A DNA stretch of 64,000 nucleotides from Saccharothrix sp. NRRL B-16348 (lineage in GTDB: Bacteria; Actinomycetota; Actinomycetes; Mycobacteriales; Pseudonocardiaceae). Positions within the stretch are counted from its first letter, which is position 1; every line of letters starts with the position of its first letter. Shown piece by piece: positions 1-64,000 of this stretch. The stretch covers positions 124,001 through 188,000 of the forward strand of contig NZ_LGED01000232.1 of assembly GCF_001280085.1 (NCBI RefSeq), given 5' to 3'. A program made the position numbers and the translations under genes. A model generated the notes under the pieces. That model had not been told where the DNA came from. It saw nothing but the letters and a program-made list of their open reading frames with translations, and ran no database searches.

Positions 1-709
1 CGTAGGCGACGTTGCGCGGGTGGATGCTGCTGCCGAGCCCGCGCATGACCCGTTGCCGAGCGGGCTGGCCGAAGATGGTCGAGCCGACCGTGTCCACGCC
101 GATCAGCCGCACGTCCGGCCAGTACCGGCGCAGGGCCGTGACGACGCCCGCGCTGTGCCCGCCCGTGCCGACGCTGCACACCAGCACGTCCGCGTGGTCG
201 AGCTGGGCCGCCAGTTCCCGCGCCAGCCCCGCGTACCCGGCGGGGTTGTCCGGGTTGTTGTACTGGTCGGGCCAGTACGCGCCGGGCAGCCCCCGCAGCA
301 CGTCGTGCAGCCGGTCCAGCCTGGCCTGCTGCCAGCCGCCGGTCGGGTGCGGTCGGTCCACGACCTCCAGCCGCGCGCCGTGCGCACGCAGCAACGCGCG
401 CATCGACGGCTCCAGCTCGTGGTCGACCACCAGCACCACCGGGTGCCCCAGCGCCTGGCCGGCGAACGCCAGCCCGAGGCCGAGCGTGCCGCTGGTCGAC
501 TCGACGACCACCGCGCCGGGGCGCAGCTCGCCGCGCTCCCGTGCGGCTAACAGCATCGCGACCGCCGAACGGGCCTTCATGCCGCCCGCGCTCAGGCACT
601 CCAGCTTCGCCCAGAACCCGCCGTGCCGGTGGGGCAGCGGCGTGTCGATGCGGGCGACCGGGGTGTTGCCGAGCAGGTCGAACAGGTGGGGGTTGCGCCG
701 CACGGTCAC
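1..709 (-). CDS. PLP-dependent cysteine synthase family enzyme (SbnA-like), partial
   Basis: The gene runs off the left edge, so only the first 236 codons are visible. The GTG start at 709 overlaps the TGA of the upstream gene (GTGA), which indicates translational coupling. The product is a fold-type II PLP enzyme. It opens with [10 protein letters not shown], carries a Lys in [12 protein letters not shown] (the expected Schiff-base position), a substrate loop [12 protein letters not shown], and a phosphate-binding GTGGHSAG. In staphyloferrin B synthesis SbnA joins O-phosphoserine and glutamate on the way to diaminopropionate. A similar amino-acid-joining role in a metallophore is my inference from the DUF364 and ATP-grasp neighbours and the Zur-type promoter. 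An ordinary cysteine synthase is the alternative, but the neighbourhood argues against it. Confidence 0.88.
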
Positions 710-1542
710 CGGACCCGTCCCGGGGCGCGGTAGTGGTGCAGCGTGGTCGGGCCGCCGTGCAGCCAGAAGAACGGGTACGGCTCCGCGGACACCGCCGTGA
801 CGCCCGAGCCGAGGAACCACGGCACGATCGCGCTCGCGGTCTGGGCGAACACCACCAGCGGCCGGTCATCGGCCACGGCCGCGCGCAGCAGCGGTTCGAA
901 GCTGCCGTTGCCGACCGTCATGCCGGAGGCCAGCACCAGGTCGCAGTCGGCGACGGCGGCGAGCGCGTCGGTGACGATCGGCTCGCCCCACTCGGTGCGG
1001 CCGCCCTTGAGGTCGCACGGCACGTACTCGAGGCCGCGGGCGCGCAGGTGGTGCAGCAGCGAGTTCACCACGCCGACGACCAGGACCCGTTGGCCGGGCA
1101 CGGCGTCGAGCAGGTCGACCACCGCCGACGCGCGGGCCATCGACTTGGCCAGGGAGTCGCCGGCGCCGATCACGACGTGCCGCGCGGCGGCGAGGTGGTG
1201 GGGGTGGGCGTGCATGAGGTACGCGTCCAGCACCGCCGTGCGGATCGCGGTGTCCGGGTGGGCGAGCAGGTCGGCGACCGTCTCGCCGACGCACTCGGTC
1301 ACGGTCGCGTCGTCCGCGCCCTCGGGCTCGACCGCGCACGAGCCGACCGCGTCACCGACCCGGACGCTGATCACCGTGTTGCGGTACACCTGGTCACGCG
1401 ACACGTGCCGCGCGCCCTGCCTGGTGGTGAACGCGACGCTGACCCGGGACTCGGTGGGGTCCGGCCCCAACGCACCCGCCCGTGCCAGCGCGATCAGCTC
1501 GGTGACGCCCGACAGGGGCCGCCGGTCGGCCTGCGCGGTCAC
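706..1542 (-). CDS. DUF364/DUF4213 Rossmann-like protein (putative heavy-metal chelation domain)
   Basis: A 278-aa protein. I chose the GTG at 1542 because GGGAGG lies a few bases upstream and because it overlaps the TGA of the 70-aa ORF. The N-terminal part, with a His-rich stretch near [15 protein letters not shown], resembles DUF4213. The C-terminal part is Rossmann-like ([15 protein letters not shown], then [17 protein letters not shown]) and ends in [10 protein letters not shown], which fits DUF364. Pfam labels both families as putative heavy-metal chelation; no enzymatic reaction is established. The stop overlaps the start of the SbnA-like gene. Acting in the same Zur-type operon, it may modify, bind or sense the metal-ligand product. 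Precise function unknown. Confidence 0.85.
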
Positions 1543-1751
1543 GCGACGCCTCCCGGCGTTCGGCCTGCCCGCGCGGTGGGGCGGTGTCCGGCCGGTTCCC
1601 GCATGCCGGAGGTGTCGGCGGCCCGGTTTGCCGGCGCGGTAGGGCGGTGTCCGGCCGCGTGCCGGGTGTCGGCGGGCCGGTTTGCCCGCGCGGTGGGGCG
1701 GTGTTCGGCCGCAGGAGGGGTGTCGGCGGCTCGTTCGGCGTGCGCGGTCAC
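1539..1751 (-). CDS. 70-aa repeat-containing ORF between two coupled genes
   Basis: A small open frame begins with a GTG overlapping the ATP-grasp stop (GTGA) and ends in a TGA overlapping the DUF364 start (GTGA). Both ends are therefore exactly coupled. The body is three imperfect tandem units of 18, 18 and 21 residues, each containing a GHRPTARANR-like stretch. It is rich in Arg, Ala, Pro and His and probably disordered. Its first 20 bases (GTGACCGCGCACGCCGAACG) match the start of the DUF364 gene at 18 of 20 positions. This suggests that it arose by duplication of that gene start together with repeat growth. It could encode a real peptide, or it may simply be an in-frame repeat that keeps ribosomes moving between genes. 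I do not recognise a family. Confidence 0.5.
   Translation of the reverse strand: MTAHAERAADTPPAAEHRPTARANRPADTRHAAGHRPTAPANRAADTSGMREPAGHRPTARAGRTPGGVA
1560..1730 (-). repeat. Tandem repeat, 54/54/63-bp units
   Basis: Three consecutive imperfect copies occupy 1730-1677, 1676-1623 and 1622-1560 on the minus strand. Shared cores are GCCGACACC near the start and CACCGCCCCACCGCG near the end of each unit. All unit lengths are multiples of three, so the reading frame of the 70-aa ORF survives expansion or contraction. Confidence 0.85.
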
Positions 1752-3004
1752 GCGGTGGTCTCCGCGTAGCGGACGTCCAGGGTGCCGACGACGCGCTCGG
1801 CGCGGGTGCGGGCGTCGGTGTCCGGGGAGGTGACCATGACGTGCCCGAGGTAGCTGTTGTTGCTGGTCGGTTCGCCGGCGCGGTGTCCGGCCGACTTCGC
1901 CGCCCAGTCGACCACCTCCGGGTTCGCGGCCAAGGCCTCGACGCCGTCGATCCCCGCCACCACGCCCGCGCGGGGCGGCAGCAGGAACGAGACGGCCGCG
2001 CTGCGCACACCGGTCTCCCGTGCCCGCAGGTCCGGTTGGCGGCCGACGGCGAGGTCGGCGAACACCGAGGGCAGGTCGATGCCGGTCACCCGGCGGACCA
2101 GCTCGGTGATCCGGTTGCCCGCCGGGCGCGGGTTGACCTCGATCAGCCGGGGGCCGTCGGCGGTCAGCTTGACCTCGGTGTGCGCCACCGCGTGGTCGAG
2201 GCCCAGCGCGTCGATCGCGCTCACGGCGGTGTCCACGGCCGCGTCCCGGTCGGCGTCGCTCAGCGCGGCCGGGAACATGTGGCCGCTCTCCACGAACCAC
2301 GGCCGCCCGGCCAGGCTCTTGTCGGTCACCCCGATCACGTACGTCGTGCCGGCCGCGGTCACCGTCTCGACGCTCACCTCGGGGCCCACCAGCAGCTCCT
2401 CCAGCAGCACGGTCGGCACCCGCTCCTGCCCTCGGGCGTTGACCGGGAACGCCTCCAGCGCCAGGTACGCCTCGCGGAGCGCGGCCTCGTCGCGCACCTC
2501 GCGCACGTGCATCCCCGCGCACAGGTCGACCGGCTTGACCACCAGCGGGTAGCCCAGCTCGGCGGCGGCCTTCGCGGTCGCGGACCACTCCTGGGTCAGC
2601 GCGAACCGCGGTCCCGGCACGCCTGCCGCCGAAGTGGTCGTGCGGGTGAGGTCCTTGCGGTAGGCGCGTTCGACGGCCTTCGGGTCCGCGCCGGGCAGGC
2701 CGAGGTGCGCGGCCACGGCGGCGACGGTGGAGAGGTAGTAGTCGCAGGAGGAGATCACGCCGTCGAACGCCAGCACGCCGTGCACGCGTTCCACATAGGA
2801 CAGCAGCGACGGCACGTCGTTGGTCTCGGCGGTGAGCACGTTGTCCGCGGTCAGCAACGGGTGCGGGTGCGCGGGCGCGGAGCGCAGGTAGTGCTGGAGG
2901 TCGCGGGTGAGGAAGGTGAACCGGTGGCCGGACTCGTGGATCGCCCGTGGCAGCAACGAACTCATCGCGCCGACCCAGCTCTCGATCATCAACAAGTGCG
3001 CCAC
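1748..3004 (-). CDS. ATP-grasp domain ligase
   Basis: A 418-aa protein starting at GTG 3004, with GGAGGA six bases upstream. An ATG 51 bases farther upstream lies inside the Zur-type box and -10 element, so it is not the start. The central region has the ATP-grasp pattern: LGYPLVVKPVDLCAGMHV (Lys and glycine-containing loop), VLLEELLVGPEVSVE, and the metal-binding end HTEVKL followed by LIEVNPRPAGNRI. Such enzymes activate a carboxylate as an acyl phosphate and join it to an amine. As first gene of the operon with DUF364 and SbnA-like partners, it probably ligates building blocks of a metallophore. Its substrates cannot be read from sequence. Confidence 0.9.
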   Translation of the reverse strand: MAHLLMIESWVGAMSSLLPRAIHESGHRFTFLTRDLQHYLRSAPAHPHPLLTADNVLTAETNDVPSLLSYVERVHGVLAFDGVISSCDYYLSTVAAVAAHLGLPGADPKAVERAYRKDLTRTTTSAAGVPGPRFALTQEWSATAKAAAELGYPLVVKPVDLCAGMHVREVRDEAALREAYLALEAFPVNARGQERVPTVLLEELLVGPEVSVETVTAAGTTYVIGVTDKSLAGRPWFVESGHMFPAALSDADRDAAVDTAVSAIDALGLDHAVAHTEVKLTADGPRLIEVNPRPAGNRITELVRRVTGIDLPSVFADLAVGRQPDLRARETGVRSAAVSFLLPPRAGVVAGIDGVEALAANPEVVDWAAKSAGHRAGEPTSNNSYLGHVMVTSPDTDARTRAERVVGTLDVRYAETTA

Positions 3005-3045
3005 GCGTGCTCCTCCGGAGGGGGCGTCGGACCGGGACTGAGGAA

Positions 3046-3081
3046 TGGTAATCATTATCAGTCCGGTGGCGAGGCCGCCAA
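3046..3081 (-). promoter_or_regulatory. Zur/Fur-type box overlapping the -10 of the metallophore operon promoter
   Basis: On the minus strand 3060-3046 reads TGATAATGATTACCA. This is a near-perfect 15-bp inverted repeat close to the known actinobacterial Zur consensus TGAAAATGATTTTCA. A promoter fits over it: -35 TTGGCG at 3081-3076, a 16-bp spacer and -10 GATAAT at 3059-3054. Metal-loaded repressor would then cover the -10. The box lies 42 bp upstream of the chosen GTG start. It does not resemble the DmdR/IdeR iron box (TTAGGTTAGGCTAACC type), so zinc is the better guess. Confidence 0.75.
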
Positions 3082-3146
3082 TCGAGTGATGTGGCTCACT
3101 GATGTCGGATCGGGTGTGCCCTCCGCGGTCGAAGTGTGAGAAGGGT

Positions 3147-3677
3147 TCAGTTCTTGCGGGCGCGGTAGGCCGCGACGGCGATCCGGTTGCCGCACGCCGT
3201 GCTGCAGTAGCGGCGCGAGCGGTTGCGGGACAGGTCGAGCACGAGCCCGTCGCACGTGTCGTCCGCGCAGACGGCGAGGCGGCTCAGCTCGTCGGCGCGG
3301 ATCACGTCGACCATCGCCATGGCCGTCTCCACCGCGATCCGGTCCGCGAGCGGCGTCGCGGGGTCGGTGGCGTGCAGGTGGTAGTCGAAACCGTCGTGCC
3401 GCACGAGCTGCGGCACGGCGTGGTGCGCGGCCAGGATGTCGTTCACGATCACGGCGGCGGTGTCGCGGTCGCTGGTCAGGAGCCGGCGCAGCGGGCCGCG
3501 CAGCGCGCGGACGGCCTCCAGCTCGGCCGCGTCGTGCGCGCGCGAACCGGTGTAGCCGTGCTCGGCGTAGAACGCGTCCAGCTGCGCCTGGTCGGTCATC
3601 GTGTCCGGCTCCTCGGCCGAGTTCACCAAGGCGACCGCGGCGACCAGCGACGCCGTCGTGTCATGGGTGAAAAGCAT
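3147..3677 (-). CDS. CGNR zinc finger domain protein (ABATE-type)
   Basis: A 176-aa protein. The C-terminus has CADDTCDGLVLDLSRNRSR followed by YCSTACGNRIAVAAYRARK, which is the treble-clef CGNR zinc finger with four Cys. The N-terminal half is the helical ABATE (putative stress-induced transcription regulator) domain typical of this family, and the length is normal. The role is probably DNA-binding regulation. It is divergent from the EamA exporter with only 39 bp between them, so it may control that gene. An AGGAG lies upstream of the ATG. The target is unknown. Confidence 0.9.
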   Translation of the reverse strand: MLFTHDTTASLVAAVALVNSAEEPDTMTDQAQLDAFYAEHGYTGSRAHDAAELEAVRALRGPLRRLLTSDRDTAAVIVNDILAAHHAVPQLVRHDGFDYHLHATDPATPLADRIAVETAMAMVDVIRADELSRLAVCADDTCDGLVLDLSRNRSRRYCSTACGNRIAVAAYRARKN

Positions 3678-3716
3678 GTTGACAGATTACTCCTGAGGTC
3701 CATAGCGTCATGAGTC

Positions 3717-4706
3717 ATGGCGACGATGACACATGACGTGCGGGTGGGCGGGCTGCGGGCCGGGTTGGGCTTCGCGCTGCTGTCGGCGTCGTCCTTCGGG
3801 TTGTCCGGGCCGCTGGCGCGCGGCCTGATGGACGCGGGCTGGTCGTCGGCCGCCGCGGTCGCGGTGCGGGTGCTGCTGGCCGCCGCGGTGCTGGCGCCGA
3901 TCGCGGTCGTGCAGCTGCGCGGCCGGTGGGGCCTGCTGCGCCGCACCGCGCCGCTGATCACCGCTTACGGGCTGGTCGCGGTGGCGGGCTGCCAGTTGGC
4001 GTTCTTCAACGCCGTCGCGCACATGGAGGTCGGGGTCGCGCTGCTGGTCGAGTACACCGCGCCGGTGGCCGTCGTCGGCTGGTTGTGGCTGCGGCACGGT
4101 CAGCGGCCCACCCGGCTGACGGTGCTCGGCGGCGTGCTGGGCCTGGCCGGGCTGTTGCTGGTGCTCGACGTCGTGTCCGGCGCGCAGGTCAGCGTCGTGG
4201 GCGTGCTGTGGGCGTTGGGCGCGATGGTGGGCGCGGCGGTGTACTTCGTGCTGAACGCGCGTGACGCCGACGGGCTGCCGGGAACCGTGCTGGCCGCGGG
4301 CGGGTTGCTGCTGGGCGGTGTCGTGCTGGTGCTGGCGGGCGCGGTCGGGATCGTCCCGTTCGCGGTGTCGGCCGCGCCGGTCGCGTTCGACGGGTTCACC
4401 GTGGCGTGGTGGCTGCCGGCGCTCGCGCTCGGCGTGGTGACGGCGGCGCTCGCGTACGTCACCGGCATCGCCGCGACCAGGCGGCTCGGCTCGCGGCTGG
4501 CGTCGTTCGTGGCGTTGACCGAGGTCGTGCTGGCGCTGGTGTTCGCGTGGCTGCTGCTCGGCGAGGCGCCGGGCCTGATCCAGCTGGCCGGCGGCGTGCT
4601 GATCCTCGGTGGCGTGGTGGCCGTGAAGCTGGGCGAGCCGCGCCGCGTCAAGCCCGGGCTCCTCCGGGACGGTCGGGACGTCCCGGAAGAGCCCGGCCTC
4701 GGCTAG
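3717..4706 (+). CDS. EamA family (DMT) transporter
   Basis: A 329-aa membrane protein with about ten hydrophobic segments arranged as two EamA repeats of five helices. The first runs from GLGFALLSASSFGLSGPLARG and the second from VSVVGVLWALGAMVGAAVYFV to GGVLILGGVVAVKLG. The second repeat holds the family signature around LASFVALTEVVLALVFAWLLLGE. Members export small metabolites or amino acids; the substrate here is unknown. It is divergently transcribed from the CGNR regulator and converges on the acyl-CoA dehydrogenase, with a 4-bp overlap of stop codons. ATG 3726 is an alternative start. Confidence 0.9.
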   Translation: MATMTHDVRVGGLRAGLGFALLSASSFGLSGPLARGLMDAGWSSAAAVAVRVLLAAAVLAPIAVVQLRGRWGLLRRTAPLITAYGLVAVAGCQLAFFNAVAHMEVGVALLVEYTAPVAVVGWLWLRHGQRPTRLTVLGGVLGLAGLLLVLDVVSGAQVSVVGVLWALGAMVGAAVYFVLNARDADGLPGTVLAAGGLLLGGVVLVLAGAVGIVPFAVSAAPVAFDGFTVAWWLPALALGVVTAALAYVTGIAATRRLGSRLASFVALTEVVLALVFAWLLLGEAPGLIQLAGGVLILGGVVAVKLGEPRRVKPGLLRDGRDVPEEPGLG

Positions 4707-5992
4707 CGCGACGTGGCGACCGCGGGTTCCCCGGTCGGGAGGTTCGCCGGCTCGCCCGCCACGAGCGTCACCCGGTCCAGCCCCGCGCTGCTCGCGCGCA
4801 GCTTGTCGGACAGCCGGGCGGACCACTGGTCCCGGTAGGTGCCCAGGGCCACCTCGGCCAGCCGCAGCCGCTGGATGTCCGAGGTGCCGGCGGGGGAGTA
4901 GATGTGGTTGGCGTCGCGCAGCAGGCGCTCGACGGTGCGGCCGGGGTCCAGCCCGTACGCCGCGTGCACCTCCATCGCGGTGCGCGCGGAGTCCAAAGAG
5001 GACTCGACGTTGAGCAGCTTGGCGCTGATCAAGTCCGCGTCGCACGGGATGCCCTGGTCGAGCAGGTGCGCGGCGTGGTACGCGGCCAGCCGCGCGGTCA
5101 TCAGCTGGGACTGCAGCTGGCCCAGCTTCTGCTTCACGGTGGGCAGGTCGGACAGCGGCTTGCCGTAACGCCGGTGGCTGCTCGCGAACTCGACCGTCTG
5201 CTCCACGATCGCGCGGTGGATGCCGAGCGACACGGCGGTCAGGTTGGGCCGCCCGTACAGGACGCTGGACGAGTAGGCGACGGCGAGGCCGTCCCCCTCG
5301 GCGCCCAGCAGGTTCCTCGCCGGGACGCGGCAGTCCTCGAAGACCAGCTCGCCGAAGCTGAAGCCGTGCAGGCCCATGGCGGGCCGGTGCGGCGCCAGCG
5401 AGAAGCCCGGCGCGGTCGCCTCCACCAGGAACGCGGACAGGCCGCTCGAGCCGGGCCCGGTGCGGACCACCACGCCGTGCAGGTCGCCGACGTGGCTGTT
5501 GCCGACGAACACCTTGCGCCCGTTGAGGACGTACTCGTCGCCCACCCGTTCGGCGGTGGCGGCCATGCCGAGCACGTGCCCGCCCGCCTCCGGTTCGGTC
5601 ACCGCGATGGTGGGCAGACATCGGCCGTCGCTCACCCGCGGCAGCCAGTGCCGCTTCTGCTCCTCGTCGCCGAAGTGCACGATCTTCGCGACGCCCAGCT
5701 GGGACGCCTGCACCATGGCGCCCATCGCGCCGCTGACGCGTGACAGCTCCTCGATGATGATGGTCTTGGCCAGGTGGCCCAGACCCATTCCGCCGTACCT
5801 CGGCTCGACGGTGACACCGAGCCAGCCCTGCCGCGCGATCAGCCGGGACAGCTCGACGTGGACGGCTCGGGACTCCTCCATGCCGGCCACCTCCGGCGCG
5901 ACCTCCGCCTCGGCGAACGCGCGCACCTCGGCGCGCAGCCGCTCGTGCTGCGGAGTGGTGAAGTAGCTGGTCGTCCGGGCGGCGAGGCTCAC
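4703..5992 (-). CDS. Acyl-CoA dehydrogenase family protein lacking the usual catalytic Glu
   Basis: A 429-aa flavoprotein homologue. I chose GTG 5992, with GGGGGA six bases upstream; the open frame extends farther but without homology. Family regions are clear: the N-terminal helical part, then IAVTEPEAGGHVLGM, GRKVFVGNSHVGDLHGVVV, the mid-domain ending in LVFEDCRVPARNLLG, and a C-terminal helical domain with RRYGKPLSDLPTVKQKLGQ. The segment that usually reads IYEGTSQIQ reads IYSPAGTSDIQ here, so the Glu that acts as base in most family members is absent. It may use another residue, act on an acyl-carrier-bound substrate, or catalyse another oxidation. No pathway partners adjoin it. Confidence 0.85.
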   Translation of the reverse strand: MSLAARTTSYFTTPQHERLRAEVRAFAEAEVAPEVAGMEESRAVHVELSRLIARQGWLGVTVEPRYGGMGLGHLAKTIIIEELSRVSGAMGAMVQASQLGVAKIVHFGDEEQKRHWLPRVSDGRCLPTIAVTEPEAGGHVLGMAATAERVGDEYVLNGRKVFVGNSHVGDLHGVVVRTGPGSSGLSAFLVEATAPGFSLAPHRPAMGLHGFSFGELVFEDCRVPARNLLGAEGDGLAVAYSSSVLYGRPNLTAVSLGIHRAIVEQTVEFASSHRRYGKPLSDLPTVKQKLGQLQSQLMTARLAAYHAAHLLDQGIPCDADLISAKLLNVESSLDSARTAMEVHAAYGLDPGRTVERLLRDANHIYSPAGTSDIQRLRLAEVALGTYRDQWSARLSDKLRASSAGLDRVTLVAGEPANLPTGEPAVATSR

Positions 5993-6493
5993 TGGTATTC
6001 CCCCATGTTGTATTCCGCCGGTTTTCGGCAGCACGGACTTCCGGTGCGACGTGCGGCCTGGCGTGATTTCGCGCCCATCACACACGCGGTCCAGTACGTC
6101 GGCAATACCGGTGTGGCAGGGCGCTTCGGGCTTCCGCCAATACCTCTCGGTGGGCACGTGAAAAGCGTGTGAGAACCACCGATCTTGATCGACACAGTCC
6201 GTGATCGAGACAGCGTTACCATTGCATCACTCCTGGTCACAACCTCGGCCGCGGACGCCCTCAAGGCTGCGGAATTGCGAGCGGAACCCTGAAGTCGATC
6301 ACGATGTGCGATGCCTAATGCGGTGACGGTGGGTAACAGTCTATGGCCGGGTGTCATTGCCGTTGAGTTCTGATTACGTGCCCACGGGTATTGCTGCATT
6401 CGGCGACATTGTGAGGGTTGCTCACGAAAAGTGCGGTCGGTGGCCGACCGGCAATTCGGATGATTACGGGTCGCGTGGAATAATTTCGGGTCC
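5993..6493. other. Intergenic region between divergent genes
   Basis: About 500 bp of noticeably AT-richer sequence separates the acyl-CoA dehydrogenase start from the livK promoter. It has no convincing coding frame. It must hold the promoter of the dehydrogenase gene and perhaps upstream control sites for the transporter; I could not pick a single convincing minus-strand promoter. Confidence 0.5.
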
Positions 6494-6522
6494 TTGTCAC
6501 GCCACCGTGGGCTTCCTATGCT
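6494..6522 (+). promoter_or_regulatory. Sigma-70-type promoter of the liv operon
   Basis: TTGTCA at 6494-6499 and TATGCT at 6517-6522 are separated by exactly 17 bp, a textbook vegetative promoter for an actinomycete. It lies 39 bp upstream of the livK ATG and is immediately followed by a LacI-type palindrome. Confidence 0.75.
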
Positions 6523-6523
6523 C

Positions 6524-6537
6524 GGAAAGCGCTTACC
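6524..6537 (+). promoter_or_regulatory. LacI-type operator at the liv operon transcription start
   Basis: GGAAAGCGCTTACC is a near-palindrome centred on GC, nearly identical to the perfect GAAAGCGCTTTC found upstream of the GH2 gene at 35040. It starts directly after the -10, so a bound repressor would block transcription start. No LacI gene lies nearby; the one in this window is at 35114-36175. Confidence 0.45.
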
Positions 6538-6561
6538 TCATCCCTCGACGACGGGTGGACG

Positions 6562-7788
6562 ATGGACATCGCTCACGGGCTCCGGATCGGCGCCCTCGGC
6601 GCGACCGTGGCGCTGCTGGTCTCCGGGTGCTTCGGCGGCAGGCCCGCCGAAGGCGGCGCGGGCGGTGACGGGCCGATCCGTGTCGGCGTCTCGTTGCCCC
6701 TGACCGGCGACTTCTCCGAACCGGGCAAGGGCGTGCAGCGCGGCTACGAGGCCTGGGCGAAGCACGTCTACGAGAACGGCGGGCTCCTCGGCCGCCAGGT
6801 CGAGCTGATCGTCCTGGACGACCAGTCCAACGCCGACCGCGTGGCCGCCGACTACGAGAAGCTGATCAACTCCGACGGCGTCGACCTCGTCTTCGGCCCG
6901 TTCTCCACCCGCCTGGTCATCCCGGCCGCGCAGGTGGCGCGCGACTACGGTTTCCTGTTCGTGGAACCGGCGGGCGCCGCGCGCGAGGTGTTCGAGCAGG
7001 GCTTCGACAACCTGTTCTACGCCGCGCCCGCCATCGCCCAGGACCACTACGACCACCTCGCCGAGGCGATCACCGCGATGCCCGAGGCCACCCGGCCGAA
7101 AACGGCGGCGTACGCGGCGATGGACGACCCGTTCGCCCAGGGCACGGCCAACGGGCTCAAGGAGAAGCTGGCCGCGGCGGGCATCCGCACCGTGGTGGAC
7201 GAGGTGTACCCGCCCAACACCACCGACTTCGGCTCGATCGCCGCCAAGATCGCCGACTCGCGCGCGGACGTCGTGGTCGGCGGCACGCAGTACCAGGACG
7301 CGGTGAACCTCATCGTGGCCCTGCGGCAGCTGAACTACCAGCCGAAGCTGGCCGCCTTCTCCACCGCGCCGACCAACCCCGAGTTCCCCAAGGCGATCGG
7401 CGCGCAGACCGAGGGCATCCTCTCGCCGACCGGCTACACGCCCGAGGCGGACTACCCGTCCAACAAGGAGTTCGTGGACTTCTACGCCCGTGAGCACGGC
7501 GCCGCGCCCACCGAGGACGAGGCCAACGCCTGGACCACCGGCCAGGTCGTCGCCGCCGCCGTCACGGCCGCGGGCTGCGCCGACCCGTCGAAGGAGTGCC
7601 AGCGCAAGATGATCGACTGGCTGCACGCCAACGAGGTGCGCACGGTCGTCGGCCCGCTGCGGTGGGACTCGGCGGGCCGGCCGCAGGGCGCGCACCTGAT
7701 CCAGCAGTACGTGGGCGGCGAGATCCGCATCGTGCTGCCCGCCGAGGCGAAGGAAGCCGAGCTGGTCTACCCGAAACCCGCGTGGTGA
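6562..7788 (+). CDS. livK: ABC transporter substrate-binding lipoprotein, branched-chain amino acid type
   Basis: A 408-aa lipoprotein. The lipobox LLVSGC puts the lipidated Cys at residue 23. The mature part is a type I periplasmic-binding fold (IRVGVSLPLTGDFSEPGKG, then ENGGLLGRQVELIVLDDQS), typical of the LivK/Peripla_BP_6 family. Two extra Cys near residues 339 and 346 (GCADPSKEC) could form a disulfide. It heads a five-gene operon with two permeases and two ATPases. Ligands of this family include Leu/Ile/Val, urea, amides and aromatic acids; the true substrate cannot be read here. The sharp promoter followed by a LacI-type site hints at control by an unexpected signal. Confidence 0.9.
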   Translation: MDIAHGLRIGALGATVALLVSGCFGGRPAEGGAGGDGPIRVGVSLPLTGDFSEPGKGVQRGYEAWAKHVYENGGLLGRQVELIVLDDQSNADRVAADYEKLINSDGVDLVFGPFSTRLVIPAAQVARDYGFLFVEPAGAAREVFEQGFDNLFYAAPAIAQDHYDHLAEAITAMPEATRPKTAAYAAMDDPFAQGTANGLKEKLAAAGIRTVVDEVYPPNTTDFGSIAAKIADSRADVVVGGTQYQDAVNLIVALRQLNYQPKLAAFSTAPTNPEFPKAIGAQTEGILSPTGYTPEADYPSNKEFVDFYAREHGAAPTEDEANAWTTGQVVAAAVTAAGCADPSKECQRKMIDWLHANEVRTVVGPLRWDSAGRPQGAHLIQQYVGGEIRIVLPAEAKEAELVYPKPAW

Positions 7789-7794
7789 GGCCGG

Positions 7795-8673
7795 GTGTCC
7801 CTCGTCTTCCAGAGCCTCGTGCTCGGCGTGCTCATGGGCGGCCTGTACGCCCTGCTGGCCGCCGGTCTGACCCTCTACTTCGGCGTGATGCGCGTGGTGA
7901 TGATCGCGCACGCCGCGTTCCTGGTGCTGGCCGCGTACCTGGCGTGGGCGTTCACCGTGGGCACCGGGCTGGACCCGATGCTGTCGCTGGTGGTCACGGT
8001 GCCGTTGTTCTTCGCGGTGGGCGTGGGCGTGCAGCGGCTGCTGGTCGCCAGGCTGCGGCCGGCCACGATGACGATGATGTCGGTGCTGCTCACGTTCGCG
8101 GTGGCGTTGGCGGTGGAAGGCGCGCTCGGGCTCGTGTTCACCGGCACGCACCGCCGCCTGCCGCTGTCCTACGCGGGCGCGCGGCTGGAGCTGTTCGGCG
8201 CGAGCGTGGCGCTGGTCAAGCTGATCGCGTTCGGGCTGGCCGTGGTGACGTTGGCGGGCCTGCACGTGCTGCTCAAGGTCACCCGGTTCGGCCAGGCGCT
8301 GCGGGCCACCATGCAGCACCGCGAGGCGGCCCGGCTGCTGGGCGTGGACACGGACCGGGTCGCCGGGTACGGCTTCGGGCTCGGCCTGGCCACGGCCGCC
8401 GTCGGCGGGACCGCGCTGGCGCTGGACGCCACGATCTACCCGTCGCTGCACTGGGCCTGGATCGGGCCGCTGATGGCGATCATCGTCGTCGGCGGGCTCG
8501 GCAGCGTCGGCGGTGCGGCCATCGCGGCGCTGCTGCTCGGCGTCGGGCAGAACCTGCTGCAACTGCCGCTGGGCACCACGTGGGCGCAGACGTTCTTCTA
8601 CGCCGCGCTGTTCGTGACGCTGATCCTGCGTCCGCAGGGGTTCTTCGGAGGCCGCCTTGCGCAGCGGTTCTGA
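7795..8673 (+). CDS. livH: ABC transporter permease, LivH type
   Basis: A 292-aa integral membrane protein with about eight hydrophobic helices. The start is GTG 7795, six bases after livK ends. The N-terminus VLGVLMGGLYALLAAGLTLYFGVMRVV is characteristic of LivH, and the EAA-like coupling region follows RFGQALRATMQHREAARLLGVD. The glycine-rich stretch GGLGSVGGAAIAALLLG near the end is also conserved in the family. It forms the transmembrane channel with LivM. Its 3' end overlaps livM, as expected for a coupled pair. Confidence 0.92.
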   Translation: MSLVFQSLVLGVLMGGLYALLAAGLTLYFGVMRVVMIAHAAFLVLAAYLAWAFTVGTGLDPMLSLVVTVPLFFAVGVGVQRLLVARLRPATMTMMSVLLTFAVALAVEGALGLVFTGTHRRLPLSYAGARLELFGASVALVKLIAFGLAVVTLAGLHVLLKVTRFGQALRATMQHREAARLLGVDTDRVAGYGFGLGLATAAVGGTALALDATIYPSLHWAWIGPLMAIIVVGGLGSVGGAAIAALLLGVGQNLLQLPLGTTWAQTFFYAALFVTLILRPQGFFGGRLAQRF

Positions 8674-9670
8674 GGTTCTCGTGAAGGCCGTCGGGCTGGT
8701 GGTGCTCGCCGCGTTCCTGGTGGCGTTCCCCAGCCTGGCCTCCGACCCGTTCGTGCTGTCGGTCGGCGTGGTGATCGCGAGCTACGCCGTGCTGGCCACG
8801 GGGTGGAACTTCGTCGGCGGGTTCACCGGCTACATCTCGCTCGGCCACGCCGCGTACTCCGGCCTCGGCGGCTACGCCACGGGGTTGCTGATCCTGCGCG
8901 CGGGCCTGAACCCGTGGGTGGCGTTGGTGGTCGGCGCGCTGGTGGTCGCGGTGCTCGCGGTGCCCGTCGGCATCGCCGCGCTCCGGGTGCGCGGCGCGTC
9001 GTTCGTCATCGTGTCCATCGCGGTGGTGCTGGTGCTGCTGCTGGTGTTCCAGAGCTGGGGATCGGTGACCGGCGGCTCGGACGGGCTGCGCGTGCCGCGA
9101 CCGTTCGACGCGGACGTGCTGCGGCCCGAGCAGCACCAGCGGTTCTTCCACCTGCACGCCGTGCTGCTCGGCGTGATGCTGCTGTGCTGGTGGGTGATCG
9201 ACCGGTCGCGGTTCGGCATGGGGCTCAAGGCGATCCGCGAGGACGAGGACAAGGCGCGGTCGCTCGGCGTGCCGACGGTGCGGTACAAGCTGGCGGCGTT
9301 CGTGGTGTCGGCGTTCTTCACCGCGTTGGGCGGCGGGCTGTACGCGCTGTGGTTCGGCTTCCTGGACCCGATCTTCCAGTTCTCCATCCTGGTGGGCTCG
9401 AACATGGTGCTGATGAGCCTGCTCGGCGGGGTGCGGAGCCTGTTCGGGCCGCTGGTCGGCGCGGTCGTCGTCGGCTACGCCACGGAGTTCTCCAAGGCGC
9501 AGTACGGCGACACGCAGCTGCACTTGGTCGCGATGGGCGTGCTGCTGGCGGTGGTGGTGCTGTTCCTGCCGGACGGGATCATCCCGGCGTTGCGCGGGCT
9601 GGTGGCGCGGCTGCGGCCGGGCCAGGCGTCGATCCGCGAGGTCACGCAGGAGGAGTTGGTGCGCCGGTGA
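8657..9670 (+). CDS. livM: ABC transporter permease, LivM type
   Basis: A 337-aa membrane protein. I prefer TTG 8657 because GGAGG lies at 8647-8651, five bases upstream; GTG 8681 is the alternative. Family landmarks are NFVGGFTGYISLGHAAYSGLGGYA in the first third and the cytoplasmic coupling loop SRFGMGLKAIREDEDKARSLG near the middle. The C-terminal LLGGVRSLFGPLVGAVVV is also typical. It pairs with LivH. The last bases overlap livG by GTGA. Confidence 0.9.
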   Translation: MRSGSEVLVKAVGLVVLAAFLVAFPSLASDPFVLSVGVVIASYAVLATGWNFVGGFTGYISLGHAAYSGLGGYATGLLILRAGLNPWVALVVGALVVAVLAVPVGIAALRVRGASFVIVSIAVVLVLLLVFQSWGSVTGGSDGLRVPRPFDADVLRPEQHQRFFHLHAVLLGVMLLCWWVIDRSRFGMGLKAIREDEDKARSLGVPTVRYKLAAFVVSAFFTALGGGLYALWFGFLDPIFQFSILVGSNMVLMSLLGGVRSLFGPLVGAVVVGYATEFSKAQYGDTQLHLVAMGVLLAVVVLFLPDGIIPALRGLVARLRPGQASIREVTQEELVRR

Positions 9671-10398
9671 CCGGTCTGCGGGTCGAAGGGCTCACCAAGT
9701 CGTACGGTGGCGTGCGGGCGGTGGACGACGCGACGGTGACGTTCCAGCACGGCCGGATCAACGCGCTGATCGGGCCGAACGGGTCGGGCAAGACGACGTT
9801 CTTCAACTGCGTCACCGGGATGGTCAAGCCGGACGCGGGCACGGTCACGTACCACGGTCGTGACATCACCGGACGGCCCGCGCACAAGATCGCGCACGCG
9901 GGCATCGGGCGCAGCTTCCAGCTGTGCCGGGTCTTCCCGCGCCTGACCGCCGTGGAGAACCTGCTGGCGGCGGTGCGGCCCGGTTCGGTGCTGCGGGCGT
10001 TGGCCCCGGCGCGTCGGAAGTCCGATGTGGACCGTGCGATGGCGTTGCTCACCCGAGTGGGCATCGAGCACCTGGCCGAGGTCGAGGCGCGTGACCTGTC
10101 GTACGGGCAGCAGAAGCTGCTGGAGCTGGCGGGCGTGCTGATGGCCGAGCCGGACACGATCCTGCTGGACGAGCCCGCCGGCGGCGTGAACCCGGCGTTG
10201 GTCGAGCGGATCGGCGAGCTGGTGCGGTCGTTGAACGCGGAAGGCCGGACGTTCCTGATCGTGGAGCACAACATGGACGTGGTGATGAGCTTGTCCGATC
10301 ACGTGGTCGTGTTCGACCGTGGCCGGCCGATCGCCTCCGGTCCGCCGGACGCGGTGCGTGCCGACCCTCTCGTGCTGGCGGCTTACCTTGGCGGCTGA
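9667..10398 (+). CDS. livG: ABC transporter ATP-binding protein, LivG type
   Basis: A 243-aa ATPase starting at a GTG that overlaps the livM stop. Walker A is GPNGSGKTT near residue 38, and the Q-loop region is IGRSFQLCRVFPRLTAVENL. The signature reads LSYGQQKLLELAGVLM (LSYGQ instead of LSGGQ, common in LivG), Walker B is TILLDEPAGGVNP, and the switch His is in LIVEHNMDVV. It hydrolyses ATP to drive import by the LivHM channel, working as a heterodimer with LivF. Confidence 0.93.
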   Translation: MTGLRVEGLTKSYGGVRAVDDATVTFQHGRINALIGPNGSGKTTFFNCVTGMVKPDAGTVTYHGRDITGRPAHKIAHAGIGRSFQLCRVFPRLTAVENLLAAVRPGSVLRALAPARRKSDVDRAMALLTRVGIEHLAEVEARDLSYGQQKLLELAGVLMAEPDTILLDEPAGGVNPALVERIGELVRSLNAEGRTFLIVEHNMDVVMSLSDHVVVFDRGRPIASGPPDAVRADPLVLAAYLGG

Positions 10399-11122
10399 CC
10401 TGCTCGAACTGGTGGACGTCGAGGCCGGTTACGGTCGGGCGGCGCTGGTGCTGCGCGGCCTGACGGTGCGCGTGCCGCCGGCGTCCGTGGTGTGCCTGGT
10501 CGGGCCGAACGGCGCGGGCAAGTCCACCGTGTTGAAGGTGGCGAGCGGCCTGCTCGCGCCGCGTGCCGGCCGGATCGTGGTGGACGGTCGCGACGTCACC
10601 GGTCGCGGGCCGCAGGCGCTGTTGGCGGACGGTCTGTCGCACGTGCTGCAGGGGCACAGCGTGTTCCGCGAGATGACGGTGGCGGAGAACGTCCTGCTCG
10701 GCGCGTACACCGTGCGGGACAAGGCGGTGGTGGCCGAGCGGGTCGACTTCGTGCGCACCCTGTTCCCGGTGGTCGGCGAGCGGTGGGACGCACTGGCCGG
10801 CGCGTTGTCGGGCGGCCAGCAGAAGCAGGTGGAATTCGCCCGCTCCCTCATGGTCCGGCCGCGGGTCGTGCTGCTGGACGAGCCGTCGATGGGCCTGGAC
10901 CCGAAGTCCACCGCCACCGTGTTCGAGCAGATCGTGCGGATGCGTGACGCGGGCACGGCCGTGCTGCTGGTCGAGCAGAACGCGCGGCGTGCGCTGGAGA
11001 TCGCCGACCTGGGCTGCGTCCTCGACCTGGGCCGCGTCCACCTGAGCGGCCCGTCCGCCACCCTCCTGACCGACCCCCGCCTGGGCGACCTCTACCTCGG
11101 TCGGGCCAAGAACGAGTCGTGA
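10388..11122 (+). CDS. livF: ABC transporter ATP-binding protein, LivF type
   Basis: A 244-aa ATPase. I start it at TTG 10388, overlapping the end of livG, because the LivF homology begins right after it (LLELVDVEAGYGRAALVLRG); GTG 10412 is possible. Walker A is GPNGAGKST, the signature ALSGGQQKQVEFARSLM, Walker B VVLLDEPSMGLDP, and the His is followed by a Gln-type switch (VLLVEQNARRAL), typical of LivF. It is the last intact gene of the operon and its stop overlaps a remnant frame. Confidence 0.92.
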   Translation: MAADLLELVDVEAGYGRAALVLRGLTVRVPPASVVCLVGPNGAGKSTVLKVASGLLAPRAGRIVVDGRDVTGRGPQALLADGLSHVLQGHSVFREMTVAENVLLGAYTVRDKAVVAERVDFVRTLFPVVGERWDALAGALSGGQQKQVEFARSLMVRPRVVLLDEPSMGLDPKSTATVFEQIVRMRDAGTAVLLVEQNARRALEIADLGCVLDLGRVHLSGPSATLLTDPRLGDLYLGRAKNES

Positions 11123-11721
11123 ACGCAGCTTTCTCCGTCGTCCAGCCACACCACATGGACCGCCGCACTCCCGCCGACTGCGAACTGATCCGGAACAACG
11201 CCGCAGCGTTCTCCGCTCTCCCGGAGTTCAACGGACAGACGACCACTGGGCGTGGCCGGACTGGACGCCTGCCACGCGGGCGTACTACTGGATGTTGACC
11301 TTTGCCGACCCTGACCTGATCCAGCCGGCGAAGCGGTGTCAGGGCCGGATCGCGTCGCCTGCCTTCGACCTCGTGCCGCTTCGCCTTGGAGATCGGGCCG
11401 CTTGCCGGTTCGCGCGGTGCGCTCCGCTTCAGCGTCTCGCCCGTGGGCGCCACTCATGGCGATGCACCGTAGGCTGGCTGAGGCCACCGCACGGGTATTG
11501 GGTAGTCGGACCGTTGTGGACACCCGGTATTTTCGGCCACATCCGAGTATCGCGTACGCGAACACGACCGTCCGGATCGCATCGTTGCGGCAGTGCTGCA
11601 CGAGCTTCGTGAGCTGCCTCCGGTTGCGGTGCACCTTCCGACTGTGTCCCTGGTCGAGTTGTGGCGCGAGGGTCGGACTTACCGGTTCGCTGAAGTGCGG
11701 CGGATCGGCTTCGAACGGTAG
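11119..11721 (+). pseudogene. Decayed 2'-5' RNA ligase family (LigT-like) gene
   Basis: No single open frame spans this region, but stitching the three forward frames gives a recognisable protein. Pieces in order are a leader with RNNAAAFSALPEFNGQ, then WAWPDWTPATRAYYWMLTFA and FDLVP. After a gap come FALEIGPLAGSRGALRFSV, APLMAMHRRLAEATARV, RYFRPHPSIAYANTTV (second HxS/T-type motif), and finally PPVAVHLPTVSLVELWREGR with FAEVRRIGFER before TAG at 11719. This order matches actinobacterial 2'-5' RNA ligase family proteins. At least three frameshifts and loss of the first HxT motif region mean it is dead. It begins at the livF stop (GTGA), so it was once coupled to that operon or was joined by deletion. 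Confidence 0.7.
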
Positions 11722-11972
11722 TGGTCCGGCGCACACGATCACCCGAACGGCATGGCGGGATCCTGGTAGCGTCGGGATGCCCGAATGGTGGCAATCGCCA
11801 AGAGGGCAGTAGCAGTCACCACGGGTCCCCACCGTGATCAACACCCGCCGCCGCTCGTTCGCACCCTTCGCCGGGCAATCGCAGTGCTTCGCAAGGGTCG
11901 CCGCCCAGGGGAACCCTGGATTCGATTCTATCGAAGGGGTCCGACAATTCGGGTCCTGTCGGGAGGACAGCG
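11722..11972. other. Intergenic region before the sugar dehydrogenase gene
   Basis: About 250 bp without a convincing coding frame. It carries the promoter region of the next gene, and GGGAGGA lies a few bases before the ATG at 11973. I see no clear repeat or RNA gene. Confidence 0.4.
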
Positions 11973-14231
11973 ATGGGCAAGAGCAGGTGGTGGGCAACGG
12001 TGCTCGCGGCGGCCGTGGTGGTGTCGACGGCGGTGCCGGCCGGTGGTGTGGTGGATGAGCCGATAGCCGATCCGATCCCGCAGGACCCGCGCCAGTCCAG
12101 GCTCGGGCTGGTGCTCGACGAAGTGGCGCGGTTACCCGCCTCCAGCCCGACGCCGCCCACCACCGACACGCGCCTCAACCGGTACAACCGGATCAACTTC
12201 GTCGGTCAGGTGCCGGACGCGTCCGGGCGGCGGTACGTGCCCGACCTCAACGGGACGCTGTACCTGCTGGACGGCGACGCGCAGCACCGCTACCTCGACT
12301 TCACCGCCCACTTCCCCCACTTCTTCTCCGGCCGCGGCATGGGGAGCGGGTTCGGGTTCGTGGCCTTCCACCCCGACTTCGCCCGCAACGGCAAGCTCTA
12401 CACCGTCCACACCGAGGGCGAGGGCGCGATCGTCACCCAGCCGCCGACCTACCCCAACCAGCCGAACGCCGTCGTGCAGAGCGTCGTCTGGGAGTGGACG
12501 GCCACCGACCCCTCCGCCGACGTGTTCAGCGGCACGCGCCGCGAGCTGTTCCGCTACGGCTTCGCCACCTACATCCATGCCGTCCAGCAGATCGACTTCA
12601 ACCCGACCGCCCGGCCCGGCGACCCCGACCACGGCCTGCTGTACCTGGCCGTCGGCGACGGCGGCCTCGGCGTGACCTCCGACGTGCCGCAGGACCTCGG
12701 CAACCCGGCGGGCAAGATCCTCCGCATCGACCCCGCCGGCACGAACGGCCCGAACGGGCGGTACGGCATCCCGGCCACCAACCCGTTCGTCGGCCGGCCC
12801 GGCGCGCTCGGCGAGATCTACGCCTACGGCATGCGCGACCCGCACCGGTTCACCTGGGACCGCGGCGGCGGGCACGCCCTGTACGTCGGGCACATCGGCC
12901 AGCACTCGATCGAGGCCGTGTACGAGGTCCGCGCGGGCGACAACCTGGGCTGGAGCAAGCGGGAGGGCGCGTTCACCTACCGCCACGAGGACCAGTGCCA
13001 CCTCTACCCGCTCCCGGCTGACGACGACCGCCACGGCTACACCTACCCGGTGGCCGCCTACGACCACGACCCGCCGGCCGGGTGGTCGTGCACCACCGAC
13101 AGCGGCCACGCCATCTCCGGCGGCCAGGTCTACCGGGGCAGCGCCGTGCCGGGCCTGCACGGCAAGTACGTCTTCGGCGACCTGGTCGACGGCCGCGTCT
13201 TCTACACCGACGTGGCGCGGATGCGGCGTGGTGAGCCGCCGGCGCCGCTGCACGAGCTGAAGGTGTTCGACACCGACGGCACCGAGCGGCGGATGGCGGA
13301 CATCGTCGGTGACGGCCGCGTCGACCTGCGGTTCGGCACCGACGCCGCAGGCGAGCTGTACCTCCTGTCCAAAGCGGACGGTCGGATCCGGCAGGTCGTC
13401 GGCACGCGCGAGGGCCTGCGGTCCGAGGTGACGCCCGACGTGGCCCGGAACCTGGTGGCGCACTACGACTTCGAGCACCCGTTCCCGGTGGACGACGCCC
13501 GTGAGCTCGACCTCGGCGAGTCGCGGACCCTGTTCCGACTCGTCAACGGCGGCGACCGCATGCGCACCCGCGACCCGGCGTTCCCCGGCGCCGGCAACGC
13601 CCTGGAACTGCGCGCCCAACCCGGCGCGAACGACGACTGGAAGGCGGGCGTGTGGGACGCGGACGGCGCCGAGTCGCTGCGGGCGTTCAACGGCGCCAAG
13701 GGGATCACCATCATGGGCTGGTTCAAGCAGACCGGCGCCAACCCCGCCCCCGGTCACGGCGCGGTCGGGCTCGCGGGTCTGCTGAGCGGTGACTCCGAGG
13801 GGCACGCCGTCCGCGCGTTGATCGAGGCGTTCGAGGTCGACGGGCAGCTCCGACTGGTCGCCCTCGGGCGGAGGATCGACGGCGGCGCGTCCCAGACCTA
13901 CGCCGCCGACGTGGCCTGGCAGGACGTGCTGCCGCCGAACCGCTGGGTGCACCTGGCGGCCACGTTCGACTTCACCACGGGTCGGATGGCGCTCTACCGC
14001 GACGGACGGCCGCTGCCCGGCTTCTACACCGTGCCCGGCGATCCGTGGCGGGTCGACGGCACCGGCACGTCGGCCACCGACCCGAGGGGCATCAAGGTGG
14101 GCGGCAGCTTCCCGCAGGACACGGCGGAGCGGAACCCGTGCACGTGCCGGGTGGATTCGCTGATGTTCCTGGACGTCGCCGCGTCGGCGGAGGTGGTGGC
14201 CGCGCAGTACCGCCGGTTCACGAGGCGCTAG
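11973..14231 (+). CDS. Secreted PQQ-type sugar dehydrogenase with C-terminal LamG-like domain
   Basis: A 752-aa protein with a signal peptide (hydrophobic residues 8-24). Residues about 60-475 form a six-bladed propeller of the glucose/sorbosone dehydrogenase family. Visible landmarks are FGFVAFHPDF, LLYLAVGDGG, GNPAGKILRIDP, EIYAYGMRDPHRFTWD and GDNLGWSKREG. Residues about 490-750 look like a concanavalin/LamG domain with IMGWFKQTG and NRWVHLAATFDFTTGRMALYRDG. The propeller probably oxidises a sugar using PQQ outside the cell, and the LamG part probably binds a glycan. A catalytically inactive sugar-binding role is possible. It stands alone with its own RBS and converges on the TPR gene. Confidence 0.82.
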   Translation: MGKSRWWATVLAAAVVVSTAVPAGGVVDEPIADPIPQDPRQSRLGLVLDEVARLPASSPTPPTTDTRLNRYNRINFVGQVPDASGRRYVPDLNGTLYLLDGDAQHRYLDFTAHFPHFFSGRGMGSGFGFVAFHPDFARNGKLYTVHTEGEGAIVTQPPTYPNQPNAVVQSVVWEWTATDPSADVFSGTRRELFRYGFATYIHAVQQIDFNPTARPGDPDHGLLYLAVGDGGLGVTSDVPQDLGNPAGKILRIDPAGTNGPNGRYGIPATNPFVGRPGALGEIYAYGMRDPHRFTWDRGGGHALYVGHIGQHSIEAVYEVRAGDNLGWSKREGAFTYRHEDQCHLYPLPADDDRHGYTYPVAAYDHDPPAGWSCTTDSGHAISGGQVYRGSAVPGLHGKYVFGDLVDGRVFYTDVARMRRGEPPAPLHELKVFDTDGTERRMADIVGDGRVDLRFGTDAAGELYLLSKADGRIRQVVGTREGLRSEVTPDVARNLVAHYDFEHPFPVDDARELDLGESRTLFRLVNGGDRMRTRDPAFPGAGNALELRAQPGANDDWKAGVWDADGAESLRAFNGAKGITIMGWFKQTGANPAPGHGAVGLAGLLSGDSEGHAVRALIEAFEVDGQLRLVALGRRIDGGASQTYAADVAWQDVLPPNRWVHLAATFDFTTGRMALYRDGRPLPGFYTVPGDPWRVDGTGTSATDPRGIKVGGSFPQDTAERNPCTCRVDSLMFLDVAASAEVVAAQYRRFTRR

Positions 14232-15232
14232 AAGGTCGGGCGTTCGGTGGACTCCGGATCCTGGTGCCACGACAGCAACTTCGTCCGGTGGGCCCGGGCC
14301 AGGGCGGCGCGCCGCGCCTGGACCGGGTGCCCGGCCAGCACGCCTTCGGCGGTGTCGAACTCGCGCAACGCCTCGGTGTCCGCCTCGTCCGAACCGAGCG
14401 ACGCCAGACCGATGCCGCGCCACAGCCGCAGCACGCCGACCACCGGCGCGCCGGGCGCCGCCGGCTCGATCACGGCGAGGTGCCGGTCGATGCCGGGCAG
14501 GGCGTCGTGCGGGCCCTGCCGTGCCAGCACCACCTCGCACCACCGGTCGACGGCGTCGGCCGTCACGGACTGGTCCGGCGCGTGCCGCAGCAGGAGGTCG
14601 ATGCTCCGGACGAGGTGCGCCTCGGCCTCGTCCGCCCGCCCCAGGTCGTCCAACGCCTGCCGCAGGGAGTGGTGGCTGACCGCCGCCGCGCAGCTGCCGG
14701 GCGCGATCCGCTCGGCCAGCTCGACGGCTTCCCGGGCGGCGTGCTCGGCGGCCCGCCCCTCGCCCTGCAACCGGAACGCGTGGGACAGGTCGTTGAGCGT
14801 GCAGACCACCGCCTCGCCGGCCCGACCCACGGCCCGCAGGATGGCCAACGCGCCGGTGAACGCCGTGACCGCGTCGTCCAACGCCCCCGTGTCACGCAGC
14901 GCGCACGCACGGCAGGCGAGCACCTCGGCGTGCAGCGCGCCGTTCGGCTCGGCCTGTTCGACCAGGTCAAGGGCCTTCGTCAAGGTCTCCAGGGCGCGGT
15001 CCGGGGCGTCGCGCCCCAGATCGACCCGCCCGTGCCCGGCCAACGCCTTGGCGAGCAGCACGGCGACCTCGCGGTCACGGGTGTCGAGGCCGGCCAGCTC
15101 GTAGGCGGCGACGGTGTACAGGTCGGCGGCCTCCGGCAACCGGCCGGCGAGCAGCGCCGAATCGCCCTCCCGCAGCCGCCAGCGCGCCAGCCCGACCCGG
15201 CCGTTCCGCTCGTCCCGCCCTGTCCGCGCCAC
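14228..15232 (-). CDS. Tetratricopeptide repeat protein
   Basis: A 334-aa soluble protein made largely of TPR-like helix pairs. The repeating pattern of A, L and G positions is seen in GDSALLAGRLPEAADLYTVAA, then RALETLTKALDLVEQA, GALDDAVTAFTGALAILRA and EGRAAEHAAREAVELAERI. No DNA-binding or catalytic domain is visible. Such proteins in actinomycetes often scaffold or regulate other proteins, but the partner is unknown. The stop overlaps that of the sugar dehydrogenase in a convergent arrangement. Confidence 0.75.
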   Translation of the reverse strand: MARTGRDERNGRVGLARWRLREGDSALLAGRLPEAADLYTVAAYELAGLDTRDREVAVLLAKALAGHGRVDLGRDAPDRALETLTKALDLVEQAEPNGALHAEVLACRACALRDTGALDDAVTAFTGALAILRAVGRAGEAVVCTLNDLSHAFRLQGEGRAAEHAAREAVELAERIAPGSCAAAVSHHSLRQALDDLGRADEAEAHLVRSIDLLLRHAPDQSVTADAVDRWCEVVLARQGPHDALPGIDRHLAVIEPAAPGAPVVGVLRLWRGIGLASLGSDEADTEALREFDTAEGVLAGHPVQARRAALARAHRTKLLSWHQDPESTERPTF

Positions 15233-15411
15233 CGCACCTCCCAGCCGCGGCGGGTGCGGCCGCCACGTCAGAACGCCGTTCCTCCTCCTTGATCGTCTCG
15301 ACTTGATAGCCCGTTAGGCGGACATTGACCGATTCACCCGAACGGTCCACGTGACGTGGGAGCCATCCGGCCGTGCACGGGTCCGCCGGCTGGTGGCGGA
15401 CCCGTGCACGC

Positions 15412-15795
15412 TCACAGCTGGCCGGTGCGGAACTTGTCCAGGACCCGGCGTTCCCGCTTGGTCGGCCTGCCCGCGCCGCGGTCACGCCGGGCGACCTGCG
15501 CGGGAGCTTCCGTCGGCTTCGGTGGCGGCGGGGTGCGGTCGAGGAAGCAGCCGACCGCGTCGGCCGCGCCGACCCGCTTCTGGATCACCCGAACGACCTC
15601 CACGATCCGGACCGTGTCACCCACTCGTGCACGTACTTCGTCACCGGGTGACACGGACGTGGCGGGCTTGGCCGGCTTGTCGTTGACGCGCACGTGCCCG
15701 CCCTTGCACGCCGCCGCGGCGTCGGATCGGGTCTTGGTCAGCCGGACCGCCCACAGCCAGCGGTCCACACGGGTGGACTCCACGCCGTACATCAT
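15412..15795 (-). CDS. S4 domain RNA-binding protein (Hsp15-like)
   Basis: A 127-aa basic protein. Residues 8-60 form an S4 domain: TRVDRWLWAVRLTKTRSDA, GGHVRVNDKPAKPATSVSPG, then RVGDTVRIVEVVRV. The C-terminal tail is basic and ends in GRPTKRERRVLDKFR, as in Hsp15/YrfH and related proteins. In E. coli Hsp15 binds stalled 50S subunits carrying peptidyl-tRNA; a similar ribosome-rescue role is likely here. The length is normal for the family. It is downstream of the secreted hydrolase on the same strand. Confidence 0.9.
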   Translation of the reverse strand: MMYGVESTRVDRWLWAVRLTKTRSDAAAACKGGHVRVNDKPAKPATSVSPGDEVRARVGDTVRIVEVVRVIQKRVGAADAVGCFLDRTPPPPKPTEAPAQVARRDRGAGRPTKRERRVLDKFRTGQL

Positions 15796-15831
15796 GACCC
15801 CTCCGCCGTCGGCTCGGTGTGACGGTCGGCG

Positions 15832-17199
15832 TCAGGGGCAGGTGGCGTTCGCGGGCGGCAGGCGGCGGTCGGTGACGTAGGCGCTCACGTGCTCGATGAC
15901 GCACGGGTTCATCATCGCCGCGAACAGGTTGTGCCCCGGCCCGTCGTGGAAGATCGTGCGGCTGCCCGCGACCTGGTCCGTCACCCGTTTCGTCGGCGCG
16001 TGGTCCTGCCAGGTGCCCGCGCCCAGGAACGGCGGCAGCGTCGACGGCAGCGGCGCGGGCGGGTTGGCGGTCGGGGTCGGCCAGCCCGTGCACGTCAGCG
16101 GCAGGTGCCAGGCCAGGGGGAACGACGCGCCGGTGTTGGGCGCGATCCGCCGCAGCCGGTCGACGGCGCGCGTGACCTGCCGGAAGTCGGAGTGCGGGAA
16201 GTCGAGGCACTCCTTCACCCCGCCGCCGGGCAGGCCGGGGTTCGGGTCACGGCCCGGCGGTGGCGCGAACCCGGACGCGTCGCCCGCCTCGGCCGCCGCG
16301 ATGGCCCGCACCAGCTCGTCCCACCGGTCGGGGCCACCCCTGAGCTTGCCGAACGCGAGCGCCCGCAACTGGGTGCCGTCGTAGGCGACGCCGGCCGAGA
16401 GGGCCGGGATCGGCTCGGCGTCGGCCTTGGCGACGAGCGCCTGCCAGCGCTGCTCGACACCCGGCCCGGCCCAGTCCAGGAACCGCCGCGCGAACGCCTC
16501 GTTGTCCCGGGCGATCGCGTCGAGCTCACGGTCCCAATCACGCGCGCTGTGGTTGCCCGTGCCGTCGACGTAGACCGTGCGCACGCGGTGCGGATACCGC
16601 CGGGCGTAGGCCTGCGCGATCACGCCGCCGTACGAGGTGCCGATGAAGTTCACCCGCCGCTCGCCGAGCGCCACCCGGATGGCCTCGACGTCACGGGCGT
16701 CGCTGCCCGAGTCCATGTGGTCGAACAGGTCGGGGTCGGTGTCGCGGCACCGGTCGCCCCGCGCGCGGTTGTCGGCGACGAGCCGGTCGAACCCGGCCTG
16801 GTCGGCGGGGAAGCGGGGCGTGCGCAGCAGCCGCCAGTCGCAGTCCAGCGCCGGGGCGCTGAGGCCCGGGTAGCCGCGCGGGTCCCACGTGACGACGTCC
16901 ATCGACTCGCGGATCCGGTCGAAGACCTGCGGCCGGGACCGCATGATGGCGATCTGGTCGCCCTGGGGACCGCCGAAGTTGACCAGGACCGTGCCCCGGC
17001 GGACACCGGTGGCGGGCAGGCGGGCCAGCTTCAGCGTGACGGTCCGGGCGGAGGTCACGGGCACGGGCAGGTCGGCGCACTCGGCGGCGACCGCGCTGTC
17101 GCCGGGACAGGGTTGCCAGGCGAGGTGGTCCGGCGGCCGGTCGGCGTGCGGCGGCACGACGAGCAGCAGCGGCAGGAGGAGTTTGATCACGCGGCCCAC
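15832..17199 (-). CDS. Secreted alpha/beta hydrolase (peptidase S33 / tripeptidyl aminopeptidase type)
   Basis: A 455-aa protein starting at GTG 17199 or 17190, followed directly by a signal peptide (VIKLLLPLLLVVPPHA). The fold is that of SCO-type tripeptidyl aminopeptidases. VLVNFGGPQGDQI is the oxyanion region, VVTWDPRGYPGLS follows, and the nucleophile elbow is FIGTSYGGVIAQAYARRYP with Ser in GTSYG. The C-terminal TAP-like part ends with the His in DGPGHNLF. It probably cleaves peptides or esters outside the cell. No strong RBS is visible. It is divergent from a sensor kinase. Confidence 0.85.
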   Translation of the reverse strand: MGRVIKLLLPLLLVVPPHADRPPDHLAWQPCPGDSAVAAECADLPVPVTSARTVTLKLARLPATGVRRGTVLVNFGGPQGDQIAIMRSRPQVFDRIRESMDVVTWDPRGYPGLSAPALDCDWRLLRTPRFPADQAGFDRLVADNRARGDRCRDTDPDLFDHMDSGSDARDVEAIRVALGERRVNFIGTSYGGVIAQAYARRYPHRVRTVYVDGTGNHSARDWDRELDAIARDNEAFARRFLDWAGPGVEQRWQALVAKADAEPIPALSAGVAYDGTQLRALAFGKLRGGPDRWDELVRAIAAAEAGDASGFAPPPGRDPNPGLPGGGVKECLDFPHSDFRQVTRAVDRLRRIAPNTGASFPLAWHLPLTCTGWPTPTANPPAPLPSTLPPFLGAGTWQDHAPTKRVTDQVAGSRTIFHDGPGHNLFAAMMNPCVIEHVSAYVTDRRLPPANATCP

Positions 17200-17248
17200 G
17201 CTAGGAAGACCGGGCCGCCGGACGCTGTTCGCGATCGTCGTCGGCGTT

Positions 17249-17264
17249 GTCCACCAAAGTGGAC
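17249..17264. promoter_or_regulatory. Inverted repeat between divergent hydrolase and kinase genes
   Basis: A perfect GTCCAC-CAAA-GTGGAC palindrome lies 50 bp upstream of the hydrolase start and 31 bp upstream of the kinase start. Its position suits an operator shared by both genes, possibly for the response regulator encoded at 18332. Confidence 0.4.
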
Positions 17265-17294
17265 GGCCCACCCGGGCCGGCTAGGGTGGCGGTC

Positions 17295-18335
17295 ATGGCG
17301 AGGACTGCGCTGCCGCTCGCAGTGGTGGTGGCCGACACCGGGGTGGCGTGGCTGGAGGGGACGTCGGCCGGCGGACTGGCCGCGCACGCCGCGCTGACCG
17401 CCGTGGTGATGGTCCTGGCCGCCCGGCGGCCACTCGTGGCGTTCCCGCTCGCGGTGACGTTGGCGCTGCTCACCGGCGGTGCGCTGGCCCTGCTGGCGTG
17501 CACCAGCTACCAGGCGGGCCGGCACGTGGCGTCACGCCGCGACCTGACCCTGACCGTCGTCGCCGCGTTCGCCTACCCGGCCGTGCTGCTGGTGCCGACG
17601 CAGCGCCTGGCGGACGAGCCGTGGCCCGCGCTGGCCCGCATCGCGCTGCTGGTGGCGTTGCCGCTGGTCGCGGGCGTGCACCTGACCAGGCAGGCCGAGC
17701 GGCTGCGGCGGGAACGGCGGCTGCACGCCGAGCGGGAGCGGTTGCGGGAACGGCTGCGCATCGCGGTGGACATGCACGACTCGCTCGGCCGGTGGCTCAG
17801 CCTCGTCTCGGTGCAGGCGGCGGCCTTGGAGGTGGCGCCGCTGCCTGCCGACCAGCGCCCGGTGGCCCGCAACCTCGCGCACGCCGCCCGCACCGCCGTG
17901 GACGAGCTGCACGCCGTCGTGGCCACCCTGCGCGACTCGCCGGGGCTCGACGGCGTCGACGAGCTGGTCGAGCAGTTCCGGCGCGCGGGTGTCGCGGTGA
18001 CCGTCGAGCGCTCGGGTCCGGCCCGGCCGCTCGCGACGGGCGACGCGGGCCACGCCGCCTACCGGGTCGTGCAGGAAGGGCTGACCAACGCGGCCCGGCA
18101 CGCGCCCGGCGAGCCGGTGGCGGTGTCGTTGACCTGGGAGCCCGACGCGCTGCTCGTCGGCGTGGCCAACCCGACCCGTGGTCCGGTCCGCGACGAACGG
18201 GGGACGGGGTTGGTAGGCCTGTCCGAACGGGTCCGGTCGGCCGGTGGCCTGCTGCGCGTGCACGTGGAGCCAGCCGGGTTCCGGCTGGTCGCGATGCTGC
18301 CCGTGGCGCCGGACCGGGTGGAGGCCGTCCCGTGA
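17295..18335 (+). CDS. Sensor histidine kinase, DesK/NarL type
   Basis: A 346-aa membrane kinase; ATG 17295 is chosen, and an in-frame alternative lies 48 bases upstream. Four to five hydrophobic helices (residues about 5-115) are followed by a coiled segment and a HisKA_3 dimerisation domain with the phospho-acceptor in RIAVDMHDSLGRWLSLVSVQ. The HATPase region has the N-box QEGLTNAARHAPGEP and a G-box GTGLVGLSERVR. It phosphorylates the adjacent regulator, with which it overlaps by GTGA. The signal is unknown; there is no separate extracytoplasmic sensor domain. Confidence 0.9.
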   Translation: MARTALPLAVVVADTGVAWLEGTSAGGLAAHAALTAVVMVLAARRPLVAFPLAVTLALLTGGALALLACTSYQAGRHVASRRDLTLTVVAAFAYPAVLLVPTQRLADEPWPALARIALLVALPLVAGVHLTRQAERLRRERRLHAERERLRERLRIAVDMHDSLGRWLSLVSVQAAALEVAPLPADQRPVARNLAHAARTAVDELHAVVATLRDSPGLDGVDELVEQFRRAGVAVTVERSGPARPLATGDAGHAAYRVVQEGLTNAARHAPGEPVAVSLTWEPDALLVGVANPTRGPVRDERGTGLVGLSERVRSAGGLLRVHVEPAGFRLVAMLPVAPDRVEAVP

Positions 18336-18961
18336 TCAAGGTGCTGATCGCCGACGACGAACCGCTCATCACCGCGGGCATCCGGGCGGTGCTGGAGTCG
18401 GCCGGTGACGTCGACGTGGTCGCGGTGGCCGCCGACGGCCGCGAAGCCGTGGACGCCGCCCGACGGCACCGCGTGGACGTGGCGCTCCTCGACCTCGCCA
18501 TGCCGGTGATGGGCGGCCTGGCCGCGGCCGCCGCGTTGAGCGGACCGCGGGTGGTGGTGCTGACCGCGTTCGGCGACGAGGCCAACGTCCGGCTGGCGCT
18601 GCGCCAAGGGGTCGACGGGTTCGTGCTCAAGAACTGCGCGCCGGACGAGCTGATCCGCGCCGTGCGGGCCGTGCACGCCGGTGAGGCGTACCTGTCGCCC
18701 GCCGTGACGCGGCACGTGCTCGGCATGGTCACGCCGGCCGGGCGCGACGAGGACGCGGCACGCAGGCTCGCCGCGCTCACACCCCGCGAGTCGGACATCG
18801 TCGCGCTGGTGGCGGAAGGGCTGTCGAACGCCGAGGTGGGCCACCGCGTGCACATGAGCGAAGCCACGATCAAGACGTACGTGAGCCGCATCCTGGCCAA
18901 GCTGGGCTGCCGGAACCGGGTGGAGGCGGCGCTGCTGGTCCGGGACGCCTCGCGGACGTGA
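18332..18961 (+). CDS. Response regulator, NarL/FixJ family
   Basis: A 209-aa regulator starting at a GTG that overlaps the kinase stop. The receiver domain has the acidic pair in IADDEP, the phospho-acceptor Asp in VALLDLAMPVMGG, the Thr in VVLTAF, and the Lys in VLKNCAPDE. The C-terminal LuxR helix-turn-helix reads LTPRESDIVALVAEGLSNAEV and ATIKTYVSRILAKLG. Standard length. The target may be the divergent hydrolase or its own operon via the palindrome at 17249. Confidence 0.93.
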   Translation: MIKVLIADDEPLITAGIRAVLESAGDVDVVAVAADGREAVDAARRHRVDVALLDLAMPVMGGLAAAAALSGPRVVVLTAFGDEANVRLALRQGVDGFVLKNCAPDELIRAVRAVHAGEAYLSPAVTRHVLGMVTPAGRDEDAARRLAALTPRESDIVALVAEGLSNAEVGHRVHMSEATIKTYVSRILAKLGCRNRVEAALLVRDASRT

Positions 18962-18967
18962 CACGGC

Positions 18968-18994
18968 GGTGGGACACCACTCGGGCGTCCCACC
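18968..18994. terminator. Bidirectional terminator hairpin
   Basis: GGTGGGAC at 18968-18975 pairs with GTCCCACC at 18987-18994. It sits in the 45-bp gap between the convergent response regulator and serine hydrolase genes. Confidence 0.65.
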
Positions 18995-19006
18995 ACCTGC
19001 TTGCGC

Positions 19007-20191
19007 TTACTTCAGGTCGCAGAGCGCGTGGTCGACCAGTTCCTTGGTGACGTCCTGGTCGAGCTTCGGCGCGCCGGGCTCGGCCACCATCGAGTCGGTG
19101 TTGATCGACACCATCACGCTGCGCTCGCCGTCCGCGGTCACGCCGTTGCGGGTCTTGAAGCCGGGGATGTCGCCGCCGTGCGACCAGTAGCCGCCGCACG
19201 AGTTCGGGACCCACACGAGCCCCAGCCCGTACTCGGCGCCCGCCCACGCCGGGTCCAGTTGCGGCGTGCGCACCGTCTTCGTCATCTCGGCGAGCTGCGC
19301 GGGCCGCAGCACCTCGCCGCCGATCAACGCCTTGAGGAACTTGTTGCCGTCCTCGGTGGTGCTGATCATGTCACCGGCCGCGCCGCCCCACGACGGGTTG
19401 TAGTGCGTCACGTCGAGCGGCCGGCCCCACCGCGGGTCGTTCGGGTCGGCTTCCAGGCCCTTCTCCCGGAACCGCTCGTACGCCGTGGCGTGCGGCCTGG
19501 GCACGAACGGCGCCGTGCCCGGCAGGAAGGTGTCGCGCAGGCCGAGCGGCTCGACGATGCGGTGGCGCACCTCGTGCTGCCAGGTGTGGCCGGTGACCCG
19601 CTCGATGATCATCCCGGCCAGGACGTAGCCGGTGTTGGAGTAGTTCCACTGCTCGCCCGGCGGGAAGTCCGGCTGAGACCGCACGGCGAGCGCGACGAGC
19701 TGTTCCGGCCGGAAGGTCCGGTACCGGATGTTCTCGAACTCCCGCTCCAGGAACAGCTCCGGCATCTTGGCAGGGTAGTTGGTCAACCCGCTGGTGTGCT
19801 GCAACAGGTGCCGCATGGTGATCTTGGTGCCGTCGTTGCCGTTGCCGGCGACGAGACCGGGCAGCCACCGCTCGACGGTGTCGTCGAGCGACAGCCGGCC
19901 CTCGCCGACCAGTTGCAGCACGGTGGCCGCCACGAACGGCTTGGTGTAGCTGCCGATGCGGAACTTCGCCTGCCACGGCACGGGCGTGCGGCGGTCGACG
20001 TTGCCGTAGCCGCTGCGCACCCGCACGTCGCCGCGTGGGGTGTCCACTTCGACCAGCACGCCCGGCGCGCCCTGGGCCAGCAGCGCGTCGGCGTGCCGCT
20101 GGAGGGTGGTGGTGTCGGTGCGGGCGTCGGCCGTGCCCGCCGTGGCGAGCCCCAGCGTCGCGATCAGCACTGTTGCGCAGAGTCGTTTCAT
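19007..20191 (-). CDS. Secreted serine hydrolase, class C beta-lactamase / DD-peptidase fold
   Basis: A 394-aa exported protein starting at ATG 20191 with a signal peptide cleaved near TADARTDT. The catalytic SxxK motif is RIGSYTKPF, the second motif YSNTG, and the KTG-equivalent is SHGGDIPG (HGG). The layout matches Streptomyces R61 DD-carboxypeptidase and related esterases. It may trim peptidoglycan or hydrolyse beta-lactams or esters. It lies alone on its strand, between two kinase operons. Length is normal. Confidence 0.9.
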   Translation of the reverse strand: MKRLCATVLIATLGLATAGTADARTDTTTLQRHADALLAQGAPGVLVEVDTPRGDVRVRSGYGNVDRRTPVPWQAKFRIGSYTKPFVAATVLQLVGEGRLSLDDTVERWLPGLVAGNGNDGTKITMRHLLQHTSGLTNYPAKMPELFLEREFENIRYRTFRPEQLVALAVRSQPDFPPGEQWNYSNTGYVLAGMIIERVTGHTWQHEVRHRIVEPLGLRDTFLPGTAPFVPRPHATAYERFREKGLEADPNDPRWGRPLDVTHYNPSWGGAAGDMISTTEDGNKFLKALIGGEVLRPAQLAEMTKTVRTPQLDPAWAGAEYGLGLVWVPNSCGGYWSHGGDIPGFKTRNGVTADGERSVMVSINTDSMVAEPGAPKLDQDVTKELVDHALCDLK

Positions 20192-20287
20192 GTCACCGAA
20201 CGGTAGGCACGCAGCGGGCCGGCGTCGTCGCCCCACGACGGCATCCCGGGCTACCACCGTGGGGGTAGGGCGGTATCCGCCCACGGG

Positions 20288-21442
20288 GTGGCGACGGGTG
20301 AGCGGGCCCGCGACTACTTTGGGCTGGTGCTGGCCAAACTCAAGCCGATCCGGCTCGACCTGCTGCTCGCGGTGGTGCTGACGTCGTTGACCGTGGCGAC
20401 CACGGTGAGCCAGACCGGCGGTGGGTCCAACTGGGCGGCGTACGTGGTGGCAGCGTTCACCGTCGCGCCGATCGCGCTGCGCCAGGTCGCGCCGGTGGTC
20501 ACGATGACGGTGGTGCTGGGCGCGTTGGCGCTCTACGGCGTGGTCGAGTTCGGCGGCCTGCCCAGCGGCGGCGTCGGCGCGCTGATCGGCATGTTCACCG
20601 TGGCCACGCTGAGGTCCCGGCTCGTGGCCGCGGTCGTGTTCCTGGCGGCGGTGGCCGTGGTCGTGGTGGCGTTCCTCGGGCTGCCCGGTGTGGTCGCGTG
20701 GTCGGAGGTGGCGCAGTCGGTGCTGGTCGTGTCGGGCGCCTGGATGCTGGGCGAGGGCACGAAGCGGTGGGCACGGCGCGCCGAGCGGCTGGCGCAGGAG
20801 GCGGCGCGGGCGGTGGCGGACGAACGGGTGCGCATCGCGCGCGAGCTGCACGACATCGTCGCGCACCACATGTCGGTGATCTCGTTGCAGGCCGGTGTGG
20901 CGCGGTACGTGCTGGACACCGACCTGGCGACCGCGCGCCGGGCGATCGCGACGGTGGGGGACACCAGTCGTGAGGCGTTGACCGAGCTGCGCCGCCTGCT
21001 CGACGTGCTGCGCGTGGACCACGACGACGACTACCGGCCGCAACCCGGGTTGGCGGCGCTGGACGAGCTGGTGGCCCGTGCCCGCGGGGCGGGGTTGCCG
21101 GTGGACGTGGCCGTCACCGGCGCGGCGCGCGAACTCCAGCCGGGGCCGGACCTGTGCGCGTACCGGGTGGTGCAGGAGTCGTTGACCAACGTGCTGAAGC
21201 ACGCGGGGCCGGCCGAGGCGAAGGTCGACGTCGACTACGGCGAGCAGACCTTGGTGGTGAAGGTGACCGACAACGGCCGGGCGGCGCGGGTCGTGCCGGG
21301 CCCGGACCACGAGCCGCACGGCATCCGGGGCATGCGGGAACGCGCCGAGCTGTACGGGGGCGTGCTCACCGCGGGACCGACGGCCGAGGGTGGTTTCGGC
21401 GTGGTCCTGCGGCTGCCGATGGGCGAGGTGGCGGCCCGGTGA
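20288..21442 (+). CDS. Sensor histidine kinase, DesK/NarL type
   Basis: A 384-aa kinase. GTG 20288 gives the longest frame. GTG 20327 (VLAKLKPIRLDLLLAVV) is a plausible alternative that may be leaderless, since TACTTT lies just upstream. About five membrane helices precede the HisKA_3 box RIARELHDIVAHHMSVISLQ. N-box QESLTNVLKHAGPAEAK and G-box GIRGMRERAELYGG complete the ATPase. Its stop overlaps the regulator start. The organisation matches many actinomycete stress-sensing pairs; the signal is unknown. Confidence 0.9.
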   Translation: MATGERARDYFGLVLAKLKPIRLDLLLAVVLTSLTVATTVSQTGGGSNWAAYVVAAFTVAPIALRQVAPVVTMTVVLGALALYGVVEFGGLPSGGVGALIGMFTVATLRSRLVAAVVFLAAVAVVVVAFLGLPGVVAWSEVAQSVLVVSGAWMLGEGTKRWARRAERLAQEAARAVADERVRIARELHDIVAHHMSVISLQAGVARYVLDTDLATARRAIATVGDTSREALTELRRLLDVLRVDHDDDYRPQPGLAALDELVARARGAGLPVDVAVTGAARELQPGPDLCAYRVVQESLTNVLKHAGPAEAKVDVDYGEQTLVVKVTDNGRAARVVPGPDHEPHGIRGMRERAELYGGVLTAGPTAEGGFGVVLRLPMGEVAAR

Positions 21443-22200
21443 CGATCCGCGTGCTCATCGCCGACGACCAGGCGCTCATCCGTGCGGGCCTGGTCGCCCT
21501 GTTCACCGCCGCGCCGGGCTTCGAGGTGGTGGGCGAGGCTGCCGACGGGGGACAGGCGGTGGCGGTGGCGGCCCGGACCTCGCCCGACGTGATCCTGATG
21601 GACATCCGGATGCCCGTGCTGGACGGCATCGCCGCCACCCGGCAGATCCTGGCCGCGCACCGCGACCAAAACCGCGAATCCGGCCGCGAGCCCGACACCG
21701 AGTCCGGCACCGAGTCCGGCCGCGAGCCCGGCACCGGTCGCGAGGACCCGCCCCGGATCGTCGTGCTGACCACGTTCGACCTGCCCGAGTACGTCTACAC
21801 CGCGTTGGGCGAGGGCGCGTCCGGCTTCCTGGTCAAGGACACCCCGCCGGAGCGGATCATCTCCGCCGTCCGCACCATCGCCGCCGGCGACATCCTGGTC
21901 GCACCGCACATCACCCACCGGCTGATCGAGACCTACGCCCAGCACCACCGGGCGACCGCCGTCGGCGCGCCGCAGCTCACCGTCCTGACCGCGCGGGAGA
22001 CCGAGGTGCTCCGCCTGGTCGGCAACGGGCTCACCAACGGCCAGATCGCCCAACGCCTCGTGCTCAGCGAGGCGACGGTGAAGACGCACGTCAAGCGGAT
22101 GATGGGCAAGCTCGCCCTGTCCAGCCGCGCGCAAGCCGTCGTGGTCGCCTACGAGAGCGGCCTCATCGTGCCGACCGCGCACCGCGACCGGCCCCGCTAG
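21439..22200 (+). CDS. Response regulator, NarL/FixJ family, with repeat insertion in the receiver
   Basis: A 253-aa regulator, longer than the usual 210-225. The receiver is complete (IADDQALIRAG, phospho-acceptor in ILMDIRMPVLDG, LVKDTPPERI), as is the LuxR domain (LTARETEVLRLVGNGLTNGQI, TVKTHVKRMMGKL). Between RQILAAHRD and PPRIVVLTTF sits an extra stretch of about 27 residues rich in E, S, G, R, P and T, built from imperfect ESGREP/TESG repeats (about 21664-21748). It lies in the loop before beta-4 and probably extends from the surface. The start GTG overlaps the kinase stop; the gene converges directly on the glycosyltransferase. Confidence 0.92.
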   Translation: MTIRVLIADDQALIRAGLVALFTAAPGFEVVGEAADGGQAVAVAARTSPDVILMDIRMPVLDGIAATRQILAAHRDQNRESGREPDTESGTESGREPGTGREDPPRIVVLTTFDLPEYVYTALGEGASGFLVKDTPPERIISAVRTIAAGDILVAPHITHRLIETYAQHHRATAVGAPQLTVLTARETEVLRLVGNGLTNGQIAQRLVLSEATVKTHVKRMMGKLALSSRAQAVVVAYESGLIVPTAHRDRPR

Positions 22201-23316
22201 TCAGCCGGCCAGCCGCTCCAGCAACGGCACCGCCCGTGCGGGCTCGGGCAGGTCCAGCATCTCCGCCCGCACGCGTGCCGCCGCCCGCCGGTAGTCCTGA
22301 TCCGCCAACACCTCCGCGACCGCGGCACGCACGTTCTCCGGCGTGGCGGCGATCGGGTCCAGCTCCCGGCCCACACCCAGCCGCGCGCACTGCTCGGCGT
22401 TCTGCGGCTGGTCCGCGCCCAGCGGCAGCAGCACGGTCGGCAGGCCGTGCGCCAACGCGCCGCCGACGCTGCCCGAACCGCCGTGCGAGATCACCAGGTC
22501 GCAGTGCGGCAGCACGGTGTCCTGCGGGACGTAGCGCTCGACGCGCACACCGGGCCGCTGCGGGCCGAACTCGGCCGGGTCGAGGTGCCGCCCCACGGTG
22601 GCGATCACGTTCACCGGCAGGTCGCGCAGCCCGGCGAGCACCCGCGAGAACAGGTCGCCGGACTCGGCGTTGAACGCCGTGCCGAGGGTGAAGTAGACGG
22701 TCGGCGGGTCGGACCGGCCGATCGGACCCACCGGCGGCCGGATCGGGAAAGCCGTGTCCGGCAACGGGAACGCCGGGTCGCGGAAGCTCGGCGGGAACGG
22801 CGACAGCAGCAGGTTCCGGTGCAGCATCGCCAACTCCGGGTCGGGTGGCAGGCCGAGCCCGGCGCGCAGCTCGCCGATCGCCTCGCCGACCGCCGCCGGC
22901 CGCACGAACGCCCCGGACGCGATCACCTGCGCGTTGGCGTAGGGCAGCCCGAGCTTCTCGGCCGCGAGCACGCTGCCGAAGTCCACTTCCTCGCACACCA
23001 CGACGTCCGGCCGCCACCGCTCGAACAGCTCCAGGTACCGCGGCACCCGCTCCGCCGCACCCCGCCGCACGAACCCGTCCCGCAGTTCCTCGTCGTCCCG
23101 CTCCCGGTCGGGCGCGAGCAGCGGCCCGACCTTCGACGGCTCGGCCCGTCCCTCGCCCACCGGCAGCGCGGTGAACCCGGCGGCCTCGACCGCCTCCCGC
23201 CGATGAGGACCGCACGCGACCGCGACGGTGTGCCCGGCGGCGACCACGGCCGAGGCGAACGGCACCAAGGGCTGGAAGTGCCCCACGCCGCCGATGAAGG
23301 TGAACAGCACGCGCAT
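22201..23316 (-). CDS. GT1 family glycosyltransferase (macrolide/MGT type)
   Basis: A 371-aa GT-B enzyme. The N-terminus MRVLFTFIGGVGHFQPLVPF is the acceptor-side start seen in EryC/YjiC-like enzymes. The C-terminal sugar-nucleotide signature is VISHGGSGSVGGALAHGLP followed by LGADQPQNAEQC. It transfers a sugar from a nucleotide donor to a small acceptor. With no biosynthetic cluster next to it, it may glycosylate and inactivate a foreign antibiotic or modify a lipid. The stop abuts the regulator stop; convergent pair. A GT1 of slightly short length. Confidence 0.88.
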   Translation of the reverse strand: MRVLFTFIGGVGHFQPLVPFASAVVAAGHTVAVACGPHRREAVEAAGFTALPVGEGRAEPSKVGPLLAPDRERDDEELRDGFVRRGAAERVPRYLELFERWRPDVVVCEEVDFGSVLAAEKLGLPYANAQVIASGAFVRPAAVGEAIGELRAGLGLPPDPELAMLHRNLLLSPFPPSFRDPAFPLPDTAFPIRPPVGPIGRSDPPTVYFTLGTAFNAESGDLFSRVLAGLRDLPVNVIATVGRHLDPAEFGPQRPGVRVERYVPQDTVLPHCDLVISHGGSGSVGGALAHGLPTVLLPLGADQPQNAEQCARLGVGRELDPIAATPENVRAAVAEVLADQDYRRAAARVRAEMLDLPEPARAVPLLERLAG

Positions 23317-23456
23317 TGATCCACCTTAGGTCTGCCCGCCGCGCCCGGGCGAACCGTTTGCCCGACCCCCGAGTGCGGTGACCACGCGGCCGGGATCGGC
23401 TCTCGCCTCGCGCACCGTCCACGCGCGCGAACACCCGTTGTCCTAGCATCCGCGCC

Positions 23457-23831
23457 GTGGACAAAATTCGGGTCGGATGCTGGTCGGTGCTCGCGCTCGT
23501 CGTCGCGCAAACGCTTTCCACGCTGTTGTCCGGCGACTTGGCCGAACTCCGGGTGATCGGCCTGCTGTTCAACGTCGCCGCCGCGTTCTCGTGCTACCTG
23601 GTGCTGCGCCGCCCCGACCGCAACCGCTGGCCGCTGGTCGCCTGGTCCGCGGGCTTCTTCGGCTGGCACGTGACCGGCCTGCTCGCCCTGGCCGGCGTGG
23701 TGACGACCGGGCTGGACGCGGTGTTCACGATCGGAGGCGACGCGCGGCTATCGCTGCTCTACCAGGTGGTGCTGACGACCGTGGCCGGGTTCGCCGTGCA
23801 CCTCCTGCTGCCCAGGCCGTCGAAGTCCTAG
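23457..23831 (+). CDS. Small four-helix membrane protein, unknown function
   Basis: A 124-aa protein from GTG 23457, with four hydrophobic segments (WSVLALVVAQTLSTLL, LLFNVAAAFSCYLVL, GWHVTGLLALAGVVT, VVLTTVAGFAVHLLL). No known motif. It converges on the ABC permease gene with overlapping stops. I cannot assign a function. Confidence 0.6.
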   Translation: MDKIRVGCWSVLALVVAQTLSTLLSGDLAELRVIGLLFNVAAAFSCYLVLRRPDRNRWPLVAWSAGFFGWHVTGLLALAGVVTTGLDAVFTIGGDARLSLLYQVVLTTVAGFAVHLLLPRPSKS

Positions 23832-24574
23832 GCGTCGCGCAGCCGGAGCGCCAGACCGCCGACCAGCAACGCACCCGCCGCCCACAGCCCGAGCACGCCC
23901 AGCCCCGCCCACGGGCTGATCGGCAGGCTGTCGAGGTTCGTGGTGGCCTGCACCGCGAGCCCCGCCGTCATCGGGCTGATCCGCTGCAACCGCTTGAACC
24001 AGTCCGGATCGGACACCACCGCGGCGACGATCGGGAACAGGTACAGCAGCCCCAGCACCACCCCGATGGCCGCCGCCGCGTCACGCACCACGGTGGCCAC
24101 GCCGAGGCTCAGCAGACCGACCAGCACCAGGTAGAGCACCGAGCCGACGGCCGCGCGGAACACCGGACCATCGGCCAGGGACAGCGCCGCGCCGTCGCCC
24201 GCCAGGACGAACCGCCCCGCCATCACCGACACCAGCACCGCCGCCACGCCCGCCACCAGCACCAAAGCGCCGACCACGACCGCCTTCGCGGCCAGCACGG
24301 TCGACCGGCGCGGCACGGCGGCGAACGTCACCCGGATCATGCCCGTGCTGTACTCGCCGCCGACCGCGAGCACGGCCAGCACGGCGACCACGGCCTGGCC
24401 GAACGCGATCCCGGTCAGGCTGGTCTTCGCCGGGTCGCCGCACCCCGTGTCGGCACACGCCGCCGACGCCGTCACCCCGAGTGCCACGGTCAGCAGCACC
24501 ACGCCGGCCAGCAGCCACGCCGTGCCCGCCAGGGTGCGCAGCTTCGTCCACTCCACGTGCAGCGCTTCCTTCAC
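23828..24574 (-). CDS. ABC-2 type permease, small subunit
   Basis: A 248-aa membrane protein with about six helices. The start GTG 24574 overlaps the stop of the upstream permease and has GGAGGG upstream. The N-terminus ALHVEWTKLRTLAGTAWLL and the segment GGEYSTGMIRVTFAAVPRRS are hallmarks of the actinobacterial ABC-2 exporter permease family. It pairs with the larger permease and the ATPase in one operon. The substrate is probably a lipid or peptide, or the system confers drug resistance; not determinable. Confidence 0.88.
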   Translation of the reverse strand: MKEALHVEWTKLRTLAGTAWLLAGVVLLTVALGVTASAACADTGCGDPAKTSLTGIAFGQAVVAVLAVLAVGGEYSTGMIRVTFAAVPRRSTVLAAKAVVVGALVLVAGVAAVLVSVMAGRFVLAGDGAALSLADGPVFRAAVGSVLYLVLVGLLSLGVATVVRDAAAAIGVVLGLLYLFPIVAAVVSDPDWFKRLQRISPMTAGLAVQATTNLDSLPISPWAGLGVLGLWAAGALLVGGLALRLRDA

Positions 24575-26091
24575 GCGTCCCTCCGCCGCAGCACGGAGAA
24601 CGCCACGCCCAACGCGACCGCCGTGTACCCGCACAGCACCGCGAACCCACCCAGCGGGCTCAACGGGAAGTAGCCGTCCGCGGGCGAGTAGTCGGCCGTG
24701 ACCTGCGCGTACTCGGGCAGGCTCTGCTGGACGGCGAACGCGGCGGCCGGCGTGACGCGCAGCAGCCAGTCCGACGGCCCGGTCGGCAGCACGGACGCGA
24801 TCGCCAGGATGTACGGCAGCACGATCGCCACGATGACCACCGTCACCGCGCCCGCGCTGCGCCGCAGCACCGTGCCGACGGCCAGGCTGAGCACCGCCGC
24901 CACCGCGAGCAGCGCGGCCGTGCCGACGATCACCCGCACCTCGGTCGCCGTCGGCACCGGGTACTCGAAGAACCCCTTGCCCACCTCGACCGCCCGGACC
25001 AGCGGTGTCGTGATCAGGGCCGCGGCCAGCGCGGTGACGAACGTGACCGCCGCGATCACCACCGACTTCGCCGCCAGCACCCGGCCACGACGCGGGCTCG
25101 CGGCGAGGCTGGTGCGGATCAGGCCGCGCCGGTACTCCGACGTCATGAACGTCGCCGCCACCACGATGACGGCGATCAGCCCGGCGAACGCGCCGACCAG
25201 CCTGCCCTCGACCGTCCGGCCCAGCCCGCCGCGACCGGCCACGACCGGCGCGATGTTGCCGGACCCGCGCACCGTGACGCCGTCGCCGGTCTCCTCGAAC
25301 CCGACCTCCGGTCGGTCGACCGGGCCGCCGAGGTCGCCGACGTCGTCGCCGGTCCACTCCCGGTCCGGCCACGTGCCCTCCAGGTCGATCCGGTCGAACT
25401 CGGCCGTCGCCCGCGTCGGGTAGCTCATGCCGCTCGTGCTCGCGAACGACTCGGTGACCACCTCGTGGTGCGGCGAGGCGGCGAACAGCCCGGCGCGCAC
25501 GGTCGACGGCAGGCCGGGCAGGGTGACCGTGCCGACGAGGTGCCAGGTCGCGCCGTCGGCGGACTCGTGGCCGGTGATCGTGTCGCCCGACCGGGTCAGC
25601 CGGAGCCAGCTCGGCGTCGCGCGCAGCGTGCCCGCGATGTCGCCGGTGAAGTTGTGCTGCAACCGCACCCCGTGCCCGCCGGTCAGCGTCAACGCCGCGT
25701 ACGGCGACCCGGGGGTGGTGCTCTCCTTGATGATGACGCCGCCCTTGGTCCACGGCTGGGTGGCCTCGACCGGCGCTTGATCGTCCGCGGCGGACACGGC
25801 GGTCAGCGACGTCACGCGGGCGGTGATGCTGCCGTCGCCGGTGAACGCCTGGTGCGCGAACGAGAAGTTGTCGACGACCGGCTCGCCTCCCGGACCGAGG
25901 GGTGGCGTGCTGCCCGCGCACGGCTTGCCGTCGGGGCCGCTGCACGAGAAGTTGCTCGCCGCCGCCGCGAACAGCCCCATCAGCACGATCACCAGCGCCG
26001 CCGCGACCAGGCCGAACACCCAGCCGCGCACGGTGCGCAGCTTCGTCCACTCGGCGTGCAGCGCCTGCCCGAACCCGTCCCGCCCGCTCAT
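24571..26091 (-). CDS. ABC-2 type permease with large extracytoplasmic concanavalin-like domain
   Basis: A 506-aa protein. The cytoplasmic start ALHAEWTKLRTVRGWVFGLV mirrors its small partner and is followed by helix 1. Residues about 48-280 then form a soluble insert outside the membrane. This insert resembles DUF1349/concanavalin-like glycan-binding folds: VDNFSFAHQAFTGDGSITARV, TKGGVIIKESTTPGSPYAAL, WLRLTRSGDTITGHESADG. Five further helices follow, with SEYRRGLIRTSLAASPRRGR again the ABC-2 pattern. A permease of this class with such a domain could recognise a carbohydrate or cell-wall ligand outside. The stop and start overlap with both neighbours indicates an operon. Confidence 0.82.
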   Translation of the reverse strand: MSGRDGFGQALHAEWTKLRTVRGWVFGLVAAALVIVLMGLFAAAASNFSCSGPDGKPCAGSTPPLGPGGEPVVDNFSFAHQAFTGDGSITARVTSLTAVSAADDQAPVEATQPWTKGGVIIKESTTPGSPYAALTLTGGHGVRLQHNFTGDIAGTLRATPSWLRLTRSGDTITGHESADGATWHLVGTVTLPGLPSTVRAGLFAASPHHEVVTESFASTSGMSYPTRATAEFDRIDLEGTWPDREWTGDDVGDLGGPVDRPEVGFEETGDGVTVRGSGNIAPVVAGRGGLGRTVEGRLVGAFAGLIAVIVVAATFMTSEYRRGLIRTSLAASPRRGRVLAAKSVVIAAVTFVTALAAALITTPLVRAVEVGKGFFEYPVPTATEVRVIVGTAALLAVAAVLSLAVGTVLRRSAGAVTVVIVAIVLPYILAIASVLPTGPSDWLLRVTPAAAFAVQQSLPEYAQVTADYSPADGYFPLSPLGGFAVLCGYTAVALGVAFSVLRRRDA

Positions 26092-27011
26092 CGCGCGTCA
26101 CCCGCCGCGTTGAACTCGACCGCGTCCCGGGTCAGGTCCATGTAGGCCTCTTCGAGGGACGCGCGGTGCGCCGACACCTCGGAGAACGGCACCGCGTCCT
26201 CCCCGAGCAGCGCCACCACCCGTTCACCGGACAGGCCGGTGACGGTGAGCGTGTCGGTCCCGGTGACGGCGACCGTCGCGCCCGCCCGCGCCAGCACCGT
26301 CATCGCCTGCGTGCGGGCGGTGGTGCGCAACGTGACCCGTTCACCGGACGCGGTCTCGATCAGCTCGGCCACACCGACGTCGGCGATGACCTTGCCCCGG
26401 CCCACGATCACCACGTGGTCGGCGGTGTCCTGCAGCTCGCTCATCAGGTGGCTGGACACCAGCACCGCCCGGCCCTCGGCCGCCAGCGACCGCAGGAAGC
26501 CGCGCATCCACCGGATGCCCTCGGGGTCCATGCCGTTCACCGGCTCGTCCAGCACGAGCACCGGCGGGTCGCCGAGCAGCGCCGCCGCGATGCCGAGCCG
26601 CTGCCGCATGCCCAACGAGTAGCCGCCCGCCTTGCGCCGGATCGCCGAGGTCAGGCCGACCCGTTCGGCGACCTCGTCCACCCGCCGCGCGCCGAGGCCC
26701 TGCGAGTGGGCCAGCCACAGCAGGTGGTTGCGGCCGGTGCGGCTCGGCTGGAGCGCTGACGCGTCCAGCAGCGACCCGACCTGCCGCAACGGGTGCCGCA
26801 GGCTCCGGTAGTGCCGGCCGCCGACCAGCGCGTGCCCCTCGTCGACCGAGTCGAGGCCCAGGATCACCCGCATCGTGGTGGACTTGCCCGCGCCGTTGGG
26901 GCCGACGAAGCCGGTGACCTTGCCGGGCGCGACGGTGAACGTCATCCCGTCCAGCGCCACGGTCGGCCCGTACCGCTTGCGCAGCCCGGAGACTTCGATG
27001 GTTGCTTCCAT
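26088..27011 (-). CDS. ABC exporter ATP-binding protein
   Basis: A 307-aa ATPase. Walker A is GPNGAGKSTT, signature YSLGMRQRLGIAAALL (SLGMR variant usual for this exporter class), Walker B VLVLDEPVNGMDP, and the switch His in VLVSSHLMSE. A C-terminal domain of about 90 residues follows. It is first of a three-gene operon (stop overlapping the next start), energising the two ABC-2 permeases. It is divergent from a kinase gene whose regulator may control it, the usual arrangement for drug-sensing BceAB- or LiaR-like systems in actinomycetes. Confidence 0.92.
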   Translation of the reverse strand: MEATIEVSGLRKRYGPTVALDGMTFTVAPGKVTGFVGPNGAGKSTTMRVILGLDSVDEGHALVGGRHYRSLRHPLRQVGSLLDASALQPSRTGRNHLLWLAHSQGLGARRVDEVAERVGLTSAIRRKAGGYSLGMRQRLGIAAALLGDPPVLVLDEPVNGMDPEGIRWMRGFLRSLAAEGRAVLVSSHLMSELQDTADHVVIVGRGKVIADVGVAELIETASGERVTLRTTARTQAMTVLARAGATVAVTGTDTLTVTGLSGERVVALLGEDAVPFSEVSAHRASLEEAYMDLTRDAVEFNAAGDAR

Positions 27012-27081
27012 GCCGGGAAGGCTAGGGAGCGCGGCCCGGTCCGGTCGTCACGCGGGAGAGCCGTCTCCGCCTCGCTGACGT

Positions 27082-27134
27082 GGGGGAGGCGCGTCCCCCG
27101 TGAGAGGGATTCCGGTGTCACCACCTGCGGTGAC
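27082..27134. promoter_or_regulatory. Inverted repeats between divergent ABC exporter and kinase genes
   Basis: Two palindromes occur in the 156-bp divergent gap: GGGGGA-6-TCCCCC at 27082-27099 and GTCACC-6-GGTGAC at 27117-27134. They are candidate binding sites for the NarL-type regulator encoded at 28307. Confidence 0.4.
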
Positions 27135-27167
27135 GCGTGGCGGCGGGTCGGCGACGACAATGATCCG

Positions 27168-28310
27168 GTGAGCGAAGAGGGGTGGGCGCGGCGGTTGGCC
27201 GACGGTCCGCACGTGCCGGTGGCCGCCGTGGTGCCGCTCGGCGCGGGCGCGGTGGGGGAGTCGGTGGCGCGGGCGGTGACCGGCGGCGCCGACCCGCAGC
27301 TCGTCCTGGTGCTCGGGTTGCTGGCCCTGGCGACCACCGCGCCGTCGGCGTTCCTGCGTGCGGCGCCCGCCGCGGTCGCGGTGTCGGCGGCGGGCGTGCT
27401 GTCGCTCGGGCTGTTCCACGGCCTCACGGCGGCGGGGCTCGGCGCGCAGCTCCTCGTGCTCTACCGGCTGGGACGGGTGGGCGGACAGGTCCTGGCGACG
27501 TGCCTGGCCGCGCCCTACCTGGTGCTGGCCCTCGTGCGCGACGCGGACACCGTGACGGTGTTGGCGGCGTCGTTGGGCTTGGCGGCGGCGTGGGTCGGGA
27601 TCGCCCGGTGGGCGCGCGGTGAGGCGCTGGTGCACCGGGCCGCCCGGCAGGCCGTGGCGGGGAGACTGCTGGAGCACACCGCGCGGGGCGAACGGGCCCG
27701 GATCGCACGCGAGCTGCACGACGTCGTGGCGCACCACATCTCGATGATCGCGGTGCAGGCGGAGACGGCCCGGCTGACCACGCCCGGCATGCCCGCGGCC
27801 GGCGCGCAGCGGCTGTCGGAGATCGGCGACACCGCGCGGGCCGGGCTGACCGAGATGCGGCGGCTGCTCGGCGTGCTGCGGGAGGACGCGCCGGAGGAGG
27901 TCGCGGACCGGCGCCCGCAGCCCGGGTTGCAGCAGCTCAACGAGCTGCTGGACGACGTGCGCGACACGTCCGGCGCGGGCGCGCGGCTCATCGTCTCCGG
28001 CACACCCGCCGCGCTGGACCCCGGCGTGGAGCTGGCCGCGTACCGGATCGTCCAGGAAGCCCTCACCAACGCGCGGCGGCACGCGCCCGGCGCGGCGGTC
28101 GACGTGGAGCTGCACTACACCGAGGAGGCGTTGCGCTTGCGCATCAGGGACAACGGGCCCGGCCCGCGCGCCGCGGCGCCGTCCGGCGGGCACGGGTTGA
28201 CCGGCATGAGGGAACGGGCGGCGGCCGTCGGCGGTCGGCTGCACACGGGCACCACGGCCGTGGGCGGTTTCCTGGTCGAGGCCAGCCTCCCGGCGGGGGC
28301 GGCCGGGTGA
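27168..28310 (+). CDS. Sensor histidine kinase, DesK/NarL type
   Basis: A 380-aa kinase from GTG 27168. Several membrane helices in the first 140 residues are followed by RIARELHDVVAHHISMIAVQ (phospho-acceptor His), N-box QEALTNARRHAPGAA and G-box GGHGLTGMRERAAAVGG. It overlaps the regulator gene by GTGA. Divergent from an ABC-2 exporter, so a role in sensing cell-envelope stress or an exported compound is plausible. Confidence 0.9.
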   Translation: MSEEGWARRLADGPHVPVAAVVPLGAGAVGESVARAVTGGADPQLVLVLGLLALATTAPSAFLRAAPAAVAVSAAGVLSLGLFHGLTAAGLGAQLLVLYRLGRVGGQVLATCLAAPYLVLALVRDADTVTVLAASLGLAAAWVGIARWARGEALVHRAARQAVAGRLLEHTARGERARIARELHDVVAHHISMIAVQAETARLTTPGMPAAGAQRLSEIGDTARAGLTEMRRLLGVLREDAPEEVADRRPQPGLQQLNELLDDVRDTSGAGARLIVSGTPAALDPGVELAAYRIVQEALTNARRHAPGAAVDVELHYTEEALRLRIRDNGPGPRAAAPSGGHGLTGMRERAAAVGGRLHTGTTAVGGFLVEASLPAGAAG

Positions 28311-28966
28311 GCGCCGTCCGGATCGTGGTCGCCGACGACCACCAGGTGATCCGCACCGGGTACGCCGCGCTGCTCGACACGCAGCCGGACTTCACCGTCG
28401 TCGGCACGGCGTCCGACGGCGGCGAGGCGGTGCGGCTCTGCGGCGAGCTGTCACCCGACGTGGTGCTGATGGACGTGCGGATGCCGGGCGTGGACGGCAT
28501 CGAGGCCACGCGCCGGCTCGCGGACGGGCCGCGGGTGCTGATCCTCACCACGTTCGACCTGGACGAGTACGTCTACGACGCGTTGCGCGCGGGCGCCAGC
28601 GGCTTCCTGCTCAAGGACGTGACGGCGGAGCAGCTGTTCGACGCGGTGCGGGTCGTCGCGGCCGGTGAGGCGTTGCTGGCGCCGACCGTCACCCGCCGCC
28701 TGATCAGCGAGTTCACCCGCCTGCGGCCCGAGCCGGCCACGCCCGCGTCCGCCCTGTCGACCTTGACGCCGCGCGAGACGCAGGTGTTGCGGCTGATCGC
28801 GGAGGGCCTGTCGAACACGGAGGTGGCGGCGCGGCTGGTGGTCACCGAGGAGACGGTGAAGACGCACGTGAGCCGGGTGCTGAACAAGCTGGGCCTGCGC
28901 GACCGCACCCAGGCGGTGGTCGCGGCCTACGAGTCGGGCCTGGTCGTGCCCCGCTTCCGCGCATAG
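28307..28966 (+). CDS. Response regulator, NarL/FixJ family
   Basis: A 219-aa regulator with receiver motifs VADDHQVIRTG, phospho-acceptor in VLMDVRMPGVDG, LTTFDLDEYVYDAL and LLKDVTAEQL. A LuxR domain follows (LTPRETQVLRLIAEGLSNTEV, TVKTHVSRVLNKLGL). It starts at a GTG overlapping the kinase stop. Probable targets are the divergent ABC exporter operon and its own promoter. Confidence 0.93.
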   Translation: MSAVRIVVADDHQVIRTGYAALLDTQPDFTVVGTASDGGEAVRLCGELSPDVVLMDVRMPGVDGIEATRRLADGPRVLILTTFDLDEYVYDALRAGASGFLLKDVTAEQLFDAVRVVAAGEALLAPTVTRRLISEFTRLRPEPATPASALSTLTPRETQVLRLIAEGLSNTEVAARLVVTEETVKTHVSRVLNKLGLRDRTQAVVAAYESGLVVPRFRA

Positions 28967-28975
28967 GACGCCGTG

Positions 28976-28993
28976 CCTGAAGTCCGCTTCAGG
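28976..28993. terminator. Hairpin after response regulator gene
   Basis: CCTGAAG-TCCG-CTTCAGG is a perfect 7-bp stem with a 4-base loop starting 9 bp after the regulator stop. Two further TTCAGG copies follow within 20 bp. Confidence 0.5.
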
Positions 28994-29100
28994 TTCATTC
29001 AGGCTGGGTTCAGGACCCGTGTCCCATAGTGGGTGCCGACGGATCCGGTGGGATCCGGGTCGGTCGCCAGGGGGTCCACGGGGGGGGGTGGCGACCGGCG

Positions 29101-29136
29101 TGCCCCGGGTGCGTCCCCCAACGCGCACCCGGGGCA
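29101..29136. terminator. Strong terminator hairpin
   Basis: TGCCCCGGGTGCG at 29101-29113 pairs perfectly with CGCACCCGGGGCA at 29124-29136. It lies 14 bp past the stop of the minus-strand lyase-like gene and would end that transcript. Confidence 0.75.
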
Positions 29137-29149
29137 GGCGGCCGGTCGA

Positions 29150-31849
29150 TCAGCGGTCCACCCGGTCCGGCGGCAGCTTGTCGCCCACCAGGGCCAGGTT
29201 CTGGATCGCGGCGAGCCCGTACTGGGCGGAGGCGTTGGTCGACACGAACACCGCCTCGTCCACCGGGCGCAGCGCGTTCGGCCCCTCGACCCTGGTCGAG
29301 CGCCACGGCAGCCCCGGCCCGTACCCGTCCTGGCCCGCGAAGAACTCGTTCCACGCCCGCTGCGCCAACGCGTCGTCCCCGGTCCGCGCCGCCGCGTAGG
29401 CCGTGAGCCGGGAGTGCATCTGGCGGAAGCCGATGCTCCACGAGCCGCCGACCTCGGCCTGCTGCTCCTCCCTCGTCGCGCCGTACAGCCGGCAGTACTG
29501 CAGCCACGCCTCCTCGAACGCGGGCTGACCGAGGACGTCGATCAGCTCGCTGCAGATCTCCGCCAACCCGAACACCGCCGACAGGTGCGACACGCTCACC
29601 TGCACCCGGTCGGTGGCGAACCGGCCCGTCTCCAGGTTGTAGAGCGCCTCGCCGGTGACGAAGCCGTTCTTCAACGCCCCGATGTCCGCCACGGTGCCCA
29701 GCAGCTTCTGCCGCGCCACCGGGTCGCCGCCGCGTTCCCACTCGGTCAGCCACGCCGCCGCCAACGCGCCCCAGTCCGTGCCGAGGCCGACCGCCAGCGC
29801 CTTCGGGTCGGGCGTGTACGGCTCGGTGCGGATCTTGCGCAGCGGGTCGAGCGCGACGAACGTGCGGTCCGCGTCCACCAGCTCGCGCAGCAGGTCGCCG
29901 ACCCGTTCGTCGGCGGTGAGGAAGTAGTGGAACCGCCGGTTCGCCGCCGTGCTGATGCGCAGCTGCTTGGCGCTGCACCCCCAGTGCAGCACGTTGTGCC
30001 GCGTGCCCAGGTCTTTCCACTGGCCGAGGTGGTAGACGTCGACCTCGCCGGTGTGCCGCGTCATCGCCTCGGCCATCCGGAACACGTCGGCCCGCCCGCT
30101 GCGCAGGTAGGCGTACCAGAGCCACAGGTCCGTCGACAGCTCCGAGTTGTCCCACGCGTAACCGCCGACGTCGTAACGCCACTGGTGCCGGTCGGAGTCG
30201 TAGGTGTGCATCACGTCGCCGTAGTTCCAGAACCCGTACCAGCGGCGCTGCTCCACCTGGTCGCGGTGGTAGTCGAAGAGGAAGTCCAGCCGGTCCTCGA
30301 TCGCCGCGCGCGCCGGCGTCGAGCGGTCCACCAACGACCAGTCGCCGAACACGCCCGCCGCGAGCAGGTGCCGCGGTGGCGCGACGAGCAGCGGCGGCGT
30401 CTGCACGGCCTGCGCCATCGCGGCCAGGCTCGCGTCGTCCGGCGTGGCGCCGAGCGCCCACAACGTCAGCTCGCTGGTGCGCGCCACGCCGTACGCCGTG
30501 CCGAAACCCGGCTCGTAGTCCTCGTAGGTGATCTGGAGGCCCTCCAACTGCTCCGGGAACGTGTCCATGCCCAGGCCGTCGTGGTAGAACCGCAGGTCCA
30601 TGGGCCGCGCGTCGGGCGACCACAGCCACACCGTCACCTCGGCCTCGTCACCGGCCGCGCCGCGCACGTCGAGCTGCGTCGGGTGCAGCTGCCAGAAGTT
30701 CCGCAGCCCGAACGCCAGGCCGCCGCTCGCGCCGCCGACGTAGCCGAAACCGGGCGCCCTCCGTCCCGCGTCCACGTCCACCCACGTGTGGCCGGGCTTG
30801 GTGCGCTTGCGAATCGCGAAACCGTCCGCGGTGAGCTGGCTGAGGCTGTAGTCGCCCCACGCCGGGATCAGGTGCAGCCGGCTGCTGACCCGGGTGTCCC
30901 AAGTGGACACCGGCGGCAGCTTCTTCCCCGCCACCTGGGCACTGCGCACCGCCGCGCCGGGATCACGGCGCAGACCGGTGATGCCGCGCACGGCTTCGCG
31001 CAGCAACCCGCCCTCCTCGCCGCCGAACCGGATGTGCCGGTCGTACAGCTCGTCCCGCAGCGGCACCTGGAACCGGATGCCGAGGCCGCGCAGGTAGTCG
31101 TCCTCCGTGCCGTCCCACACGAACGTGTGCGTCATCTTGATGCTGTCCGTGCCGGCGAAGAAGTAGAACCGCACGGTGAACGGCAGCCACTCGCGCCGCT
31201 TCGCCTGGTGCACGCCGTCGATCCGCAGCACGGCCCGCACCGGACCGCTCTGCTCCACGATGACGTTCCGGACGGCGCTGACGAACTTCTCCCGCTTCGC
31301 GCCGCCGGTGTCCTCGTCCTCGTCGTGGTCCTGGCGCAGGCACACCAGGTGCCCGCGCCGCACCACCGGCTGACCGCCGCGCACGATCCGGTCGATCAGG
31401 TCCGCGCCGCTCTTGCGCACGGTCACCTCGATCACGCCGGTGCGCACGATGACGTGCTCCGGCTTGTCCTCCACCGTGACCGCCTGCGCCGGCGCCTTCG
31501 CCGGACCCGGTTCCAGGCGGTAGCCGTCGGCGGCGGTGGGTCCGCTGATCGCGTGCGCGCTCCACTTCAGCGAGCCGTCCGGCCACACACCGGTGACCCA
31601 GGACTGCACCGGCACATGCTCGCCGGTGGCCGTGACCAGCGAGAACGCCTGGTCCTTGGCGAACGCGCCGCGCGGCCACGGCACACCCCACGTGGTGCCC
31701 GCGTGGGTGGCGGGCGCACCGCCTTCGAGCCACGCGAGCGTGGCCTGGCGCGGTGGTTCGGCCGCGGCCTGGGCGTGGCCCGCGCCGAACGGGAGCGCGT
31801 AGGCCGCGGCCACCCCGCCCAGGAACGTACGACGGTTCACCTTTGCCAT
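29150..31849 (-). CDS. Tat-exported exo-rhamnogalacturonan lyase family protein
   Basis: An 899-aa protein. I start at ATG 31849, six bases after GGAGG; a GTG one codon upstream overlaps the GH2 stop. The Tat signal is NRRTFLGG followed by a hydrophobic stretch ending near AGHAQAAA. The mature protein resembles the PcRGLX/YetA-like exo-rhamnogalacturonan lyase group: N-terminal beta domain (TWGVPWPRGAF), a middle region with RFYFFAGTDSIKMTHTF, and a C-terminal alpha/alpha toroid with WYGFWNYGDVMHTYDSDRHQ and HWGCSAKQLRIST. It probably releases unsaturated units from the rhamnogalacturonan backbone, working outside with the GH2 enzyme of the same operon. Confidence 0.82.
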   Translation of the reverse strand: MAKVNRRTFLGGVAAAYALPFGAGHAQAAAEPPRQATLAWLEGGAPATHAGTTWGVPWPRGAFAKDQAFSLVTATGEHVPVQSWVTGVWPDGSLKWSAHAISGPTAADGYRLEPGPAKAPAQAVTVEDKPEHVIVRTGVIEVTVRKSGADLIDRIVRGGQPVVRRGHLVCLRQDHDEDEDTGGAKREKFVSAVRNVIVEQSGPVRAVLRIDGVHQAKRREWLPFTVRFYFFAGTDSIKMTHTFVWDGTEDDYLRGLGIRFQVPLRDELYDRHIRFGGEEGGLLREAVRGITGLRRDPGAAVRSAQVAGKKLPPVSTWDTRVSSRLHLIPAWGDYSLSQLTADGFAIRKRTKPGHTWVDVDAGRRAPGFGYVGGASGGLAFGLRNFWQLHPTQLDVRGAAGDEAEVTVWLWSPDARPMDLRFYHDGLGMDTFPEQLEGLQITYEDYEPGFGTAYGVARTSELTLWALGATPDDASLAAMAQAVQTPPLLVAPPRHLLAAGVFGDWSLVDRSTPARAAIEDRLDFLFDYHRDQVEQRRWYGFWNYGDVMHTYDSDRHQWRYDVGGYAWDNSELSTDLWLWYAYLRSGRADVFRMAEAMTRHTGEVDVYHLGQWKDLGTRHNVLHWGCSAKQLRISTAANRRFHYFLTADERVGDLLRELVDADRTFVALDPLRKIRTEPYTPDPKALAVGLGTDWGALAAAWLTEWERGGDPVARQKLLGTVADIGALKNGFVTGEALYNLETGRFATDRVQVSVSHLSAVFGLAEICSELIDVLGQPAFEEAWLQYCRLYGATREEQQAEVGGSWSIGFRQMHSRLTAYAAARTGDDALAQRAWNEFFAGQDGYGPGLPWRSTRVEGPNALRPVDEAVFVSTNASAQYGLAAIQNLALVGDKLPPDRVDR

Positions 31850-34800
31850 CACGGGCCTCCGACCACCTGGAGCTCATCGATGCCGAGGAAGCCGGTCGAC
31901 GTGCCCGGCGCCCGGCTGGTCATGGTGATCCGGACCCGCGTCGTGGTCACCGGATCGAACGTGATGCCGCTCGGGCCGCCCGCGGCGGTCGCCCAGTCCA
32001 CCCGGACGTTCGACGCCGGCACCCACGCGGCGCCGTCCCAGTACGCCACCCGGACCGAGGCGGGCAGCTGGTGCGCGCCGTCCACGGTGAAGTGCGACGT
32101 CACCCCGCGGACCTCCCGAGCCTGCGGCCACGCCACCGACACCCAGTCGCTCGCGTGCGCCGACGACACCGCGGGCAGCACCTGGGTCGCCTGCTTGGCG
32201 TACGAGTTCGACCACCGCGTGGTCAGGTCGCCGTCCACCATGGCCGCCGGCAGCGTGGTGGCTCGGCCGCTGTAGCTCGCGTCGACCGCCGGGCCGTCCG
32301 GGAGCGGCGGCGCCGACCCGACCGGCGTCAACCCACCCGGTCCCCGGTCGCCCCGCCGGACGGCGAGCACGGACGCGTGGCCGGACCGCAGGCCCGGCGC
32401 AGTCGCCTTGATCGTGACGGGGCCGCCGCGCGAATCCGACTGCACGATCGCCAGCACCTTGCCGTGGAACGCGGTCATGCCGTCCGCCTTGTACGGCTCC
32501 ACGCTCTCCGGACGCCCGTTGTCGACGCCGACGAGCTTGCCACCGGTGACGGAGAACGTGACGTGGTCCGCCGCGCCCGGCACCACCACGCCGTTCCGGT
32601 CGACCACGTCGGCGGTGACGTAGGTGAGCGACCTGCCGTCCGCCGTCACGGTCTCGCGGTCCGGCGTCAGCTCCACCGCGGCCGCCGCACCGGCTGTGCG
32701 CACCGCGTCCCGTGCGACCTCGCGACCGTCCTTGCGCGCCACGGCGACCAGCTCACCCGGCTGGAACGGCACGGTCCACGTGAGGTGCAGCTTGCCCGCG
32801 CTGCCGTTCGGGCTGGTGTAGCTGCCCGGGAACGGCCCGGTGGTCACGTTCTTGTCGTCGTTGGACGGCTCGGTCGTCTCCAGGTATTCCTTGCCGTACG
32901 TGGTCTTCTTGCGGTCGAACTTCCGCACCCCGAGCGACGTCCCGTTGAGGAACAGCTCGACCGTGTCCACGTTCGCGTAAGCCCACACCTGCACCGGCTC
33001 GCCCACCTCGTGGTCGGTCCAGTCCATCGGCACGACGTGCACCATCGGGTCGGTCGTCCACTGGCTCTTGAACAGGTAGTAGAGGTCCTTGGGGAACCCG
33101 GCCGTGTCCATCGCGCCGAAGTGCGAGGTGCGCACCGGGAACACCCCGTCGTACGGGGTCGGCTCGCCGATGTAGTCCATGCCCGCCCACAGGAACTGGC
33201 CGAGGAAGAACTTGCGGTCCCGGTCCTTCTTCAACCCGTACTCGCCGCTCAACGTCCAGGACGCCATGTTGTTGTCGTAGGACGAGACCTCGCGCTTGCC
33301 GGGCGTGTGGTTCTCACCGGTGTTGACCAGCGACGGGTCCTGGTACGAGCCGCGCGTGGAAGTCGAGGACGACGACTCCGACTCGAAGATGAACTTGTCC
33401 GGGTACTTGGCGTGCAACGCGTCCACCGCGCCTGCGGTGTTGTAGTTCAGGCCCAGGCCGTCCAGCGCGTTCAGGATCTGGTCCGGGCCGGAGCCCGTGG
33501 CCGGCACGCGGCGGTAGGCGTCCGAGCCGAACACGATCGGCCGGCTGGTGTCGATCGAGCGGATGTCGGCGGCCAGGCGCTTGGCGGTGTCCGGTCCGAA
33601 CGGGACGTTCCAGAAGTCCGGGATCTCGTTGCCCACCGACCACAGCACGACGGCGGGGGAGTTCTTCGCCGCGTGCACCATCTCCTTGATGTCCGCGGTG
33701 CTGTTGGCGTCGAAGAACCGGCCGTAGTCGTAGGCGATCTTGGGCCGCCGCCAGGTGTCGAACGCCTCGACCATCATCACGATGCCCAGCTCCTCGCACA
33801 GCTCGACCTGTTCGGGTGACGGCGGGTTGTGCGAGGTGCGGAAGGCGTTGACCCCCATGCCCTTCATCAGCTTCAGCTGCCGGGCCAGGGCGTCGCGGTG
33901 CACCGCGGAACCGAGCGCGCCCTGGTCGTGGTGCAGGTCGACGCCCTGGATCTTGTGGTACTCGCCGTTGACGAAGAAGCCCTCGTTCGCGTCGAACCGG
34001 ACCCAGCGGAAGCCGAACCGGGTGCTGGTGGCGTCCACGCGCCTGCCCGCGACCGTCACCTCGGTCTCCAGCGTGTAGAGGTGCGGGTGCGCCATCGACC
34101 ACAGCTTCGGCGCGGGCACGCGGATGTCGGACTCGACGGTCGTGCCTGTTGCGACCCGGTGCCGTGCGACTACGCGTCCGTTGGGGTCCTTGATGCGGTA
34201 CTGCACGGCGATGTCCTCGGCTCCGCGGCCGTTGACCACGTCGGTGCGGACGTGCGCGGTGGCGTAGCCGGATTCGACTTCGCGTTCGACGTCCGGGGTG
34301 GTCACGAACGTGCCGTGGCGGGCGACGTGCACCCGGTCGGTGACGACGAGGTCGACGTGCCGGTTGATGCCGCTGCCGGAGTACCAGCGGCTGCTCGGCA
34401 GCTTGTTGCGCACCTTCACCGCGACCACGTTCGGCGTCCGGCCGTCCCGGTGCGCCGCCGTGAGGTCGACCGCGAAACCCGTGTAGCCGTACGGGTGCGC
34501 GGTGACCAGCGTGCCGTTGAGGTAGACCTCGGAGTCCATGTAGACGCCGTCGAACTCCAGCGAGACGTCCTGGCCGGCGGTCGAGCGCGGCAGCGTGAAC
34601 GTCTTGCGGTACCAGCCGAGGCCGCCGGGGAAGTAGCCCGTGCCGCTGCCCGCCGCCGGCGTCATCGGCTGCTCGATCGACCAGTCGTGCGGCAGGTTCA
34701 GCGTCCGCCACGACGAGTCGTCGAAGCCGGGCTCGTCCGCGTCGGCGTACGCCGGGTCGTCGTCACCTGAGGTGTTGGCCAGCGCGAACTTCCACGACCC

Positions 34801-34926
34801 GTCGAAGCTCTCGCTGCGGACGGTGTGCCCGCCCATCTGATCCGCCGCGGCGGGGCTCGGCGCCAGGCCCGACCCGACGAGGAGCGCGACGACCGCCGCT
34901 ACGAGCACACGCCTGTGTCTGTCCAC
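31849..34926 (-). CDS. Secreted GH2 glycosidase (beta-galactosidase type) with C-terminal F5/8 domain
   Basis: A 1025-aa protein with a signal peptide (VLVAAVVALLVGSGLAPSPAAA). The order is a sugar-binding jelly roll (SWRTLNLPHDWSIEQP, GGLGWYRKTF, VYMDSEVYLNG), an Ig-like domain, and the TIM barrel. The barrel shows GVDLHHDQGALGSAVHRDAL, NAFRTSHNPPSPEQVELCEELG and the acid/base Glu in VLWSVGNEIPD; the nucleophile is likely in FIFESESSS. Ig-like domains and a discoidin-type domain at about 900-1025 follow. Probable substrate is galactan or galactosyl side chains of pectin. First gene of a two-gene operon, with a perfect LacI-type operator about 114 bp upstream. Confidence 0.9.
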   Translation of the reverse strand: MDRHRRVLVAAVVALLVGSGLAPSPAAADQMGGHTVRSESFDGSWKFALANTSGDDDPAYADADEPGFDDSSWRTLNLPHDWSIEQPMTPAAGSGTGYFPGGLGWYRKTFTLPRSTAGQDVSLEFDGVYMDSEVYLNGTLVTAHPYGYTGFAVDLTAAHRDGRTPNVVAVKVRNKLPSSRWYSGSGINRHVDLVVTDRVHVARHGTFVTTPDVEREVESGYATAHVRTDVVNGRGAEDIAVQYRIKDPNGRVVARHRVATGTTVESDIRVPAPKLWSMAHPHLYTLETEVTVAGRRVDATSTRFGFRWVRFDANEGFFVNGEYHKIQGVDLHHDQGALGSAVHRDALARQLKLMKGMGVNAFRTSHNPPSPEQVELCEELGIVMMVEAFDTWRRPKIAYDYGRFFDANSTADIKEMVHAAKNSPAVVLWSVGNEIPDFWNVPFGPDTAKRLAADIRSIDTSRPIVFGSDAYRRVPATGSGPDQILNALDGLGLNYNTAGAVDALHAKYPDKFIFESESSSSTSTRGSYQDPSLVNTGENHTPGKREVSSYDNNMASWTLSGEYGLKKDRDRKFFLGQFLWAGMDYIGEPTPYDGVFPVRTSHFGAMDTAGFPKDLYYLFKSQWTTDPMVHVVPMDWTDHEVGEPVQVWAYANVDTVELFLNGTSLGVRKFDRKKTTYGKEYLETTEPSNDDKNVTTGPFPGSYTSPNGSAGKLHLTWTVPFQPGELVAVARKDGREVARDAVRTAGAAAAVELTPDRETVTADGRSLTYVTADVVDRNGVVVPGAADHVTFSVTGGKLVGVDNGRPESVEPYKADGMTAFHGKVLAIVQSDSRGGPVTIKATAPGLRSGHASVLAVRRGDRGPGGLTPVGSAPPLPDGPAVDASYSGRATTLPAAMVDGDLTTRWSNSYAKQATQVLPAVSSAHASDWVSVAWPQAREVRGVTSHFTVDGAHQLPASVRVAYWDGAAWVPASNVRVDWATAAGGPSGITFDPVTTTRVRITMTSRAPGTSTGFLGIDELQVVGGP

Positions 34927-35039
34927 CTGGACCCCGGTTCTACGCGTCGTTAATCAACAACACCGATCAGAGAACTTCGCAGAGCGACAGGACGACACAG
35001 GATGCTGCCGCCGGGGGAGGCGGGGTGTCAAGCCTTCGG

Positions 35040-35051
35040 GAAAGCGCTTTC
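35040..35051. promoter_or_regulatory. LacI-type operator upstream of the GH2 gene
   Basis: GAAAGCGCTTTC is a perfect 12-bp palindrome with the central CG/GC step of LacI-family operators. It lies 114 bp upstream of the GH2 start, probably in the promoter. Its arms differ from the TTGCAGCGC operators around the local LacI gene. Confidence 0.6.
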
Positions 35052-35059
35052 TTCACACG

Positions 35060-35135
35060 CGCGAGAGTCCTACGTTCGCGTCGCGCGTGTCCTACGTTCA
35101 GAACGCGCGTGTCCTACGTTCGGAACAGGTGAGTT
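35060..35135. repeat. Dispersed repeat element, copy A
   Basis: Three spaced copies of a motif related to CGAGAGTCCTACGTTC lie at 35060-35075, 35083-35097 and 35105-35119, followed by GTTGAACGTTCAGGA. The last copy runs into the LacI gene and supplies its TAG stop. The same motif set occurs in a symmetric version at 41296-41445. Confidence 0.75.
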
Positions 35136-36175
35136 GAACGTTCAGGACGGGGTGAGGCGGCGCGGCCCAGGGTGCTCTGCCGGGCGATGAGCCGGTGCGC
35201 GGCGCGCACCTCGATGCCCGGCAACGGCTCCGTGCTGCCGATGCGCGCGAGCAGCCGCTCCACCGCCGTGGTCGCGATGGTCACCTTGTCGGGCGACACG
35301 GTGCTGATCGTCGGGTTGGAGTAGCGGCCGTCCTCGATGTCGTCGTACCCGATGAGGGCGATGTCCTCGGGCACGCGCAGCCCGCGCGCCAGCACCTCGT
35401 GCAGCGCGCCGAGCGCGACCAGGTCGCTGTAGCAGAACACGGCGTCCGGCGGGTCGTCCCGGTCGAGCAGCAGGCGCATCGCGCCCGAGCCGTCGGCCCG
35501 GTTGAACCTCGGCGTGTGGATGATCAACGACTCGTCCACCGGCAACCCGGCCTCGGCGTGCGCCTGCCGGTAGCCGAGCGTGCGCAGCTGCGCCGCCTCG
35601 CCGGTCGGGTACGGCTGGTCGCCGATGGCCGCGATCCGGCGCCTGCCCAGGCCGATCAGGTGCGCGGTGGCCTCCCGCGCCGCCGCCACGTCGTCGATCC
35701 CGACGTGGTCGAACGTGCCGTTGGACGACCGTTCGCCGAGCACGACGAGCGGCAGCGTCGGATCGCCGTCGTCCAGGTCCTCCTGGGCCAGCCCGAGCGG
35801 GCTGAAGATCATGCCGTCGAACAGCAGCGCCCGCGCGCCACGCCGGATCAGCTCGCGCTCGTGCGCCGGGTCGCCGTCGGTCTGGTCGATCAGCACGTTG
35901 TAGCCGCGCTCGCGCGCCCTCGGGATGATCGCCTGGAGCAGTTCGGCGAAGTAGGGCGTGTCCAGGTAGGGCACGACCACGGCGATCTGCCCGGACCGGC
36001 CGTTGGCCAGGTTGCGGGCGAGCACGTTGGGCCGGTAGCCCAGCTCGTCGATCGCCCGCTCCACCTTCTCGCGGGTCCGCGCGGTGACCTTGGCGTAGCC
36101 GTTGACCACGTTCGAGACCGTTCGCGCGGACACACCGGCGAGCTCTGCTACGTCACGCAGAGTGGCGTCGCGCAT
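35114..36175 (-). CDS. LacI family transcriptional regulator
   Basis: A 353-aa repressor from ATG 36175, with GGAGGA upstream. The N-terminal helix-turn-helix with hinge is TLRDVAELAGVSARTVSNVV, followed by GYRPNVLARNLANGRS. The periplasmic-binding-like sensor domain ends with IALIGYDDIEDGRYSNPTIS and HRLIARQSTLG. Three TTGCAGCGC-type operators lie upstream, one only 38 bp from its own start, so it represses itself and the divergent sugar-transport operon. The inducer is probably an arabino- or pectin-derived oligosaccharide. The last codons and the stop lie inside a dispersed repeat. Confidence 0.92.
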   Translation of the reverse strand: MRDATLRDVAELAGVSARTVSNVVNGYAKVTARTREKVERAIDELGYRPNVLARNLANGRSGQIAVVVPYLDTPYFAELLQAIIPRARERGYNVLIDQTDGDPAHERELIRRGARALLFDGMIFSPLGLAQEDLDDGDPTLPLVVLGERSSNGTFDHVGIDDVAAAREATAHLIGLGRRRIAAIGDQPYPTGEAAQLRTLGYRQAHAEAGLPVDESLIIHTPRFNRADGSGAMRLLLDRDDPPDAVFCYSDLVALGALHEVLARGLRVPEDIALIGYDDIEDGRYSNPTISTVSPDKVTIATTAVERLLARIGSTEPLPGIEVRAAHRLIARQSTLGRAASPRPERSTHLFRT

Positions 36176-36212
36176 CGTTCTCCTCCGTCGGACCGGCGCG
36201 GCGGCCCCACCG

Positions 36213-36226
36213 CTACAGCGCTGCAA
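36213..36226. promoter_or_regulatory. LacI operator O1
   Basis: CTACAGCGCTGCAA matches the local consensus TTGCAGCGCTGCAA on the opposite strand at 12 of 14 positions. It lies 38 bp upstream of the LacI ATG, well placed for autorepression, and about 110 bp from O2. Confidence 0.65.
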
Positions 36227-36322
36227 AGGAGTGTGCATCGTGGCCCCCGCCACGACAAGCCCCGGCCCGCCGGCGCGGCGCAACCGTCTCAAATCTCGTT
36301 TGAATTAACTTCAGGTGAGGTC

Positions 36323-36351
36323 TTGCAGCGCGGCAAAACCCCGTACATAGT
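36323..36351 (+). promoter_or_regulatory. LacI operator O2 and promoter of the sugar-transport operon
   Basis: O2 is TTGCAGCGCGGCAA at 36323-36336. Its first six bases also serve as a -35 (TTGCAG). A -10 CATAGT at 36346-36351 follows with a 17-bp spacer. Repressor on O2 would cover the -35. Confidence 0.65.
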
Positions 36352-36354
36352 GCT

Positions 36355-36368
36355 TTGCAGCGCAGCAA
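36355..36368 (+). promoter_or_regulatory. LacI operator O3
   Basis: TTGCAGCGCAGCAA begins 4 bp after the proposed -10, covering the transcription start. Its centre is 32 bp from O2, about three helical turns, so two repressor dimers would sit on the same DNA face. Confidence 0.7.
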
Positions 36369-36557
36369 GACCCGGTGCCACGGTGGCAGACACGGTGAGG
36401 TCCCCAGGACCCTCCGGCCGTGGTGCGACACCCGGACCCGGCCTCCAGGCACCAGTTCGCGCCTCGTGGGGTCGCCGCTTACCTTGTCCGTCTCGTTCAC
36501 GCACCGTGATCGCGGTCGCGCATGCCCGGACGCATGCCGCGACGGAAAGGCGCACTC

Positions 36558-37868
36558 ATGCTCGGCACCACCTGGTTGGCGAAACTCCGAGGAGGGCTCG
36601 CCGCCTGCGGCCTGCTCGCCGTGGCCGCGTGCGGCGGGGCGAGCAGCGACGACGGACCCGTGACGGTGTCCGTCTGGGCCTGGTACCCGGAGTTCAAGGG
36701 GGTGGTCGAGGCGTTCAACGCCAGCCATCCCGACATCAAGGTCGAGTGGACCAACGCCGGCACCGGGGCGGACCACTACGCCAAGCTCAAGACCGCGATC
36801 ACCGCGGGCAAGGGCGCGCCGGACGTGGCGATGGTGGAGTTCCAGCAGATCCCCACGTTCATCATCCTCGACGCCCTGGCGGACATGGGCGAGCACGGCG
36901 CCAACGAGGACAAGGGCCTCTACGCCGACTGGGCGTGGGAGCAGGCCACCGACGGCGAGAAGGTCTACGCGATCCCGGTCGACGGCGGACCGATGGCGTT
37001 GATGTACCGCAAGGACCTGTTCGACCAGCACGGCATCCCGGTGCCGACCACGTGGGCCGAGTACGCCGAAGCGGCCGTGAAGATCAAGGCGATCGACCCG
37101 AACGCGCACATCGCGAGCTTCGGCAGCGACGGAGGCTGGCTCAACGGCCTGATGTGGCAGTCCGGCTGCCGCCCGTACGGCTACTCGCACACCACCGCCA
37201 AGGACCAGGTGAAGATCAACCTCACCGCGCCCGAGTGCGAGCGGGTGGTCGACCTGGTCGGCGACCTGGTCGACAAGGGCCTCATGGCCAAGGACCCGTT
37301 CTTCACCGCCGACGCCACCGCCGCGCTGGACTCCGGCAAGTACTGGACGTGGGCCGCGGCCGGCTGGACGCCCGGCTACCTGGCGGGCTCGCTGAAGAAC
37401 ACCGCGGGCAAGTGGGCGGTCGCGCCGATGCCGCAGTGGACCGCGGGCGCGGACGAGCAGGGCGACTGGGGCGGCTCCACGTTCACCGTGACCAAGCAGG
37501 CCAAGAACCCGAAGGCCGCCACCACCGTGGCGCGCGAGCTGTTCGGCAAGTCCGACGCGGCCTGGCAGATCGGCCTGGACAAGGCGTTCCTCTACCCGCT
37601 GGTCAAGGACGTCGCGGCGGACCCGGCGTTCACCGGCAAGGCCTACGACTTCTTCAACGGCCAGAAGGTGAACGAGATCTTCGTGCCGGTGTCGGAGAAG
37701 CTGGGCGACTTCCAGTTCACGCCGTTCCAGGACTTCGTGTACAGCGAGCTGAACGACCGCAGCGCCGAGGCGATGTCGGGCAGCAGGCCGTGGAGCACGG
37801 TGCTGGAGCAGACGCAGGAGAACGTCGTCGCGTACGCCGAGCAGCAGGGCTTCAAGGTCGGCAAGTAA
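36558..37868 (+). CDS. Sugar ABC transporter substrate-binding lipoprotein (CUT1)
   Basis: A 436-aa lipoprotein from ATG 36558 with GGAAAGG upstream; an earlier in-frame ATG lacks an RBS. The lipobox is LLAVAAC with Cys 25. The mature protein is a family 1 extracellular binding protein: VTVSVWAWYPEFKGVVEAFN, HPDIKVEW, GKGAPDVAMVEFQQIP, AIPVDGGPMALMYRKDLFDQHGIPVP. Several Trp residues suit stacking against sugar rings. It delivers oligosaccharides to the permeases encoded next. Context with GH51 suggests arabino-oligosaccharides. Expression is controlled by the LacI operators just upstream. Confidence 0.92.
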   Translation: MLGTTWLAKLRGGLAACGLLAVAACGGASSDDGPVTVSVWAWYPEFKGVVEAFNASHPDIKVEWTNAGTGADHYAKLKTAITAGKGAPDVAMVEFQQIPTFIILDALADMGEHGANEDKGLYADWAWEQATDGEKVYAIPVDGGPMALMYRKDLFDQHGIPVPTTWAEYAEAAVKIKAIDPNAHIASFGSDGGWLNGLMWQSGCRPYGYSHTTAKDQVKINLTAPECERVVDLVGDLVDKGLMAKDPFFTADATAALDSGKYWTWAAAGWTPGYLAGSLKNTAGKWAVAPMPQWTAGADEQGDWGGSTFTVTKQAKNPKAATTVARELFGKSDAAWQIGLDKAFLYPLVKDVAADPAFTGKAYDFFNGQKVNEIFVPVSEKLGDFQFTPFQDFVYSELNDRSAEAMSGSRPWSTVLEQTQENVVAYAEQQGFKVGK

Positions 37869-37876
37869 CGCCCGCC

Positions 37877-37905
37877 GGCCCGCCGCGTCGAGCGCGCGGC
37901 GGGCC
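37877..37905 (+). terminator. Intercistronic hairpin after the binding-protein gene
   Basis: GGCCCGCCGCG and CGCGGCGGGCC form an 11-bp stem with a 7-base loop. Such hairpins between binding-protein and permease genes stabilise or attenuate mRNA so that the binding protein is made in excess. Confidence 0.65.
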
Positions 37906-37952
37906 CGCGGTCCCCAGTCAGCCCTCGCCCAGGCCAAGTCAGGAGGTCCACC

Positions 37953-38915
37953 GTGACGCGGTCCCCGTCGATCACGGCGCCCGAGGCCGACGACCCGCCG
38001 GCCGCACCGGTCGAGTCCAGCGCGCGGCGGCGGTCGCGCCGGGTCACCGCCCGTCCCGTGGCCGGGATGCTGTTCGTCCTGCCGTTCTTCCTCGTCGTCG
38101 TCGCGTTCCTGATCGTGCCGCTGGGGTACGCGTTCTGGCTCAGCCTGTCCAGCAAGAGCCTCGCCGTCGGCACGCGGTTCAGCGGCATCGACAACTACGT
38201 GCGCGCGTTCACCGACCCGTTGCTGCTGGACGGCCTGCTGCGGGTCGTCCTCTTCGGACTCGTGCAGATCCCGGTCATGCTCGGCATCGCGCTGGCCGGC
38301 GCGCTCACGCTGGACGCCGTGACGACGAAGTTCGCCCTGGCGTTCCGGCTCGTCGCGTTCATGCCCTACGCCGTGCCCGCCGTCGTCGGCGCGCTCATGT
38401 GGGGCTTCCTCTACAGCCGCACGTTCGGGCCGTTCGCCGACCTGCCGACGCTGGTCGGCGGCGAGCCGATCGACTTCTTCAGCGTCTCGTTGCTGCTGGT
38501 GTCGCTGGGCAACATCGTCACGTGGGCGTGGACCGGCTACAACATGATCATCCTGTACTCGGCGTTGCAGGGCGTGCCGCGGGAGATGTACGAGGCCGCG
38601 ATGATCGACGGCGCGTCGCCGGTGCAGATCGCGTTGCGGGTCAAGGTGCCCGCGATCAAGCAGGCGATCTCGCTGGCCGCGATCTTCACCGTCATCGGCA
38701 CCATGCAGTTCTTCACCGAGCCGCAGATCATGGCCCGGTTCGCGCCGCAGATCTCGGCCGGGTACACGCCGAACCTCTACGCCTACAACCAGGCGTTCGC
38801 CTACTCGGACTTCCACTACTCCGCGGCGATCTCGTTCGCGCTCGGCTTCCTCGTCTTCGTGGTGGCCTACGTGTTTGTGTTCGTCAACAACCGCAGGCGG
38901 GGGAAGCGCGCATGA
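37953..38915 (+). CDS. Sugar ABC transporter permease (MalF type)
   Basis: A 320-aa permease from GTG 37953 with AGGAGG upstream. Six helices; the EAA loop is YEAAMIDGASPVQIALRVKVPAIKQ. The N-terminal cytoplasmic tail of about 35 residues is typical of MalF-like partners. It forms the channel with the following permease. No ATPase is encoded nearby; actinomycete CUT1 systems usually share an MsiK-type ATPase encoded elsewhere. Confidence 0.92.
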   Translation: MTRSPSITAPEADDPPAAPVESSARRRSRRVTARPVAGMLFVLPFFLVVVAFLIVPLGYAFWLSLSSKSLAVGTRFSGIDNYVRAFTDPLLLDGLLRVVLFGLVQIPVMLGIALAGALTLDAVTTKFALAFRLVAFMPYAVPAVVGALMWGFLYSRTFGPFADLPTLVGGEPIDFFSVSLLLVSLGNIVTWAWTGYNMIILYSALQGVPREMYEAAMIDGASPVQIALRVKVPAIKQAISLAAIFTVIGTMQFFTEPQIMARFAPQISAGYTPNLYAYNQAFAYSDFHYSAAISFALGFLVFVVAYVFVFVNNRRRGKRA

Positions 38916-39778
38916 CCCTCGGCAAAGCCGACAACCGGCCCAAGGTGAACACCCGGCTCCCGCACCTGCTGATGGGCGTGGGCATCCTGTACTTCCTCGT
39001 CCCGCTGCTGTGGGTGCTCGTCGCGGCCACCAAGAGCCAGCCGGACCTGCTCGACAGCCCGGCGCTGTGGTTCGCCGAGTTCAACCTGGTCGAGAACATC
39101 GGGCAGCTGTTCCGCGAGGACGACGGCGCGTACGGCAAGTGGCTGGTCAACACGGCGTTGTACTCGGGGCTGAGCGCCGTGGGCGCGACGGCCCTGGCGG
39201 CGGCCGCGGGCTACGGCCTGGCCCGGTTCCGGTTCCCCGGCAAGAGGCTGTTCGAGACGGCGCTGCTCGGCATGATCATGGTGCCCGCCACCGCGCTCGT
39301 GCTGCCGACCTACCTTATCCTGTCCGAAGTGGAACTCGTGGACACGATGTGGGCGGTCATCCTGCCGTCGCTGCTCAGCCCGTTCGGCGCGTACCTGATC
39401 CGCGTCTACGTGGACGAGAGCGTGCCGGTGGAGCTGATCGACTCCGCCCGCATCGACCGGGCGGGGGAGCTGCGCATCTTCTGGCAGATCGTGGTGCCGA
39501 TGATGCGGCCCGCCCTCGTCACCGTCTTCCTGTTCACCTTGGTCGCGACCTGGAACAACTACTTCCTGCCGCTGGTGATGCTCAGCGACGCCGACCTGTA
39601 CCCCCTCACCGTGGGCCTGACCACCTGGTTCAACACCGCCCAGCAGGAGGCAGGCACCCGAATGCTGTTCAACCTCGTGGTGACCGGCTCACTGCTGGCC
39701 ATCGTCCCGCTCATCGTCGCCTTCGTCCTGCTGCAGCGCTTCTGGCGCAGCGGTGCGGCCGCGGGTGCCCTGAAGTAG
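38912..39778 (+). CDS. Sugar ABC transporter permease (MalG type)
   Basis: A 288-aa permease starting at ATG 38912, overlapping the previous stop (ATGA). Six helices with the EAA loop IDSARIDRAGELRIFWQIVVPMMRPAL. MalG-like ending. Works with the preceding permease and the binding lipoprotein to import oligosaccharides. Confidence 0.92.
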   Translation: MTLGKADNRPKVNTRLPHLLMGVGILYFLVPLLWVLVAATKSQPDLLDSPALWFAEFNLVENIGQLFREDDGAYGKWLVNTALYSGLSAVGATALAAAAGYGLARFRFPGKRLFETALLGMIMVPATALVLPTYLILSEVELVDTMWAVILPSLLSPFGAYLIRVYVDESVPVELIDSARIDRAGELRIFWQIVVPMMRPALVTVFLFTLVATWNNYFLPLVMLSDADLYPLTVGLTTWFNTAQQEAGTRMLFNLVVTGSLLAIVPLIVAFVLLQRFWRSGAAAGALK

Positions 39779-39785
39779 GAGCATC

Positions 39786-41291
39786 GTGCTCAACGCCTCC
39801 CTTTCCCTCAACCCCGACTACGTCATCGCGCCCGTGCGACGCCGCCTCTTCGGGTCGTTCGTCGAGCACATGGGCCGCTGCGTCTACACCGGCATCTACG
39901 AACCCGGCCACCCGACCGCCGACGAGGACGGGTTCCGGGGTGACGTGCTGGAGCTGACCCGTGAGATGGGGGTCGAGCTGGTCCGCTACCCCGGCGGCAA
40001 CTTCGTCTCCGGCTACCGCTGGGAGGACGGCGTCGGGCCCGTCGCGCAGCGGCCCGTGCGCCGTGAGCTCGCGTGGCACAGCCTGGAGACCAACGAGGTC
40101 GGCGTCGACGAGTTCGTCCGCTGGGCGCGCAAGGCCGACGTCGAGGTCATGTACGCGGTGAACCTCGGCACGCGCGGTGTGGCCGAGGCGCTCGACGTGC
40201 ACGAGTACATGAACCACGAAGGCGGCACGCAGCTGTCCGACCTGCGCCGCGAGAACGGCTCCGAGAAGCCGCACGGCGTGAAGCTGTGGTGCCTGGGCAA
40301 CGAGCTGGACGGCCCGTGGCAGCTCGGCCACAAGACCGCGCACGAGTACGGTCGGCTGGCCGCCGAGACGGCTCGCGCGTTGCGGCAGGCGGAGCCGGAC
40401 CTGGAACTGGTGGCGTGCGGCAGCTCCAGCTCGTCCATGCCGACGTTCGGCGAGTGGGAGTCCACCGTGCTGGAGCTGGCGTACGAGGAGGTGGACCACA
40501 TCTCGCTGCACGCCTACTACGAGGTGCTCGACGGCGACGTGGACAGCTTCCTGGCCTCCGCCGCGGACATGGACCACTTCATCGACAGCGTGGTGGCCAC
40601 CGCGGACGCGGTCGGCGCGCGGCTCAAGAGCAAGAAGAAGATCACGCTCTCGTTCGACGAGTGGAACGTCTGGTACATGAAGCGGTTCCAGGCCGAGGCG
40701 CGCACGGAGTGGGAGGTCGCGCCGCGGGTCATCGAGGACCAGTACGACGTCACCGACGCCGTGGTCGTCGGCAACCTGCTGATCTCGCTGCTGCGCCACA
40801 GCGACCGGGTGGCGGTGGCGTGCCAGGCGCAGCTGGTGAACGTGATCGCGCCGATCCGCAGCGAGCCGGGCGGCCCGGCGTGGCGGCAGACGACGTTCCA
40901 CCCGTTCGCGCTGACGTCGCGGCTGGCGCGGGGGAAGGTGCTGCGGGTGGAGACCACCTCGCCGACCTACTCGACCAAGCGCTTCGGTGACGTCCCGGTG
41001 GTCGACTCGGTCGCCACGCACGACGAGGAGACCGGCGACACGGTGGTGTTCGTGGTCAACCGCCACCGCTCGGAGCCGGTCGACCTGCGGGTCGCGCTGG
41101 CCGCGTTCGGCGACGTGGAGGTCGCCGAGGCGTGGACCGTGCACGACCCGGACGGCTCGGCCACCAACACCGAATCCGACCCGGACCGCGTCGTGCCGCA
41201 ACCGCAGACCGCCACCATCGCCGACGGCGACCTGCACGTCGTCCTGCCACCCGTCTCCTGGACCGCCGTGCGCCTCACCCCCACCTCCTAA
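39786..41291 (+). CDS. GH51 alpha-L-arabinofuranosidase
   Basis: A 501-aa enzyme from GTG 39786 with AGGAG upstream, 8 bp after the permease. There is no signal peptide, so it is cytoplasmic. The N-terminal FGSFVEHMGRCVYTGIYEPGH is the family entry, ELVRYPGGNFVSGYRWEDGVGP follows, the acid/base Glu lies in LWCLGNELDGPW and the nucleophile Glu in SFDEWNVWY. A C-terminal beta domain ends the protein. It removes terminal arabinofuranose from imported arabinan or arabinoxylan oligosaccharides. Last gene of the LacI-controlled operon. Confidence 0.95.
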   Translation: MLNASLSLNPDYVIAPVRRRLFGSFVEHMGRCVYTGIYEPGHPTADEDGFRGDVLELTREMGVELVRYPGGNFVSGYRWEDGVGPVAQRPVRRELAWHSLETNEVGVDEFVRWARKADVEVMYAVNLGTRGVAEALDVHEYMNHEGGTQLSDLRRENGSEKPHGVKLWCLGNELDGPWQLGHKTAHEYGRLAAETARALRQAEPDLELVACGSSSSSMPTFGEWESTVLELAYEEVDHISLHAYYEVLDGDVDSFLASAADMDHFIDSVVATADAVGARLKSKKKITLSFDEWNVWYMKRFQAEARTEWEVAPRVIEDQYDVTDAVVVGNLLISLLRHSDRVAVACQAQLVNVIAPIRSEPGGPAWRQTTFHPFALTSRLARGKVLRVETTSPTYSTKRFGDVPVVDSVATHDEETGDTVVFVVNRHRSEPVDLRVALAAFGDVEVAEAWTVHDPDGSATNTESDPDRVVPQPQTATIADGDLHVVLPPVSWTAVRLTPTS

Positions 41292-41295
41292 CCTT

Positions 41296-41445
41296 CGAGA
41301 GTCCTACGTTCACGTCGCGAGAGTCCTACGTTCGGACACCCTGAATTCAACGTTCGCAGCGGGCGCCTCACCTGGCTCCGCGTGCTGAGCGTTGAATTCA
41401 GGGGTCGTGAACGTAGGACTCTCGCGTGCTGGACGTAGGACTCTC
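41296..41445. repeat. Dispersed repeat element, copy B (palindromic)
   Basis: A symmetric element fills the gap between two convergent genes. Forward CGAGAGTCCTACGTTC copies lie at 41296-41311 and 41318-41333. Next comes CCCTGAATTCAACG at 41339-41352, with its perfect inverse CGTTGAATTCAGGG at 41390-41403. Two inverted copies of the first motif follow at 41409-41424 and 41432-41445, the last with one change. It could fold as a large bidirectional terminator. It shares its motifs with copy A at 35060. Confidence 0.85.
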
Positions 41446-41454
41446 GCGGGTTGG

Positions 41455-43842
<2,388 letters not shown>

Positions 43843-43889
43843 CGTGTCTCCATCTGGGTTGGGCTGGGCGCGTTCGCGGGTGCGCGGTC

Positions 43890-43919
43890 GCCCCGCTCCT
43901 GCGGACGTCGGAGCGGGGC
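43890..43919 (-). terminator. Terminator hairpin between VOC and UvrA-like genes
   Basis: GCCCCGCTCC at 43890-43899 pairs with GGAGCGGGGC at 43910-43919, 21 bp after the VOC stop on the minus strand. This separates the AraC-VOC unit from the UvrA-like gene. Confidence 0.65.
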
Positions 43920-43939
43920 GGCTCGCGGTGGGGTGCGGT

Positions 43940-44350
43940 TCAGCGCAGCTGCTGGATGCGGATCAGGTTGCCCGCGGGGTCGCGGAACGCGCAGTCGCGG
44001 ATGCCGTACGGGTGCTCGGTCGGTTCCTGGACGACTTCGGCGCCACCGGCCTGGAGCTGGTCGAACGTGCCGTCGAGGTCCTTGGTGGCGAGGTTGATCC
44101 CGGCGTAGGTGCCCTTGGCCATCATCTCGACGATGGTGCGGCGCTCCTCCTCGGTGACGCCGGGGTCGGCGGCCGGCGGGTGCAGCACGATGGACGTGCC
44201 GGGCTGCCCCGCGGGACCGACCGTGATCCAGCGCATCCCCTCGTAGCCGACGTCGTTGCGGACCTCGAAGCCGAGGGTGTCGCGGTAGAAGGCGAGCGCG
44301 GCGTCCGGGTCGTCCTGCGGGAGGAACGTCTGGTGAATGCTGATGTCCAT
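43940..44350 (-). CDS. VOC (glyoxalase/bleomycin resistance) family protein
   Basis: A 136-aa protein with two beta-alpha-beta-beta-beta modules: QTFLPQDDPDAALAFYRDTL with GFEVRNDVGYEGMRWITVG, and YAGINLATKDLDGTFDQLQA with YGIRDCAFRDPAGNLIRIQQ. His near the start and Glu/Asp near the end could bind metal. Function may be isomerase, dioxygenase or drug-binding. It begins 10 bp after the AraC stop, so the two are an operon and the AraC protein probably controls it. GTG 44359 is an alternative start. Confidence 0.88.
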   Translation of the reverse strand: MDISIHQTFLPQDDPDAALAFYRDTLGFEVRNDVGYEGMRWITVGPAGQPGTSIVLHPPAADPGVTEEERRTIVEMMAKGTYAGINLATKDLDGTFDQLQAGGAEVVQEPTEHPYGIRDCAFRDPAGNLIRIQQLR

Positions 44351-44360
44351 GACGGTCACG

Positions 44361-44804
<444 letters not shown>

Positions 44805-44888
44805 GTGCGTGATCGTGCCACATGACGGTACGTGGAGCAGGCCGGAACCCGGTGTCACGGGAGGCTGGATCGTGGCAGTCTGACCGCC

Positions 44889-45413
44889 GTGATCACGCGT
44901 GAGCTGATGTTGATCGGCGGCGGCGCCGGGGTGGGCAAGTCGAGCGTCGGCTGGGAGGTCTCCCAGGTGCTCCAAGGGAGGGGCACGGCGCACTGCCTGG
45001 TGGAGGGCGACTTCCTGGACCAGATCCACCCGGCGCCCGCCGACGACCCGCACCGCACCGGGATCACCGAGCGCAACCTGGCCGCCGTGTGGGCCAACTA
45101 CGCCGCGCTCGGCCAGTCGCGGCTGGTCTACACGAACACGGTGAGCGTGCTGGAGGAGCCGATGATCCGGCGTGCCATGGGCGAGGGGGACGTCCGCTCG
45201 ACGTGCGTGCTGCTCACCGCCGAGGAGGCGACCGTCCGGGAACGCCTCGCCCGCCGTGAGATCGGCTCGCAGCTCGCGCCGCACATCGAGCGGAGCCTGG
45301 CGATGGCCCGCCTGCTGGACGCGGACGCCCCGCCCGGCACCGTCCGGATCGCGACGGACGGCAGGTCGGTCGAGGAGATCGCGCACGAGGTCGTCCGCGC
45401 CGCCGGCTGGTGA
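44889..45413 (+). CDS. P-loop ATPase / small kinase-like protein
   Basis: A 174-aa protein from GTG 44889. The P-loop is MLIGGGAGVGKSSVGWE close to the N-terminus; VEGDFLDQIHP may be the acidic second motif, and a lid region is RERLARREIG. The size and order resemble gluconate-kinase/chloramphenicol-phosphotransferase-like P-loop kinases. The substrate is unknown. It is divergent from the AraC gene by 84 bp and converges on the sigma factor gene. Confidence 0.75.
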   Translation: MITRELMLIGGGAGVGKSSVGWEVSQVLQGRGTAHCLVEGDFLDQIHPAPADDPHRTGITERNLAAVWANYAALGQSRLVYTNTVSVLEEPMIRRAMGEGDVRSTCVLLTAEEATVRERLARREIGSQLAPHIERSLAMARLLDADAPPGTVRIATDGRSVEEIAHEVVRAAGW

Positions 45414-45420
45414 CGTGACG

Positions 45421-46458
45421 TCACGGCAGTGAGGCGGGCAGGCCGAACGCCGGGAAGTGCTCCGCGCCGACGAACGACGTGACGTCGCGGATCCGGTCGC
45501 CGCGCAGCGTCAGCACGTTGACCGCCCACGCCGGGTACGCGCCCGCGCCGTCGTCCCACAGGTAGCAGGCGACGGCGGGCTGGCCGTTGGCGCTGGTCAC
45601 CAGGTGCCGCCACGGCGGGCAGTCGCCCAACGGCACCCGCGTGACGAAGTCGGCGACCGCCTCGATGCCGCGGTACCAGTGCGGCAGCGGCGGCATGGAC
45701 CAGGTGACGTCCTCGGTCAGCAGCGCGACCATGGTGTCGGCGTCGCCGCGTTCCAGCGCGCCGGCGTAGTCGGCCACGACCTGCCGCAGGCGCGCGTCGC
45801 CGAGCAGCCGCAACGTCTGCTGCTGGGTGCGTGCGGGCACCTTCTCCGCGACCACCCGGCGGGCACGGGCCAGCGCGGAGTTCACCGACGTGGCCGAGGT
45901 GCTCATCATGGCGGCGATCTCGGCCGCCGAGAACCCGAGCACCTCGAACAGCAGCAACGCCGCCCGCTGGTTGCCGGGCAGGTGTTGCAGGGCGGCGACG
46001 AACGCCAGCTCGACGGCTTCGCGCTGCGCGTAGCGCCCGGCCGGGCAGCTGTCGCTCAAGCCCTCGTCCGGGTACGGCCCGAGCCAGGCGACGTCCGTCC
46101 GGGGCGGGTTGTCGATCACCGCGCGTTCGCTGGCCGGCCCCAGGTCCACCGGCAGCGCCCGCCGACCCCGGCTCTCCACCGCGTCGAGGCACGTGCGGGT
46201 GGCCACCTTGTACAGCCAGGAGCGCAGTGAGCTGCGCCCTTCGAAGCGGCCGAGCCCGCGCCACGCCCGCAGCAGGGCGTCCTGGAGGGCGTCGTCGGCG
46301 TCGTGGGTGGAGCCGAGCATGCGGTAGCAGTGCGCGTGCAGCTCCCGGCGCAGCGGCTCGACCAGGCGGGTGAACGCCTCGCCGTCGCCCTCGCGGGCCC
46401 GCGCCAGGTCGGGCTCCTCGACGCCCGTCGCGGAACTCGCCGGAGAAACTTCGCTCAC
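45421..46458 (-). CDS. ECF RNA polymerase sigma factor with SnoaL-like C-terminal domain (SigG-like)
   Basis: A 345-aa sigma factor; GTG 46458 is chosen because homology begins soon after. Region 2 is HCYRMLGSTHDADDALQDAL with LRAWRGLGRFEGRSSLRSWL. Region 4 is LQHLPGNQRAALLLFEVLGF with SAAEIAAMMSTSATSVNSAL. The last 130 residues form a SnoaL/NTF2-like domain (DYAGALERGDADTMVALLTE, DVTWSMPPLPHWYRG) typical of this ECF group, where it replaces an anti-sigma factor. It is divergent from the alpha/beta hydrolase gene by 76 bp, a likely target. Confidence 0.9.
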   Translation of the reverse strand: MSEVSPASSATGVEEPDLARAREGDGEAFTRLVEPLRRELHAHCYRMLGSTHDADDALQDALLRAWRGLGRFEGRSSLRSWLYKVATRTCLDAVESRGRRALPVDLGPASERAVIDNPPRTDVAWLGPYPDEGLSDSCPAGRYAQREAVELAFVAALQHLPGNQRAALLLFEVLGFSAAEIAAMMSTSATSVNSALARARRVVAEKVPARTQQQTLRLLGDARLRQVVADYAGALERGDADTMVALLTEDVTWSMPPLPHWYRGIEAVADFVTRVPLGDCPPWRHLVTSANGQPAVACYLWDDGAGAYPAWAVNVLTLRGDRIRDVTSFVGAEHFPAFGLPASLP

Positions 46459-46534
46459 GAGCGACGATTCTGCCCCACCCGCGGAGTCACTACCGGCGAT
46501 CGAGCACTTCAGAGGCCGTTCCAGGAGGACCGCG

Positions 46535-47350
46535 ATGACCAAGACCGCCATTACCGACACCCTGCGGGTGCCCGACGCGCTGCTGCACTACGAGGTGCGC
46601 GGCCGGGGACCGCTGGTCGTGCTCGCCGCCGCGCCGATGGACGCCAGGTCGTTCGAGCCGCTGGCCGACCTGCTCGCCGCCGACCACACCGTGCTCACCA
46701 CGGACCCGCGCGGCATCAACCGCAGCAAGGTCGACGACCCGGACCGCGACGCGACGCCCGAACTGCGTGCCGACGACCTGGCCAGGCTGATCCGGCACCT
46801 GGACGTGGGCCCGGCGGCCGTGCTGGGTTCCAGCGGCGGCGCGGTCAGCGTGCTGGCGCTCGCGCAGGCGCACCCCGAGCTGGCGCACACCGTGATCGCC
46901 CACGAACCGCCGCTCGACCAGCTCGTGGAGGACCGGGAAGACCTGCTCCGGCGGACCGACGAGATGATCGCCACCTACCTGGCGGGCGACTCGCTGGGCG
47001 CATGGCGGCAGTTCATGGCCATCGCGAACATCCACCTGCCCGACGAGGTGATTGAGCACATGTTCGGCGGGGAGCGCTCGCCGCAGGACCTCGCCGACGA
47101 ACGGTTCCAGTACGAGCACATGCTGCGGCCGACCGTGCGGTGGGTGCCCGACCTGAACGCGCTGCGGGCGGCGTCGAGCCGGATCGTGGTCGGCATCGGC
47201 GAGGACTCGGGCGGCGAGCTGTGCGAGCGCACGTCGGAGGCGCTCGCCGAGGGTCTCGGGATCGAGCCGACCAGGTTCCCGGGCGGTCACATCGGCTTCG
47301 CCGACGACCCGGACCGGTTCGCGGTCCGGCTGCGCGAGGTGTTGGGGTAG
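46535..47350 (+). CDS. Alpha/beta hydrolase
   Basis: A 271-aa cytoplasmic hydrolase from ATG 46535 with AGGAGG upstream. The nucleophile elbow is VLGSSGGAVSVLALAQ (Ser in GSSGG), VLTTDPRGINRSK precedes it, and the catalytic His is in FPGGHIGFADD. Substrate unknown. Divergently arranged with the SigG-like sigma factor, which probably drives it; such pairs are common in actinomycete stress regulons. Confidence 0.9.
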   Translation: MTKTAITDTLRVPDALLHYEVRGRGPLVVLAAAPMDARSFEPLADLLAADHTVLTTDPRGINRSKVDDPDRDATPELRADDLARLIRHLDVGPAAVLGSSGGAVSVLALAQAHPELAHTVIAHEPPLDQLVEDREDLLRRTDEMIATYLAGDSLGAWRQFMAIANIHLPDEVIEHMFGGERSPQDLADERFQYEHMLRPTVRWVPDLNALRAASSRIVVGIGEDSGGELCERTSEALAEGLGIEPTRFPGGHIGFADDPDRFAVRLREVLG

Positions 47351-47361
47351 GGCTGGGCGTC

Positions 47362-47398
47362 CCGGCACTCGGTTCCGGCGTCCGGAGCCGAGTGCCGG
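47362..47398. terminator. Bidirectional terminator hairpin
   Basis: CCGGCACTCGG and CCGAGTGCCGG pair, with inner TCCGG/CCGGA extending the stem. It lies between the convergent hydrolase and DUF397 genes. Confidence 0.75.
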
Positions 47399-47406
47399 TG
47401 ATCAGA

Positions 47407-47619
47407 TCAGGCCAGGTCGTCGAACTCCCCGGCCTTCACACCGAGCAGGAAGGCCTTCAGCTCGGCCTTGGTGTAGGTCACGACCGGGCCGGCGTCGCCG
47501 AGCGTGGAGTTGCGCATGGCCACGCCGCCGTCAGGCAGCGCCGCCAGCTCGACACACTCGCCTCCGCTGCCCTCGCCGGTGCTGAAGCTGCTCTTGCGCC
47601 ACGTCAGGTGCTGGGTCAT
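47407..47619 (-). CDS. DUF397 protein
   Basis: A 70-aa protein with the standard DUF397 layout: LTWRKSSFSTGEGSGGECVE, VAMRNSTLGDAGPVVTYT, ELKAFLLGVKAGEF. These small proteins nearly always sit beside an XRE/DUF5753 regulator in actinomycetes and modulate it, with links to development and antibiotic control. Here it follows that regulator by 25 bp, forming the classical pair. Confidence 0.95.
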   Translation of the reverse strand: MTQHLTWRKSSFSTGEGSGGECVELAALPDGGVAMRNSTLGDAGPVVTYTKAELKAFLLGVKAGEFDDLA

Positions 47620-47644
47620 CGCTCATCTCGCATGACTAGTGGGA

Positions 47645-48526
47645 TTACCGGGCTGCATCCCGGCCGAAGTCAGCCGCAGCATCAAGTATTAGGGCACGGG
47701 ACGACTGCAAGTCCAGCGCTGCGACCCTACGGCGGTCCCAGGCGACCCTATAAGGCTCGGTTACCGCGCGGCGGTCGCGGTAGAACGACTCTGTCTGGCC
47801 ATAGACCTGCACGACATCACCCGTTGCGCCGACCGGGAAGCGGAGCAGGAAGAACGTCGAATCCATGCCGGGGAACGCTCCATCGGCGATCGGCTGGACC
47901 TGGATCTCCACGTTCGGCAGCTCGCAGGCAGCCGCCAAGACCTGGAGTTGTTCGCGCATGATCGCCGGTCCGCCGACGGGGAGGCGCAACGCGAACTCGT
48001 GGATGACCGCGCGGATCATGGGGGCATCGCGCTTGGTGACGACTTGTTGGCGGGCTTTGCGCAGTTTGACCAACTCCTCGATCCGCCCGTCCGAGAGCAG
48101 TTCACCGTTGCGCAGCCACAGCTGCCGCATGTACGCCTCGGTCTGGAAGTACAGCGGGATGTAGCTGAGGGTGACCGCCATGATCTCGATGGCGTCGTTG
48201 CGCTCCAACTCCAGGAACGCGCGAGCCCTCACCGGCACGAACATCGGGAACTCGCCGCGCTTGGTGCTCGCACGGGCCTCGCGGGCCAGTTCGAGCAGCA
48301 TGGCCAACTCGTCGTCCGCCACGCCGTACGCCTTGGCCAGGGTCTCGACCTCTTGGCGCTTGAACTTGAACTGGCCGGACTCCTTGCGGGTCAGCGTCGG
48401 ACCGGTGACCTCGATCAACCCGGCGGCGCGGTCGCGGTCGACGTCGGCTTCCTTGCGGAAGCTGCGCATCGCGGCGCCGAGCTGCCGTCGTTGGCTGATC
48501 GCGCTGTCATCGTTCTTGGTCGCCAA
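47645..48526 (-). CDS. XRE family regulator with DUF5753 domain
   Basis: A 293-aa regulator. I start at TTG 48526, which has GGAGAG upstream. The N-terminal helix-turn-helix is QLGAAMRSFRKEADVDRDRA with TGPTLTRKESGQFKFKRQEV. The rest is the DUF5753 ligand-like domain (IPLYFQTEAYMRQLWLRNGE, then FALRLPVGGPAIMREQLQVL). Together with the DUF397 partner it belongs to the WhiJ-like class. Direct repeats upstream may be its operator. Slightly AT-richer than the surrounding genes. Confidence 0.92.
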   Translation of the reverse strand: MATKNDDSAISQRRQLGAAMRSFRKEADVDRDRAAGLIEVTGPTLTRKESGQFKFKRQEVETLAKAYGVADDELAMLLELAREARASTKRGEFPMFVPVRARAFLELERNDAIEIMAVTLSYIPLYFQTEAYMRQLWLRNGELLSDGRIEELVKLRKARQQVVTKRDAPMIRAVIHEFALRLPVGGPAIMREQLQVLAAACELPNVEIQVQPIADGAFPGMDSTFFLLRFPVGATGDVVQVYGQTESFYRDRRAVTEPYRVAWDRRRVAALDLQSSRALILDAAADFGRDAAR

Positions 48527-48588
48527 GGCGCACTCTCCATCGTGATCACCACACGGCCGTCGTGCCACACGTGCTTACCGCACGTACA

Positions 48589-48620
48589 CCCATTTGAACA
48601 CCGACTTCACCCGTTTGAAC
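48589..48620. promoter_or_regulatory. Direct repeat in the XRE regulator promoter region
   Basis: CCCATTTGAAC at 48589-48599 and CCCGTTTGAAC at 48610-48620 are 21 bp apart, two helical turns. They lie between the XRE start and the next gene and could bind the XRE protein. A CGTGCTTA sequence also occurs twice nearby. Confidence 0.45.
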
Positions 48621-48660
48621 CGGCCGTGAAAACGTACGTACGTGCTTAACTCTGCCGGGA

Positions 48661-49230
48661 GTGGTGGGTGAGCCACAGGTTCTCACGCCTGTGGTCGACA
48701 CGATCGAGGAACCTGGTGGTGATGTGGTGAGCTGGGCGAGGGGCCGGATCGCGACGAGCGTCCGCATGGACGTGGACGACGGCGTGCCGGTCGACCTGCG
48801 GGGCGGTCTGGACGACCAGGCGTTCCTGGCGATCGGTGACGGCATCGAGATCACGTTGCGCGAGTCCCACGTGCGCGCGCTGCGGGACCAGGCGACGGCG
48901 GCGCTGGGTGACATGGCGCTGGTCGAGGCCGCCGACCGGGTGGTGGACGCCGTCTACAACGCGGGTGCGCAAGCGCGGACCGCCGCCGTGCTGGCACGGG
49001 AGAAGGCCGAGGCCGCCCAACGGGCGGGTGCCGGTGATCAGGCGACCGCGGCGTTCGAGGCCGCCCGGCACGCGGCCGAAGCGGCCGAGCAGGCCCAGGC
49101 CGCGGTGCGAGCGGCGGCCGAGGCGATGAGGTTCGCCGACGAAGCGGCGGAAACGGCCAGGGCGGCGGCACGGGCGGCGACCCGGGGGACACCGGGACAG
49201 GACGCCGGACAGCCGCCGTGCCCGGTGTGA
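48661..49230 (+). CDS. Ala-rich coiled-coil hypothetical protein
   Basis: Up to 189 aa from GTG 48661. A hairpin within the first bases makes GTG 48727 (VVSWARGRIATSVRMDVDDG) an equally good start. The second half is almost only A, E, R and Q in heptad-like order (VLAREKAEAAQRAGAGDQAT, AARHAAEAAEQAQAAVRAAA) and should form a long helix or coiled coil. No membrane segment or known family. Function unknown. Confidence 0.6.
   Translation: MVGEPQVLTPVVDTIEEPGGDVVSWARGRIATSVRMDVDDGVPVDLRGGLDDQAFLAIGDGIEITLRESHVRALRDQATAALGDMALVEAADRVVDAVYNAGAQARTAAVLAREKAEAAQRAGAGDQATAAFEAARHAAEAAEQAQAAVRAAAEAMRFADEAAETARAAARAATRGTPGQDAGQPPCPV
48673..48694. promoter_or_regulatory. Inverted repeat near the 5' end of the Ala-rich protein gene
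   Basis: CCACAGG-8-CCTGTGG is a perfect inverted repeat. Its position suggests either an operator or that translation begins downstream of it. Confidence 0.4.
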
Positions 49231-49245
49231 CGTCCGGTTTCGGCG

Positions 49246-50445
49246 CTAGGCGGGCACGCGGGTGCGGCCGACCGTGACCGACAGGGCGGCCACCGCCAGC
49301 CCGGCCAGGCTCAACGCCACCCCGACCCACGCGGTGGAGGTGTAGCCCCAGCCCGCGCTGATGGCCAGGCCGCCCAGCCACGCGCCGGCGCCGTTGGCGA
49401 TGTTCAGCGCCGAGTGGTTGGACGACGACGCCAGCGACGGCGCGTCCGGGGAGGCGTCCATCAGCCGCACCTGCAACGCCGACGCCAGGACCTGCGAGAC
49501 GAGCCCGATCAGGAACACCGTGCCGAACGCCATCACCGGCGAGGTCGCGGTCAGCGCGAACACCACGAGCACGGCCGTCACCGCGATCAGCGAGCCGAAC
49601 ACCGTGCCCATGACCGAGCGGTCCACGAACCGGCCGCCGACCGTGGCGCCGATCGTCATGCCGAGCCCGAACACGGCCAGCACCCACGGCACGGCGGACG
49701 CGGACAGCGCGGTCACCTCGGTGGTGATCGGCGAGATGTAGGAGTAGACGGCGAACATGCCGCCGAACCCGATCATGCCGGTGAGCAGCGCGAACCACAC
49801 CTGCGGCCGGCGGAACGCGCTCAACTCTGCGGCCACGCTCGCGTCACGCGGAGCCGGGACGCGCGGCAGCCACCTGGCCAGCGCCAACGCCGTCACGACC
49901 GCGATCACCGTCACCGCGAGGTAAGCGACCCGCCACCCGATCTGCTGACCGGCGGCCGTCACGACCGGCACGCCGACCAGGTTGGCCACGGTCAGGCCGA
50001 CCATGATCCGGGCGACCGCCGTGCCACGCCGCTCCGGTGGCACGAGCGTCGTCGCGACCACCGCGGCGATGCCGAAGAACGCGCCGTGCGGCAACCCGGC
50101 CACGAACCGCGCGGTCATCAGCAGGGCGGTGTTCGGCGCGATGGCGGACAGGCCGTTGCCGAGCGCCAGGGCCAGCGTCAGGGCGATCAGGAGGCCCTTG
50201 CGCGGCAGCTTCGCGGCCAGCCCGGCGATGAGCGGCGCGCCGACCACCACGCCGAGCGCGTAGAGGCTGATCGCGTGGCCCGCGGTGGGGATGGAGATGT
50301 CGAACGTGGCCGCCATCTGCGGCAACAGGCCCATGGTGGCGAACTCGGTCGTCCCGATGCCGAACCCGCCCAGCGCGAGGGCGAACATGGCCGCCCCGCC
50401 GCCCTTGCCTCGACGAGTCACCGCGGACTCGACGGTCGCCGTCAT
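49246..50445 (-). CDS. MFS transporter, AraJ/YdhP type
   Basis: A 399-aa exporter with 12 predicted helices, ATG 50445 with AGGAG upstream. GIGTTEFATMGLLPQMAATF is the typical first-helix sequence of the DHA1 AraJ/YdhP family, and GLPHGAFFGIAAVVATTLVP follows at helix 4. Exports sugars, amino acids or drugs; substrate unknown. Single gene. Confidence 0.9.
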   Translation of the reverse strand: MTATVESAVTRRGKGGGAAMFALALGGFGIGTTEFATMGLLPQMAATFDISIPTAGHAISLYALGVVVGAPLIAGLAAKLPRKGLLIALTLALALGNGLSAIAPNTALLMTARFVAGLPHGAFFGIAAVVATTLVPPERRGTAVARIMVGLTVANLVGVPVVTAAGQQIGWRVAYLAVTVIAVVTALALARWLPRVPAPRDASVAAELSAFRRPQVWFALLTGMIGFGGMFAVYSYISPITTEVTALSASAVPWVLAVFGLGMTIGATVGGRFVDRSVMGTVFGSLIAVTAVLVVFALTATSPVMAFGTVFLIGLVSQVLASALQVRLMDASPDAPSLASSSNHSALNIANGAGAWLGGLAISAGWGYTSTAWVGVALSLAGLAVAALSVTVGRTRVPA

Positions 50446-50601
50446 GCGTCGCTCCTGTCAGCTGTCCCGAGTCGACAGTGACCGCGCGACGTAGGTTCCT
50501 TAGCTTGCGAAACGATTTTAACCGGCCCCGTCCGACCAGCCCGCACGCGCACCGCGTGCCACTCCTCACACGGCCGCGCTGATCAGCCCGGGAATTCGCT
50601 G

Positions 50602-51363
50602 GTGAGCCCCGAGGTCCGACGGGCAGACTCCCCGACCGTGACCGACGAGATCGCCCGGCTCATCCGGCTCTTGGACGACGACTCGACCGACGTCTACGAG
50701 GGTGCGCGGTTCTCGCTGATGGCGATCGGACCCGAGGTCGTCGCGCCGCTGGCCGCCGCGGTCGGGTCGATGGAGAGCCCGGTGGGCCAGTTGTGCGCGA
50801 TCCAGGTCTTCGACCACTTCGGCGATGCCGCCGCCTTGCCCGCGTTGATCGGTCTGCTCGGCAGCGAGGACGAGACGGTGCGGATCTGGTCGATGTGGTC
50901 GGTCGCCGGGCTGGGCGATCGCGAGGCGCTGCCGGCGTTGTGGGCCGCGCACCGCCGGCTGCGTGCCGCCGGCGAACCGCCCGACTCCGGGGAAGCGGAC
51001 GCGCTGCGCTCGGCGCTGACGGAACTCGGAGCGCGGCAGGAGGTCTTGCCCCCGCTGACGGCGTCGTCGCAGACGACGGCAGGCGACCGCGGTCGGGCCT
51101 GGCCGTCCGAGCGACTGGCGGACGTCGTGAACGACCTGGCCGACCACGACCAGGCGGTGTTGGGCCTCAGGTTCTGGCTGGTCTTCCGCGGCCGGGGCGC
51201 CTCGATCAACCACGAGCGGCTCCGCCGACCGCTGGACGTGGACCGGCCGTGGCGGCAGGTGGTCGAGGACGCGCGGGAGACCGCGCTGATCGAGGTGGCC
51301 TCCGTGCCACCGCGGCCGGACCTGTTCGCGACCGTGGAGTGGATCGATCGGGACGACGTGTGA
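50602..51363 (+). CDS. HEAT-repeat protein
   Basis: A 253-aa soluble protein from GTG 50602; GTG 50638 is an alternative. HEAT-like helix pairs occur at residues 15-120: DVYEGARFSLMAIGPEVVAP, PVGQLCAIQVFDHFGDAAAL, PALIGLLGSEDETVRIWSMW. The C-terminal half is not recognised. Probably a protein-interaction scaffold. No obvious partner. Confidence 0.7.
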   Translation: MSPEVRRADSPTVTDEIARLIRLLDDDSTDVYEGARFSLMAIGPEVVAPLAAAVGSMESPVGQLCAIQVFDHFGDAAALPALIGLLGSEDETVRIWSMWSVAGLGDREALPALWAAHRRLRAAGEPPDSGEADALRSALTELGARQEVLPPLTASSQTTAGDRGRAWPSERLADVVNDLADHDQAVLGLRFWLVFRGRGASINHERLRRPLDVDRPWRQVVEDARETALIEVASVPPRPDLFATVEWIDRDDV

Positions 51364-51390
51364 GCGCCGCCCCGACCGATCCACCACCGT

Positions 51391-51789
51391 TCAGCCGCCG
51401 GCCTGAGGACCCACGTCCAGTGCCGTGCCGTAGAGGCGGGTCGCGGGGAACGTGATGGTCAGCCGGCGGTCCGGTGCGAGGTCCGGGCCGTCCGTCGTCT
51501 CCACCAGCTCCGCGTCACCCTCCACCGCCGCGAACGACCACACGTCCGGCCCGCTCACGTGCAGCGCGACCCTCGGGTTGGCCCGGATCTGGCGGGCTTT
51601 CAGCCGATCCGCCGTGGTCGACACGCGGATCACCCGCTCCTTCGCGTCCCACTGGTACAGCACGGTGGACAGGTGGGGGTGGCCGCTGCGCTTCACGGTG
51701 GCGAGCACGCCGAACCGCTGCTTGCCGAGCAGCTCCACGAGTTCGTCGTCGGTCAGGGTGCGGGGCGCGGGACCGGAGTTGGCGGTCAT
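51391..51789 (-). CDS. Pyridoxamine phosphate oxidase-like (PPOX) F420/flavin-binding protein
   Basis: A 132-aa split-barrel protein: LTDDELVELLGKQRFGVLAT, KRSGHPHLSTVLYQWDAKER, VIRVSTTADRLKARQIRANP, RVALHVSGPDVWSFAAVEGD. This matches the PPOX-class F420-dependent group frequent in actinomycetes. A deazaflavin-dependent reductase role, perhaps protecting against redox stress or drugs, is plausible. It is the last gene of a MarR-MFS-PPOX unit, 20 bp after the MFS gene. Confidence 0.85.
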   Translation of the reverse strand: MTANSGPAPRTLTDDELVELLGKQRFGVLATVKRSGHPHLSTVLYQWDAKERVIRVSTTADRLKARQIRANPRVALHVSGPDVWSFAAVEGDAELVETTDGPDLAPDRRLTITFPATRLYGTALDVGPQAGG

Positions 51790-51809
51790 GGCAGAGCTCC
51801 TTCGAGAAG

Positions 51810-53246
51810 TCAGTGGGAACGCTTGCGCAGGACGATCAGCGTGACCGCGAACGCGGCGGCCAGCAGCGAGGCGGCGACGGTGAACGCCACGTGGTACCCG
51901 GAGGTCAGCGCGACCGGCTCGGCGACGCCGGACGCCAGCTCCTCCCCGGTCCGGGCGGCGGCCAACGTGGAGAGCACGGCCACGCCCACCGCCATGCCGA
52001 CCTGCTGCGTCGTGTTGAACAGGCCGGACACCAGACCGGCGTCGTCCGGCTTCGCGTCGGACATGCCCAGCGACGCCAACGCGGGCAGCACCAGCCCGCC
52101 GCCGGCGATCAGCAGCATGACGGGCAGCAGGTCGGTGACGTAGTCCGCGTCCACCGGCACCGTCGCCAGCTTGACCATCGCGCCGGCCAGCAGCACGAGC
52201 CCGACCAGCAGCACCGCGCGTTCACCGAACCGCGTGTTCAACCGGGCCGAGACGAACAGGGACACACCGCCGATCGCGACCGCCGCCGGCAGCATCGCCA
52301 ACCCGGTGGCCAGTGCGTTGTAGGCCAGCACCTTCTGCATGAACAGCGCGACGATGACCTGGAACGCGAACATCGCCGACAACGTGAGCACCTGCACCAG
52401 GTTCGCGCCGACCACGTTGCGCGAACGCAGGATGCGCAGCGGCATCAACGGCGTCCGCGCACGGGCCTGCCGCACGGTGAACGCGGCCAGCAACGCGATC
52501 GACAGCGCGCCGAGGCCGAGCGTGTGCGCGGCCGTCCAGCCGTGCTGCTCGACCTTGACCACGGTGTAGATGCCGAGCATCAGGCCGCTCGTGACCAGCG
52601 CCGCGCCGAGCACGTCGGCGCCGGCGGACAGGCCCGTGCCCCGGTCGGTCGGCAGCACGCGGACCGCCAGCAGCACGGTGGCGACGCCGATCGGCAGGTT
52701 GATGAAGAAGATCCAGTGCCAGCTCAGCGCGTCGGTCAGCACGCCGCCCAGCACCTGCCCGATGGACGCGCCCGCCGCGCCGGTGAAGCTGAACACGCCG
52801 ATCGCCTTGGCGCGTTCCGCCGGGTCGGTGAACAGCGTGACGAGGATGCCGAGCACGACCGCGGACGCCATCGCGCTGCCGGCGCCCTGGAGGAACCGGG
52901 CCGCGATCAGCAGTTCCGGCGTGCCGGCCGCGCCCGCCAGCAGCGACGCGGCGGTGAACACGGCGTTGCCGGCCAGGAACATCGCCTTGCGCCCGATCAG
53001 GTCGCCGAGCCGCCCGGCGAGCAGCAGCAGGCCGCCGAACGCGATCAGGTAGGCGTTGACCGTCCAGCTCAGGCCGGCGGGGGAGAAGCCGAGGTCGCGC
53101 TGGATGGCCGGCATGGCCACGGTGACGATGCTGCCGTCGAGGACGGTCATCAGCATCGCGGCGGACAGCACCACCAGCGCCGACCAGCGGTTCGCCCGGG
53201 GCGTGCCGAGCGGCGGGTCGAGCGGGGTGTCGAGCGAGGACGACAT
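51810..53246 (-). CDS. MFS drug exporter, DHA2 (EmrB/QacA) type
   Basis: A 478-aa transporter with 14 predicted helices. LVVLSAAMLMTVLDGSIVTV in helix 1 (with the family Asp) and GAGSAMASAVVLGILVTLFT before helix 5 are DHA2 landmarks. It is a proton-driven exporter of drugs or own metabolites. Upstream lies a MarR gene and, between them, a TTGT/ACAA palindrome, so ligand-induced derepression is likely. Confidence 0.92.
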   Translation of the reverse strand: MSSSLDTPLDPPLGTPRANRWSALVVLSAAMLMTVLDGSIVTVAMPAIQRDLGFSPAGLSWTVNAYLIAFGGLLLLAGRLGDLIGRKAMFLAGNAVFTAASLLAGAAGTPELLIAARFLQGAGSAMASAVVLGILVTLFTDPAERAKAIGVFSFTGAAGASIGQVLGGVLTDALSWHWIFFINLPIGVATVLLAVRVLPTDRGTGLSAGADVLGAALVTSGLMLGIYTVVKVEQHGWTAAHTLGLGALSIALLAAFTVRQARARTPLMPLRILRSRNVVGANLVQVLTLSAMFAFQVIVALFMQKVLAYNALATGLAMLPAAVAIGGVSLFVSARLNTRFGERAVLLVGLVLLAGAMVKLATVPVDADYVTDLLPVMLLIAGGGLVLPALASLGMSDAKPDDAGLVSGLFNTTQQVGMAVGVAVLSTLAAARTGEELASGVAEPVALTSGYHVAFTVAASLLAAAFAVTLIVLRKRSH

Positions 53247-53294
53247 GGGTCTCTCCTGTTCGGGTGACGACAGGAGGAACCGTAGCGGATAGTT

Positions 53295-53307
53295 TTGTTA
53301 CAGACAA
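53295..53307. promoter_or_regulatory. Possible MarR operator
   Basis: TTGTTACAGACAA has perfect outer arms TTGT and ACAA around five bases. It lies in the 73-bp gap between the MarR and MFS genes. Confidence 0.35.
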
Positions 53308-53319
53308 TCTCTTGCGGAC

Positions 53320-53808
53320 TTACCGCGTGCTCTCCCGGGCCCGGCGGGCCGTCTGCGGTGCCGGGATCGGAGTGGACAAGTGGCCGCTGACCAGCAAGTT
53401 CAGTGCGTGCAGGAGTGCTTCGCGATCTTTGGTGGGCAGCGACTCCAGGGCGGCCCGGTGCACCCCGTCGACCACCGCCTGGCTCTGCTTCGCCAGCTCG
53501 GCGCCCTTCTCGGTGACGGCGACGATCCGGGCCCGCCGGTCGGTGCTCGACTGCCGGCGCTCGGCGAGGCCCGCCTTCTCCAGGGCGTCCACGGTGACCA
53601 CCATCGTGGTCTTGTCCATGTCGCCGATCTCGGCCAACTGGATCTGCGTCCGCTCCTCCTGCAAGGCGTGGACGAGGACGCAGTGCATGCGCGCGGTCAG
53701 GCCGATCTCGGCCAGCGCCGCCGCCATCCGGGTGCGCAGCACGTGCCCGGTGTGGTCCAGGAGGAACGACAGGTCGGATTCGGTGCGGGCTGGGGCCATG
53801 GCGGACAT
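53320..53808 (-). CDS. MarR family transcriptional regulator
   Basis: A 162-aa regulator with a winged helix: RMHCVLVHALQEERTQIQLA, EIGDMDKTTMVVTVDALEKA and the wing LAERRQSSTDRRARIVAVTE. First gene of the MarR-MFS-PPOX group on the minus strand. It probably represses the exporter until a drug-like ligand binds. Normal length. Confidence 0.93.
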   Translation of the reverse strand: MSAMAPARTESDLSFLLDHTGHVLRTRMAAALAEIGLTARMHCVLVHALQEERTQIQLAEIGDMDKTTMVVTVDALEKAGLAERRQSSTDRRARIVAVTEKGAELAKQSQAVVDGVHRAALESLPTKDREALLHALNLLVSGHLSTPIPAPQTARRARESTR

Positions 53809-53859
53809 GGCCCCAGTCTAGCTACCCGGACCACACCGGATTATCGCAAGAAACCGTTC

Positions 53860-55200
53860 TCAGAGCGCCGGGTGGGCGTTGCGCAGCAACTGCCGGAACT
53901 GCGCCGAGTGCCAGTGGCCGGCCGGCGGCGCCTCGCCCATCGCCCCGGTCGGGTCCGGGCTGGCGCTCGGGCTCCCTTCGTAGGTCGGGTCGCACTCCCG
54001 GTTGAAGTTCTCGCCGGCGATCGGGATCGGGATGCTCGCGCCGTCCGACTCGCCCGGCGGCTTCATCCACACGTACGCGTCGACGTTCGGCCGGGGCGCC
54101 GCGACCGGGCGTTCGCCCAGCCCCGTGTCGACCTGGTTGCACCAGTTGTAGATCCGCACCCTGCGGTCGATCCGGCTGGTGTCGACGTAGACGTCCACGT
54201 TCGTCTCGTAGCCGGGCTTGGTCGGCCGGTTCGGGCCGCCCCAGCCGTTGCGCGAGGTGTCGACCAGCACGCCGACGCGCGAGCCGAAGCCCGCCGCGAC
54301 CGCCTCGGCCCGGAAGAAGTCCACAAAGGACAGCTCGTCGAGGAACGGGTTCCAGTCGACCCACCTGGTCTGCTGGATGTGCCGGCCGTTGATCACCGTC
54401 TTGACGATGAACTCCTCCCGCAGCGCCGAGTAGTCGGCCGTGTTGGCGATGAAGCCGTGCACGTTCCCGAGCCGGCTGCCGCCCGAGTTCGCCGCCTTCA
54501 CCAGCAGCTCCAGCGTCGGCTTGCGGTTGTCGTCCCAGCCGATGTGGCCGTGGTGGCTGATGTCGAGGTAGTTGTAGACGTTGCGGATGGCGCCGAGCTT
54601 CGCCAGCGCGTACCCGATGCCCTCGGTGTACGAGCCGGCCGCCTTGACCCGCTCGCAGTTCAGGGTGGCGTCGTTGCGCGGCTGGACGTGCGTGACGAGG
54701 TACGGCAACGAGTTGGGCTCCACGACCGCGACGACCCGCAGGCGCGCGTACGCCGGCTCGGCCAGGATCGCGGCGATCGGGTCGACGAACTCCTGCTTGT
54801 AGCGCGGCAGCTCGTCCCAGGCCAGCTCGCCGTTGGTGGCCAGCCGACCGCAGTCGCGGCCGGGCAGGTTCCACAGCACGAGCTGGACCAGGGTGGCGTT
54901 CTGCCGCAGGGCTTCGTCCAAGTGGTCGCGCAGGCCCATCGTGCCGTCGGAGCCCTGGACGGCCGCGATGCTGTCGAGCCACACGCCGGTCGGCTGGCCG
55001 GCGACGGCCGTGCCGCCCGGCTCGGCGGCGGCACGCGCGGACCACTCCGGGTTGACGTAGGCGCGGGCGCCGACGTACGGGTTGTCCAGGCGCGACGACC
55101 ACTGCGGGGCGGTGCTCGCGCCGGCCGGGGCGGCGACGACGAGCCCGGCGGCGACCGCGACCGCGGTCAGCACGCGGCCGGCGCGGATGAGGGATCTCAT
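53860..55200 (-). CDS. Secreted GH6 family protein with altered catalytic acid
   Basis: A 446-aa secreted protein with signal peptide (VLTAVAVAAGLVVAAPAGAS) and GGAGG before the ATG. Motif 1 is VLWNLPGRDCGRLATNG, with the conserved Asp 116. Motif 2, normally VEPDSL or VEIDSL with the proton-donor Asp, reads VVEPNSLPYL, with Asn 163. Other landmarks are present: NVYNYLDISHHGHIGWDDN, VLVDTSRNGWGG and YVWMKPPGESDG near the end. There is no carbohydrate-binding module. GH6 members cleave cellulose; the Asn suggests loss or change of activity, perhaps a cellulose-binding protein or a new mechanism. Single gene. Confidence 0.88.
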   Translation of the reverse strand: MRSLIRAGRVLTAVAVAAGLVVAAPAGASTAPQWSSRLDNPYVGARAYVNPEWSARAAAEPGGTAVAGQPTGVWLDSIAAVQGSDGTMGLRDHLDEALRQNATLVQLVLWNLPGRDCGRLATNGELAWDELPRYKQEFVDPIAAILAEPAYARLRVVAVVEPNSLPYLVTHVQPRNDATLNCERVKAAGSYTEGIGYALAKLGAIRNVYNYLDISHHGHIGWDDNRKPTLELLVKAANSGGSRLGNVHGFIANTADYSALREEFIVKTVINGRHIQQTRWVDWNPFLDELSFVDFFRAEAVAAGFGSRVGVLVDTSRNGWGGPNRPTKPGYETNVDVYVDTSRIDRRVRIYNWCNQVDTGLGERPVAAPRPNVDAYVWMKPPGESDGASIPIPIAGENFNRECDPTYEGSPSASPDPTGAMGEAPPAGHWHSAQFRQLLRNAHPAL

Positions 55201-55417
55201 GAACTGCTACCTCCGGTGATCACAACGATGTGAGGGAGGCGGTGTGCTGCCACCGTACCGCGCCGGCACGTCGGCCGGCCGTGGGTGACTTCGGTGACGG
55301 GACACCCCTGGTGGAACGGCGCCTTGACGACGCGCGATCCACCAGGAGCCGTGGTCGCCGCCGCACCGCGCGGTCAGCCGCCGTGACCGCTGTTCCCCGA
55401 GTGCGCCGGCGTGGTGG

Positions 55418-56281
55418 TCACGGAGTGGTCAGCGCGGCATTTCCGTAGCCGAGCCGCGAAATCAGGTTGCCGTTCGTGTCCCGCAGTTCTGCGGCGTCAC
55501 CCTGGTCATTCCAGATCGGGCGGCCCTTTCCGTAGGAGAAACCGCCCCATTGCGGGTGGACCTGGTTGGTGTAGATCCGGATGCGCTGACCGGGCTGGAG
55601 GACCGTGCCGGGTGGGAACGTGAAGTCCTGGCCCGCGTCGTCCGCGCCGAGCACCCAGTTCGAGATGTCGCCGGGCGCGCTGCCCCGGTTCACGATCTCG
55701 ACGTACTCGTCGGCCTGGCTGCCCTTGACCTGACCTTTGTGCTGGACGTGGGTGATCGCGATCTCGGGCCGCCCGGCCTTGGCGAAGATGGCCACCACGT
55801 CGGCGCTGTTCGCGCCGTTCTCGGCGCTGATGAACTTGCGGACGACCTGCCCGCCCTGCTTGAAACCGCTGATGACGACGGCGTACTCGTCGCCGTCGAC
55901 GGTCACGGTCTGGGGCGAGACGAACGTCGGCAGGTCGACCTCGTCCTCGGGGTTGGGCCCGACGTTGGGCGTCTCGTTGTGGTGGAACACGAACGTGAAG
56001 TCGGCCCGCGTGCCGTCCTCGAACACGACCGCCACGGCGAGGTCGACGTCGAACTGCGACTGCGGCATCGCCTGGATCGGGAAGTTCTCGTGGGTGAACG
56101 TGCCAAGGGTGAACTCGGTCCCGTCGAGTTCAACGTCCACCGTGCCGCCGCGGAAAACGTAACCGCTCTTGCCACCGCCCACCGGAATTCCCCAGGTGAC
56201 GTGGTCGGTGCCCAATCCCGAGAGGTTGGGCGGCGTGACGCTGATGCTCGGCCAGGTGCCGGATGTCGTGGCGCTGCTCAT
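55418..56281 (-). CDS. Choice-of-anchor K / lamin-tail domain protein
   Basis: A 287-aa protein. Residues about 1-145 match the choice-of-anchor K pattern (SVTPPNLSGLGTDHVTWGIP, GGGKSGYVFRGGTVDVELDG, VFEDGTRADFTFVFHHNETP). Residues about 185-285 are a lamin-tail (LTD) domain: EIAITHVQHKGQVKGSQADE, YVEIVNRGSAPGDISNWVLG, PPGTVLQPGQRIRIYTNQVH. Such domains are usually extracellular, yet no signal peptide or anchor is visible here. It may leave the cell by another route or work inside. Function unknown. Confidence 0.75.
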   Translation of the reverse strand: MSSATTSGTWPSISVTPPNLSGLGTDHVTWGIPVGGGKSGYVFRGGTVDVELDGTEFTLGTFTHENFPIQAMPQSQFDVDLAVAVVFEDGTRADFTFVFHHNETPNVGPNPEDEVDLPTFVSPQTVTVDGDEYAVVISGFKQGGQVVRKFISAENGANSADVVAIFAKAGRPEIAITHVQHKGQVKGSQADEYVEIVNRGSAPGDISNWVLGADDAGQDFTFPPGTVLQPGQRIRIYTNQVHPQWGGFSYGKGRPIWNDQGDAAELRDTNGNLISRLGYGNAALTTP

Positions 56282-56496
56282 GGGATTCGATCAAACGCCT
56301 GCGCGGGGGTGATCGGTAATACCGCGACCAGGTGAGTGCTTTCACAGGGGTGCGCGGACGATGCCGCGTCGAACGGGACGTGCGCCCGCCCGGTGCCCGC
56401 ATCCGGGTCGGTGCCGAACACCCGGTCGGCCCATCCTCCGCAGAAATGCGTGTTCACCGAAGAAAAGACGAGCACGGCTCGACCCGGGAAAGGCGG

Positions 56497-57147
56497 TCAG
56501 AGGTCGTCCACGCCGATCAGCCCGTCCTGGATCGCCCGCGCCACCAGGGCGGCCTTCGTCGGCGCCTCCCGCCCGATCAACGCGTACTTGACCCGGATCC
56601 GCTCCAGGTGCGAGTTCACCGTGCTCAGCGAGATGCCCAGCCGCTGCGCCACGAACTCCTTCGACTCCGACTGGAACCACTCGACCAGCACCTCGACCTC
56701 GCGCGCCGACAACGCGGGCCGGTGGTCGGACCGGTCGCCCGCCAACGCGCCCGCCAGCGACGGCGGCGTGTACGGCCTGCCCTCCGCCGCCGCACGGGTC
56801 GCCTGCACGAGGTGCTCCGCGCCCTCCGCCTTCGTCAGGTAGCACAACGCGCCCAGCTCCAGGCACTGCAACGCGATGTCGTCGTCGGCGCGCATCGAGT
56901 ACACGACGACCCGCCGACCCGCCTCCACCAGCCGGCGCAGGTCGCCGAGCACCGGCGTCGGCCCGCCCAGGTGCAGGTCGAGGATCACCACGTCGGCGTC
57001 CGCGCCCTCGCCGAGCCACGCCGAGCGCACGTCCTCGCCGCTCGCGACGACCCGGATCGGTGGCGTGCCGGAGGACAGCCAGTAGGCGACGCCCGCGCGC
57101 ACCGCCGGGTGGTCGTCCACCACCACCGCGCTCAGCTCGTCCGCCAT
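56497..57147 (-). CDS. Response regulator, LuxR-type, of the kinase trio
   Basis: A 216-aa regulator from ATG 57147, with GGAGG upstream. The receiver has VVDDHPAVRAG, the phospho-acceptor in VVILDLHLGGPTP and a Lys in YLTKAEGAEHL; the loop after the phospho-acceptor is atypical (HLGGPTP in place of RMPGMDG). The helix-turn-helix reads LSAREVEVLVEWFQSESKEF and STVNSHLERIRVKYALIG. It overlaps the pseudokinase gene by 16 bp. The unusual receiver loop fits pairing with atypical kinases. Confidence 0.88.
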   Translation of the reverse strand: MADELSAVVVDDHPAVRAGVAYWLSSGTPPIRVVASGEDVRSAWLGEGADADVVILDLHLGGPTPVLGDLRRLVEAGRRVVVYSMRADDDIALQCLELGALCYLTKAEGAEHLVQATRAAAEGRPYTPPSLAGALAGDRSDHRPALSAREVEVLVEWFQSESKEFVAQRLGISLSTVNSHLERIRVKYALIGREAPTKAALVARAIQDGLIGVDDL

Positions 57148-58433
57148 CTGGCCTCCATTCGCGTGTGCCGACCGTACGTGCCGCTTTCGACCTCCACCGG
57201 ACCCGTCGCGGTTCCCATCTCGACGCCCGCGTCGGCGACGACCGCCACCCGCACCTCGCCCTCGGTGCGCAACAGGCTCACCCGCGCCCGCTCCCGTGCC
57301 GCCGACAACGCCTCCACCAGCGGCGCGGTCAGCTGCCGACGCACGTCCGTCGGCACCGGCACCGGCGCGCCGCTGACCGCGAGCGACACCGACACGCCGC
57401 GCCGTTCGGCGACGTGCACGCACGCCGCGACCTCGTGCACCAGCGGATCGGGCACGTCGTCGTTCTCGGCGAACAACCGCCGCAACTGCGTGGCCGCGAG
57501 CGCGCACCGCCGCCGGGTCTCGTCGGCCCGCGGGTCGAGCACACCGTCGGCGAGGCCCGCGAGCAGCGGCAGGGTCGCGCCGAGCTGCCCGGCGAACCCG
57601 GCCCGCAGGTCCTGCTCCCACTGCCGGGCCAACGCGGCCCTCGTCGCCGCGCGCTCCCGTTCGGCGGCGATCCCGGCGGCCTGGCGCGCGCTGCGCAGCA
57701 GGACCCGGGACATCACCACGACGCCGAGCTGGAGGCTGGTCACGCTGAACGTGACCACGCCCGCGTTGCCGACCTCGGCCCGGTCCGGCGTGCCGTCGAG
57801 CAGCCAGTGGGTGACGTTGAGCACGAGCAGCGCCGCCTGCGCGGTGAGCAGCGCGGGCACGCGGTCCAGCAGCAACAGCAGCAGGTGCCACCCGACCAGC
57901 CCGTACGACCAGTCCGCCGGGCCGAAGTGCTCGTGCGACGGCAACGCCTCCGCCGCCACCGCCGACGCCACCAACACCGCCACCGCGCCACCCGCCGCCA
58001 CGGGCAGCGGCAACGGCTTGCGCCGCACCACCCACACCGCGCACAACAGCGTGACCAACGCGGGCACCGCGAACGCGATCCGCGCGGACGGATCGTGGAC
58101 ACCGGCGAAGAACGGGCCCGCGCTGATGCTCGGCTGCACCACGGCCGTGGTGCAGAGCAGGATCAACCGCAGACTCGCGAACACGTGCCGCTCGGCTTCA
58201 CGGCTGTCGTCCTCGGTCAACTCCGCTTCACCGCGGTCCAACCCGAGGTCGTCGGTGCCGCCGCCGCTCCGGCGCACCAGCCCTCCACCACCGCCACCTT
58301 CACCGCCTCCACCAAGGTCCCAGGGCATCAGCCGGCGGCTCCAGCGCACCAGCCGGCGATCCCAGCGAACCGGCCGCACCCGCGCCCGTGCGCCGTCGTT
58401 CTCGCTGCCGCCATTCCCGCTGCCTTCACCCAC
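57132..58433 (-). CDS. Membrane pseudo-histidine-kinase
   Basis: A 433-aa protein from GTG 58433, overlapping the upstream kinase stop by 8 bp. A Gly/Arg-rich N-terminal tail precedes five to six membrane helices (residues about 90-240). A dimerisation-like helix follows (RALARQWEQDLRAGFAGQLG or near), but no His is present where the acceptor should be. The N-box is also degraded: PLVEALSAARERARVSL has no Asn. The glycine motif VADAGVEMGTATG remains as a trace. It is probably a non-catalytic sensory partner that forms a complex with the intact kinase encoded just upstream. Confidence 0.75.
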   Translation of the reverse strand: MGEGSGNGGSENDGARARVRPVRWDRRLVRWSRRLMPWDLGGGGEGGGGGGLVRRSGGGTDDLGLDRGEAELTEDDSREAERHVFASLRLILLCTTAVVQPSISAGPFFAGVHDPSARIAFAVPALVTLLCAVWVVRRKPLPLPVAAGGAVAVLVASAVAAEALPSHEHFGPADWSYGLVGWHLLLLLLDRVPALLTAQAALLVLNVTHWLLDGTPDRAEVGNAGVVTFSVTSLQLGVVVMSRVLLRSARQAAGIAAERERAATRAALARQWEQDLRAGFAGQLGATLPLLAGLADGVLDPRADETRRRCALAATQLRRLFAENDDVPDPLVHEVAACVHVAERRGVSVSLAVSGAPVPVPTDVRRQLTAPLVEALSAARERARVSLLRTEGEVRVAVVADAGVEMGTATGPVEVESGTYGRHTRMEARWRTS

Positions 58434-59493
58434 GTGGCCACTCCAGCCGCACGGTCGTCCGCCCCGGCCGCGACGTCACCTCGGCGCCGCCCCCGACCGC
58501 CGCCATCCGCTCGACCACCGACCCGCGGATGCCTCGCCGGTGGTCCGACACCGCGTCGACGTCGAACCCGCGCCCCGCGTCCGTCACCCGCACCTCCACC
58601 CCGCCGCCGTTCGCCAGCACGTGCAACTCGGCCGCACCGGTGCCCGCGTGCCGCGCCACGTTCGCCAACGCCTCCCGCACCGCCCGCACCAGCGCCAACG
58701 CCACCGAAGCGGGCACGAGCGCGCTGTCCCAGCGCGCGTCGATGGCCAGCGGGCTGTCGTCCACCACCGCCCGCAGGGCCGAGCCGACGTCCACCGCGCT
58801 GTCCCGCGGCACGCCCGACGCGCCGGTGGTGAGCAGGTCCAGGTCCCGCCGCGCGTACCCGGCGACCTCGGCCCGGTCGGCGTCCCGCCCGTTCACCGCC
58901 ACCACCAGGAACGTCGCCGACGCCGTGTCGTGCAGCAGGGCCAGGTACTCGCGCTCACGCCGGCGCCGCTCCAGCGCCACCGCCTCGGCGCGTTCCAGCG
59001 CGGCCCGCCTGGTCCGCAGCTCGTCCACCCGCCGCGACGACCGGAGCATCAGCCGGTACGCCACCCGCGCCACCACGCACTCCACGACCACCCGCACCAC
59101 CGCCGCGCCGTCCAGCCCGGTCGCCGTCACGTACACCGCGACCAGCGCGGCCGTGGTCGGCACGGTGAGCTTCGGCGCCCACTGCCACTGCAACGTGATC
59201 GCGGTCGTGGTGAGCACGTTGAACGTCCACTGGCCCGTGCCGCCGATCTGCTCCTGCGCCGCGCACAGCGCCACCACCCGCACCACCGAGAGCGCGAACG
59301 ACAGCCGCGGCGACCCGAAGTCCGCCACCGCGCCGACCAGCACCAGCCCGAACAGCCCCAGCCCGAGCGGCAGGGCGTCGGTCGGCACGGACAGCACGCC
59401 GAACACGCTGATGAGGGTGACGCCGACACCGCGGACCGGTCCGGCGAACCGCGCGATGGCGGTCAGGAGTTCGGTCTCGACCTGACCCGGCAT
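58426..59493 (-). CDS. Sensor histidine kinase of the kinase trio
   Basis: A 355-aa kinase. Five to six membrane helices (residues about 20-150) are followed by a coiled linker and the H-box REYLALLHDTASATFLVVAV with His 188. The ATPase domain has VREALANVARHAGTGAAE (N-box), VRVTDAGRGFDVD (G1) and RGIRGSVVERMAAVGGG (G2). It is first of three overlapping genes: kinase, pseudokinase, regulator. It is divergent from the GH92 gene, which may be under their control. Confidence 0.85.
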   Translation of the reverse strand: MPGQVETELLTAIARFAGPVRGVGVTLISVFGVLSVPTDALPLGLGLFGLVLVGAVADFGSPRLSFALSVVRVVALCAAQEQIGGTGQWTFNVLTTTAITLQWQWAPKLTVPTTAALVAVYVTATGLDGAAVVRVVVECVVARVAYRLMLRSSRRVDELRTRRAALERAEAVALERRRREREYLALLHDTASATFLVVAVNGRDADRAEVAGYARRDLDLLTTGASGVPRDSAVDVGSALRAVVDDSPLAIDARWDSALVPASVALALVRAVREALANVARHAGTGAAELHVLANGGGVEVRVTDAGRGFDVDAVSDHRRGIRGSVVERMAAVGGGAEVTSRPGRTTVRLEWPRG

Positions 59494-59552
59494 GCCGCGA
59501 CCCTAGTCGCCCGGTCCGAGGTGGACGGCGGGTGACGTGCCGGGCAACAGTC

Positions 59553-59565
59553 GAGAGCGCTCCCA
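59553..59565. promoter_or_regulatory. LacI/CebR-like half-conserved operator upstream of GH92 gene
   Basis: GAGAGCGCTCCCA matches most of the cello-oligosaccharide repressor operator TGGGAGCGCTCCCA. It lies 89 bp upstream of the chosen GH92 start in the divergent gap. Confidence 0.45.
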
Positions 59566-59654
59566 TGACAACAGCGGACAGAAAGCGCGCCGGGTCTTCC
59601 GGCCGGCCCGCACCGTTGGGTAGACCCTGGGGCAGTCGAGAGGTGGGGGACGCG

Positions 59655-62042
59655 GTGCGGGTGCTCACGGCGGGGTTGGCGATCGTTCTGGCAGCGGGTC
59701 TGGTGTCGGCCGTCGAGGCGCCGGCCACCGCGTCGCCGGGGGTGGACCACGTCGACCCGCTGATCGGGTCGGCGGGCGGCGGCAACACCTACCCCGGCGC
59801 CGTGCGGCCGTTCGGGATGATCTCGTGGAGCCCGACGAGCACCCGCGGCGACCAGACCAACACCGGCGCGGCCAACGGGTACGCCTACGACGCCACCAGG
59901 GTGCGCGGGTTCAGCCTCACCCACGTCAACGGCGCGGGCTGCCACCCCGGCGCGGCGGGCGACGTGCCGATCATGCCGTTCGTCGGCGAGGTCACCGGCT
60001 CGCCCACCGCCGACATCCGCGACGAGGTCTACGCCGCCGACTTCTCGCACGCCGACGAGTCGGCCACACCGGGCCGCTACCAGGTGCGGCTGGCCTCGGG
60101 CGCGTCCGCCGACCTGAGCGTGACCACGCGGGCCGGCGTCGGCGACTTCACGTTCCCGCGCGACCGGCCCGCCGCCCTGCTGTTCCGGGTCTCCAACTCC
60201 CTCAACGGCAGCGAGGACGCCGAGATCACCATCGACCCGGCCCGGCGCACCGTGTCCGGCTCCGTCCTCACCGGCGCGTTCTGCGGCCGTCGCGCCAACG
60301 GCGGCGCGAACAACAAGAAGACCTACTACCGGCTGTACTTCACCGCCTCGTTCGACCGCGCGTTCGCGGGCACCGGCACGTGGGTCGACGGCGCGCTCCA
60401 GCCCGGCGGCACCACCGCGAGCGGCGGCGAGGGCTACGAGACCGGCGCCGCCCGGCAGGGCCGCGGCTCCGGCGGCTACGTCACGTTCGACACCTCCCGC
60501 GACGACGACGTGCGCGTCCGCGTCGGCATCTCCTACACCAGCGCGGACGCCGCCCGCCGCAACCTCGACCGCGAGATCCGGCCGCACCACGGCGTGGCCG
60601 ACATCGCCGCCGACGCCCGCCGCGAGTGGGCCCGGCAACTGCGCGCCGTCGAGGTCACCGGTGGTGCGGACGCCCACCGCACCACCTTCTACACCGCCCT
60701 CTACCACGCGTTCCTGCAACCGAACGTGACCAGCGACGTGGACGGCACCTACCTCGGCAGCGACCGCCGAATCCACCGCCTGGAACCCGGCCAACGCGCC
60801 CAGTACGGCAACTTCTCCGGCTGGGACCAGTACCGCGCCCACACCCAGCTCCTCGCCCTGCTGGAACCCAAGATCGCCTCCGACTACGCCCAATCCCTGC
60901 TCAACCTGGCCCGCCAGAACGGCAACGTGTGGGACCGCTGGGTCCACGTCAACGGCCCGACCCACGTCATGACCGGCGACCCGTCCGCCCCCGCGCTGGC
61001 GGGCATGCACGCCATGGGCGCACGCGACTTCGACGTCCAGTCCGCGTTCGAGTCCCTGGTGCGCCAAGCCACCGTGCCCCACCCGGACGGCCTGTCCGAC
61101 AAGGGCTGCCCCGGCCAGTGCGAGGGCCAGCGCCCCAACCTCGCCGAGTACCTGCGCCTGGGCTACGCACCACAGGACACGTGCCACTGCTGGGGCGGCG
61201 CCGCGGAGACCCTGGAAGACGCCACCGCCGACTTCGCCCTGGCCGACTGGGCCCGCCGACTCGGCCGCGACGACGTGCGGAACACCCTCCTGCCCCGCGC
61301 GAGCTGGTGGCGCAACACCTTCAACCCCGCCGTCGGCCACCAGCAGGCACGCCTGGCCGACGGCACGTGGAAGCTCCCGTTCAGCCCCTCGTCCGACGTC
61401 GGCTTCGCCCAAGGCACGAGCGCCACCTACACGTGGATGGTCCAGCACGACGTCTCCGGCCTGGCAGCCGCCATGGGCGGCCGTGACCGGGCAGCCCAAC
61501 GCCTGGACGCGTTCTTCCACAAACCGGACGGCTCCTGGGCCACCGGCGGCGACGGCCTGCGATACGACCCGACCAACGAGCCCGGCATCCACACCCCGTG
61601 GCTCTACAACGCACTCGGACAACCCTGGAAGACCCAGGAAACCGTGCGCGCCATGACATCCCTGGTGTACCGGACGGGCCCGAACGGCCTACCGGGCAAC
61701 GACGACCTCGGCACCATGTCAGCCTGGTACGTGTTCGCCGCGCTCGGCATCTACCCACAAACCCCGAGCCGTGCGGAACTACTGCTCTCCAGCCCCATGT
61801 TCCCCAAAGCCAAGATCAACCGACCGGGCGCGCCAACCCTGACCATCAGCGCGCCCAATGCGTCGCCGTCGAACATCTACGTGCACGGGGCAGCATTGAA
61901 CGGCCACGCGCACGGCAAGTCGTGGCTGTCGGAGGACTTCGTCACGCACGGCGGTGACCTGATCGTAGACGTCGCCGCCACACCCAACACCTCTTGGGGC
62001 GTCACAGACTTGCCAGTGGACCACGTGCCAACCGGAGGCTGA
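59655..62042 (+). CDS. Secreted GH92 alpha-mannosidase
   Basis: A 795-aa protein. I start at GTG 59655 (GGGGGA upstream), directly before the signal peptide VLTAGLAIVLAAGLVSAVEA. GH92 landmarks: VDPLIGSAGGGNTYPGAVRP, GFSLTHVNGAGCHPGAAGDV, the FYTALYHAFLQPNVTSDVDG region and WDQYRAHTQLLALLEP. The C-terminal NEPGIHTPWLYNALGQPWKT and GNDDLGTMSAWYVFAALG carry the catalytic acid and calcium-binding residues of this family. It removes mannose from fungal or plant N-glycans outside the cell. Stand-alone gene, divergent from the kinase trio. Confidence 0.93.
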   Translation: MRVLTAGLAIVLAAGLVSAVEAPATASPGVDHVDPLIGSAGGGNTYPGAVRPFGMISWSPTSTRGDQTNTGAANGYAYDATRVRGFSLTHVNGAGCHPGAAGDVPIMPFVGEVTGSPTADIRDEVYAADFSHADESATPGRYQVRLASGASADLSVTTRAGVGDFTFPRDRPAALLFRVSNSLNGSEDAEITIDPARRTVSGSVLTGAFCGRRANGGANNKKTYYRLYFTASFDRAFAGTGTWVDGALQPGGTTASGGEGYETGAARQGRGSGGYVTFDTSRDDDVRVRVGISYTSADAARRNLDREIRPHHGVADIAADARREWARQLRAVEVTGGADAHRTTFYTALYHAFLQPNVTSDVDGTYLGSDRRIHRLEPGQRAQYGNFSGWDQYRAHTQLLALLEPKIASDYAQSLLNLARQNGNVWDRWVHVNGPTHVMTGDPSAPALAGMHAMGARDFDVQSAFESLVRQATVPHPDGLSDKGCPGQCEGQRPNLAEYLRLGYAPQDTCHCWGGAAETLEDATADFALADWARRLGRDDVRNTLLPRASWWRNTFNPAVGHQQARLADGTWKLPFSPSSDVGFAQGTSATYTWMVQHDVSGLAAAMGGRDRAAQRLDAFFHKPDGSWATGGDGLRYDPTNEPGIHTPWLYNALGQPWKTQETVRAMTSLVYRTGPNGLPGNDDLGTMSAWYVFAALGIYPQTPSRAELLLSSPMFPKAKINRPGAPTLTISAPNASPSNIYVHGAALNGHAHGKSWLSEDFVTHGGDLIVDVAATPNTSWGVTDLPVDHVPTGG

Positions 62043-62087
62043 CGCCCGGCTCGACGCTTGTATCTTGATGATTCGGTGGTCGGCCCC

Positions 62088-62221
62088 GGCTCGATTTGAC
62101 ATGGGACCCTTACGGGCACTCCAGGCAGGCCAAACCCGGGCAGGCCTGGCGGAAAAAGCGCCCGCCAAGCCTGCCCGGCTTCGACCAGCCTAAAGCACCC
62201 GAACCCATGTCAAATCGGGCC
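62088..62221. repeat. Long palindromic element 1
   Basis: A 134-bp imperfect palindrome lies 46 bp after the GH92 stop. Outer arms GGCTCGATTTGACATGGG (62088-62105) and CCCATGTCAAATCGGGCC (62204-62221) differ at one position. Inner arms around CCGGGCAGGC also pair, and the centre is GCAGGCCTGGCGG facing CCGCCAAGCCTGC around an A-rich loop. It could be a terminator or a small mobile repeat. Confidence 0.8.
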
Positions 62222-62304
62222 TCTGCGGAAGGTTTCGGGCCCGCCGCCCACCTCGAATGCCCAGCGAGCCAATCGCCCCTGCCACGCCCTTCATCCCAAA
62301 AGAA

Positions 62305-62457
62305 GGGCTTCGTGTCATCCCGCCGACCTGGCGCAGCCCTACCGCGCGTGTCAAGGGGGGCGCGTGTTCACCGATGCCTGACACGTCCACTGCTGCCCGC
62401 GTCCCCCTTGATACGTGTGGTAGCCCTTGTGGAGGTCGGTGGGATGACACGAAACCC
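62305..62457. repeat. Long palindromic element 2
   Basis: Two 60-bp arms (62305-62364 and 62398-62457) are inverted copies matching at about 47 of 60 positions by hand count, with a 33-bp loop. The outer 18 bases, GTGTCATCCCGCCGACCT and AGGTCGGTGGGATGACAC, differ once. The shape is that of a miniature inverted-repeat element or a relic of one. A short CCCTTC/GAAGGG hairpin precedes it. Confidence 0.8.
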
Positions 62458-62579
62458 GGACCAACAACGGACGCGCCACAGAACCAGGGCAGTTGGGGTC
62501 ATCCTGCTGATCTGCCCGTCCGGCGAGGACGCTTTTAATCTTTGGATCTCTTGAACTCCCCCTCCTAACCTCCCTACCC

Positions 62580-63374
62580 ATGACGGATCTCGGCGCAGAC
62601 CTGTTCAACCGAGTGGCCGCCGACTACGACCGATCAGTGCCGTTCTTCGCCACATTCGGCCGGCGTCTGGTCGACTGGATCTCTCCGAACCCAGGCACAC
62701 ACGTCCTCGACCTGGGCGCGGGACGGGGCGCGGTCACCGCCGCACTCCTAGCCGCCGACTGCTCGGTGCTAGCTGGCGACGCGTCACCAGCGATGCTGGA
62801 CTTCCTCCGCGAAACCCTGCTCACAACCGACACCCGCACCCTCAACACCCGCACCCTCAACACCCGCATCCTCGACGCGCACCACCTCGACCTCCCCGAC
62901 TCCTCCTTCGACCTGATCCTGAGCGGCTTCCTCCTCCACATCCTCGACACCGACAAGGCGTTCACCGAGATAGCACGCGTGCTCAAACCCGGCGGCGTAC
63001 TCGCCTTCTCCGTACCAGGCCACAGCACCGACGGCGGGTGGTGGGCAACCTACGGACGGATCGTGGACGACTTCACCCGCCGCATCAGGGACGTGCCCCA
63101 CCACGAGCCAGTGACCTGGCCGGAACGCGCCGATCGGGCCGGCCTCCGGCACGTCGACCAGACCACGACCGAGGTGTCGTTCCCAATCGACGGCCCCGAA
63201 GCGCACTGGTCCTGGCTGATGTCGCACGGCAACCGCTGGCTGCACGACGCGCTACCCGAGCCGGACCGCACCGCATTCCGCGACCACGTCCTGCGCAGCC
63301 TCCGCGAGCACCACCCGACCAACGGCACGACCCTGATCGCCGGCGCCGAGTTCCACCGCGTGATCAAGCCCTAA
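62580..63374 (+). CDS. Class I SAM-dependent methyltransferase
   Basis: A 264-aa enzyme. SAM motif I is VLDLGAGRGAVTAALLA, motif II VLAGDASPAMLDFLRE, then LDLPDSSFDLILSGFLLHIL and VLKPGGVLAFSVPG. Between motif II and the acidic loop lies a threefold 5-residue repeat (TRTLN, TRTLN, TRILD; 62831-62875), probably a surface loop expansion. The methyl acceptor is unknown; the UbiE/COQ5-like subclass fits. Follows the palindromic elements with no RBS-rich leader. Confidence 0.88.
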   Translation: MTDLGADLFNRVAADYDRSVPFFATFGRRLVDWISPNPGTHVLDLGAGRGAVTAALLAADCSVLAGDASPAMLDFLRETLLTTDTRTLNTRTLNTRILDAHHLDLPDSSFDLILSGFLLHILDTDKAFTEIARVLKPGGVLAFSVPGHSTDGGWWATYGRIVDDFTRRIRDVPHHEPVTWPERADRAGLRHVDQTTTEVSFPIDGPEAHWSWLMSHGNRWLHDALPEPDRTAFRDHVLRSLREHHPTNGTTLIAGAEFHRVIKP

Positions 63375-63472
63375 CTGCCCACCCACCCCCCTCCATCTAT
63401 GCCTTTCGTCAGGGGTCGATCCGACCTGTGGCCTGATGCCCGCGCACCCCCTTCATTCCTACGTTCACAGCC

Positions 63473-64000
63473 ATGAAAGCCACGCTGATCGGCGTCGCAG
63501 CCGTCGCCGCGACACTCCTCACCCCACTCACCCCCATCGCCCACGCCGCCCCGACCTCCATCGACGACTACCTCGCCGACGTCATGCACGACACCGGCCT
63601 GCCGGGAGTCTCCGTCGTCGTGACCCAGGGCGACCGCCTCGTGCACGCCGCCGGCTACGGCGAGGACTCCGAAGGCGCGCCCATCACCGCCGACACGCCG
63701 ATGCGGATCGCCTCGGTCAGCAAGTCGTTCACCGCGATGGCCGTGATGACCCTGGTGGAGGACGGCCGGATCGCGCTGGACGAGCCGGTGGCCGACCAAC
63801 TGCCCGGCTTCACCATGGCCGACCCCAGGTTCACCGACGTGACGGTCCGGCACCTGCTCAACCAGACCTCGGGCTTCTCCGACACCACGATCGACGTGAC
63901 CGCGCTCGACACCTCGACCTCCCTGACCGACTACACCGCCAAGCTGTCCTCCGGCTCGCTGACCACCGACCCCGGCACGCGCTACGAGTACTGCAACGTG
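63473..64000 (+). CDS. Secreted serine hydrolase (class C beta-lactamase fold), partial
   Basis: Cut by the right edge after 176 codons. It starts at ATG 63473 with signal peptide LIGVAAVAATLLTPLTPIAH. The SxxK motif is RIASVSKSFTAMAV, preceded by HAAGYGEDSEGAPITADTPM. HLLNQTSGFSDT and the YxN motif YCN near the end follow. Probably a DD-peptidase, esterase or beta-lactamase-like enzyme acting outside the cell. The upstream 20 bases contain CCTACGTTC, as in the dispersed repeat. Confidence 0.9.
   Translation, partial: MKATLIGVAAVAATLLTPLTPIAHAAPTSIDDYLADVMHDTGLPGVSVVVTQGDRLVHAAGYGEDSEGAPITADTPMRIASVSKSFTAMAVMTLVEDGRIALDEPVADQLPGFTMADPRFTDVTVRHLLNQTSGFSDTTIDVTALDTSTSLTDYTAKLSSGSLTTDPGTRYEYCNV

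Follow-up and report, generated by a model that had tools for sequence, protein, structure and literature searches.

A Zur-box operon centred on DUF364 and SbnA-like genes in Saccharothrix sp. NRRL B-16348 as a candidate pathway for a small zinc metallophore

Introduction

The genes for the zincophore EDDS comprise SbnA/B-like enzymes and a lyase, and the loci for staphylopine and pseudopaline (Cnt) combine synthesis, export by an MFS protein and re-import by a Nik-like ABC transporter in one place. Zur control has been described for [S,S]-EDDS of Amycolatopsis japonicum (PMC4993170, PMC9252823) and for pseudopaline (PMC6103462), and SbnA of the staphyloferrin B pathway and fungal AMA synthase are presented as cysteine-synthase-like enzymes that join O-phosphoserine to an amino acid (PMC12751119). 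The related aminocarboxylate aspergillomarasmine A is described as being of interest as a zinc-stripping enzyme inhibitor (PMC8319579). Here we describe an operon of Saccharothrix sp. NRRL B-16348 that resembles each of these systems in part, and the family of DUF364/SbnA loci to which it belongs.

Results

Operon layout and conservation

We analysed a window of 64,000 nucleotides and an extended locus, L009, in which the window position equals the L009 position minus 18000. The operon extends leftward past the window edge, its remaining genes lie outside the window, and 11 proteins were scanned in total (Table 1). A sequence-only reading had described the first genes as coupled, which applies from DUF364 onward, where neighbouring genes mostly share about 4 bp, and not to the ATP-grasp and DUF364 genes, which are separated by 205 bp and are thus not translationally coupled. 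The same reading had proposed to look leftward for an SbnB-like gene, a lyase and an exporter, and had named a neighbourhood of cysteine metabolism as a refutation; the leftward genes instead encode an exporter and a Nik/Cnt-like importer, and SbnB-like and lyase genes are absent from the operon. Of 80 relatives collected by similarity, 72 retained the order and strand of ten genes, as did all 32 class I loci in the family sample (see below); class I was defined by the presence of ATP-grasp and epimerase genes and overlaps in taxa with the similarity-fetched relatives. Three of the eight exceptions (L068, L072, L078) are partial clusters, for which short contigs or N are no explanation.

Table 1. 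Features of the operon, in window positions unless L009 is given.
Feature	Position	Strand	Details
Zur-like box	3046..3060		TGATAATGATTACCA on the - strand (3060..3046); 7-1-7 palindrome, one mismatched pair
Promoter-like site	3054..3081	-	TTGGCG-16-GATAAT; -10 covered by the Zur-like box
ATP-grasp ligase, L-amino-acid-ligase type	1748..3004	-	LAL_C2 C-terminal domain; start GTG 3004 or ATG 3055
54-bp imperfect tandem repeat	1611..1748		2.2-2.5 copies; ATP-grasp/DUF364 gap
DUF364 protein	706..1542	-	PF04016; predicted model with DUF364 fold
SbnA-like fold-type-II PLP enzyme, first two thirds	1..709	-	ends at L009 17651, ~350 bases beyond the window
Dipeptide-epimerase-like enzyme	L009 16458-17654	-	
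MFS exporter	L009 15280-16461	-	
Methyltransferase	L009 14501-15283	-	
Substrate-binding protein (SBP) of the importer	L009 12955-14490	-	
Two permeases	L009 12014-12958 and 11247-12017	-	
Fused ATPases	L009 9778-11250	-	CntD/CntF-like
GNAT	L009 9230-9781	-	

Scanned with Pfam, the 11 operon proteins showed no NRPS or IucA/IucC domain, no lyase domain and no nicotianamine-synthase-like or opine-dehydrogenase domain. In its biosynthetic genes the operon thus departs from NRP and IucA/IucC siderophore loci and from opine (Cnt) metallophore loci, and the earlier suggestion of a small-metallophore system lacking NRPS and IucA/IucC enzymes is supported across these proteins. The EDDS parallel drawn at the same time fails in detail: none of the 11 proteins has a lyase domain, and when the whole genome was searched with the SbnB model, matches lay on contigs C113 (424.4 bits, cut-off 326.9) and C228 (under the cut-off) and none on the operon contig C231. 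An EDDS-type aminopolycarboxylate zincophore, made by SbnA/B-like enzymes and a lyase, would agree with the SbnA-like enzyme, the Zur box and the reported Zur control of EDDS itself, but we regard it as very improbable for an operon without SbnB or lyase, in which the ATP-grasp, epimerase-like, DUF364 and methyltransferase genes have, to our knowledge, no counterpart among the EDDS genes.

A conserved Zur-like box over a promoter-like site

The 15-bp palindrome noticed earlier was confirmed as a box on the -10 hexamer of the only promoter-like site found (mean 0.0, s.d. 0.2 in 50 shuffles). The degenerate pattern TGRTAATSATTAYCA matched with zero mismatches only at the operon box in the 10.9-Mb genome and at 10 sites when two mismatches were allowed, for which the backward-pattern control gave 0. 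The box agrees at 10 of 11 fixed positions with the S. coelicolor Zur motif, given as tGaNNatSatNNtCa from ChIP (PMC5472717). A box at a level of at least 13/15 was present in 68 of the 77 relatives having 150 bp upstream and absent at this level from the other 9, and the published motif occurred at a level of at least 9/11 in 65 of these 77 upstream regions versus 3.0% of shuffled sequences.

A matrix built from the class I operon boxes, whose class I scores are therefore in part built in, was scored on the host genome and gave 28.9 at the operon box, 18.4 upstream of a ZnuA gene on C56, 21.0 and 18.5 upstream of a second ZnuA gene on C216, and 25.6, 25.2 and 17.9 within a cluster of ribosomal-protein paralogues and CobW-like genes; the window, L009 and L010 contained no further site above 10.6. 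The ZnuA sites and classes Ib and II are independent of this matrix. In the ribosomal cluster, the top-scoring box precedes a methyltransferase-like gene and not a ribosomal gene. The host genome encodes four Fur-family proteins. A conserved Zur box thus lies at the promoter, as expected for a member of the actinobacterial Zur regulon, and the match to the published motif, the conservation of the box and the motif shared with the ZnuA sites all agree with the Zur-type control proposed before: the operon is apparently controlled by a Zur-type repressor with zinc as the repressing signal.

Enzymes and transport proteins

The ATP-grasp protein has its best PDB match in 3vot, the L-amino acid ligase BL00235, and is remotely similar to BacD and the dapdiamide synthase DdaF; its top NCBIfam row is an argininosuccinate-lyase fusion, in which the match is confined to the ATP-grasp part (model positions 24-397 of 890). 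The next protein, earlier read as DUF364/DUF4213, belongs to DUF364 by its Pfam score (36.5 bits, cut-off 23) and its fold, and DUF4213 was not reported by Pfam. The PLP enzyme is SbnA-like, as had been read; its identity as SbnA proper was rejected at 253.8 bits against the cut-off of 349.95 of the SbnA equivalog TIGR03945. Its best PDB match is SbnA (5d87), and the PLP lysine K45 is invariant in the 83 aligned sequences from all three classes. The KxK, D, E, D, K and DxD residues of the epimerase-like enzyme, aligned to 1jpd and 3iji, are invariant in 78 aligned sequences; we take KxK, the D/E/D metal ligands, the second Lys and DxD to be motifs of dipeptide epimerases of the enolase superfamily. 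This enzyme stays below the cut-offs of the NCBIfam equivalog (158 vs 343 bits) and of the DgcA model (245.1 vs 400 bits).

The operon encodes an MFS exporter and a Nik-like five-part importer with two ATPases in one chain. The fused ATPases scored 297.8 bits to NikD, 289.4 to CntF and 286.9 to CntD (NCBIfam), nickel-type models were best for both permeases and the SBP, and Cnt cut-offs were not reached. Every NCBIfam match shown for the operon proteins lies below its own cut-off, and substrates are thus not fixed. By PDB sequence, the SBP lies closest to Lmo0135, to AgaA, which binds opines, and to further proteins of family 5, not to NikA or CntA. Importers of this kind also transport peptides.

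Three classes of DUF364/SbnA loci

We grouped 82 DUF364/SbnA loci into three classes. Class I, that of the host operon, has a Zur box in 32 of 32 loci, and class II has a Zur box within the locus (27/29) and Fec-type importer genes (26/29). All 21 class Ib loci retain DUF364, the SbnA-like enzyme and the exporter and carry a cobalamin riboswitch (by pattern or Rfam), and 13 of them adjoin a Nik-type importer; class Ib has no Zur box near the start and no ATP-grasp or epimerase match (tblastn, 1e-8; unmatched extra genes are possible). The riboswitch pattern missed 5 of these 21 loci and its zeros elsewhere are soft; Rfam searches covered 12 of the 29 class II loci and, for class I, L139, the window and L009. 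Neighbours of minimal loci were inspected for three (L131, L133, L191).

Since all three classes share the DUF364/SbnA pair under Zur or B12 control, the pair is likely the core of a metallophore class for zinc and, putatively, cobalt. The ATP-grasp protein looks like a class-specific tailoring enzyme, because class Ib keeps DUF364, the SbnA-like enzyme and the exporter while having no ATP-grasp match. The same loci argue against a zinc-regulated peptide antibiotic or signal, for which the ATP-grasp enzyme would make a dipeptide of the dapdiamide or bacilysin kind and the Dpp/Nik-type system would take back this peptide, not a metal complex. Such a product is favoured by the ATP-grasp protein, which is nearest to L-amino acid ligases and remotely resembles BacD and DdaF, by the dipeptide-epimerase residues and by the peptide binders among the SBP matches, but we consider it unlikely, given the 21 riboswitch-controlled loci without ATP-grasp or epimerase match and the Nik-type and Fec-type importers of classes Ib and II; metal-linked control across all classes suits a chelator better. 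Less likely still is a metallophore for nickel, cobalt or copper with Zur merely co-regulating: nickel and staphylopine systems are the top NCBIfam importer matches and class Ib indicates cobalt, but the boxes of classes I and II match Zur, and the motif also marks the host ZnuA genes.

Discussion

We consider it quite probable that the operon is a Zur-repressed system to make, export and re-import a small non-NRPS zinc metallophore. Gene content, gene order, conservation, the motif and active-site residues are the observations from which we infer each reaction, the metal and the product. With ample zinc, Zn-Zur would occupy the box over the -10 and block transcription, as the box position suggests, and upon zinc depletion the operon would be transcribed. 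By analogy with SbnA and AMA synthase, the SbnA-like enzyme would link an amino acid through a new C-N bond to an activated serine, either O-phospho- or O-acetyl-L-serine, and so produce a small aminocarboxylate, and the DUF364 protein may carry out a further step on this core molecule. In class I, the ATP-grasp enzyme would attach an amino acid in amide linkage, one alpha-carbon of the resulting dipeptide may be inverted by the enolase-superfamily enzyme, and the methyltransferase may methylate the product, which the MFS protein would export and the Nik/Cnt-like ABC system would re-import as its zinc complex. The epimerase-like enzyme, the methyltransferase, the importer, the wide conservation and the B12-riboswitch class go beyond the sequence-only reading.

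A broader proposal, which we hold to be evenly poised, is that a hitherto undescribed class of small metallophores, needing as few as two enzymes and an exporter, is built around the DUF364/SbnA-like pair, a core that evolution plugged into zinc circuits with Zur and Nik-type (class I) or Fec-type (class II) importers and into a cobalt circuit with a cobalamin riboswitch (class Ib). If so, DUF364, a domain of unknown function, gains a role that can be tested, and class Ib would make a dedicated cobaltophore under B12 shortage. We know of no earlier biosynthesised cobalt chelator under B12-riboswitch control, of which class Ib, if it holds, would be the first. The operon would also account for zinc scavenging beyond ZnuABC in many soil actinomycetes, by a metallophore route that may escape genome-mining rules keyed to NRPS, NIS or opine enzymes; antiSMASH 7 includes an aminopolycarboxylic-acid rule, which might detect it. 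No DUF364/SbnA metallophore was among the matches listed in the open-licence PMC literature, as judged from titles and the starts of abstracts.

Comparison with known systems

Compared with EDDS gene content as we know it, the host operon shares an SbnA-like enzyme and differs by having no SbnB or lyase and by its extra ligase, epimerase, DUF364 protein, methyltransferase and importer. Further likenesses to EDDS are the predicted Zur control, an actinomycete host and a route described as neither NRPS nor NIS (PMC4993170). The operon shares with the Cnt systems the layout of synthesis, export and re-import in one locus, with ATPases scoring 289 (CntF) and 287 bits (CntD), but is without nicotianamine-synthase-like or opine-dehydrogenase domains and stays below Cnt cut-offs. 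Its PLP enzyme resembles SbnA and AMA synthase as a cysteine-synthase-like enzyme with SbnA as best PDB match, but scores below the SbnA cut-off and has DUF364 instead of SbnB as a partner. The DUF364 proteins Dhaf4260 (3l5o) and PH1506 (3npg) are of unproven function, whereas the host DUF364 protein is tied to an SbnA-like partner and its family to Zur or B12 control.

Organization and conservation of the operon

The window covers positions 124001–188000 of contig C231 in a genome (G000) of 10.9 Mb. The box and the three genes behind it that the sequence-only reading had described were confirmed in place, and about 8.8 kb more of the operon lies past the left edge of the window, in the flanking stretch L009 (window position = L009 position − 18000). 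The box is followed by genes for an ATP-grasp ligase, a DUF364 protein, an SbnA-like PLP enzyme, an enolase-superfamily (epimerase-like) enzyme, an MFS protein, a SAM methyltransferase, an SBP_bac_5 protein, two permeases, two fused ABC ATPases, and a GNAT protein. From DUF364 to GNAT, stop and next start overlap at nearly all junctions; the non-overlapping junctions are a 205-bp gap 5' of DUF364 and 10 bp 5' of the SBP gene. The epimerase-like protein carries a low-complexity C-terminal Thr/Pro/Glu tail of about 65 residues, past the part alignable to solved structures.

Coordinates of operon features, further host sites and locus classes
Feature	Position or loci	Sequence
Zur-like box of the operon	3046–3060	window
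54-bp tandem repeat in the operon's only long gap	1611–1748	window
Thr/Pro/Glu tail	16458–16660	L009
Zur-like box between MFS gene and Fec-type ABC importer	4722	L113 (C216:142722)
Site near Fur-family gene	4027	L115 (C268)
Class II-type SbnA-like gene and neighbours	5538–10398	L010 (C168, host)
SbnB	135184–136158	G000:C113
SbnA-like gene adjoining SbnB	~136.3–137.1 kb	G000:C113
Class Ib loci (n = 21)	L131–L138, L140, L182–L193	other genomes
Class II loci (n = 29)	L125, L126, L141–L150, L195–L211	other genomes

The nearest named DUF364 relatives are from Saccharothrix, which makes this the probable genus of the host. A search with one genome per species gave 294 DUF364 relatives, and the best 80, which were retained, come from Saccharothrix, Umezawaea, Lentzea, Actinokineospora, Streptoalloteichus, Micromonospora, Actinoplanes, Nonomuraea, one Candidatus Frankia, many Streptomyces, and others. 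Order and strand of the ten genes from ATP-grasp to ATPase are kept in 72 of these 80 loci. The eight exceptions comprise three short stretches (L055, L069, L076), one with 22% N (L071), one in which the methyltransferase was not found (L049), and three partial clusters (L068, L072, L078). A GNAT match lies on the operon strand in 35 loci and upstream on the opposite strand in 19; none was found in 26. DUF364 relatives occur in 82 of 200 genomes of the host's family; in an even phylum sample only 6 of 396 genomes, the host counted, have one (E ≤ 1e-15), and DUF364 is therefore accessory.

Zur-type boxes in relatives and in the host genome

Among the 77 of 80 loci with 150 bp of clean upstream sequence, 68 have the box at 13 or more of 15 positions. 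With 350 bp it is present in 69/80, including L085, whose box was rejected as a contig-end artefact; elsewhere in the same loci, 18 such sites occur in 1.55 Mb, that of L085 included. The published Streptomyces coelicolor Zur motif (PMC5472717), independent of the operon sequences, matched at least 9 of 11 fixed positions in 65/77 loci versus 3.0% of shuffles, and at least 10 in 25/77 versus 0.29%.

A matrix built from 23 operon boxes scored the window's own box at 28.9; apart from it, the maximum in the window, L009, and L010 was 10.6. On contig C13, three sites (25.6, 25.2, and 17.9) lie in a cluster with L28 by Pfam and, in our reading, further ribosomal-protein paralogues and CobW-like genes; the highest-scoring site precedes a methyltransferase-like gene. 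Sites were also found at ZnuA on C56 (18.4) and at a second ZnuA on C216 (21.0 and 18.5). A box scoring 27.4 on C216 adjoins MFS and Fec-type importer genes that may allow a second metallophore to be taken up. The Fur-family gene near a site scoring 16.2 on C268 is possibly zur itself; three other Fur-family regions (L116–L118) scored at most 7.7. Judged from sequence, the predicted Zur-type regulation of the operon is strongly supported.

Three classes of DUF364/SbnA-like loci

A family search gave 102 DUF364 places, the window's own included. Eighty of the other 101 were fetched, the 21 omitted all being among the 22 lowest-scoring. Two loci of the phylum search (L125, L126) brought the set to 82, which were sorted by gene content; some share species with the 80 relatives above. 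Class I, that of the window's operon, has matched ATP-grasp and epimerase genes; class Ib has window-type DUF364 and SbnA-like genes with ATP-grasp and epimerase unmatched; class II has second-type DUF364 and SbnA-like genes. Zur boxes were counted at matrix scores of 16 or more. The classes separate in the DUF364 tree (SH-aLRT 94, 100, and 96) and need two label changes, the minimum, in both this and the SbnA-like tree; in the latter, class I by itself needs two. The PLP lysine K45 and DUF364 residues Y53, N55, D106, N160, C176, D177, Q234, and E254 are among the residues common to all classes (83 sequences), as expected of enzymes that would share a single core reaction.

All 32 class I loci have the ten genes and a Zur box, and none the cobalamin-riboswitch pattern; Rfam RF00174 gave no hit in the window, in the host stretches L009, L010, and L113, or in the class I locus L139.

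Every class Ib locus has an exporter and, directly 5' of the DUF364/SbnA-like/MFS operon, a cobalamin riboswitch (15 by Rfam, six by pattern). The pattern was found in 16/21, on the strand of the DUF364 match and starting 321–447 nt 5' of it. RF00174 hit all 15 loci scanned (L131–L138, L140, L182, L183, L185, L186, L188, L191; 85–100 bits), recovering all five that the pattern missed; L184, L187, L189, L190, L192, and L193 rest on the pattern. The single Zur-like score above 16, 9 kb downstream in L140, doubles as a background rate. Given the riboswitch, and in 13/21 also an adjoining Nik-type importer, these loci are candidate cobalt metallophore cassettes. Since query matches in 8/21 are limited to DUF364, SbnA-like, and exporter genes, two enzymes may suffice for an exported molecule; no obvious importer adjoined the three such loci whose neighbours were inspected.

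In class II the importer genes are Fec-type (26/29), accompanied by MFS (25/29), another methyltransferase (18/29), and a GHMP kinase (PF00288; 17/29), a possible source of O-phosphoserine, the kind of substrate that SbnA uses. A Zur box lies within the 17–20 kb locus in 27/29, about 9 kb downstream of DUF364 in L147 and L209. The riboswitch pattern was absent from all 29, as was RF00174 from the 12 scanned (L125, L126, L141–L150). On host contig C168, a class II-type SbnA-like gene and an ATP-grasp gene lie side by side, and an MFS gene of class II type is close by; this region has neither a DUF364 match nor a Zur box.

Putative function

Classes I and Ib occur together in nine genomes (G532, G474, G496, G458, G447, G441, G515, G548, G592). 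Two core copies under two metal-linked switches in the same cell are difficult to account for other than by a core product that handles metals, a different one for each copy. The operon's reactions, metal, and product we infer as follows. The SbnA-like enzyme would join activated serine to an amino acid, giving an aminocarboxylate that DUF364 would finish; in class I, ligase, epimerase, and methyltransferase would elaborate this core. The MFS protein would export the product, the Nik-like system would take its zinc complex back into the cell, and Zur would repress all of these steps.

Comparison with known systems

Elsewhere in the host genome, an SbnB above cut-off (424.4 bits) adjoins another SbnA-like gene on C113, a pair that is, by predicted function, a separate diaminopropionate-type pathway. 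Rules for aminopolycarboxylic-acid and opine-like metallophores are part of antiSMASH 7 (PMC10320115); further sources are PMC2954201, PMC4993170, PMC11260486, PMC12971057, PMC13142891, PMC9252823, and PMC12751119. Zur-controlled metallophores named in a Zur review are coelibactin, EDDS, and pseudopaline (PMC6103462).
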